This document shows, one piece after another, positions 1 to 33,646 of a stretch of DNA of 33,646 bases. This DNA comes from Oligoflexia bacterium (GTDB taxonomy: Bacteria > Bdellovibrionota > Bdellovibrionia > JABDDW01). Within the stretch, counting starts at the first letter, position 1. The number at the start of each line of letters is the position of its first letter. A model generated the notes under the pieces. It worked only from the letters and a program-made list of their open reading frames with translations. It was not told the origin of the DNA and searched no databases. The stretch spans positions 1 through 33,646 of the forward strand of contig JADLCR010000014.1 of the NCBI GenBank assembly GCA_020847095.1. Direction: 5' to 3'. The position numbers and the translations under genes are program-made.

Positions 1-188
1 CCATAGAGCTGAACCTCGTGCACAAAGATTTTTCCCTCTTGCACTCGCCGTTTGTCATAACGCCATTCGTCACGGCCGCTGATTTCAAAATGCGATGTGT
101 CGCCCTGAACGCTAAAGGTGGAATTCACCTTTCCCCAGGCCGGAACGGCAAAGAAAGCAGCAGCAATCCCAAGGACGAAAATCCTCAA
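1..188 (-). CDS. Exported protein of unknown function, C-terminus cut by window edge
   Basis: The leftward frame is open to the window edge, so only the first 62 codons are seen. I chose the TTG start at 188 because a GGAGG Shine-Dalgarno (complement of 194-198) lies 5 nt upstream. An in-frame ATG at 200 would overlap that site. From the TTG the protein begins with a short basic end and a hydrophobic stretch ending AVPAWG, then KVNSTFSVQG. This is a typical Sec signal peptide of about 19 residues followed by a polar mature start. The visible mature part is charged and contains no motif I recognise. Nothing of the downstream gene order is visible, so no function is proposed. Confidence 0.6.
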   Translation of the reverse strand, partial: MRIFVLGIAAAFFAVPAWGKVNSTFSVQGDTSHFEISGRDEWRYDKRRVQEGKIFVHEVQLY

Positions 189-238
189 TGCATCCTCCAT
201 GAAATACCGTCAACAAACTTGCAGGACTCTGGTCGTGA

Positions 239-257
239 AGGAAGTTCGAAACTTCCT
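239..257. repeat. Hairpin-forming inverted repeat
   Basis: Perfect 8-bp arms AGGAAGTT and AACTTCCT are separated by CGA. It lies about 50 nt upstream of the leftward gene at 1-188. It could be an operator or a leader hairpin; the sequence alone does not decide. The rest of 189-535 holds no convincing gene. Confidence 0.4.
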
Positions 258-367
258 CCCGAAAGCACCAACCCGATAAATTCCAGTAGCTTACGCAACA
301 CGAAAGCCTCCCTGCTCTTGGTCCAGTAAACAGAATCCTACTGTTCACTCGTACACAGTGCGAACAA

Positions 368-433
368 GGTGCCAAGCGTTAGAGCGCATGGATTGTCCCT
401 TTTTCCTAGACTCGACCTCAGATTCTTGGCACC
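368..433. repeat. Spaced 9-bp inverted repeat in an intergenic region
   Basis: GGTGCCAAG at 368-376 and its exact reverse complement CTTGGCACC at 425-433 are separated by 48 nt. They lie upstream of the Mla-type operon. The region 258-535 otherwise shows no gene and no clear promoter. Function is unknown and chance cannot be excluded. Confidence 0.3.
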
Positions 434-535
434 CAGTCAAGGCTCTGACAGATTCCGTAAACGTGCCTCGACAAATTAAGAAATTTCTGAGAGCTTCCGA
501 TCCTTTAGCTAAGGAAAACATCTTGTGAGGCTCCG

Positions 536-1039
536 GTGATAAGGCATCGTGTTAGCGCCATTATTTTTATGATTCTGACTCTGCTTCTAAGCAGTGGTTG
601 CGCATTGCTTGGTGGCACTGACGATGCAGAAGTCAAAGCCAGCAATATTAAATTCAACCCACCAAGCTCTCCATTCAAAAAAGTTTCAGTGAGTAGTGCC
701 GACCATGTTTTTCAAAGCGAGAAAACGGGCAGCACTATTGCGGTGAACTCTCTTTGTCAAAAATATGTGGACGTCAAACTCACTCACCTTCGGGACAATA
801 TTCTCGCCGGAGTGGAGCAGCTTAAAACCGAATCGGAAACTGATATTACCTATAACGATCGCGAAGGAAAACGTGTTGTGGCCCTAGGCACTATGGACGT
901 CATCAAAGTTAAAGTTGATTTGCTCATCTTCAAAAAGAACAACTGCACCTTTGATTTGACTTATATATCTAGACCGGAATTCTACGCGACCGAGAAAAGG
1001 CACTTTGATGACTTTCTTGCGAGGTTCAAAGTGCCATGA
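536..1039 (+). CDS. Lipoprotein of the Mla-type lipid transport operon
   Basis: This 167-residue protein starts at GTG 536, with TGTGAGG 5 nt or so upstream. Its N-terminus is a lipoprotein signal: MIRHRV, a hydrophobic stretch, then the lipobox LSSGC with Cys at residue 22. The mature part is polar, with no domain I recognise. Its TGA stop overlaps the ATG of the permease gene (ATGA), so translation is probably coupled. It is the first gene of a permease-ATPase-MCE operon that shows no gene for the periplasmic carrier MlaC or the STAS protein MlaB. An outer-membrane or periplasmic partner role in lipid traffic is therefore inferred from position only. Confidence 0.75.
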   Translation: MIRHRVSAIIFMILTLLLSSGCALLGGTDDAEVKASNIKFNPPSSPFKKVSVSSADHVFQSEKTGSTIAVNSLCQKYVDVKLTHLRDNILAGVEQLKTESETDITYNDREGKRVVALGTMDVIKVKVDLLIFKKNNCTFDLTYISRPEFYATEKRHFDDFLARFKVP

Positions 1040-1830
1040 TTCATTCACTCACTTTTAGTCTCGGAAACATGTTTGTTCAGCTTTTCCACTTCTTAGGAGG
1101 AGTCATGGGACTTTTCAATGACTTCGTCTCTCATATTCGAACGCGCCCCTTCTACGCCAAACTTGTCGTCGAGCAAATGTACCACATTGGGCTGCGCTCT
1201 TTTGTGCTCGTGGCGGCAACGGCCATTAGCACCGGCGCTGTCATGTCACTCCAGTTCGGATTTGGACTAGAGCGCTTCGGTGGAAAACTCTATGTTCCCA
1301 AAGTCGTGTCGCTAAGCTTGTTTCGAGAACTTGGCCCTGTATTTACAAGTCTCATGCTCGCTGGGCGGGTGGGTGCAGGAATCACAGCTGAAATCGGCTC
1401 GATGGTCGTCACCCAGCAAATCGATGCTATTCGCGCTCTAGGAACCTCACCCACCAAAAAAATCGTCATTCCACGAGTTTTGGCGACGTTTTTGATGCTT
1501 CCATTACTAACAACCTTTGCGAATTTTATTGGACTAATCGGCGCGCTACTTATTTGCGTTGCCGAACTTAAACTTGATCCCTTTTTCTTTTATCAAAAAG
1601 TTTTTACCACAGTGACTCTTAAAGACTTTGTGGTGGGAATAAGTAAGACATTCTTTTTTGCCATGTTTATCAGCCTGGTTGGCTGCTATTACGGTTTACG
1701 CACAACGGGCGGAACCCAAGGCGTTGGATCGGCAACGACAAAGTCCGTTGTGACATCTTCAATTTTGATCGTTATTGGCGATTTCTTCTTAACTAAACTT
1801 TTTTGGATATTTGAAAAATGGACGTCATAG
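1036..1830 (+). CDS. mlaE: MlaE-family ABC transporter permease
   Basis: This 264-residue inner-membrane permease belongs to the MlaE/YrbE family, which works with MlaF and an MCE protein to move phospholipids between the membranes. It shows the family core RELGPVFTSLMLAGRVGAG followed by TAEIGSM, then IDAIRALGTSP, and several hydrophobic segments to the end. I keep the start at 1036 because residues 6-31 (SLGN...FNDFV) align with the N-terminal amphipathic region of known MlaE proteins and because it overlaps the upstream stop as ATGA. An internal ATG at 1105 has a stronger Shine-Dalgarno (GGAGG, 4 nt away) and would give 241 residues. The 3' end overlaps mlaF by 13 nt. Confidence 0.92.
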   Translation: MIHSLTFSLGNMFVQLFHFLGGVMGLFNDFVSHIRTRPFYAKLVVEQMYHIGLRSFVLVAATAISTGAVMSLQFGFGLERFGGKLYVPKVVSLSLFRELGPVFTSLMLAGRVGAGITAEIGSMVVTQQIDAIRALGTSPTKKIVIPRVLATFLMLPLLTTFANFIGLIGALLICVAELKLDPFFFYQKVFTTVTLKDFVVGISKTFFFAMFISLVGCYYGLRTTGGTQGVGSATTKSVVTSSILIVIGDFFLTKLFWIFEKWTS

Positions 1831-2552
1831 AGGTTAAAGATTTTCATAAGAGCTTTGGCTCAAAAGTCGTTCATCGAGGAGTCAATCTCTCTGTTCGCAA
1901 GGGCGAGTGCATGGGACTCGTAGGGGGATCCGGCTGTGGAAAAAGTGTCATTCTCAGAAGTCTCATTGGTCTAGAAAAGCCTGATCGTGGCTCAATCAAA
2001 ATCAATGGAATTGAAATTACCGGCTTCAATGAAAATCAGCTTGTCGATATTCGCTGCAAGGCCGCCTATGTTTTTCAGGGTGGCGCCTTATTTGATTCGA
2101 TGAGCGTCGAAGATAACCTGGCTTATCCACTCAGAGAACACACAAAACTCAATGACAAACAGATTCAAGAGAAGGTACTACAAACTCTTAAAAAATTTGG
2201 CTTGCAAGGAAGTGAAAAGCTCATGCCCGCAAGTCTTAGTGGCGGAATGCAAAAGCGCGTCGGATTGGCCAGGGCGATTATTCTTGGCCCTGAAATCATC
2301 CTTTACGATGAACCAACGGCAGGCTTGGATCCTTACAACACTAAAAAGATTCAACAAACGATTCTTGAACTTAAAAAGACTGGGACCACAAGCATTCTGG
2401 TGACCCATGATATGCCCACGGCTTTTGAAGTTTGTGATCGCATGGCCCTATTGCTCGATGGTCGCGTCGCCGCCGAAGGTACAAAAGACGAACTTAAGGC
2501 TGGCGAAGCCGCAGATCATTTAAATCGATTTGTAAATGGAGAGGCAACCTAA
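1818..2552 (+). CDS. mlaF: MlaF-family ABC transporter ATP-binding protein
   Basis: This 244-residue cytoplasmic ATPase powers the MlaE-type permease. All ABC landmarks are intact: Walker A GGSGCGKS near residue 36, Q-loop VFQGGALFDS, signature LSGGMQKR, Walker B IILYDEPTAGLD, and H-loop VTHD. The GGALFDS following the Q-loop and the GGMQKR signature are typical of MlaF rather than generic importers. It starts inside the end of mlaE, and its stop shares one base with the mlaD start, so the block is one tightly coupled operon. Confidence 0.95.
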   Translation: MDVIEVKDFHKSFGSKVVHRGVNLSVRKGECMGLVGGSGCGKSVILRSLIGLEKPDRGSIKINGIEITGFNENQLVDIRCKAAYVFQGGALFDSMSVEDNLAYPLREHTKLNDKQIQEKVLQTLKKFGLQGSEKLMPASLSGGMQKRVGLARAIILGPEIILYDEPTAGLDPYNTKKIQQTILELKKTGTTSILVTHDMPTAFEVCDRMALLLDGRVAAEGTKDELKAGEAADHLNRFVNGEAT

Positions 2553-3382
2553 TGGAAATGTCTAAGCATCTGGAATATAAGGTTGGTGTCTTCGTCGCCA
2601 TTGGCCTTGTGATCTTGTTAACATTCATTGTTTTGTTGGGCGGCGACACCTCACTTTTTCGCAGTTCCAATACATATCGAATTCGCGCTGACGAAACAAA
2701 CGGCCTATATGTTGGCGGTGTCGTGCAGGTGGCCGGTATTCCCGCCGGAAACATTAAAGACGTCAGCTTCGATGAAAAAGAAAATCACATCGTCATTAAA
2801 ATCAGCGTTGAAAAGGGATTAGCGTCAAGACTCACTCAGGGGTCAAAAGCTGGACTTCGTACTCAAGGTGCCCTCGGAGACAAGTTTATTAACATCACCC
2901 CCGGGCCAAGAGACGCGGATAAACTTCGAAGTGGCGATTTTATCGAAACTGAACCTGGTTCCGATCTCATGACCACTATTAGCCAATCCGGAAACAAAAT
3001 CGAAAAACTTTTTGTTATTCTTGAAGAAGTAGAAAAACTCATGAAGGGTTTGAATAGTAAAAATACCGGACCAAATTTAGGCGATGCCGTTGCTGGACTT
3101 CGTGGAACAACTCAATCCCTGGATCAAATTCTTGCATCCCTAAAAGGAAAGTCGCCAAAAGACAATGATGTTAAAAAGGCCATGACCCACCTCGCCAGCA
3201 TCTTAGAAAAAATTGATAGCGGCCAAGGTTCCCTGGGCGGCTTGATCAACGACCCTACCGTACACGAAGATCTTAAATCATTGCTTGGCGGGGCCAAGAG
3301 AAACAAACTTCTTAAATACCTGATCAGAACGACAATTCAAAAGAGCGAAGAAGAAGAACTTTCTTCGAAACCCGGAAAATGA
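2552..3382 (+). CDS. mlaD: MlaD-like MCE-domain protein
   Basis: This 276-residue protein has one N-terminal membrane segment (KVGVFVAIGLVILLTFIVLL) and an MCE domain over roughly residues 35-115, with YVGGVVQVAGIPAG and the LGDKFINITPG block. MCE proteins form hexameric rings that channel lipids from the inner membrane through the periplasm. The C-terminal 150 residues are an extended, probably helical tail with GSLGGLINDP near the end, a feature common in longer MCE proteins. A second ATG six bases into the gene is an alternative start. The stop is two bases from the convergent dciA stop. Confidence 0.9.
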   Translation: MEMSKHLEYKVGVFVAIGLVILLTFIVLLGGDTSLFRSSNTYRIRADETNGLYVGGVVQVAGIPAGNIKDVSFDEKENHIVIKISVEKGLASRLTQGSKAGLRTQGALGDKFINITPGPRDADKLRSGDFIETEPGSDLMTTISQSGNKIEKLFVILEEVEKLMKGLNSKNTGPNLGDAVAGLRGTTQSLDQILASLKGKSPKDNDVKKAMTHLASILEKIDSGQGSLGGLINDPTVHEDLKSLLGGAKRNKLLKYLIRTTIQKSEEEELSSKPGK

Positions 3383-3384
3383 GA

Positions 3385-3744
3385 TTATTTGGCAGGCGGA
3401 TCGTCGGGAAGTTGGGAGCCGGAGGGAAGACTCCGGGCATCCAAAGTAAGCCTAATCTGAGTGGCCCACGGTCCACCCATGTAATCATTCACCTTCTTGA
3501 GAATTTCCGTACGAGCAAAATAGAGTTGATTCATCCAAGCCGAGCTGACCGTCCAAATATAGAGAATTCCTTTGGAAAACCCGACCGGCGAGCACTTGGC
3601 CGCAATCGTGGGACCCACAACTTGAGGCCAAACACGCTTCAAACGGTATCTTTTAAAGTCCTCGGCAAGCGGTGAATTGCCTTTTTCAAGCAACCCCTGT
3701 AAGACATTAAGCGCAGAATCTGGAATTTCATCATCGTTTTTCAT
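3385..3744 (-). CDS. DciA-like (DUF721) protein, likely DnaB helicase loader
   Basis: The frame is open from an ATG at 3804, but that would overlap the trmFO start, so I prefer the internal ATG at 3744 (119 residues, starting MKNDDEIPDSALNVL). The core VWPQVVGPTIAAKCSPVGF, then LYIWTVSSAWMNQLYFARTE, matches the DUF721/DciA fold. DciA proteins help recruit or load the replicative helicase DnaB in bacteria lacking DnaC or DnaI. The assignment rests on the W-x-x-x-V-G and S-x-x-W-x-x-x-L pattern. It is transcribed away from trmFO with about 30 nt between the starts. No strong Shine-Dalgarno is visible, so the start is the least certain part. Confidence 0.75.
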   Translation of the reverse strand: MKNDDEIPDSALNVLQGLLEKGNSPLAEDFKRYRLKRVWPQVVGPTIAAKCSPVGFSKGILYIWTVSSAWMNQLYFARTEILKKVNDYMGGPWATQIRLTLDARSLPSGSQLPDDPPAK

Positions 3745-3774
3745 GAATTCACTATCGAATATCACGAGGTCAAT

Positions 3775-5079
3775 TTGGCAGCCAGTACAAAACCTATTAT
3801 TCATATTGTTGGCGGGGGACTCGCCGGATCAGAGTGCGCACTTCAACTCGCTGGCCTAGGCTATTTCGTTAAACTCTATGAAATGCGGCCCAAAACCTTA
3901 ACACCCGCTCATCATACCGGTCAGTTTGCCGAACTGGTTTGCTCAAATAGTTTAGGTAGCCTTACCGAACCTTCAGCGCCGGGACTTTTAAAGTGGGAAA
4001 TGTCCAGACTTGGCTCCAAAATTTTAGACGCAGCACTCAGGCATCGCGTGCCTGCTGGTCAAAGTTTGAGCGTCGATCGAAACGAATTTTCAAACGAGAT
4101 TTCTAATCTCATTAGAAAAAATGACCATATAGAAGTGATTGAAGGTATCGTTGAGGACCTTGATCAACTGCCACGACCAGCGGTGATTGCGACCGGCCCG
4201 TTGACTCACGAAAAGTTGGCCCAAAGCATTCGGCAGCACTTTGGCACCGAAGACCATCTCTATTTTTATGATGCTATTGCACCGGTCATTGATGCGGACT
4301 CCATTAACATGGATATTTGCTTCAAAGCGAGTCGCTATGACAAAGGTGGAGATGACTATATTAATTGCCCGCTAAATAAAGACGAGTATTTTGCTTTCGT
4401 CGAGGCCGTGATTAAATCCGAAAAAGTTGAACCTAAAGAATTTGAAAACACTCAGTACTTTGAATCATGCCTTCCCATTGAAGTGATGGTGAGCAGAGGC
4501 CCATTGACACTTGCGTATGGACCAATGAAACCAGTGGGTCTTCGCGACCCGCGCACCGGAAAAACTCCATTCGCCTGCGTGCAGCTCAGGCAAGAAAACA
4601 AATTTGCAACCGCTTACAACTTGGTCGGATTTCAAACAAAAATGAAATACCCCGAACAGATGAGAGTTTTCCGAATGATTCCTGGTTTAGAGAAAGCGGA
4701 GTTTTTAAAGCTTGGGAGCCTACATCGCAACATGTTCATCAATTCGCCAATTTTATTAAACAAGAATCTTTCGTCAAAAAAAGATCCCAACCTCTTTTTT
4801 GCAGGACAAATTACGGGCGTCGAAGGTTATTTTGAATCGACCTGTACGGGAATGTTAGTTTCCAAATTCATAGATGCTCAAGTGACTCAGAGACCTCTTC
4901 CGATTTTTGCCGCCGAAACCGCGTTGGGCGCACTACTTGGCGCTATCACCGAACCCAAAACAAACTTCCAACCTACAAACATCAATTGGGGGTTATTTCC
5001 ACCCCTCGTCAACGTTCACAAGTCTCAGAAAAAACAGGCCCTTTTTTCCAGAGCCCAAGAACGTTTTCAGACATTGTAA
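3775..5079 (+). CDS. trmFO: TrmFO, folate/FAD-dependent tRNA uridine-54 C5-methyltransferase
   Basis: This 434-residue enzyme makes ribothymidine (m5U54) in the tRNA T-loop, using methylenetetrahydrofolate and FADH2. The N-terminal dinucleotide fold IIHIVGGGLAGSECA is followed by YEMRP and then HHTGQFAELVCSNSLGS, both hallmarks of the Gid/TrmFO family. The C-terminal FAGQITGVEGYFEST block is also present. The start is TTG at 3775 with CGAGG 5 nt upstream (3765-3769). Length is normal for the family. A separate ATG-start frame opens inside its 3' end but is not needed for the next gene. Confidence 0.95.
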   Translation: MAASTKPIIHIVGGGLAGSECALQLAGLGYFVKLYEMRPKTLTPAHHTGQFAELVCSNSLGSLTEPSAPGLLKWEMSRLGSKILDAALRHRVPAGQSLSVDRNEFSNEISNLIRKNDHIEVIEGIVEDLDQLPRPAVIATGPLTHEKLAQSIRQHFGTEDHLYFYDAIAPVIDADSINMDICFKASRYDKGGDDYINCPLNKDEYFAFVEAVIKSEKVEPKEFENTQYFESCLPIEVMVSRGPLTLAYGPMKPVGLRDPRTGKTPFACVQLRQENKFATAYNLVGFQTKMKYPEQMRVFRMIPGLEKAEFLKLGSLHRNMFINSPILLNKNLSSKKDPNLFFAGQITGVEGYFESTCTGMLVSKFIDAQVTQRPLPIFAAETALGALLGAITEPKTNFQPTNINWGLFPPLVNVHKSQKKQALFSRAQERFQTL

Positions 5080-5177
5080 ATTTTATCACCCTTCAACTCC
5101 CCACCCTAGTTCAATGGCGTTTAATTCGAATTCCCCTGGATTTTCTTGGGCTTAGGCTTTGCACGATTCTGCCTTCA

Positions 5178-6074
5178 ATGATTATGGGTGGACTACGTCA
5201 TCTCATTATTATTCTCCTCCTCTTGGGCTCATCCCAACAGGCATTAGCTCGCAACGAGAGTTTAGAATATGCACTCGAGCGATGCTTTACAGCCCTGGCC
5301 GCTCTCAAACTTCCTCAAGGATGGATTCGACATATAAAGGTTCCTGAAAATCCTGTTGATATCCAAACGCTCTCGGGCCCGGTCAACCAGGAGTTGCCTG
5401 CAAATAACCTGTCAATGACTGTTTGGAATATTCAAAAAGGCAAAAACTCTCAATGGGGCAAGGACCTTGAGACTATTTCCCGGGATTCCGACCTTGTCTT
5501 GCTTCAAGAAGCATCTCTCCGAGCTGACATTCGGTATCCATTGGTTAAGTCACCACATTCTTGGGTCTTTGCGACATCGTTTATGAGTCGTAAACATCCG
5601 GGAACCGGCGTCACAACAGGCTCAAAGGCCGAGCCCGTTGAAATATCTTATGCGCGCACCGTGGCGGTAGAACCACTCATCAAAACTCCCAAAATGGCTT
5701 TGGCCACAAAATTTAAAATTCAAGGTCGTGAAGAACAACTCTTGGTCGTCAACGTTCACGCCATCAATTTTGTTGGAAGCAAAGAGTATAATCTTCAGCT
5801 CGCCCAGATATTTCAATTGGTCCAATCCCACTCGGGTCCGGTTATTGTGGCCGGCGACTTTAACACCTGGAACTCCTTTCGATGGAACGAATTAAGGCGA
5901 CTTTTTGACTCCGGTGCCGCCGGCATGAGACAGGTCCCACTCAATCGTTACAACCTCTTTTTTCACCTAGACTATGTTTTTGCCCGTGGGATCAAAGTCG
6001 AAACCGCCGAGCAGCTTGGCCACGTTAAGTCTTCAGATCACTTTCCTATTCGCGTCGAATTTTCAATTTTGTAA
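5178..6074 (+). CDS. Exported endonuclease/exonuclease/phosphatase-family protein
   Basis: I place the start at ATG 5178 (298 residues) because the protein then opens with a signal peptide, MIMGGLRHLIIILLLLGSS, ending in QQALA. The longer open frame from 4986 lies partly inside trmFO. The domain shows the family motifs in order: TVWNIQKG, LVLLQEASL (metal-binding Glu), VVNVHAINF, VIVAGDFNTWN, and LDYVF followed by SSDHFPI at the C-terminus. These residues form the active site of DNase I-like metal-dependent phosphoesterases. The substrate could be nucleic acid, a phospholipid or another phosphodiester. Export suggests it acts outside the cytoplasm. The Shine-Dalgarno is weak. Confidence 0.82.
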   Translation: MIMGGLRHLIIILLLLGSSQQALARNESLEYALERCFTALAALKLPQGWIRHIKVPENPVDIQTLSGPVNQELPANNLSMTVWNIQKGKNSQWGKDLETISRDSDLVLLQEASLRADIRYPLVKSPHSWVFATSFMSRKHPGTGVTTGSKAEPVEISYARTVAVEPLIKTPKMALATKFKIQGREEQLLVVNVHAINFVGSKEYNLQLAQIFQLVQSHSGPVIVAGDFNTWNSFRWNELRRLFDSGAAGMRQVPLNRYNLFFHLDYVFARGIKVETAEQLGHVKSSDHFPIRVEFSIL

Positions 6075-6128
6075 CCGCTATAACTTAAGTCCAATTGAAA
6101 CGTCACCCTATACCAGATAACCTAAATC

Positions 6129-6476
6129 ATGGGTTTTCGAAGACGTCTTTGCTTCATTTTGCTTTTAGTTATTTTTTGGGAACTCAGGGATCCTTCAACT
6201 AACTTTATTAGAACGTGTTTTTCTGAGATCCATAACCAGGAAATGAGCCTTCAAAGCGATTCAAATCCAATAATCGATTTCAATCATCAAAGTCGCCAAC
6301 CTTCGAAGGACGACCACGGAAAATCTGGACGAGATGATTCAAACGTTCACTCATCGGTACTGGCATTCTATTACTTTCTAAACTGCTCTTTGGTAATTTC
6401 AACGCTCAATGATAATTCTCACAAAAAGATCGTCGCCCAGTTTGACCCTCCCATTTTTCAACCTCCCAAGATTTAA
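6129..6476 (+). CDS. Doubtful 115-residue ORF
   Basis: This frame starts MGFRRRLCFILLLVIFWEL, which resembles a signal sequence. The rest is low in recognisable structure and rich in Asn, Ser and His. The upstream bases give no good Shine-Dalgarno. It lies in the 470-bp gap between the phosphoesterase gene and the antiporter promoter. I see no family resemblance, and it may be a chance ORF. Confidence 0.22.
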   Translation: MGFRRRLCFILLLVIFWELRDPSTNFIRTCFSEIHNQEMSLQSDSNPIIDFNHQSRQPSKDDHGKSGRDDSNVHSSVLAFYYFLNCSLVISTLNDNSHKKIVAQFDPPIFQPPKI

Positions 6477-6492
6477 TTTCAAACGACGATTC

Positions 6493-6521
6493 TTGAAAAT
6501 GCTTAATTTGGATTAAATAAT
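6493..6521 (+). promoter_or_regulatory. Sigma-70-type promoter of the antiporter gene
   Basis: TTGAAA (6493-6498), a 17-nt spacer and AATAAT (6516-6521) each match five of six consensus bases. An inverted repeat TTAAT-TTGG-ATTAA (6503-6516) sits in the spacer and could bind a regulator. The ATG lies about 25 nt downstream of the -10 box. Confidence 0.6.
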
Positions 6522-6545
6522 AAACAGCGGAGATACATCTAGAAT

Positions 6546-8276
6546 ATGCACGACACTCTACTTTTTGACTTAGGCAAATCGATCATTGGGGCGTCGGCCT
6601 TAGGGTATGTGGCTCACTTGTTTCGGCTCCCATTGATTCTGGCTTATATCGGTTGCGGAGCCATACTTGGCCCTCATTTGGGATTTGGTTTTATCAAAGA
6701 AGCCGAAAGCATCGCCACTCTCTCAGAAATTGGTCTGGTGCTTTTGATGTTTATTTTAGGTCTGGAAATTGACCTTCGAAAACTGCTTCAGGCCGGAAAA
6801 GCTGTTTTAATCAATGGATTTACTCAGTTTGTTGGCTGCCTGGTTTTGGGATTTGGCTTTTTTTATTTTGTCGGAATCAACAAAACCTACGGACAATATG
6901 ATTTACTTTATCTATCTGTAGCCTGTGCGCTTTCCTCAACTCTGATATGCATCAAAATTTTATCCGATCGCATGGACCTCGATTCGTTAAGTTCTCGAAT
7001 CACTCTCGGAATTTTGGTTATTCAAGACCTTTGGGCGATCGGCTTTCTGGCTGTTCAGCCCAATCTCGAAAACATGAGTGCCATGTCACTTGTGATTTCA
7101 GCCGGCAAAGCAGGTCTCCTTGTCGCGGCACGTTGGGCCATGGCTAAGTTCGTTTTGCCATTTATCTTTGGAAAAATTGGAAAGCAACCTGAGCTCATGT
7201 TGATTTCCGCAATGGCGTGGTGCACAGCTGTTTGCGGATTGGCCGATTTCTTAAGCCTATCTCACGAAATGGGAGCACTCATTGCTGGAGTCACGATTGC
7301 CTCGTTTCCTTATCATGTTGATGTGGCTTCAAAAATTTCAAGCCTTCGGGATTTTTTTATTACTCTTTTCTTCGTAAGCCTTGGCCTTCGCATTCCGTTT
7401 CCATCAAAAGAAGTGCTGAGCCTTGCCGGAATAATTTCCGTTTTTGTACTGTTTAGCCGAATACCAACCATTTTTCCGATTCTTCATTCAATGAAGTACG
7501 GCAATCGGGCGAGCCTTCTGCCCGCCGTAAACTTAAGCCAATTGTCAGAATTCGCACTCGTTCTGGCCGCCATTGGAGTAGATCTTAAACACATCCATTT
7601 TGATTTGCTCTCGGCCCTCACACTAGCCATGGTCTTTACAGCACTCATCTCGTCATTTGCCATTCCCAAGGGCCACGAAATCTGTCAGCGAGTGGCGCCC
7701 TGGCTTGAGCGCTTAGGATTTAAAGATTTGGTTGGGGGAGGTCGAAAAACCGAGCCCACTAATGGAAGCAGTGGATACAATGTAGTGCTTCTGGGGTTTC
7801 ACCGTGTGAGCAGCTCTCTTCTTCACGAAATGCTCAATCGATATTCGAAATCAGCCGTAGAAAAAATATTGGTCGTCGATTTCAATCCTGAGGCCCATCA
7901 CCGCCTGAAAGATCTGGGAGTTAACTGCAAATACGGCGATATTGGAAACATCGACACTCTCCGAAATATGCATCTTGAAAGCTCAAAATTACTGATTTGC
8001 ACGATCCCCGATAGTTTTTTAAAAGGAACCAGCAATCTCAAGCTTGTTAAAGCCTTAAAGAATCTTGCACCTCACGCTCGGATCATCGCAACGGCGGAGG
8101 GCTTTTCTTCGGCAGTGGAGCTTTACGATGCGGGAGCCAGCTATGTGTTTGTTCCAAGACTTGTGAGCGCCCATTTCTTAGCTGACGTGGTTGAAAGGAT
8201 TCAAACAGAGGGGGCGCGCACTTTGAGAGAAAGTAGCCTCACTTATTTGAAAGACCGTAAAGAGGTCATTCCTTAA
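6546..8276 (+). CDS. Kef/CPA2-family cation:proton antiporter with TrkA-N domain
   Basis: This 576-residue membrane protein has about a dozen hydrophobic segments over residues 1-380, including LAYIGCGAILGPHLGFGF and LSEIGLVLLMFILGLEID, which are typical of monovalent cation:proton antiporter-2 (KefB/C, RosB) proteins. A TrkA-N/Rossmann domain follows from about residue 415 (YNVVLLGFHRVSSSLL, then LVVDFNPE and LGVNCKYGDIG). Such domains bind NAD(H) or nucleotides and gate K+ or Na+ exchange. No adjacent KefF/KefG-like ancillary gene is present. The start ATG is preceded by GCGGAGA at a slightly long distance, with the promoter just upstream. Confidence 0.9.
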   Translation: MHDTLLFDLGKSIIGASALGYVAHLFRLPLILAYIGCGAILGPHLGFGFIKEAESIATLSEIGLVLLMFILGLEIDLRKLLQAGKAVLINGFTQFVGCLVLGFGFFYFVGINKTYGQYDLLYLSVACALSSTLICIKILSDRMDLDSLSSRITLGILVIQDLWAIGFLAVQPNLENMSAMSLVISAGKAGLLVAARWAMAKFVLPFIFGKIGKQPELMLISAMAWCTAVCGLADFLSLSHEMGALIAGVTIASFPYHVDVASKISSLRDFFITLFFVSLGLRIPFPSKEVLSLAGIISVFVLFSRIPTIFPILHSMKYGNRASLLPAVNLSQLSEFALVLAAIGVDLKHIHFDLLSALTLAMVFTALISSFAIPKGHEICQRVAPWLERLGFKDLVGGGRKTEPTNGSSGYNVVLLGFHRVSSSLLHEMLNRYSKSAVEKILVVDFNPEAHHRLKDLGVNCKYGDIGNIDTLRNMHLESSKLLICTIPDSFLKGTSNLKLVKALKNLAPHARIIATAEGFSSAVELYDAGASYVFVPRLVSAHFLADVVERIQTEGARTLRESSLTYLKDRKEVIP

Positions 8277-8496
8277 ATTATAAAATAATGTACGAACCCC
8301 AAGGATAATTCGGCGGTAATTCAAGATTTATCAAGATGCTTTTCCCATTGAGGAGTTTTGCAGTAGTCTCCCTTTTTAAAGTCGCTCCGAACAGAGCTTG
8401 TGTGCGAATCCTTTTTTATCTATTACAGGGAACTCTAGAAAGCCAATTAAAGCCGTTCACCCATACGAGAAGCGTCAAGCACCGGTTTCTGGCAAC

Positions 8497-8529
8497 AAAA
8501 AACCCGCTTAGGCTCTTAACCTAAGCGGG
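8497..8529 (-). terminator. Rho-independent terminator after tRNA-Asn
   Basis: On the minus strand, a 10-bp perfect stem (CCCGCTTAGG / CCTAAGCGGG) with a 7-nt loop is followed by six T. It sits about 10 nt past the tRNA CCA end. The rest of 8277-8496 holds no gene or clear signal. Confidence 0.92.
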
Positions 8530-8539
8530 CTCCATAAAC

Positions 8540-8614
8540 TGGCTCAGGTGGCAGGACTCGAAACTGCGACCAGGCGATTAACAGTCGCCTGCTCTACCAC
8601 TGAGCTACACCTGA
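8540..8614 (-). tRNA. tRNA-Asn (GTT)
   Basis: The minus strand folds into a full cloverleaf: acceptor TCAGGTG/CACCTGA, discriminator G, encoded CCA, D-arm GCTC/GAGC, anticodon stem GGCGA/TCGCC with loop CTGTTAA (anticodon GTT), and T-loop TTCGAGT. The T-stem reads GCAGT/CCTGC, so the normally invariant 53-61 G-C pair is a T-C mismatch (bases 8563 and 8555). Everything else looks functional, and it has its own promoter and terminator. Confidence 0.95.
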
Positions 8615-8627
8615 ATAGGGGTCCGAA

Positions 8628-8655
8628 TTTATAATGAGCCGATTTAGCCTGTCAA
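8628..8655 (-). promoter_or_regulatory. Strong sigma-70 promoter of tRNA-Asn
   Basis: On the minus strand, TTGACA (complement of 8650-8655), a 16-nt spacer and TATAAA (complement of 8628-8633) lead into the tRNA about 14 nt later. The tRNA can therefore be expressed independently of mglA. Confidence 0.75.
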
Positions 8656-8679
8656 GGCGATCCCTTCTTAGAGATCGCC
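8656..8679 (-). repeat. Hairpin spanning the mglA stop codon
   Basis: Arms GGCGATC and GATCGCC with a 10-nt loop; the mglA stop (8668-8670) lies in the loop. No T-run follows, because the tRNA-Asn -35 box starts right after it. It may act as a weak terminator or 3' stabiliser. Confidence 0.4.
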
Positions 8680-9258
8680 CCCTTTTAGAACCGTAATGAT
8701 GGACTTGCTGACGGTTTTTAAAGACTCAAACACCCCTTTGCCCTGAGTGGCAACGGCCTCAAATTCAGGGGAATTATAGCGATTAAGTGCCTTACGCAAG
8801 TCAGCAATTGGCGAGACATTCGCTAGATCGCGCTTATTGTACTGAATAACTAGGGGCACTTGCTTAATGTCGTAGCCTTGAGTTTCGAGGTTTTTTTCGA
8901 GGTTATTCATACTCTCGACATTTTCTTCAAATCGTTCGGCCTGTGAATCCGCAACAAAAATGATCCCATCCAAGCCCTTTAATATGAGTTTTCGGCTAGC
9001 GTCGTAAACCACTTGGCCTGGAACCGTATAGAGGTGAAACTTGGTCGTAAAACCGCGAATCTTGCCTATGAAAAGCGGCAAGAAGTCAAAAAACAGGGTG
9101 CGTTCATTTTCAGTATTAAGGGCAATAAGTTTACTTTTCTGGTCGGAGGCCGTCTTTTGATAAACCCACTGGATATTGGTGGTCTTCCCCCCTAGGCTCG
9201 GACCGTAGTAGACGATTTTGCAGTGAATTTCTTTAGCGTTATAGTTAATAAATGACAT
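8668..9258 (-). CDS. mglA: MglA, Ras-like GTPase of motility and polarity
   Basis: This 196-residue protein is the length of Myxococcus MglA (195). It has a P-loop GPSLGGKTT at residues 19-27, then FHLYTVPGQVVYDASRKLIL, with Thr-Val-Pro-Gly-Gln in the switch II region as in MglA rather than the Asp-x-x-Gly of classical Ras. FVADSQAERFEENVESM follows, and VIQYNKRDL supplies the guanine-specificity motif. MglA-GTP marks the leading pole in gliding myxobacteria; in Bdellovibrio it has been linked to prey invasion. No MglB/Roadblock gene lies beside it. It follows recR by about 50 nt in the dnaX-ybaB-recR block. Confidence 0.95.
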   Translation of the reverse strand: MSFINYNAKEIHCKIVYYGPSLGGKTTNIQWVYQKTASDQKSKLIALNTENERTLFFDFLPLFIGKIRGFTTKFHLYTVPGQVVYDASRKLILKGLDGIIFVADSQAERFEENVESMNNLEKNLETQGYDIKQVPLVIQYNKRDLANVSPIADLRKALNRYNSPEFEAVATQGKGVFESLKTVSKSIITVLKGGDL

Positions 9259-9309
9259 TACGGCGCATCCTCAAATTGAAATTCTACTGCGTCATTCACG
9301 GTAAGTGCC

Positions 9310-9909
9310 CTAAAGTTCAACCCGGTTCTCCAAAGCTCGGCCCAACGTTCTATGATCCACGTAATCCAGGTTCCCCCCAATAGGCACCCCTTGCGCCAGC
9401 CTTGTCACACGAACACCTTTGGGTTTCAGTAATTTGTTAATGTACAGGGATGTGGCATCTCCTTCAAGATCCGCATCAAGTGCAAGGATAACCTCCTTCA
9501 CCCCGTATTGATCAACACGATTTTCAAGTTCTTTGAGCCTTATCTGATCAGGTCCGATTCCATCAAGCGGCGAAAGCACCCCTTGCAGCACATGGTAGCG
9601 GCCTGTAAACGAGACGGATTCTTCAATTCTCAAAATATCCGCAGGGTCTTCGACCACGCACAAGAGCTTTTTCTCTCGCATCGGGTCAGCGCACTGCGAA
9701 CAAATATCTTTATCTGTATAGCTAAAGCACTCTGGACACGCATGAACCTGCATTTTGACATCAAGTAAACTCTGACTGAGGCGCCCAGCTAAATCCATAT
9801 GGGATTTTAAAATATGAAAAGCCAGTCTTTGCGCCGTTTTCTCGCCAAGACCGGGCAAATGCCCTAACTCTTCAATCAGTTTGTCGAGCGCCGCAATTTT
9901 AAATGCCAT
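9310..9909 (-). CDS. recR: Recombination mediator RecR
   Basis: This 199-residue protein of normal length helps load RecA at gaps together with RecF and RecO. An N-terminal helix-hairpin-helix (LGHLPGLGEKTAQRLAFHIL) is followed by a four-Cys zinc finger CPECFSYTDKDICSQC and a Toprim domain (LLCVVEDPADI...EVILALDADLEGDAT). The C-terminus has VTRLAQGVPIGGNLDYVD, which is highly typical. The ATG shares one base with the ybaB stop, consistent with translational coupling. Confidence 0.97.
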   Translation of the reverse strand: MAFKIAALDKLIEELGHLPGLGEKTAQRLAFHILKSHMDLAGRLSQSLLDVKMQVHACPECFSYTDKDICSQCADPMREKKLLCVVEDPADILRIEESVSFTGRYHVLQGVLSPLDGIGPDQIRLKELENRVDQYGVKEVILALDADLEGDATSLYINKLLKPKGVRVTRLAQGVPIGGNLDYVDHRTLGRALENRVEL

Positions 9910-10232
9910 TAAAAAAGTCCTGGGATCGACATGCCGCCGGTGATTTTGTTCATTTCATCTTCATTCATCTTTTTTGCTTGTTTGAGACCCTCATTGACGG
10001 CGGTCATCACTAAGTCTTGGAGCATTTCGACCTCTTTGGGGTCGACAACGTCTTTCTGAATACGAATTTCTTTTAAACTTTGGTTACCCGTCACCACCGC
10101 TACAACCGCCCCTCCGCCGCTTTTAGCCTCGATGGTCTTTTGCCCCAACTCTTCTTGAAGCTTTGACATCTTCACTTGCATTTGCTGGGCTTGCCTTAAA
10201 AAGTTTTGCATTCCGCCAGGGAAGTTCTTCAT
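9909..10232 (-). CDS. ybaB: YbaB/EbfC-family nucleoid-associated protein
   Basis: This 107-residue DNA-binding protein sits in the usual dnaX-ybaB-recR order. It shows the family features: MQNFLRQAQQMQVKMSKLQEEL helix at the start, then GGAVVAVVTGNQSLKEIRI and LVMTAVNEGLKQAKK, and a Gly-rich end GGMSIPGLF. The start ATG at 10232 is 12 nt after the dnaX stop; a GGAG-type site lies inside that gap. Confidence 0.95.
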   Translation of the reverse strand: MKNFPGGMQNFLRQAQQMQVKMSKLQEELGQKTIEAKSGGGAVVAVVTGNQSLKEIRIQKDVVDPKEVEMLQDLVMTAVNEGLKQAKKMNEDEMNKITGGMSIPGLF

Positions 10233-10244
10233 AAATGAATCTCC

Positions 10245-11945
10245 TTATGGTGAATCTTGAATCGAAGTGATCCGAGCATTCAAGGTGTTTTTAGCTTCCG
10301 CAATTAAAGGGTGCGCCTCAATCTTTTTCATTAGATCTTCATGAGCTTGGGCAGCCTTTTTATCGATAATCTCTTTTGGAGAAAGCACGGTTTCTTTTTC
10401 ACCCTTAGTCTCGACTTTAAAATCGAAGGCTTTGCTAAAGTATTCCTGCGCCAGTTCTTTAATCTGATTCAAAGCTTCAGGTTTCACTAATTGAGAATAG
10501 AAAAACTCTTGGTCCGGACTGAACTTTAAAAGAATGGTTTGCCCGTCGACTCCAGAAAAAGCCGCATATTCAAGCTTTGCGCCCAGCAAAGGCTTTTTCT
10601 TTTTCACCTGATCAATAAACTCAATCCAAGTCGTTTGGTCGAGCTCCCGAGATTGCACCGGCACCTCAGTGCGAACCGGCGTCGGACTCACGGGCTTTTG
10701 AACCTGCGGCTTACTAGCGGGCTCAGATTTTGCGAGACTTCCTGTACCGGCCCCCCCACTACTGCCTGCAGGAGCTTTCCGCACCTCCAAAGGCTTTCCC
10801 TGAGAAAGAGAGTCAATGATCGCTTGTAATGATTGAAGTCTTGGCGCTTGGGTCAGTCGAATTAAGACCATCTCCAAGACAACGCGCGGGTCAGAAGCCC
10901 GAACCACGTCTCCAACGCCTTTTAAGGTCATATCAAAAATCAAATGGATATCTTCTTCCGACAGTGACTGCGCAAGTCGTTGAAGCTCTTCGACTTCACT
11001 ATCTGGAAGATCCAAAAACTCTAAAGACTGGCTTTGAGTTCGCGCACCAGACGAAAGTTTAACGATCATGAGATTGCGCAAGGACTCTAAAAGGTCTTGA
11101 GCAAATTGCTTTGGATCATATCCTTGATAAAAAATGCGCTCCACAATATCCAAAACCATCTTGACGTCGCGACTTACAATCGCCTGAAGCATTTGGCCTA
11201 AAATCGTTCGATCGGTGAGCCCTAAAACTTCAATGACTTGCTTATGTGTGATCGTGTTTCCACAATAAGTAATGATTTGCTCAAGCAGGCTAAGCGAATC
11301 ACGCATGCTGCCTTCGGACTCGCGCGCCACCAACCATAAGGCCTGACTCTCAGCCTTAACGCCTTCGGCGGAGACAATTTCTTGAAGTCTCGTTGCCACT
11401 TGCCGTGTTGGAATTCGTCTAAAGTCAAAACGCTGACAACGAGAAAGAATAGTCACAGGAATTTTGTGTGGCTCAGTGGTGGCAAATATGAACACCACAT
11501 GGGCCGGAGGCTCTTCTAGGGTTTTGAGCAAGGCGTTGAATGCGCTTGTGGATAACATGTGGACTTCATCAATAATGTAGATTTTGTATTTACCGCGCGA
11601 AGGCATGTAGCCTACGGTTTCACGAAGCTCACGAATATTCTCAACACCGTTATTGCTGGCTCCGTCAACTTCAATGACGTCTACGGAGCGGCCTGAAGTG
11701 ATTTCTTGGCAATCCACACACTCGTGGCACGGCACAAATTCCTTCGCATTTTGACAACGAAGACTCTTGGCCAAAATTCTAGCTGTTGAGGTTTTACCTA
11801 CGCCACGGGCTCCAGTGAACAAAAGCGCATGGGGCATGCGTCCGCTTTTCAAAGCATTAAGGAGTGTGGTGGCCACATGATCTTGACCGATTAATTCAGT
11901 AAATGATTGTGGTCTTAATTTTCGGGCTAATACTTGGTAACTCAC
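10245..11945 (-). CDS. dnaX: DNA polymerase III subunits gamma/tau
   Basis: This 566-residue clamp-loader ATPase has Walker A GARGVGKTS, a zinc module C-x8-CHECVDC, Walker B IIDEVHML, sensor-1 FATTEPHKIP and the SRC motif TILSRCQRF. Domain III lies around residues 230-360. A Pro/Ser/Lys-rich linker (about 385-425) leads to the tau-specific C-terminus. I saw no classic A-AAA-AAG slippery heptamer near the linker, so production of a separate gamma form by frameshift is not supported. It is the first protein gene after the SRP RNA and leads the dnaX-ybaB-recR-mglA block. Confidence 0.97.
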   Translation of the reverse strand: MSYQVLARKLRPQSFTELIGQDHVATTLLNALKSGRMPHALLFTGARGVGKTSTARILAKSLRCQNAKEFVPCHECVDCQEITSGRSVDVIEVDGASNNGVENIRELRETVGYMPSRGKYKIYIIDEVHMLSTSAFNALLKTLEEPPAHVVFIFATTEPHKIPVTILSRCQRFDFRRIPTRQVATRLQEIVSAEGVKAESQALWLVARESEGSMRDSLSLLEQIITYCGNTITHKQVIEVLGLTDRTILGQMLQAIVSRDVKMVLDIVERIFYQGYDPKQFAQDLLESLRNLMIVKLSSGARTQSQSLEFLDLPDSEVEELQRLAQSLSEEDIHLIFDMTLKGVGDVVRASDPRVVLEMVLIRLTQAPRLQSLQAIIDSLSQGKPLEVRKAPAGSSGGAGTGSLAKSEPASKPQVQKPVSPTPVRTEVPVQSRELDQTTWIEFIDQVKKKKPLLGAKLEYAAFSGVDGQTILLKFSPDQEFFYSQLVKPEALNQIKELAQEYFSKAFDFKVETKGEKETVLSPKEIIDKKAAQAHEDLMKKIEAHPLIAEAKNTLNARITSIQDSP

Positions 11946-11957
11946 TCCCCATCCTTC

Positions 11958-12070
11958 AAAAATACAGGTAGACCGGGCACCCCCACGTCACATGAAGCAT
12001 CTGGTACCGTTGCTTCCTTTCGGACCTGGCGGGGTTCAGCCAGAGTTAACATCGCGCAGGACCCGGCCGT
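11958..12070 (-). ncRNA. ffs: Signal recognition particle RNA (4.5S-type)
   Basis: The minus strand carries the conserved SRP apical hairpin: GCCAGGTCCGAAAGGAAGCA with a GAAA tetraloop and the asymmetric GGAAGCA loop that binds Ffh. The outer stem closes by GGCCGGG (complement of 12062-12068) pairing with CCCGGTC (complement of 11971-11977), giving a molecule of roughly 100 nt. A T5 run (complement of 11958-11962) follows the stem and probably ends transcription. Exact ends are approximate. Position just upstream of dnaX is a common arrangement. Confidence 0.93.
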
Positions 12071-12201
12071 ATTTTGGCTTGCGCAGTAAAACTTAGGCGT
12101 CCTTGGTTTGCAAGCCCGGAATCCATGGGGACTCAGACTTAATAACGCCTCGCATAAAATACTTTCCATCCAAGGCGGCAACTGGTAAGTTGCGCCTCAA
12201 T

Positions 12202-13413
12202 ATGACCGACGTTTTGAGAAGAAAAACAAATGCCGTGACGATTGGCTCCGTCCTTTTGGGGGGAGACAATCCCGTCGCTGTGCAATCCATGACGAACACG
12301 GACACGGCCAACGCTCAATCCACCGCTCAACAGGTGATGGAACTGGCAAACGCTGGCTCGGAGCTTGTCCGCATCACTGTTAATACCGAAGAGGCCGCCC
12401 GCGCAGTCCCAAAAATCGCTGAAATTTTAGAAGCCCAAAACTGCCATGTCCCCCTCATTGGGGACTTTCATTACAACGGGCACTTGTTGTTAACAAAATA
12501 TCCGGAATGCGCCAAAGCCTTGGCTAAGTACCGAATCAATCCAGGCAATAGCGATATTGGAAAAGACGAAAAAAACAATTTTGCGACCATGATTGAGATT
12601 GCTCTTAAAAATGATAAGCCCGTGCGCATCGGCGCCAATTGGGGGTCACTCGACAAAGTCGTTGTCGCAAAACTTATGGATGAGAACCTCAAACGACAAA
12701 ATCCATTAAGTAATGACACCATCATGGAACACGCCTTGGTTCGCTCAGCGCTTGAGTCCGCTGAACTTGCACAAAAATTGGGAATGCCAAAAAATCGCTT
12801 AGTGCTCTCTGCAAAAGTGTCAAACGCCCAAGGATTGGTGCGCGTCTACCGAGCGCTTGCTGAATCCGGAGAATACGCCCTGCACCTTGGACTTACGGAA
12901 GCGGGCATGGGCATGAAAGGCATCGTGAGTTCGTCCGCGGCACTTGCAGTACTCCTTCAACAGGGAATCGGCGACACCATTCGAGTTTCAATAACTCCTC
13001 AACCCGGTCAACCACGAACAGAAGAAGTGTACGTTGCGCAGCAAATTCTCCAGAGCTTAGAAATTCGAAATTTCACACCACAAGTGACTTCGTGCCCCGG
13101 CTGTGGCCGAACCTCAAGTACGTTTTTTCAGACTATGGCCGAAGACATTCAATCGTATTTAAGAGAGCAAATGCCTATTTGGAAGCAAACTCACCCTCAA
13201 GTGGCTGAGCTTAAAGTTGCCGTCATGGGTTGCATTGTGAATGGGCCGGGCGAATCCAAGCATGCGAACTTAGGCATTTCCTTACCTGGTACCGCGGAAG
13301 ACCCGAAAGCCCCAGTATATGTAGATGGGCGCTTGGTCACCACTCTTCAAGGGCCGGGAATTGTTCCCGAATTCAAAAAAATTCTCAATCAGTACGTCGA
13401 AACCCATTATTAG
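12202..13413 (+). CDS. ispG: 4-hydroxy-3-methylbut-2-en-1-yl diphosphate synthase
   Basis: This enzyme makes HMBPP from MEcPP in the MEP isoprenoid pathway, using a [4Fe-4S] cluster. The core opens with [19 protein letters not shown] and includes GDFHYNGH, then INPGNSDIG and RIGANWGSL. The cluster ligands are in CPGCGRTS and [10 protein letters not shown] near the C-terminus (three Cys and a Glu, as in the family). I chose ATG 12202 (403 residues) because the alignment with known IspG begins there. The longer frame from TTG 12103 adds 33 residues with no family counterpart. The Shine-Dalgarno is poor, so TTG 12190 remains possible. The stop is TAG. Confidence 0.95.
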
Positions 13414-13414
13414 G

Positions 13415-13444
13415 TTTACAATTTAAATTCAGCCGCCCTAGACT
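13415..13444 (+). promoter_or_regulatory. Possible promoter of the amber-interrupted exported-protein gene
   Basis: TTTACA (13415-13420), 18-nt spacer, TAGACT (13439-13444), starting right after the ispG stop. The -10 match is only moderate. Confidence 0.35.
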
Positions 13445-13529
13445 TTAATCTAGTCACTTCTTTTCTAGGGGAATTCAGAACAAGCAGTTCTGTGTGAAGA
13501 GAAGTCAGATTCCAAAGGAGGGGGTTTTG

Positions 13530-14261
13530 ATGAAGTTTCTTACTCTATTATCCATCACATGTTTACTTGTGGGTTCTGTTTCAGCTCACGCAGCACAAGA
13601 TGCAGGGGAATTGCTGTTTGACGATCCAGAAATCGTTCAAACACAAGAGCCGATCACCCATGAAGCATGGACTCAGCTTCATCGCCAGCAATCGCCTAAG
13701 AAGAAACATGAAGTTTCCGGTTAGTCGCTTTTCGATATGTTTTCTTCGCAAGGGTTAAATGGCCTTCCTGCATTGGGCGATATTGTGAACTTAGGAAAGC
13801 TCATTTGGGAAGTGATTCAGTACAACAGGCCCGCGGCCAACCTTTCGAGCGATTTTGCTAACGCGGTTCCTCGCGGAACCGAATCTTGGAAAGATCTCAG
13901 CGGCTGGTCTAGCCCACAGGCGCAAACTTTCACGGTAACTTATAAAAATAAGTTCCGAGCCAAAGTTGTGGATTTTAAATATCAGCTTCTTTACACCCAC
14001 AGCGGAAGCATGAAAGGTCAAGGCAAGTATCTGGCGAATATTACCGTGATTCCGGCCAAAATTAATGTGCTGGCTGGTTTCAAGCTCAACGCCTCGGCAA
14101 CCGTACCACAAGTCACCAATATGGGGACTGAGGAGTTGCCCGTAGCCGCTGCTCAAGTTTTGGTGAAATGGAGAGTAGAAACTCTACTTCAGCACCAACA
14201 AGTGGCTAAAGTTTATTCTTTAACTGGCGCTGGTGAGTACAAAGACATTACCCACCCGTAA
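13530..14261 (+). pseudogene. Exported protein gene interrupted by an in-frame TAG
   Basis: An ATG at 13530, preceded by AAAGGAGG (8 nt spacing), starts a signal peptide (MKFLTLLSITCLLVGSVSAHA, cleaved near AHA-AQ) and a short acidic region. The frame stops at TAG (13722-13724) after 64 codons, then continues in the same frame through SLFDMFSSQG for 177 codons to a natural stop at 14259-14261. The downstream part has no ribosome-binding site before its first ATG (13737) and no signal peptide of its own. I therefore read it as one exported protein of about 240 residues broken by a single stop. Alternatives are readthrough, a sequencing error, or a secreted 64-residue peptide plus a cytosolic remnant. 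The C-terminal half is beta-rich and unrecognised. A strong terminator follows. Confidence 0.75.
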
Positions 14262-14290
14262 GCCCGTTACACTAAACGATTGGTTATTAC

Positions 14291-14325
14291 AGCCAGGAGA
14301 GGATTCTCTCCTGGCTTTGTTTTTA
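14291..14325 (+). terminator. Rho-independent terminator
   Basis: An 11-bp perfect stem (AGCCAGGAGAG / CTCTCCTGGCT) with a GATT loop is followed by TTGTTTTT. It ends the transcript of the amber-interrupted gene. Confidence 0.92.
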
Positions 14326-14426
14326 ATAAACGGCCCTCTCTGGGGTTAGGGTCGGAGCAGCCGAGGCTATTGAATGTTGAATTTGTAACATATTGAAATT
14401 ACTTGATTATTTAGTCAAAACACCTT

Positions 14427-14436
14427 GACCTAGGTC
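14427..14436. repeat. Perfect palindrome upstream of the subtilase gene
   Basis: GACCTAGGTC is a 10-bp perfect palindrome about 60 nt before the subtilase start, in a 170-bp gap with no gene. It could be an operator half-site pair. No convincing promoter was placed around it. Confidence 0.25.
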
Positions 14437-14497
14437 CTGAAGTTTGGGCCCATATCATCCGATAAGTGGCAAAAGGGGTTAAGCGGAGGAAGGGCAC

Positions 14498-16105
14498 TTG
14501 TCGGAGCTTCAAGTTTCGTCAAATAGGCGGTTATTTAAAAAGCTACTCATTGTGGGTGTTCTGATTCTTTTGCCCTTGATGAGCTCTTTTCAAAACTGCG
14601 CCGATTCGTCGGCCTTTATGCGCGGACCACTGGTTGCCATGCCTCGCACGTGCACGGTTTCAAATGCGTCACTTCAAACGCTTTCGCAAATTTCCGCATT
14701 TAAAACCATTCCTGAGTCCATAAACTACAAATATGTCTTAAAGCCCGGACAGACTGAAGAAACCATTTTGCCCCAAGGCACGATTTTAAGTATTAAGCGT
14801 GAGCCCCTATGCGGAGAACCATTTATCACATCACTCGTTCTAGAAAAAGACACGACGGTAAACCAACTCAATCAAGAGCTTGAGCTTGACGCTTGCATTG
14901 AAGCAGCCGAACTCCCCGAGCGCGCCAGGCTAAGCGCACTGCCCGCTCACATGAATTTTGTTAAAGCGACAAATGGATGGAATACTTTCTATACCAGCTC
15001 TAATCCAATCGGCGCGGTGGATGTGGTTATTGCCATCATTGATGGCGGAGTAAAGACCCATACAAATCTATCGTTTTGGACAAATCCCGGCGAAACCGCA
15101 GGCAACGGTGTTGACGATGATGGAAACGGCAAGATCGATGATGTGAATGGTTGGAACTTCTATAACAATAACAATCGAGTCGACCCAGTTCTTCTTTCAA
15201 ATCCCGAAGCCGCCCATGGCACCCACGTTGCGGGCCTGGCGGCCGCTTCAGTGAACGATTCGCTCAACATCGCCGGCTCAATGAAGCTTAAAGCAAAAGT
15301 CATGAGCTTAAATATCTTTGGTGACTACGATGAATCGAAAGATTGCGATCTTGTTCCGAAACCAAACCCCTGCAATCGCGGCGTGACGGACTTAGATGTC
15401 GCCCATGCCATCGACTACGCCATTTCAAAAAGGGCCCACGTCATTAATCTCAGTCTCGCCGTTAGTGGATTTAGCGCCACCATGCTGGATGCCGTTGCAC
15501 GAGCGGCCGCCCAAGGAATCATCGTGGTGTCGGCCGCAGGTAATGACGGCATTCAAATTGGCACCTCTCGAAGTGACTCAAATTATATTAGTCCAGCAAG
15601 TTTTACCGTTGAGCTTCCCAATGAGGTGTTCACTGTGGGAAGTTTAGAAATCAAAACCGATGGCACTTACGCCAACATGTCCTTTTTCACAAACTTTCAT
15701 CCGGTATATGTGAATATCTCGGCACCCGGCTCTGAAGATGGACAAGCCGGAATTCTAAGTACGGGATTGGCCAATAATACGAAGCGGCTCCAGGGGACCT
15801 CAATGTCATCGCCAATCGTGGCCGGGGCCGCGGGCCTTGCCGCAGGCCTTGCCCGAACACGCGGGTACGTGCCGCATATAAGCCTCACCGAAGCCATTGT
15901 TAACTGGATGCAAAATTCCGGACAGACCGTAGCCATGGTCGACGATCCGGCGACTGCGGGAATCAACGAAGCGAATTTTCGAACACTAAACAATAAAGCA
16001 CTAGACCTTGAGGCTTTTGCCCTTTTGACCAATCAAAATCTAGTTACGCCACCGAACCCCGCTCTTCAAACTGGCACGGGCACATTGCCAACGATCTGTC
16101 CGTAA
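14498..16105 (+). CDS. Membrane-anchored subtilisin-like (S8) serine protease
   Basis: The start is TTG 14498 after GGAGGAAGG. The 535-residue product has a basic N-terminus (RRLFKK), a hydrophobic stretch and then SSFQNCADSS with Cys34. This could be an atypical lipobox, and the same (F/Y)QNC signature recurs in two nearby proteins. A pro-region of about 130 residues precedes the protease domain. The catalytic triad is intact: Asp182 (AIIDGG), His240 (AAHGTHVAG), Ser435 (GTSMSSPIVAG), with oxyanion Asn349 (AAGND). An Asp-rich loop GVDDDGNGKIDDVNGW resembles a calcium site. It probably acts at the cell surface or in the periplasm, on unknown substrates. Confidence 0.92.
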   Translation: MSELQVSSNRRLFKKLLIVGVLILLPLMSSFQNCADSSAFMRGPLVAMPRTCTVSNASLQTLSQISAFKTIPESINYKYVLKPGQTEETILPQGTILSIKREPLCGEPFITSLVLEKDTTVNQLNQELELDACIEAAELPERARLSALPAHMNFVKATNGWNTFYTSSNPIGAVDVVIAIIDGGVKTHTNLSFWTNPGETAGNGVDDDGNGKIDDVNGWNFYNNNNRVDPVLLSNPEAAHGTHVAGLAAASVNDSLNIAGSMKLKAKVMSLNIFGDYDESKDCDLVPKPNPCNRGVTDLDVAHAIDYAISKRAHVINLSLAVSGFSATMLDAVARAAAQGIIVVSAAGNDGIQIGTSRSDSNYISPASFTVELPNEVFTVGSLEIKTDGTYANMSFFTNFHPVYVNISAPGSEDGQAGILSTGLANNTKRLQGTSMSSPIVAGAAGLAAGLARTRGYVPHISLTEAIVNWMQNSGQTVAMVDDPATAGINEANFRTLNNKALDLEAFALLTNQNLVTPPNPALQTGTGTLPTICP

Positions 16106-16156
16106 ATGCAAATTTTGCCCATTACATTGAATCACACAAGCTGCTAACACCTTCTT

Positions 16157-17287
16157 ATGCCAAGGTTTTTTGCTACATGCCCAAGAGGAATTGAATCCTC
16201 ATTAAGAGAAGAACTCATTGAACTCGGCGCCAAAGGGGTGGTTTCGGGCACTGCAGGCGTGAGCTTCGAAGGAAGTTGGAAAACATGTTACATGGCCAAT
16301 CTCCAAGTGCGAAGCGCCAGTCGTGTGCTTTATCCTGTTTTAGATTTTCCAGCCTACGAGCCTGATCACATTTATCACAATGTGCTCAAGCACGATTGGA
16401 CCAAGTATATCAACGTCAACCAAACAATTGCCGTTGACTCAAATGTGCGCGACAGCAAGATTCAAGATTTGCGCATCGTTTCGTTGAAAGCCAAAGATGC
16501 CGTAGTCGATCAATTTCGTGAAAAATTCGGCTCTCGACCAAATGTCGATACCGAAAAAACAGATCTGCAGATCTCTGTAAGATTAGCAAGAAACGCATGC
16601 ACAGTTTCTCTCGACACCTCGGGAGGGTCATTGCATGAGCGCGGCTATCGCAAATTCACAGGGCAAGCGCCTATCAAAGAAAATCTGGCCGCAGGACTTC
16701 TGAGGCTTGCACAATGGGATCCGAAAACAGAGGCGTTACTTGATCCCACGTGCGGATCAGGAACCTTTTGTCTTGAGGGCGGGCTTCGAGCATTAAACAT
16801 TGGGCCCGGAACCTTAAAAGAACGATTTGGATTTCAAAAATGGAAGACTTACCAGTCTGACGCCTTTGACGAATGCCTCAGCACTTGCCACGAACAAGAG
16901 CTCATTCAGTTGCCTCGCCCGATATTCGGGTTCGACAAGGATCAGCGCGTAATCGCGGCTGCAGAAAAAAACTCCAAGCTTTCGGCTCTTCATAATCTTG
17001 TCAAATTCAAACATCAAGCTCTCAAGGATCTCGAGGGGCCACCGGTCGATGGACCGGGACTAATCATCGCCAATCCGCCCTACGGAGAAAGACTGTCAGA
17101 AATTGAAGAACTAAAAGACCTTTACAGCTTTTTAGGCCGGCTTTACCGAACAAAATTTAAGGGTTGGAGAATGGCTGTGCTCACAAGCGAGCGCAGTCTT
17201 ATGGACTGCTTGGATTTAAAGCCAGCAAAATCTTACCGGGTCTTTAACGGGTCTATTCCTTGTTTCTTCGAAATTTTCCATAATTGA
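16157..17287 (+). CDS. THUMP-domain class I RNA methyltransferase (RlmL/YpsC-like)
   Basis: This 376-residue protein begins MPRFFATCPRGIESSLREEL, the usual start of the YpsC/RlmL N-terminal family. A THUMP-like RNA-binding region follows up to about residue 165. The methyltransferase domain then shows LHERGYRKFTGQAPIKENLAAGLL, the SAM motif LLDPTCGSGTF, and the catalytic NPPYGERL near residue 305, which marks N-methylation of a guanine or adenine exocyclic amine. By family it would make m2G in 23S rRNA (position 2445-type). It lacks the C-terminal RlmK half seen in E. coli. No good Shine-Dalgarno precedes the ATG. Confidence 0.88.
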   Translation: MPRFFATCPRGIESSLREELIELGAKGVVSGTAGVSFEGSWKTCYMANLQVRSASRVLYPVLDFPAYEPDHIYHNVLKHDWTKYINVNQTIAVDSNVRDSKIQDLRIVSLKAKDAVVDQFREKFGSRPNVDTEKTDLQISVRLARNACTVSLDTSGGSLHERGYRKFTGQAPIKENLAAGLLRLAQWDPKTEALLDPTCGSGTFCLEGGLRALNIGPGTLKERFGFQKWKTYQSDAFDECLSTCHEQELIQLPRPIFGFDKDQRVIAAAEKNSKLSALHNLVKFKHQALKDLEGPPVDGPGLIIANPPYGERLSEIEELKDLYSFLGRLYRTKFKGWRMAVLTSERSLMDCLDLKPAKSYRVFNGSIPCFFEIFHN

Positions 17288-17324
17288 TTGAGTTGGCACA
17301 ATCAGTGCTTTAACAAGCCCTTGA

Positions 17325-18413
17325 ATGTGGGGAGTTGGCAGAAAACTGTGGGGAACAGTTTTCTTATGTATTTTATTCGTTACAAGTGCTGGGTCTGCTG
17401 AAATTTTTGTAGCAGACTCGGCGCCCTCTTTTGAATTTAAAAATTGCAACCAAGAAGATATTTGGACCCGGGCATGTGCTAAAAGCTCTCGCCCAGGCGG
17501 ATACTGGCAAGACTCCACCGGCCGTGGTCTTTCTGCCGGTCAAATTACAGCCTATCTCAAACATGCAAAACTCAACGGCGCTAATCTTAAAGAAGCGGCA
17601 AGAGACGGCTACAGCCGCTTTTTATCTTCTAATATTGACGCTCTGGTTTTGCTAAAATTCATTCAACAATCGATGGACCCACAGTTCGCAGATGGATGGG
17701 ATCAAACCCTTAAGAGCTATGTTCTCTTGCAACCAAGCGAATATGCAAAAATGCTAAAAGCCGAATCCAAGCCGCTTGACCAATTGATCGAAGAACAAGT
17801 TTTTTGGCGTTGGCTCCCCCATCACCATTGTAAAAATCAAAACCACTCCCATGGAGATATCATACCCAACGCCTTCTATGAGCCCACGACTCAAACGATT
17901 GTGCCGACTCCAGCGTTAGTGAGTGCGAGCGGATTTTCGAGTTACTCTCTGCTTTACGTGGTGGCCCATGAAATTGGCCATCACCTGGATCCGGCTCGAG
18001 GCCCGTCGATACAAGACGGGGCACTCATTTTAAGTCACCTTCTCGAAAATGGAACTTCTAAGCCATTGCCTACAATGCGATCGGTTAATTACAATAGAGA
18101 AACCTGGCAATGCCTTGCACACACATTAGAACCAAGTGTGTTCTTCGCCGAAGAATATGCGGACTGGATTGCGGCTCTAGTCTTGAATGAAAAAATAAAA
18201 ACCATATCAGACCCCAATGAAAAAACTTTGTTTGCCGTCAATGCCACCAGATTTTTTTGCGATGAACTCGACAACGATAATAGAGGGTCGAGACATAGTC
18301 TTCCGCGTTTTCGAATCATGAGAATTTTTAGACAACCAGAACTTCGCTCGGCACTTGGTTGTAGTTCGACAGTCACCGAATTCGGAAAGACCGTACAGGC
18401 GTGCCGGCCATAA
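17325..18413 (+). CDS. Compact exported M13 (neprilysin/PepO-like) metallopeptidase
   Basis: This 362-residue protein has a signal peptide (MWGVGRKLWGTVFLCILFVT, then SAGSA). Several blocks match M13 metallopeptidases in the right order: NAFYEPTTQTIVPTPALV (substrate-binding Asn-Ala plus the IV-P strand), zinc motif HEIGHH at residues 215-220, EEYAD at 276-280 (third ligand Glu and the supporting Asp, as in the ENIAD of neprilysin), and near the end PRFRI, then RSALGC. M13 enzymes are normally about 650-750 residues, so most of the large N-terminal cap domain is missing. That could open the active site to larger substrates. Several Cys suggest disulfides. A bidirectional terminator lies immediately after the stop. 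Confidence 0.75.
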   Translation: MWGVGRKLWGTVFLCILFVTSAGSAEIFVADSAPSFEFKNCNQEDIWTRACAKSSRPGGYWQDSTGRGLSAGQITAYLKHAKLNGANLKEAARDGYSRFLSSNIDALVLLKFIQQSMDPQFADGWDQTLKSYVLLQPSEYAKMLKAESKPLDQLIEEQVFWRWLPHHHCKNQNHSHGDIIPNAFYEPTTQTIVPTPALVSASGFSSYSLLYVVAHEIGHHLDPARGPSIQDGALILSHLLENGTSKPLPTMRSVNYNRETWQCLAHTLEPSVFFAEEYADWIAALVLNEKIKTISDPNEKTLFAVNATRFFCDELDNDNRGSRHSLPRFRIMRIFRQPELRSALGCSSTVTEFGKTVQACRP

Positions 18414-18445
18414 AAAAAGGCCGCATTTAACTGCGGCCCGTTTTT
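18412..18445. terminator. Bidirectional terminator between convergent genes
   Basis: Stem GGCCGCA / TGCGGCC with a 6-nt loop (18419-18438), flanked by A7 on the left and T5 on the right. It serves the rightward M13-like gene and the leftward small secreted protein gene. Confidence 0.88.
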
Positions 18446-18469
18446 CAAGATTTCAATTTAAATCAAGAC

Positions 18470-18892
18470 TTAATAGCGAACGCATTCCAAACTTGCAGTT
18501 ACCGGACCTTGATCTTTGCCGATAAGGACGGTTGCCGTTTGAAGTCCTGTGGCTTTCTTGGAATCCACAAAATTAATAACGCCTTCATAACGAACACGGG
18601 TCACTTGCCGCCCCCAAGTCATTTGAAGCTCAGCGGAATATTTGTAGCCCTGGCTGTCCGCTTTCAATTCAACATTTTGAAGCTCGAGCCCTTCGGTTTC
18701 GGCTTGAGGATCATACTCAGGGCCAACCCAAATACGATTTTCGGAGACACTAATTGCCAAGAATCCCTCTCCGCTCTGTGAGCTGCAAACCACACTGGGA
18801 TTGACAACAACCGATTCAACGGAGTCTTGAGCCATAGCCAAGCTTCCTGAAGTCCATACAAGCGCTGTAATGATTAGTAGTAATTTGTTCAT
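18470..18892 (-). CDS. Small exported protein with one Cys near each end
   Basis: I chose the ATG at 18892 (140 residues) because AAGGAG lies upstream and the product then starts MNKLLLIITALVWTSGSLAMA, a clean signal peptide ending AMA-QD. The open frame could begin 8 codons earlier, but that would overlap the Shine-Dalgarno. The mature part is about 120 residues and predicted beta-rich. It has one Cys near its start (PSVVCSSQ) and one four residues from the end (LECVRY), which could form a disulfide. No known family is recognised. It is isolated, and its convergent neighbour shares its terminator. Confidence 0.8.
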   Translation of the reverse strand: MNKLLLIITALVWTSGSLAMAQDSVESVVVNPSVVCSSQSGEGFLAISVSENRIWVGPEYDPQAETEGLELQNVELKADSQGYKYSAELQMTWGRQVTRVRYEGVINFVDSKKATGLQTATVLIGKDQGPVTASLECVRY

Positions 18893-19064
18893 CTCATCTC
18901 TCCTTAATTTAAGCATTTCGATTTCTTTCAGCGGAGATGCAATTTCAAATCCTCTTTATTAATGACCTGGCGGTAACCCCTCAACTTATTGAAATCACTT
19001 AATTTAATGTCCTTTATCGATGGGCTTTTCATGACGATAAGTGAAGAGGCGGAGGTACGGGGTT

Positions 19065-19676
19065 ATGTCGCGATACATTTTCTATGTGGCAGCATTTATC
19101 ACAATCGTAGGATTGGGATTTCTCTATCAAAATTGTGGAAGCTCTCAGTTTGCTACGCTGACCGGCGATGGAATGATTGGTACGGCCGTGAGTAGTGACA
19201 GTCTAAATAACGAAAATTCAGACGTGGCGATGGCGCTGTTTAGAGAAGAACCCAGTCCACAAGCGACAAAGCCACCACTGCCCGATCCCATTCCAGGCGG
19301 AAATATTTTGATGCCGGGATTTTGGGGCGGCAAAGGCGCCGGTGCCAATGTGGCTCAAAGGGTGACAAGGTTTAAATTTAACTGCGGCGAAGGTGAGTTT
19401 GAAGGGCCGTTTATTTTTGGGTTGAATGGTAGTTTCTTTTTCAAGGGAACATTAACATTAGGACCAACGGTGGACTCGCGGCGCCCCGCTTTTGAAACCG
19501 TAGCTATTTTCAAGGGAAAAATTGGTGATGGCGAGGGAGTTTCAATACTTCCCCGGGCACCATCAGAAATGGAACTTAATGTTTTCTATGCAGTGCCAGG
19601 CCGACGAGAAGTCAGACTCCTTGGACCGTTTATTCTTCAGTCAGCTCAAGAACCACTTATTGGGCAATGCAAATAG
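19065..19676 (+). CDS. QNC-anchored exported protein of unknown function
   Basis: I prefer ATG 19065 over GTG 19041 because GGAGGT sits 8-9 nt upstream. The 203-residue product starts MSRYIFYVAAFITIVGLGFL and then YQNCGSSQF. The Cys after a hydrophobic stretch suggests a lipoprotein, but the -1 Asn and -2 Gln do not fit the usual lipobox. A Pro-rich linker (about residues 60-85) leads to a predicted beta-rich domain bounded by FNCGEG and a terminal GQCK. The next gene starts 35 nt downstream, in the same direction, with the same YQNCGSS signature, so the two are probably an operon. Confidence 0.8.
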   Translation: MSRYIFYVAAFITIVGLGFLYQNCGSSQFATLTGDGMIGTAVSSDSLNNENSDVAMALFREEPSPQATKPPLPDPIPGGNILMPGFWGGKGAGANVAQRVTRFKFNCGEGEFEGPFIFGLNGSFFFKGTLTLGPTVDSRRPAFETVAIFKGKIGDGEGVSILPRAPSEMELNVFYAVPGRREVRLLGPFILQSAQEPLIGQCK

Positions 19677-19711
19677 CTGATTTTGCGTGGCTGGAAGTTG
19701 TCGAGAAGTAA

Positions 19712-21058
19712 ATGATTTTAAAAGCGATTGCAATATTTAGTGCCCTAGTTTTGGTTGTTGTCTATCAAAACTGTGGCTCTTCTCCGAGCTACCGGTCTAA
19801 CATGAAAGGTAACTCATCAACTCCAAGTGACTTTTTGCCCGAACCTTCACAAATAACACAGATAACTCTAAAGGAGATCATTGAGACTGATGATTTTAGC
19901 TCCCTACTTCAGGGGAAAATTAATGCGGCTGCGCAAAATGTAAGCCCCGGTCAATACCATCAGATATTAATTCCCGGTGGAACCTTTCAACTGAGCAAAT
20001 CCATTGTATTGGAATCGAATGTGTGGATAAAAGGCGAGGGAGTTCAGGGGCAAAATTCCACCCACCTCGTTTTGAGCCCTACCGCTTTGCTTTCAACTTT
20101 TAGCAATTCTATTCCAGTCTCAAAAACGGTTTTCATTGCTGAAAAAAAGGATCACATCGTACTCTCCGACTTTACACTGGATGTTAACAGCAATAATCAC
20201 GAGTCTTTCAGAGCGAACCCACAGGATCGGGCACTTACCGCGATCACTTTGATTGACACTTCACACTCCACGTTCTGGAAACTGTCAATCAAGGGATTCG
20301 GCAAAATGGTGGGCAGCACTGGGGGACAAGGAATTTTGCTTTCCGCTAATTCGGGCGGCGGAACTCATCACAATCGTTTTAAGGAAATTAAGTTATTAGA
20401 TGATTTAAGTGTCGCTCACTTTGGAATCCGACTTACAACGGACTGGGTTTCGGAATTGCCAGATGAAGTGTTTCCGGAGCTACTTACTCATAATTCGATT
20501 GCCGAGTCCTATTTCACCGGATGTTTATGGAATACAGTTGAAATTGCCGGTCCGGGAACCAAATTCAACCGTGTCGAAAAAAATCGTTTTAATCATGTCT
20601 ACCTCACCGCGTTTGAATCGGACAAAGGCGCGAAAAATAATACCTTTAATGAAAATGTCATCGAGTCCATTTATAAAAGTCCTTTAAAATCGGGGCTCTA
20701 TTTGATGCGCGATCAGGGCTATCCTCCCAATTTCGGTGGAGATCGCAATCCTGAACGGTTTACATTTGGTAATGAGTTTATTGGAAACATCTTCTTAGGA
20801 AATCCATTTGGGGAATCGCTTGCGGAATCGGGAAACGGAATCGGAGCATTTCGATTAGTAAGAAGTCGAAACATAAAAATTGAAGGAAACCAAATTCAAA
20901 TGAAGGCAGCACGGGATTGGGAACAAGTTCCTTTCTTAAGCCTGCAATTCGAAACCGACGATGATAGTGCAATCTTGGGTTCCAACCTCTGCCTCACCAC
21001 CAACGGAATTCAGCGATCACCTTGCGTGCATTCAAAAATTGAAGACAAAGAGCCGTAA
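19712..21058 (+). CDS. QNC-anchored parallel beta-helix protein
   Basis: The 448-residue product begins MILKAIAIFSALVLVVVYQN and then CGSS, the same anchor motif as its upstream neighbour and the subtilase. From about residue 85 it shows a repeating pattern of short beta-strands and Asn-rich turns (for example VWIKGEGVQG, then FWKLSIKGFGKM, then HNRFKEIKLLDD, FNRVEKNRFNHV and NNTFNENVIESI). This is typical of right-handed beta-helix or pectate-lyase-like folds. Such proteins often bind or cleave polysaccharides. No specific catalytic residues can be assigned, so a structural or adhesive role is equally possible. GAGAAG precedes the ATG. Confidence 0.78.
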   Translation: MILKAIAIFSALVLVVVYQNCGSSPSYRSNMKGNSSTPSDFLPEPSQITQITLKEIIETDDFSSLLQGKINAAAQNVSPGQYHQILIPGGTFQLSKSIVLESNVWIKGEGVQGQNSTHLVLSPTALLSTFSNSIPVSKTVFIAEKKDHIVLSDFTLDVNSNNHESFRANPQDRALTAITLIDTSHSTFWKLSIKGFGKMVGSTGGQGILLSANSGGGTHHNRFKEIKLLDDLSVAHFGIRLTTDWVSELPDEVFPELLTHNSIAESYFTGCLWNTVEIAGPGTKFNRVEKNRFNHVYLTAFESDKGAKNNTFNENVIESIYKSPLKSGLYLMRDQGYPPNFGGDRNPERFTFGNEFIGNIFLGNPFGESLAESGNGIGAFRLVRSRNIKIEGNQIQMKAARDWEQVPFLSLQFETDDDSAILGSNLCLTTNGIQRSPCVHSKIEDKEP

Positions 21059-21076
21059 GCTTAAACCACAAGCTAA

Positions 21077-21128
21077 TTACCACTCGCTTTTAGTAAATGA
21101 TCACTGGTACAGTCTGAGCCTCGTAGCC
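21077..21128. repeat. Degenerate copy A of the tRNA-Leu downstream repeat
   Basis: The first 29 bases differ from copy C (starting 21355) at only one position, and GAGCCTCGTAGC recurs exactly 39 bases into each copy without gaps. The hairpin arm sequence between them has lost its pairing, and the tRNA 3' fragment is absent. Confidence 0.8.
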
Positions 21129-21130
21129 AT

Positions 21131-21210
21131 TGCTCTTAGTAAATGATCACCAAGACAACCCGAGCCTCTCGCTTCGCTCGCTCGGGTTGTGGTGCGCGAG
21201 GGGGGATTTG
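21131..21210 (-). repeat. Copy B: repeat, hairpin and tRNA-Leu 3'-end fragment
   Basis: It contains the shared TTAGTAAATGATCAC block, a hairpin with 11-bp arms (ACAACCCGAGC 21155-21165, GCTCGGGTTGT 21180-21190), and a 21-nt exact copy (21190-21210) of the 3' end of tRNA-Leu including CCA, acceptor strand and part of the T-arm. The tRNA body is missing beyond that. The minus strand orientation is that of the tRNA. Confidence 0.85.
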
Positions 21211-21264
21211 GCTACTTTGTCGTTCGCCTCCGGCTCGCTCCTGCGTAGCCTCTCCTCGTTCGCT

Positions 21265-21287
21265 AAATCAGACTTCCTGTCTGATTT
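21265..21287. repeat. 9-bp hairpin between repeat copies
   Basis: Arms AAATCAGAC and GTCTGATTT with loop TTCCT. ATCAGACTT recurs at about 21335. It lies in the unexplained 21211-21354 stretch between copies B and C, in which I see no gene. Confidence 0.5.
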
Positions 21288-21354
21288 TGCGCTCACTCGA
21301 TTCAAATGTATTTGGTGAGAGGCAACTGATTTTAGATCAGACTTGAACGCAAGT

Positions 21355-21413
21355 TTACCACCCGCTTTTAGTAAATGATCACTATGAAAGCTCGAGCCTC
21401 GTAGCTCGAGCTT
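21355..21413 (-). repeat. Copy C: repeat and hairpin directly after tRNA-Leu
   Basis: This is the intact 3' flank of the tRNA. On the minus strand the CCA end runs into a hairpin with 11-bp arms (AAAGCTCGAGC 21387-21397, GCTCGAGCTTT 21404-21414; loop 6 nt), then the conserved block ending at 21355. The arms differ from copy B but still pair, which points to a selected structure such as a terminator or processing signal. Confidence 0.8.
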
Positions 21414-21496
21414 TGGTGCGCGAGGGGGGATTTGAACCCCCATGGTTTCCCGCTAGAACCTGAATCTAGTGCGTCTGCCAGTTTCGCCACTCGCGC
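21414..21496 (-). tRNA. tRNA-Leu (CAG)
   Basis: The minus strand folds with acceptor GCGCGAG/CTCGCGC, discriminator A and encoded CCA. It has the anticodon stem CTAGA/TCTAG with loop TTCAGGT (anticodon CAG), a long variable arm (CGGGAAACCAT region) typical of a class II tRNA, and T-arm GGGGG/CCCCC with loop TTCAAAT. Confidence 0.95.
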
Positions 21497-21502
21497 CAAT
21501 GG

Positions 21503-21516
21503 TTGAATTAATTCAA
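21503..21516. repeat. 14-bp perfect palindrome in the tRNA-Leu leader
   Basis: TTGAATTAATTCAA lies between the -10 box and the tRNA 5' end, about 6 nt before the tRNA. It is about where transcription should start, so it could be an operator or a leader hairpin. Confidence 0.6.
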
Positions 21517-21546
21517 GATATAGAGTGCAAGCGCGGACCTTGTCAA
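21517..21546 (-). promoter_or_regulatory. Promoter of tRNA-Leu
   Basis: On the minus strand, perfect TTGACA (complement of 21541-21546), an 18-nt spacer and TATATC (complement of 21517-21522). It lies just downstream of the EVE-domain gene stop. Confidence 0.65.
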
Positions 21547-21549
21547 ATT

Positions 21550-21954
21550 TCAAAGGCCCAGCAATTCAAGCAGCCTCTTGGCCTCAGATTCAGCTACCGG
21601 GCTCACGGATAATCGACCTTGTTTAACAAGTACAAGGCCCTTTAACTTACTGTCCGCCTTAATTTGACTAAGAGTGAGGGGCCTAGGAGCCATTTGGCCA
21701 AATCCAATTTTTACAACCGACCAATCTTCGCTTGTCGAGGGATCCGGGTACGCTTCGCCTAAAATTTTACATACACCCACTATTCGCTTTTCTTCACCGG
21801 TATGAAAGAAAAATGCCAAGTCCCCTGTCTTCATGAGCCTCAGGTTATTACGCGCCTGGTAGTTTCGGATCCCATCCCAAACCGTGGTTCTTTGACTTTT
21901 AAGGTCTAGCAAAGAATATGTTTCCGGTTCAGATTTTAAGATCCAATAATTCAT
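21550..21954 (-). CDS. EVE-domain (PUA-like) protein
   Basis: This 134-residue cytoplasmic protein opens with NYWILKSEPETYSLLDL and WDGIRNYQARNNLR, followed by GDLAFFFHTG and IVGVCKILGEAYPDP. These are the defining motifs of the EVE domain, a fold related to PUA and YTH domains that binds modified bases. Stand-alone EVE proteins of this type are widespread but their ligand is generally unassigned. It is slightly shorter than the usual 150 or so. It is divergent from rnr with about 65 nt between the starts. AGGAG lies a little far upstream of the ATG. Confidence 0.9.
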   Translation of the reverse strand: MNYWILKSEPETYSLLDLKSQRTTVWDGIRNYQARNNLRLMKTGDLAFFFHTGEEKRIVGVCKILGEAYPDPSTSEDWSVVKIGFGQMAPRPLTLSQIKADSKLKGLVLVKQGRLSVSPVAESEAKRLLELLGL

Positions 21955-22019
21955 AGCGCCAAAACTCCTAACAAATTCAGAACGTGACAGATCCTTGGGA
22001 TTCTCGTAAGGTTTGGTAT

Positions 22020-24140
22020 ATGTCTCAAAAACCTAAAAAATCCACCACTTTAACTGGCTTCGTCAAACGCAACCCGGATGGCTTTGGCTTTCTAATCCCT
22101 GACGATCCCGAGCACGTTGACGTCTATCTCCCGCGATGGACTATGAATGGAATTATGAGCGGGGATCGACTCGAGATTCGCCCCAAACGAGAGCGCGACG
22201 GCCGATTTTCAGGGGAAGTTATTAAGGTTTTGAAGCGCGCCACCCAGGTCATTGTGGGCAAGTTTCATAAAGTGGGACTTGAGGGCTCAGGAGTGATTCT
22301 CGATGAGGGGCACGCTTGGGGACATGATCTTCATATTCGAAGCGGTGACACCCGCGACGCCACTGAAGGCCAACTTGTCGTTGTTAAGATTACAGATTTT
22401 CCTGATTCAGAAGACGGATTTGCCGGAGAAGTTATTGAAGTTCTCGGTGAACACGGCGATCCCTTGCTAGATACAAAATCTTGCCTTTATCGAGCCAATA
22501 TCCCGATTGAGTTTTCTCCAGAAACTTTGCGTCAGGTCGAAACCATTCCTGATCAAGTTCAAGAAACAGATTTCGCCAATCGAAAAGATTTACGCCGTCT
22601 CCCCTTTGTCACCATTGATGGTGCCACTGCACGCGACTTTGATGACGCCGTTTGCGCTCAAAAGGAATCAAGCGGGTTTCGAGTATGGGTTGCGATTGCA
22701 GATGTCGCTCATTATGTAAAAGAAGGCACTTCGCTCGATCGAGACGCTTATTCCCGGGGAACCAGTGTCTACTTTCCCGACATGGTTGTTCCGATGCTTC
22801 CAGAAAAATTAAGCAATGGGCTTTGCTCTTTAAACCCTCATGTTCCGCGACTCGCCATGGTGGCCGAAATCACCCTGAATTTTAATGGCGAAGTTGTCGG
22901 GAGCACATTTTACGAAGCGGTTTTCGAAAGCAAACACCGGATGATTTATGGAGAAGTCGAAGACCTCATTAACGGTTCACCCAATCCAAAATACGATGAC
23001 GTTTTACCCAATATTAAGTTGATGGCCGATATTGCCAAAATACTTATGAAAAGACGCTTTCAAGCAGGAAGTCTTGATCTTGAAATTCCCGAAGCGCAGC
23101 TCATCATCGACGGCGCGGGCGTGCCTGTAGATGTCGTGAGAGGCGAGCGACTCTTTGCCCACCGCTTGATTGAAGAGCTTATGCTTCTCGCCAATGTTCA
23201 AGTGGGTAAATTTATATTATCTTCCGGTCGACCTGGAATCTATCGGATCCACGAAGAGCCGTTTCCGGACTCACTTAAGGATTTGGAGTTAATGGGACAT
23301 AACTGGGGCCTTCGGGTTCGATTTCAATCAGGAATGATTCAAAAAAATCTGATGAGGATGCTCGAGCACGTACGTGACAAGCCAGAAGAGAACATACTTT
23401 CTATATTAATTTTAAGATCCATGAAGCAAGCCCAATACTCTCACGAAAACCTCGGACATTTTGGACTCGCGTTTGACTGTTATACCCATTTTACCAGTCC
23501 TATTCGTCGCTACCCTGATCTTATCGTCCATCGCACGTTGAAGAGAATTCTTCACGCGCAAAGACAGGGCTCTCAGGCAGACGAATTAGAAAAAATGATC
23601 ACCGCCGGTCAATGGCTATCAGCATGCGAACAGCGCTCCGTCAAAGCCGAAAGAGAACTCAAGGCTATTAAAAAAGCACGTTTTATGCAGCGATTCATTA
23701 ACCAAGAATTCGACGGTATGGTTACCGGGATTGCGCGATTTGGGGTTTTCGTACAACTGCGCGCCTACGATATCGATGGTCTCGTAAGCATTCAGGGCCT
23801 GAGAGGCGATATTTTTGAATATCACGAGGAAAAATCTAAACTCATCGGACGAAAAACTGGAACTACCGTAAGTCTTGGGGATATGATGCGGGTTAAAGTT
23901 CTCCGGGCTGATCCTGAAGCTCAGGAGATCGATTTTGAATGGGTGGACCAAAAACATGCCCCTGCTCACCACGGGAAGACAGATCGGCCAGACTTTGAAG
24001 AACGCAGCCAGGCTGCGCCACATCGTGGGGGTGTTCGCCACTCACGGTTTTCAAAACATTCTGGAAAGAGCGAAGCTCGGCCAATTCATTCTAAGAAAAA
24101 TCACAAGAAACGAAGTTCTCGAAAACAAAAGCGTCGCTGA
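22020..24140 (+). CDS. rnr: Exoribonuclease R
   Basis: This 706-residue 3'-5' exoribonuclease degrades structured RNA. I chose ATG 22020, with TAAGG upstream, rather than GTG 21984. A cold-shock-like domain (GFVKRNPDGFGFLIPDDPE) is followed by the RNB catalytic domain with FVTIDGATARDFDDAV (metal-binding Asp cluster), then HFTSPIRRYPDLIVHR. An S1 domain (GMVTGIARFGVFVQL) completes the core. The last 60 residues are a His/Lys/Arg-rich tail. This tail is encoded in bases that also encode the N-terminus of the downstream UbiB-like protein in another frame. Confidence 0.97.
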   Translation: MSQKPKKSTTLTGFVKRNPDGFGFLIPDDPEHVDVYLPRWTMNGIMSGDRLEIRPKRERDGRFSGEVIKVLKRATQVIVGKFHKVGLEGSGVILDEGHAWGHDLHIRSGDTRDATEGQLVVVKITDFPDSEDGFAGEVIEVLGEHGDPLLDTKSCLYRANIPIEFSPETLRQVETIPDQVQETDFANRKDLRRLPFVTIDGATARDFDDAVCAQKESSGFRVWVAIADVAHYVKEGTSLDRDAYSRGTSVYFPDMVVPMLPEKLSNGLCSLNPHVPRLAMVAEITLNFNGEVVGSTFYEAVFESKHRMIYGEVEDLINGSPNPKYDDVLPNIKLMADIAKILMKRRFQAGSLDLEIPEAQLIIDGAGVPVDVVRGERLFAHRLIEELMLLANVQVGKFILSSGRPGIYRIHEEPFPDSLKDLELMGHNWGLRVRFQSGMIQKNLMRMLEHVRDKPEENILSILILRSMKQAQYSHENLGHFGLAFDCYTHFTSPIRRYPDLIVHRTLKRILHAQRQGSQADELEKMITAGQWLSACEQRSVKAERELKAIKKARFMQRFINQEFDGMVTGIARFGVFVQLRAYDIDGLVSIQGLRGDIFEYHEEKSKLIGRKTGTTVSLGDMMRVKVLRADPEAQEIDFEWVDQKHAPAHHGKTDRPDFEERSQAAPHRGGVRHSRFSKHSGKSEARPIHSKKNHKKRSSRKQKRR

Positions 24141-25629
24141 ACGTACTCGTCTCGCCTTTGAAGAACTTGGACCCACATTTGTTAAGTTTGGGCAGCTCCT
24201 TTCAACTCGCCCCAACTTAATTCCGCCCGACTTTGTCGAAGAGTTTAAAAAATTTCATGACCAAGTTGCTACCGTACCGTTTTCTGAAATTAAGAAAACC
24301 ATAGATCAAGAATTCGAAGGAAAGACTGAGACCATCTTCTCATTTATCGACCCAACACCGTTAGCAGCTGCCAGCATCGCTCAAGTTCATAGCGCCCAGA
24401 TGAGAACCGGCGAAGCCGTCGTGATTAAGGTCCAAAGACCTCATATAGTCGAGCGAATCAAAGAAGATTTGGGAGTCTTATACGGCCTAGCGGGCATCAT
24501 TGAACAGTACATTCCCGAGTCACGACCTTATAACCCGCACTCAATGGTTGATGAGTTTTTTAAGACTTTAGAGCTTGAAACAAATTTCATCGTTGAAGCC
24601 AACAATATCCGAAGAATTGCAAAAAATTTTGAGAATGATTCGTCGGTTAAAATACCGCATGCCTACATTGAATTTTCAACGCCCAAGGTTTTGGTTTTAG
24701 AAAAAATAGATGGCATTCCGTTTAGCGATCAAGAAAAGCTTCGCGCAGCCGGGATCGACCGCGAAAAGATCGTTCATGTCGGCGGTAAAGCGTTTTTCAA
24801 AATGGTTTTCCGAGACGGAATTTTTCATGGTGATTTACACGCTGGAAATCTCTTTATTTTGCCCGACAATCGGATTGGGGTTGTGGATTTTGGAGTCGTC
24901 GGCCGTGTTTCTCAAAAAACTAAGGACTCCATAGCCAACATGCTATTGGCACTTGCCACTGAGGACTATGAAATGCTCACTTATGAGTATTTAGACTTGG
25001 CTCCCTATAACAGCAAAGTTAATCAAGACCAGCTCACTCGAGAAATTCGAGATCTTATTGCTCCTTATTTTGGAATGCGCTTTAAGCAGGTTAACTTCGG
25101 AAAGCTATTGCTCGACTCAACGGCCATTGCTGCTCGTTACGGTATCGTGATGCCTTCCGAGCTCATGCTTTTCTTCAAGGGAATTGTCACCATTGAGGGC
25201 CTGGGTCGCACCATTATCAAAGATTTCGATGTGCTGAGCTTTGCCATGGAGTTTGCTGAAGAAATTGTCAAAAATCGCTACGACGTGGGGCGCATGGCCA
25301 AGGACCTAGCCGTTGTAGGCCGAGATACAAGCTCTTTGCTTGCAGCCCTTCCCAGACAATTGAAACAGCTCATGAGAAAACTCAACAGCAATGACTTTGC
25401 TGTCGACATTAACGTGAGCCAAATTGAAGAGCTTCGTAAATCCATTCAAACCAGTGGGTCACTCCAGTATTTAGGCTTGGTCATAGCGGGACTCACTATA
25501 GCGTCAACTATGGCGCTTAACATGGGTAAGGGTCCGCATTTTTATGACATGCCATTGATTTCACTCGCCGGTTATTCGGCCGCCTTTTTCTTCGGAGTGA
25601 TCGCCTTTTACAACTATATGAAACGCTAA
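23956..25629 (+). CDS. UbiB/ABC1-family kinase-like protein
   Basis: This atypical kinase family supports ubiquinone or other quinone synthesis and lipid homeostasis at the membrane. Motifs in order: the conserved N-terminal RLRHIVGVFATHGFQNIL, the KxGQ signature ELGPTFVKFGQLLSTRPNLI, ALA-type loop AAASIAQVHSA, catalytic FHGDLHAGNLFI and metal-binding VVDFGVVG. Two C-terminal hydrophobic segments (YLGLVIAGLTIASTMAL and LAGYSAAFFFGVIAFYNY) suggest membrane anchoring. No usable start codon exists after the rnr stop, so the gene must begin inside rnr. I take ATG 23956 (557 residues); TTG 23935 is an alternative. The overlap is about 185 nt. Confidence 0.9.
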   Translation: MPLLTTGRQIGQTLKNAARLRHIVGVFATHGFQNILERAKLGQFILRKITRNEVLENKSVAERTRLAFEELGPTFVKFGQLLSTRPNLIPPDFVEEFKKFHDQVATVPFSEIKKTIDQEFEGKTETIFSFIDPTPLAAASIAQVHSAQMRTGEAVVIKVQRPHIVERIKEDLGVLYGLAGIIEQYIPESRPYNPHSMVDEFFKTLELETNFIVEANNIRRIAKNFENDSSVKIPHAYIEFSTPKVLVLEKIDGIPFSDQEKLRAAGIDREKIVHVGGKAFFKMVFRDGIFHGDLHAGNLFILPDNRIGVVDFGVVGRVSQKTKDSIANMLLALATEDYEMLTYEYLDLAPYNSKVNQDQLTREIRDLIAPYFGMRFKQVNFGKLLLDSTAIAARYGIVMPSELMLFFKGIVTIEGLGRTIIKDFDVLSFAMEFAEEIVKNRYDVGRMAKDLAVVGRDTSSLLAALPRQLKQLMRKLNSNDFAVDINVSQIEELRKSIQTSGSLQYLGLVIAGLTIASTMALNMGKGPHFYDMPLISLAGYSAAFFFGVIAFYNYMKR

Positions 25630-25657
25630 AGGGTTGGAACGGCCGTTGCAGCCTTGG

Positions 25658-25679
25658 CTCCCATCTTTAATTTGGGAGG
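25658..25679 (+). promoter_or_regulatory. Hairpin that would mask a ribosome-binding site
   Basis: CTCCCA (25658-25663) pairs with TGGGAG (25673-25678) across a 9-nt loop. The 3' arm contains the GGGAGG Shine-Dalgarno of the gene starting at 25689. It may simply be a chance stem or a weak ubiB terminator. Confidence 0.35.
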
Positions 25680-25688
25680 TTTCTCAAC

Positions 25689-26081
25689 ATGAAAAGCGTA
25701 AGTTCTACAATGTTATATTTTGTATTTACAGTCACCGTTCTTTGGACGGTCGCTTCTTTTGCGGGACCGGTCTATGACTGCAAAGCTCCCGAACATAATC
25801 CCGACCTGAGTCAATTCATTCTTATTGTCGACGCCGATCAAGCCTATGCCAGTCGCGTGGGTCTCGATTTTCATCAGGGCACCCGAGTTGTCCCACAGGA
25901 GATCAAAATCAATGGCCATGTCTTTGAAGGTTTTTCGGGAATGATTAAACCTCATAAAGAAGTGGTGATGATCTTATCTCGAGGCATGCGAGACGCCAGA
26001 GCAAAAACCGGAGAGGTCGAGTTGCTTTCAACTGATCCTGATCGAACGCTTAACTTTTCTTGTATCTTAAATGACGAATAA
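25689..26081 (+). CDS. Small exported protein with one Cys near each end
   Basis: The 130-residue product has a signal peptide (MKSVSSTMLYFVFTVTVLWT, then VASFAGPVYDC) probably cleaved after SFA. GGGAGG lies 9 nt before the ATG. The mature part is about 105 residues and predicted beta-rich. A Cys lies five residues in (VYDCKAP) and another six from the end (FSCILNDE), an arrangement similar to the small exported protein at 18470-18892. No family is recognised. A strong terminator begins five bases after the stop. Confidence 0.78.
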   Translation: MKSVSSTMLYFVFTVTVLWTVASFAGPVYDCKAPEHNPDLSQFILIVDADQAYASRVGLDFHQGTRVVPQEIKINGHVFEGFSGMIKPHKEVVMILSRGMRDARAKTGEVELLSTDPDRTLNFSCILNDE

Positions 26082-26085
26082 AAAA

Positions 26086-26119
26086 GGGCGGATGCGCAGG
26101 CATCCGCCCCATATTTTTT
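26086..26119 (+). terminator. Rho-independent terminator
   Basis: A 10-bp perfect stem (GGGCGGATGC / GCATCCGCCC) with a GCAG loop is followed by CATATTTTTT. It is preceded by A-rich sequence, so it may also work leftward for the small peptide gene at 26176-26274. Confidence 0.9.
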
Positions 26120-26175
26120 GCAGTCGAGAGTTCAGTGGGGCCTACTCATCCGCGAGACCCTAGTCATAATTCACC

Positions 26176-26274
26176 TCAAAAATAGCCGAAGGCGAATGAA
26201 CCCAGCGAAACGAAAACCGCTAGCATTAAAACAAAGCCTGCCGGCAAAATCCACTCCATTTCATGAGTGTTCAT
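26176..26274 (-). CDS. 32-residue single-span membrane peptide downstream of flagellin
   Basis: The ATG at 26274 is preceded by AAGGAGG with 5 nt spacing, the best kind of site in this window. The peptide reads MNTHEMEWILPAGFVLMLAV, then FVSLGSFAFGYF. That is a short polar start and one transmembrane helix rich in aromatic and small residues. It lies about 45 nt after the flagellin stop on the same strand, with a hairpin in between. It resembles small assembly or regulatory membrane peptides in general shape, but no family is recognised. Confidence 0.55.
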   Translation of the reverse strand: MNTHEMEWILPAGFVLMLAVFVSLGSFAFGYF

Positions 26275-26292
26275 ACAACCCTCCTTGGTTTT

Positions 26293-26317
26293 AGCGAGGG
26301 GGGTTAAGCCCCCCGCT
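26293..26317 (-). repeat. G/C-rich hairpin after the first flagellin gene
   Basis: On the minus strand, AGCG plus a G-run pairs with a C-run plus CGCT around a TTAA-centred loop, with one bulged T. It begins 3 nt after the flagellin stop. No T-run follows; instead the Shine-Dalgarno of the small peptide gene comes next. It may partly terminate or stabilise the flagellin mRNA. Confidence 0.55.
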
Positions 26318-26320
26318 GAT

Positions 26321-27154
26321 TTAAGTTAATAGCTTCAACGCTACTTGCTGAAAGTTATTAGCCTGCGTGAGCACAGATACTCCAGATTGTAAGAGAATAT
26401 TATTTCTCACCATCTCTGAAGTCTCCAAAGCTACGTCGGCGTCACGAACTCGAGAGTTAGCGGCTGATAAATTCTCATCCGATACTCCCAGATTGGTGAC
26501 TGTCGACTGAAGTCGGTTTTGCATGGCTCCAAAATTGGCGCGAATGGCGTTGACCGAAGTAATTGCCGAATCCGCTGCCGCAATTGAAACTTGCGCCCCT
26601 TCTTTTGTCGCCAGACTGTGGGGAGTGAGCCCGAGAGCCTCAAGTGTTGCATCCGCTGCCGAAGCATTAAACGTAATGCGATCTTTAAACTCGTCGTTAA
26701 AAATTCCCACTTGGATGCTAAATAATCCACCCGTACCATTGAGCAAGTCGCGGCCGTTAAATCTTGTGGTTTCCGCAATTCGCTGCAACTCTGATTTAAG
26801 TTGCTGGTACTCCACATCCAAAAACCCACGCTCTGTGTCTCCAATTGTGTCCGACGCCGCTTGGATCGCCAGTTCGCGAAACCGGATCAGGATATTACTG
26901 ACTTCCTGTAAACCGCCCTCTGCAGTCTGCACCAAGCTAATTCCGTCGCTCGCATTGCGAGAAGCTTGTCTGAGTCCTCGAATCTGGGCGCGTAGATTTT
27001 CTGAAATAGCCAAACCTGCCGCATCGTCAGCCGCTTTGTTAATGCGATATCCTGACGCCAGTCTCGCATAAGAATTTGCCAACATATGTTGCGCGTTGGA
27101 CAAGTTTCTTTGCGCGTTAATCGAGGCAACGTTAGTCGTTATCCTCAAACCCAT
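26321..27154 (-). CDS. fliC: Flagellin (copy 1)
   Basis: This 277-residue filament protein has the conserved N-terminal D0/D1 (MGLRITTNVASINAQRNL, then LASGYRINKAADDAAGLAIS and ISLVQTAEGGL) and C-terminal D1/D0 (NRLQSTVTNLGVSDENL, then NNILLQSGVSVLTQANN). The central variable region is short, as in other flagellins of this length. It is about half identical by eye to the adjacent copy 2. AAGGAGGA lies 6 nt upstream and is embedded in a four-codon mini-ORF. No near-consensus sigma-28 -35 box was found, unlike copy 2. Confidence 0.96.
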   Translation of the reverse strand: MGLRITTNVASINAQRNLSNAQHMLANSYARLASGYRINKAADDAAGLAISENLRAQIRGLRQASRNASDGISLVQTAEGGLQEVSNILIRFRELAIQAASDTIGDTERGFLDVEYQQLKSELQRIAETTRFNGRDLLNGTGGLFSIQVGIFNDEFKDRITFNASAADATLEALGLTPHSLATKEGAQVSIAAADSAITSVNAIRANFGAMQNRLQSTVTNLGVSDENLSAANSRVRDADVALETSEMVRNNILLQSGVSVLTQANNFQQVALKLLT

Positions 27155-27157
27155 ACA

Positions 27158-27172
27158 CTATCCTCCTTGCAT
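27158..27172 (-). CDS. Four-codon leader mini-ORF (MQGG) of flagellin copy 1
   Basis: On the minus strand, AAGGAGGA (complement of 27180-27187) lies 7 nt before an ATG that opens ATG CAA GGA GGA TAG. The flagellin's own Shine-Dalgarno lies inside these codons, and the flagellin ATG follows the stop by 3 nt. A ribosome on the mini-ORF would cover the flagellin start, or reinitiate there. Copy 2 has no such mini-ORF. It may be an unused duplication of the ribosome-binding site. Confidence 0.4.
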   Translation of the reverse strand: MQGG

Positions 27173-27337
27173 AACTGAATCCTCCTTGATTCGGGCCATC
27201 CCTATTGGCCTGTCGGGCATCTTGCCCGTTGGGTTTTTACACTAGAGCATGGTTATTGAATGTGTCGGCTCTCGCTCCTAAGTGCTGACACTCTTGAGAA
27301 GATCTTTTCTTAATGAAAAGTAGTTCTTCCGAATGAC

Positions 27338-27345
27338 TGATCGGA
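27338..27345 (-). promoter_or_regulatory. Sigma-28-like -10 element of flagellin copy 1 (no clear -35)
   Basis: On the minus strand TCCGATCA matches the element of copy 2 exactly, but the position for the -35 element, 11 nt upstream, is an A-run (CAAAAAAA). The leader would be about 175 nt and contains a hairpin CGGGCA-AGA-TGCCCG. Confidence 0.4.
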
Positions 27346-27415
27346 AATTTTTTGATTTTTTTTGAGTCCAGATTTCAAGATATTTTCTGTGTAATAAAAG
27401 GCAGACGAGAGAAGT

Positions 27416-27443
27416 GGCCCCGGCGCTCGATGGCGCCGGAGCC
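27416..27443 (-). terminator. Hairpin terminator of flagellin copy 2
   Basis: On the minus strand, GGCTCCGGCGC pairs with GCGCCGGGGCC around a 6-nt loop (11 bp, one T-G wobble that only pairs on this strand). The T-rich tail is weak. It sits about 125 nt after the copy 2 stop. The remaining 27444-27569 shows no gene. Confidence 0.6.
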
Positions 27444-27569
27444 TATGCAGGAAACAGATACATACAACGTCGACTACTGCCTCGAATTCATTTTCGAGAG
27501 CCACTTCCTTTAGTTTCGGGGGGCAGTCACACTACCCTCAGAGCCAAAGGTCACCCGGCCAAGGATGTC

Positions 27570-28415
27570 TTAACCGAATGACGACTTGAGGAGCGTGAGT
27601 GCCTGAGCACCCGCCTGGTTCGCTTGTGCAAGCACCGCGGTACCAGCTTGGAGCATAATATTATTACGAGTCGATTCCGAAGTCTCTTCAGCCACATCAA
27701 CATCACGGATTCGGCTGTTGGCAGCAGACATATTCTCGTTGCTGACAGCTAAATTGTTTACCGTGGATTGAAGTCGGTTTTGAAGCGCTCCGAAGTCTGC
27801 CCTCATCGCCGACACGCTGATGATCGCGCTATCAATGGCGCTCAAACTGTTTTGCGCAGACGCCTTATCGGCTACTGAAGTCAAATTAACTCCAAGTGCT
27901 GCAACAGTTGAGTCGGCTTTAGATGCGTCGAACACAATCCTGTCGATGTTAGGGTTGTTTCGGGTTCCGACTTGAACGTCGAAGACTGCCCCAGTACCGT
28001 TGAGCAACTGAGTGTTGTTGAACTCAGTACCGTCAGCGATTCTCTGAATCTCAGAGATCAGCTGATCGTATTCAACGTTGAGGAATCCGCGTTCTACAGG
28101 TCCGACGGTGTCAGAAGCTGCTTGAACAGCTAATTCACGCAGACGGATCATGATTGATGAAATTTCATTCAATCCGCCTTCTGCAACCTGTACAAGTGAG
28201 ATACCGTCTTGCGCGTTTCGAGATGCTTGCTTGAGTCCGCGAATCTGAGCTCTTAAGCTTTCAGAAATCGCAAGACCCGCAGCGTCGTCGCCGGCTCTAT
28301 TGATTCGGTATCCTGAAGAGAGTTTCTCGAAGCTCTTATCGAGCGCGAGTTTGGTGCCCATTAAATTGCGTTGTGCATTTAATGAGGCCACGTTGGTATT
28401 AATACGCAAGCCCAT
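27570..28415 (-). CDS. fliC: Flagellin (copy 2)
   Basis: This 281-residue flagellin starts MGLRINTNVASLNAQRNLMG, with LSSGYRINRAGDDAAGLAIS and ISLVQVAEGGLNEISS in the N-terminal D1 region. It ends with NRLQSTVNNLAVSNENMSAA and VLAQANQAGAQALTLLKSSFG. AAGGAGGA sits close upstream of the ATG. A near-consensus sigma-28 promoter lies about 95 nt upstream, indicating class 3 flagellar control. Its leader contains two hairpins (CCACAAC/GTTGTGG and GGAGCAT/ATGCTCC). Bdellovibrio genomes carry several flagellin genes, so more copies probably lie elsewhere. Confidence 0.96.
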   Translation of the reverse strand: MGLRINTNVASLNAQRNLMGTKLALDKSFEKLSSGYRINRAGDDAAGLAISESLRAQIRGLKQASRNAQDGISLVQVAEGGLNEISSIMIRLRELAVQAASDTVGPVERGFLNVEYDQLISEIQRIADGTEFNNTQLLNGTGAVFDVQVGTRNNPNIDRIVFDASKADSTVAALGVNLTSVADKASAQNSLSAIDSAIISVSAMRADFGALQNRLQSTVNNLAVSNENMSAANSRIRDVDVAEETSESTRNNIMLQAGTAVLAQANQAGAQALTLLKSSFG

Positions 28416-28507
28416 AACGTCCTCCTTGATCTGCCCACAACCGCTTGTTGTGGTGGAGCATCATGCTCCTGGGTTCGCTGTCGAAACTCCATGTCCCGAC
28501 ACTTAGC

Positions 28508-28534
28508 TGATCGGAGAGGCCTGAAAAGACTTTA
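28508..28534 (-). promoter_or_regulatory. Sigma-28 (FliA) promoter of flagellin copy 2
   Basis: On the minus strand, TAAAGTCT, an 11-nt spacer and TCCGATCA match the flagellar consensus TAAAGTTT-N11-GCCGATAA at 7 of 8 and 6 of 8 positions. Spacing is exact. Confidence 0.75.
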
Positions 28535-28675
28535 GACATTTTGTGCAAAATTATTTTTCAGGACAAATGACCAGCATAAACCTATGACGTTCGACCAGGT
28601 TTCCAGTCCTGTCGCCACTTTCCGATCGATTTGCCCTATAATAATAATGATACGAAATTTTAAACGGAGGTCACC

Positions 28676-29767
28676 ATGGAAGGCCCTCGCGCACCAACAA
28701 ATCAAGAATACAATGAATTATTAAATTTCCTTAACGGATCGCTGCGCACGCAAAGTGGCTGGTCTATTTCAGATGAATATCCCACGGCGCTCACGCCAGC
28801 GAATATTCACAACCTTAGAATAATCAAAGAACAAGATCAGATTCTCAGCCATGCCGCAATTCGACCCGTCATTATCAAAACCCGCATTGGTCTATTTAAA
28901 GTTGGTTGCATTGGAAGCGTCATCACACGCGAAACCCATCGCAACCTTGGACTAAGCCAACAAGTGATGAATGAGTGCTTAAAGACAATTAAAGACCAGG
29001 GTTGTGATATCGCCATTCTTTGGTCAGACCTGTATGACTTTTATAGCCGTCTTGGATTTCAGTTAGCGGGCACCGAAGTTAGCCTGCTTCTCGACAAGGA
29101 ATTTCCTGGTCCAAAGGGATTTAGAATTACTGAGGGCAATCGCATCGATCCTCAAGCCTTACATCGAGTTTACTCGCAACATACAGTTTCTTCTGTTCGA
29201 ACCCTTCAGGACTTTGAAAAGTACCTGAAGATTCCAAATAGCCGCGTTTACACCGCGTGGAATGCCCAAAACCAACTAGTGGGTTACGCCATCGAAGGTA
29301 AAGGTGCCGACTTGCAAGGCTATATTCACGAATGGGGCGGCCATATTGAGTCACTTACGGCTCTTTTTTCGTATATTCGGACTCATACAGGAAAGCCCGT
29401 CACGGTAATAGCCCCACAGCACGCCTATTCATTGATCAAGCGCATGGAATCTTTTGGTGCGCAAAAGGTAAACGGCCACTTGGGAATGATCAAGATCACC
29501 AATCCCGCATCGGTGTTTTCAAAAATTGGCCGCTCGGCGCGCCAAGAATGGGGAGTTAACCAGTTTGTACTTGAGCAACGAGGGAATGATTATTTTTTTG
29601 GAATCGGTGATCAATTGTTCAAAACAGATCGCGAGGCCGATATCGTCAGACTTATTTTTGGGCCTGAAAAGCCAAGTCAGATTCATGATTGCGGACCGCA
29701 AGTGAATGCCGCTCTTGATAAAATCTTGCCTGTGGATATGTGGATATGGGGATGGGATAGCGTATGA
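28676..29767 (+). CDS. GNAT-family N-acetyltransferase (two-domain)
   Basis: This 363-residue protein has GGAGG 5 nt before its ATG. The N-terminal half shows a GNAT acetyl-CoA site (VGCIGSVITRETHRNLGLSQ, then VMNECLKTIKDQGCDIAILW) and the typical FYSRLGFQLAGTEVSLLL strand. The C-terminal half looks like a second, degenerate GNAT lobe of the kind seen in Eis-like or double-GNAT proteins. The acceptor substrate is unknown. Its stop overlaps the ATG of the next gene (ATGA), so the pair is translationally coupled. A TATAAT-like box occurs about 40 nt upstream. Confidence 0.82.
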   Translation: MEGPRAPTNQEYNELLNFLNGSLRTQSGWSISDEYPTALTPANIHNLRIIKEQDQILSHAAIRPVIIKTRIGLFKVGCIGSVITRETHRNLGLSQQVMNECLKTIKDQGCDIAILWSDLYDFYSRLGFQLAGTEVSLLLDKEFPGPKGFRITEGNRIDPQALHRVYSQHTVSSVRTLQDFEKYLKIPNSRVYTAWNAQNQLVGYAIEGKGADLQGYIHEWGGHIESLTALFSYIRTHTGKPVTVIAPQHAYSLIKRMESFGAQKVNGHLGMIKITNPASVFSKIGRSARQEWGVNQFVLEQRGNDYFFGIGDQLFKTDREADIVRLIFGPEKPSQIHDCGPQVNAALDKILPVDMWIWGWDSV

Positions 29768-30681
29768 AAATAACTCTTCTTGTTTTATTGGTAGCACTCA
29801 CAGTCGGTTGTACGGTAAAGCCCCCAGAAGATGCCGACAATCTCGGCCCTGAAGCCACATACGCAGAGCTTGTCGCAGCTTTTGAGGCCGCCCAAGCGGG
29901 CTATGATCAAGATAAACTGTTTCGCGTCAATGACTTCGGGCAGTGGCAGGTACTTCAGAAGGTACTCAATAACAAGATTATTAAAGAGATTCACGATCTC
30001 GAAGTCATTGAGATCAACAATTCAGCCATTGTATTTATTGATTCTATTCAAGGCGGAAATACTTATCGCAGAGAGATAAAACGGGAACAAAAAACAGCCA
30101 ATCACACACCTCAAATTTTTGACCTACTTCCAAATTTCATAAGCCACAGAGTCAAGACGGCGTGGCTTGGACTTACAAGCTGGGTTTCAAAAATCTCTTT
30201 TGAACGAACAACGGCTGTTGGCGACGAATCTGGTGCCAACTCAGTCAAATCCTTCAAAGAAGAATTATTAGTTCCCCATGCTTCTCTACAAAATACCGTG
30301 AATCAACACCTTGGACGCAATGACCCACCACTTTTACTGAGAAGATCTTCCTTAAATACGAAATCTCTGAGCACCAAATCATCAAGCCGCTATTTCGGAT
30401 TAAAGCATTTCAAGCATCGATTTCTGACAAATAACTGCGCGCAATTGGCTGACTGCAAAGTGATGAGCACTCATATTCAGTTTAACGAGGTCACTCAAGA
30501 CACCTCTGGCAAAGACGTTCGCATTCACCGTATTTATGAAATTAGTTTAGAGGTTCCAGGATTATTCACCTTTCTAGAAGAATGTCTCAGCATGTTGGTC
30601 AAGCAAGAGGAAAGCGATATTCCAGTAACCGAGTGCTATCATGTGGAAGATTTTAGGTTTGGCCCCGTTCGTGTCAATTAA
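29764..30681 (+). CDS. Lipoprotein coupled to a GNAT protein
   Basis: The 305-residue product has a lipoprotein signal MKITLLVLLVALTVGC with Cys16 and a standard lipobox (LTVGC). Residues after the Cys are polar (TVKPPEDADNLG). The rest is mixed alpha/beta with Cys near the C-terminus (NNCAQLADCK, EECLSM, VTECYHV) that could form disulfides. No family is recognised. It overlaps the GNAT gene start to stop, and its own stop shares TTAA with the stop of the convergent tetR-like gene. Confidence 0.8.
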   Translation: MKITLLVLLVALTVGCTVKPPEDADNLGPEATYAELVAAFEAAQAGYDQDKLFRVNDFGQWQVLQKVLNNKIIKEIHDLEVIEINNSAIVFIDSIQGGNTYRREIKREQKTANHTPQIFDLLPNFISHRVKTAWLGLTSWVSKISFERTTAVGDESGANSVKSFKEELLVPHASLQNTVNQHLGRNDPPLLLRRSSLNTKSLSTKSSSRYFGLKHFKHRFLTNNCAQLADCKVMSTHIQFNEVTQDTSGKDVRIHRIYEISLEVPGLFTFLEECLSMLVKQEESDIPVTECYHVEDFRFGPVRVN

Positions 30682-31280
30682 GGGCGATGGGCACTACAAT
30701 GCAAAATTCCATGTACTGCATTCTTAAATACGACTTTTCTTTCGTCTGTTAATTGATTGGCGAGAAGATCCCGATAAAAAAGCGCGTTTAATCCCGAGAG
30801 CAGTGTCGCTGCGGTCTTGGCATTGGACTCGTGACATTCGCCAGAATTCACTGCATTTCTGACTAACACTTCAATGCGCTCTTCGTTCTTGTGTAAAAAC
30901 TCGATAAACCCCACTTCGGGCGTTCCACGCTGGGGCGCCACAGCCAGCCCATATACAAATCGAAGAGCGTAGGGATTATTTCTTATAACAGATTCTGCAG
31001 AATCGAAAAGGGCGTGAATGGCCTCTTCAAAATTTTTAGCTTTCGAATCATAGGCCTGGTATGTGCTAAGCAGGTAGTTGAAACATGTGGTCGCAAGTTT
31101 TGTGAAGAGTTCTTCTTTATTTTTGAAGTAATAATAGAGCGTTGGTTTCGTAACATCAGATGCAGCCGTTATCTCACGAACACTAGTACCGTTGTATCCA
31201 AACTCGCAAAAATGCTTAAGAGCATTTTCCAAGATCTTATCTTCGGTTCCGTTTGTCGTCCTGCTTGTCGGCTCTTGCAC
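30678..31280 (-). CDS. TetR-family transcriptional regulator
   Basis: A 200-residue protein with a classic TetR N-terminal helix-turn-helix: ILENALKHFCEFGYNGTSVR, then EITAASDVTKPTLYYYFKNKEELF. The C-terminal ligand domain is helical and not assignable. I chose GTG 31280 because AAGGG (complement of 31289-31293) lies 8 nt upstream. An in-frame GTG at 31289 overlaps that site. It is divergent from the peroxiredoxin gene with about 190 nt between the starts. Control of the peroxiredoxin or of itself is possible but unproven. Confidence 0.9.
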   Translation of the reverse strand: MQEPTSRTTNGTEDKILENALKHFCEFGYNGTSVREITAASDVTKPTLYYYFKNKEELFTKLATTCFNYLLSTYQAYDSKAKNFEEAIHALFDSAESVIRNNPYALRFVYGLAVAPQRGTPEVGFIEFLHKNEERIEVLVRNAVNSGECHESNAKTAATLLSGLNALFYRDLLANQLTDERKVVFKNAVHGILHCSAHRP

Positions 31281-31467
31281 CCAATCCACCCTTCGGTTAG
31301 TGGGACAACATTTAAATCGTGATAGGTACGACCATAAACGTCAACGATTAGATTTGTGTCAATTGAATTTGTTTGCCAACCCCTCGGAAACTCAGTACTC
31401 TCGGGCGTTTCAGGTCGTTTAAGATTAATATTCTACCGATCGTTAATACAACAAAAGGAGTTTAAGC

Positions 31468-31971
31468 ATGCTAAAAGTGCAGCAACCTGCCCCTGATTTT
31501 TCGCTTCAAAGTCATCAAGAAAAGACGGTGACTCTTTCTGGGTTGAAAGGAAAGTGGGTTACTTTGTTTTTTTACCCGTTGGATTTTACTTTTGTTTGCC
31601 CCACAGAAGTCACTGAGTTCAGCAAGCGCTACACGGAATTTAGAGAAAAAAACTGCGAAGTTTTAGGTGTAAGCATCGACTCCATTTATTCGCATAAAGC
31701 TTGGGCCGATCAAATTGGCGGACTCAGTTATCAGCTTTTGAGCGATATGCATAAAGACGTGGGCCGTCGCTATGGAGTTTTAATTGAAGATAAGGGCTTT
31801 CATTTGCGTGGCACTTTTATTATCGATCCCGAAGGCACTCTTCGCTGGATGAATGTTAGCGACAATTCGGTCGGCCGAAGCGTTGACGAGGTATTGCGAG
31901 TTTTATCAGCTCTTCAAACTGGAAAACTAACATCTTGTGAGTGGAAGCCTGGGCAAAAGACATTAAACTAG
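31468..31971 (+). CDS. 2-Cys peroxiredoxin (AhpC/TSA family)
   Basis: This 167-residue enzyme reduces peroxides. It shows FYPLDFTFVCPTEVTEFSKR with peroxidatic Cys44 in the P-x3-T-x2-C motif. The resolving Cys157 is in SCEWKPGQK, a shortened version of the usual CPANWKPG. AAAAGGAG precedes the ATG. It is shorter than E. coli AhpC (187), and no AhpF-like reductase is adjacent. The stop is TAG, followed by a bidirectional terminator. Confidence 0.94.
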   Translation: MLKVQQPAPDFSLQSHQEKTVTLSGLKGKWVTLFFYPLDFTFVCPTEVTEFSKRYTEFREKNCEVLGVSIDSIYSHKAWADQIGGLSYQLLSDMHKDVGRRYGVLIEDKGFHLRGTFIIDPEGTLRWMNVSDNSVGRSVDEVLRVLSALQTGKLTSCEWKPGQKTLN

Positions 31972-31992
31972 GTTCAAAATTTGATTCCATTG

Positions 31993-32029
31993 AAAAGCCC
32001 GGAGTAATTTTCTTAACCCGGGCTTTTTA
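31993..32029. terminator. Bidirectional terminator between peroxiredoxin and folA
   Basis: 10-bp stem AAAAGCCCGG / CCGGGCTTTT with a 15-nt loop. The T-rich arm and the complementary A-rich arm suit both directions. Confidence 0.8.
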
Positions 32030-32506
32030 TTTTCGCTGAAAGTTAATAAAAGAAAATGGAACCGGATCAAGAAGGTGTTTTTCTTCGAATTCAACACGAA
32101 ATTCATCTTCTTTAAAAAATGGACAATACGTGTCGCCGTCAATATTTTGATGAATCAACGTTAAATAAATGCGCTGAACGTCATCGATAGTCTGTTTAAA
32201 AATCTCTCCGCCACCTAAAATAAAAACTTCCTCGGATGAGTGCCTGTAAGGAGCAAGTGCTTCGTCTAAAGATTTCACTACGCGCACGCCCTCAGGCCTG
32301 AAACCCTCAGATCGTGAAACAACAATATTCGGTCTGTTTGGAAGAGGTTTTCCGATAGACTCGAAAGTCTTACGCCCCATCACCACCGGGTGCCCCGTCG
32401 TGATTTTTCTAAATCTTTTTAAATCCGCAGGAATATTCCAAGGAAGTCCGTTGTCGCGGCCGATCACTCGATTTATAGCCATCGCCACTATTGCAGATAA
32501 AATCAA
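32027..32506 (-). CDS. folA: Dihydrofolate reductase
   Basis: This 159-residue enzyme regenerates tetrahydrofolate with NADPH. It begins [20 protein letters not shown] and has [20 protein letters not shown], then [17 protein letters not shown] and [10 protein letters not shown]-type ([15 protein letters not shown]) blocks, all standard. The ATG overlaps the thyA stop as ATGA, giving the common thyA-folA operon in which DHFR recycles the dihydrofolate made by ThyA. Confidence 0.97.
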
Positions 32507-33297
32507 ACAGAGATCTCCGCTTTAATCGCCGGATGGGGGTCGTAGTCACTCAATACAAAGTCTTCAAACTTAAAAGCAAAGATATCTTTAATATCCGGGT
32601 TCAAAAGCATTTGGGGAAGTTTTCGTGGTTCTCGTGCGAGTTGAACTTTTGATTGCTCAATATGATTCAAATACAAATGAGCATCGCCAAGGGTATGCAC
32701 GAATTCATAGGCTCTTAAACCAGTCACCTGCGCCACCATTTTTAGCAAAAGGGCGTAGCTCGCAATATTAAACGGTACTCCCAAAAACACGTCGGCGCTG
32801 CGCTGATAGAGCTGACAAGAAAGTCGGTCACCGTTAACATAAAATTGAAAAAACGCATGGCAAGGAGGCAATGCCATTTTATCAAGCTCACCCACGTTCC
32901 ACGCACTCACAATAAGGCGACGAGAATTGGGATTGTTTTTGATTTGATGAATGAGTTGGGTGATCTGATCAATCGTTCGTCCGTCGACTGTCTTCCAGCT
33001 ACGCCACTGACTGCCATAAACGGGGCCCAAATTTCCGTCCGCATCAGCCCACTCGTCCCAAATTGTGACCTTATTATCTTTCAAATATTTGATGTTCGTG
33101 TTTCCTGACAAAAACCAAAGGAGTTCATGAATAATGCTTCTCAGATGGAGTTTTTTTGTCGTGAGTAGCGGAAATCCCTCTTCCAGATTGAATCTCATTT
33201 GGTAACCAAAGGTGCTTAGAGTTCCGGTACCCGTGCGATCACTTTTTTCGGTGCCATTTATTAAAATATGCTCAATCAGATTTTGATAAGTTTTCAT
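32503..33297 (-). CDS. thyA: Thymidylate synthase
   Basis: This 264-residue enzyme (same length as E. coli ThyA) methylates dUMP to dTMP. I chose ATG 33297 ([20 protein letters not shown], then [18 protein letters not shown]), which aligns with the family start and has GGAGAG just upstream. The open frame from 33411 would overlap the divergent HD-domain gene. Active-site Cys lies in [12 protein letters not shown], and [20 protein letters not shown] is invariant. It is followed directly by folA. Confidence 0.97.
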
Positions 33298-33387
33298 CTC
33301 TCCAATTGCCCCTTGATCCAAGATTTCTTTTAAGGCATATCCTAATGAACCAAGAAACCGTAGTCCAGAAGGAAGGGGCTTGAAAGC

Positions 33388-33646
33388 TTGGAAATTCGCG
33401 ATCCCATACATGGCTCCATAGAAGTCACGCTCGCCGAAGCCGCTGTGATCGACAGCCCGTTTTTCCAGCGGTTACGAGGAATTAAGCAGCTCGGCTTTGG
33501 AGAATTTAGTTTCCCAGGGGCAACGCATAACCGATTCAGCCACTCTCTTGGCGCATTGCATTTGGCTGGGAGGGTCTTTGACCAGATTTTTCAAGGATAC
33601 CCATTTTCGAGCCCACAAGTTCGGTGGCGCCTGCGCCAGACCGTAA
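33388..33646 (+). CDS. HD-domain phosphohydrolase, N-terminal part (runs off the window)
   Basis: The frame opens at TTG 33388 after GAAGGAAGGGG and stays open to the window end (86 codons). The start [12 protein letters not shown] and then [19 protein letters not shown] and [20 protein letters not shown] are the hallmark of the dGTPase/SAMHD1-like and YwfO-type HD hydrolases: the DPxHG motif, the FQRLRxIxQLG block and the H-N-R-F-S-H segment that supplies the first HD His. Members hydrolyse dNTPs or other nucleotides. It is divergent from thyA with about 90 nt between the starts, so a nucleotide-pool role would fit, but that is inference. Confidence 0.85.

Follow-up and report, generated by a model that had tools for sequence, protein, structure and literature searches.

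What are the degenerate repeats that accompany a tRNA-Leu gene in this 33,646-nt stretch of DNA (the window)? A preliminary description had reported three copies in register, with a shared block, two tRNA tails and two 11-bp hairpins, and had proposed either a collapsed tandem tRNA duplication or a repeat family that inserts at tRNA ends. The elements themselves are as described. The block TTAGTAAATGATCAC occurs at 21090, 21136 and 21368, its sole matches in the window even allowing 3 mismatches (shuffles average 0.73), and the copies of the 21-nt tRNA tail (CAAATCCCCCCTCGCGCACCA) at 21190-21210 and 21414-21434 do not differ. The three copies are in register too, beginning at 21077, 21123 and 21355 (identity to the first copy: 65% and 84%), although the second starts at 21123 instead of 21131. 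What had been missed is that the relevant strand is the minus strand, on which all these features lie downstream of tRNA-Leu, and that the most conserved part of the array is a unit at 21210-21309. The 435-nt stretch folds better than 100 of 100 shuffles (z = -5.1).

On the minus strand, the array begins at its anchor gene, tRNA-Leu(CAG) (21414-21496; ARAGORN, Rfam RF00005), whose final 21 nt (21414-21434) are the first tail, T. A hairpin of 11 bp (AAAGCTCGAGC/GCTCGAGCTTT, 21387-21414) starts at the last A of CCA; it is a terminator-like trailer without a T run, and a simple scan called no intrinsic terminator in the stretch. Copy C of the block (GTGATCATTTACTAA, 21368-21382) follows, and then the structured unit (21309-21210). 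The unit opens with ACATTTGAA (21301-21309), a decayed inverted tail, T', in which ATTTGAA still matches the T-loop complement; it was placed by hand from the unit consensus, and automatic placements chose a different spot. The core then runs through a purine-rich linker (21289-21300), where comparison with intact units shows hairpin PB to be missing, hairpin PC (AAATCAGAC-AGGAA-GTCTGATTT, 21265-21287) with its C-NNGAN-G pentaloop, a second purine-rich linker (21251-21264) and hairpin PD (21210-21250), which ends at the second tail (21190-21210). Here a hairpin of 11 bp with different arms (ACAACCCGAGC/GCTCGGGTTGT, 21155-21190) again starts at the last A of CCA, and is followed by copy B of the block (21136-21150) and by copy A, a third, truncated flank (21077-21128; direct repeat family D1) that has the block (21090-21104) and no tail. 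With PB gone and T' reduced to ATTTGAA, the window unit is an old one. A 98-codon ORF (21147-21443, minus strand) begins in the tRNA tail and crosses the unit; it is most likely spurious.

A structured unit behind tRNA and tmRNA genes

The layout recurs in this genome. Another contig has a closely similar array downstream of tRNA-Leu(GAG), followed 2 kb further on by a third tail-plus-hairpin, which is decayed. Of the 38 tRNA genes surveyed, 11 (Leu, Arg, Gly, Pro, His, Met, Ser) have an exact copy of their own tail ~160-550 nt downstream. Such copies start within the T-loop, at a point 17-21 nt short of the tRNA end, and mostly stop within a few nt of that end. The block, earlier suggested as the thing to look for in the genome and its relatives, proved no hallmark of the family: with at most 1 mismatch it is found only at the two related tRNA-Leu loci of this genome, and near-matches outside it lie mostly away from tRNAs.

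Other repeats were noticed at tRNA ends. A second type of unit, class II, stands behind Arg, Pro and Ser tRNAs (G000 L020, L036, L038, L041, L048 and L086); it consists of a direct copy of the 5' half of the T-arm, hairpins with AGGAT/ACGAT loops and then the 3' half of the T-arm to CCA, and looks as if 65-100 nt had been inserted in the T-loop. Arg, Cys, Pro and Met tRNAs have long hairpins immediately behind their CCA, and these share inner sequence (e.g. CTTTGTCG...CACCTGCGTCG) and make up a further tRNA-end repeat family (G000 L020, L029, L037, L038, L041 and L044). Downstream of several tRNAs, GCTACTT or GGCTAA repeats resembling integrase arm-type sites adjoin units (G000 L024, L025, L028, L037, L267 and L268).

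To describe the unit we used a covariance model of 78 nt that holds no tRNA sequence (hairpin PC with its C-NNGAN-G loop, linker, hairpin PD) and that matches the window at 21210-21287 with 89.7 bits. Within the class, 13 of 144 genomes had matches; in the phylum as a whole it was 47 of 369, spanning ten families, with a maximum of 14 per genome (in the 1.5-Mb genome G063). Nearly all the matches examined sit just behind a tRNA or tmRNA gene, and unit loci in other families of the phylum are again mostly behind tRNA genes. ARAGORN called a tRNA at most 800 bp upstream, on the same strand, for 37 of 47 aligned units; of the other 10, most are at contig ends or are additional copies in tandem, and most continue into a tRNA tail. 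One unit lies directly behind a tmRNA gene (L354, 562-1135), so the anchor is not restricted to tRNAs. This shared architecture behind many tRNAs, in the genome and across the phylum, strongly supports a repeat family inserting at tRNA ends. A collapsed tRNA duplication is not supported, because copying is confined to the tail from the T-loop on, a conserved non-tRNA core lies in between, and the cores do not follow tRNA identity. At four loci (L253, L280, L076 and L268) the last tandem copy ends abruptly inside the core, at hairpin PB or PC.

The fold of the unit is heavily conserved. Across 45 distinct sequences, pairing holds in 96.3% of alignment cells, with changes on both sides at 16 of 17 pairs (173 cells); none of 500 shuffles attained the observed pairing and covariation, and shifting the partner by one column brought pairing below 40%. 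Because the alignment was fitted to the model it leans to structure, yet this bias by itself could not produce so large a contrast. For the unit, the compensatory change and functional structure claimed in the preliminary description are supported, by massive covariation; the two small hairpins that had prompted the claim amount to a comparison of two sequences. The tRNA-sense strand folds on average 11.3 kcal/mol better than its complement, of which dinucleotide shuffles account for 6.5; the remaining difference is significant (Wilcoxon p = 2e-10, treating related sequences as independent). Such strand-biased folding points to a unit acting as single-stranded nucleic acid in the tRNA sense, be it RNA or DNA. 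Scanning the window and four unit loci with cmscan gave no Rfam family that matches the unit, in the four loci down to E = 1, and phages and plasmids held no match to the units. Among viral contigs there was a single pattern match, in a coding region of a microvirus-like contig, which we took as chance.

Inverted tails, modular order and cargo

To the left of the core stands T', an inverted copy of the T-loop and the 3' strand of the T-stem (T54 to C65). Its agreement with its own tRNA extends to 10.4 of 12 positions, where shuffled tRNAs give 8.3 (sd 0.19); when the shuffling is confined to single genomes, the T-stem match also falls, from 3.83 to 3.34 of 5. At many loci T' runs on through the acceptor end into the flanking terminator (near-perfectly in L243), and over 52 loci the inverted tail plus flank reaches a local alignment score of 42.3, compared to 19.3 (sd 0.9) for mismatched partners. 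This extension into the flank sets the downstream order as T, flank, T', core, T; the full anatomy is a tail T, flank or cargo, T', a core (multi-branched fold, ~125 nt) and a tail T, usually with a terminator between unit and tRNA. In 15 of 27 units the flank after the second tail parts from the post-tRNA flank within 3 nt, which is what an exchange inside the tail would produce; for this reason a target-site duplication of the whole flank was rejected. Core similarity tracks the genome (0.674) and not the tRNA (0.565 vs 0.550 background), whereas the arms track the tRNA. In one pair of tRNA-His units (L352, 936-1016 vs 3558-3638) the apex of PB is apparently inverted (GGCCAAAGCC vs GGCTTTGGCC), as would be expected if hairpins extrude or templates switch. 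In L242, the tRNA-Ser(GGA) called beside the unit has an odd T-arm and the displaced tail is normal-looking; the gene may be damaged.

The arrays are modular. As an example, tRNA-Pro(CGG) is followed by cassettes alpha and beta and then a terminator, and tRNA-Pro(GGG) by beta and then alpha, with 97-98% identity; the cassettes are joined by the tail common to both tRNAs, and end in a class II unit rather than the modelled core. Most cassettes are without any gene, the units being about 0.2 kb, but larger ones have cargo. Between two units behind a tRNA-His (G212) lie a nucleotidyltransferase/HEPN (HEPN/MNT) pair and an SBBP-repeat protein; behind a tRNA-Trp (G302), with proximal and distal units that are apparently identical, a BrnA-type antitoxin, a DUF4160 protein and a papain-family peptidase; and behind the tRNA-Leu(GAG) of this genome, an HTH protein and a weak match to a YafQ-like toxin. 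Two units behind a tmRNA (G187) are ~12.7 kb of genes apart. Units also come and go: they differ between two genomes of one genus (G075 and G113), with remnants at His and Gln in G113, and are found at none of 29 surveyed tRNAs of G002, from the window's own family. A search by neighbouring genes for an empty site in close relatives returned only distant relatives.

No integrase was seen among the families scanned in the three cargo loci, nor in the gene list, read by eye, of the G187 tmRNA island. At class level, only one unit (C45) adjoins an integrase gene, and another (C33, with a His tail) abuts repeated GCTACTT motifs resembling integrase arm sites. Tyrosine recombinase matches are present in 16 of 16 genomes checked, but their total is no more than two or three in two of the unit-bearing genomes.

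Origin of the arrays

From these data we propose, with a probability of roughly one half, an integron-like, tRNA-anchored cassette system in which a folded single-stranded site is recombined by a recombinase acting in trans. The proposal is made because of the integron-like layout, swaps, cargo, lack of a cis integrase and strand bias, because tyrosine integrases are known to target tRNA genes (PMC4383910), and because T would pair with T' in a single strand. T', core and T together would be the candidate attachment site: in a single-stranded circle, T and T' would pair to reproduce the T-arm of the tRNA in double-stranded form, with the core fold as a cap, and the recombinase would exchange this folded site with the T-loop of a tRNA gene. 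The incoming tail would restore the tRNA and the old tail would be displaced downstream, so that arrays would grow beside the tRNA. The window repeats are then best read as mobile cassettes, most of them non-coding, that form a short array at the 3' end of tRNA-Leu and have partly decayed. The observations themselves cover the structured family, its link to tRNA and tmRNA genes, the anatomy of T, T', core and T, the modular order, the integrase-free cargo and the remnants; the recombination, its single-strand character and the recombinase in trans are what we infer from them. In favour of the cassette system we count the tail copies starting in the T-loop, the position of units behind tRNA and tmRNA genes across the phylum, the covariation, the tRNA-matched T' and its extension into the flank, the strand bias, the early divergence of the two flanks, the tRNA-Pro order swap, the cargo, and the gains, losses and remnants; against it, that no recombinase is tied to the units, that cores follow the genome, and that neither an excised circle nor a pair of empty and filled sites was seen. 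Since core similarity follows the genome, cores reach tRNAs with different tails, which simple cassette exchange leaves unexplained; gene conversion, or copying of the target into T', would have to be added.

The strand-specific stability and strong covariation would also suit a transcribed structured RNA (a tRNA trailer or small RNA) whose tandem copies arise by unequal recombination between tail repeats, as in rtT. Tandem copies of which the last is truncated, and terminator-like hairpins inside arrays, agree with this too. However, the unit is usually cut off from its tRNA by a terminator, the absence from G002 and the patchiness within a genus are awkward for such an RNA, and so are order swaps and cargo; we hold this explanation to be unlikely. 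Cores that are alike within a genome, with arms that match the local tRNA, could also reflect a mobile core whose insertion copies the local tail and flank twice, inverted as T' and direct as T, e.g. by fold-back DNA synthesis or by reverse transcription primed at the terminator hairpin. The extension of T' through the flank at many loci, L243 above all, speaks for such target templating, but in those 15 of 27 units the second tail has a flank of its own rather than a copy of the first one's, and cargo may lie between T and T', making this route rather improbable in our view.

We give little credence to the idea that units are inert scars of integrase-encoding tRNA-gene islands, i.e. attachment ends left after deletion of the interior. 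The tails do coincide with the classical endpoints of tDNA islands (PMC4383910), and the C45 unit beside an integrase and the C33 unit beside arm-site-like GCTACTT motifs would fit. Yet a 96%-paired, covarying fold with tRNA-matched arms across ten families is not expected of scars, and the covariation weighs strongly against them.

If the proposed cassette system is real, gene capture through folded single strands would not be limited to integrons, and any tRNA gene would be a possible anchor. It would help explain integrase-free toxin-antitoxin islands at tRNA tails and would provide a natural platform for cassettes in the phylum. Should one of the rival explanations be right instead, an unnamed, strongly covarying structure at tRNA tails in ten families would still merit a name and an Rfam covariance model.

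Comparison with known systems

IntI recombines folded attC sites, whose consensus boxes are RYYYAAC / GTTRRRY, and XerCD recombines the folded attP of CTXphi. Like integron cassettes (attC/attI, IntI), the cassettes described here stand in tandem at one anchor without an integrase of their own, each ends in a site with imperfect inverted repeats, which folds on one strand, and toxin-antitoxin genes are among the cargo. Unlike them, they are anchored at the T-loop of tRNA or tmRNA genes, at many loci, their arms are tRNA T-arm sequence and their core is ~125 nt long and multi-branched; an IntI-type integrase (TIGR02249) was found in 0 of 369 genomes at E ≤ 1e-40, in a search without a working positive control. 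In the attP of CTXphi, two inverted core sites separated by ~90 nt make up a site in single-stranded DNA only. The units here would share such a pairing of inverted sites, whereas CTXphi targets dif and is phage-borne. The rtT RNA (RF00391) of the E. coli tyrT operon is likewise made of repeats that follow a tRNA in tandem and close with its last nucleotides, but it is confined to one locus in enterobacteria, and cmscan with RF00391 gave no match in the window or the four unit loci.

The closest arrays at tRNA genes are of two kinds. The accessible text on additive flexible islands, or tRNA-targeted cassettes, of marine and freshwater bacteria describes cassettes added to tRNA genes and recognisable from direct repeats of the tRNA's final ~20 bp (Actinomarinales, PMC7771536; Methylophilaceae, PMC10872708); it mentions neither a structured unit nor an inverted tail, both the hallmark of the units here. 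The direct tRNA-end repeat at the end of each cassette and the variable cassette content (between G075 and G113, and in the tRNA-Pro swap within one genome) are found here as well. In tDNA islands (Islander, PMC4383910) and tycheposons, as is proposed for our units, the tRNA is restored at one end, a fragment is displaced at the other and the crossover falls in the 3' part of the tRNA. Those elements are defined by, or carry, a tyrosine recombinase, whereas our units of ~0.2 kb carry none, and coordinates of unit and integrase coincide only at C45. Literature searches, which covered few subscription journals, found no description of such units. Arrays of cassettes anchored at tRNAs are already known, and what sets the present ones apart from their descriptions is the structured unit with its inverted tail, giving a distinct chance of a new kind of system. 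That it might be a second, independent kind of integron, phylum-wide, anchored at tRNA and tmRNA T-loops, with a folded site built on an inverted tail and a recombinase, possibly of the Xer type, acting in trans, is a more tentative suggestion.
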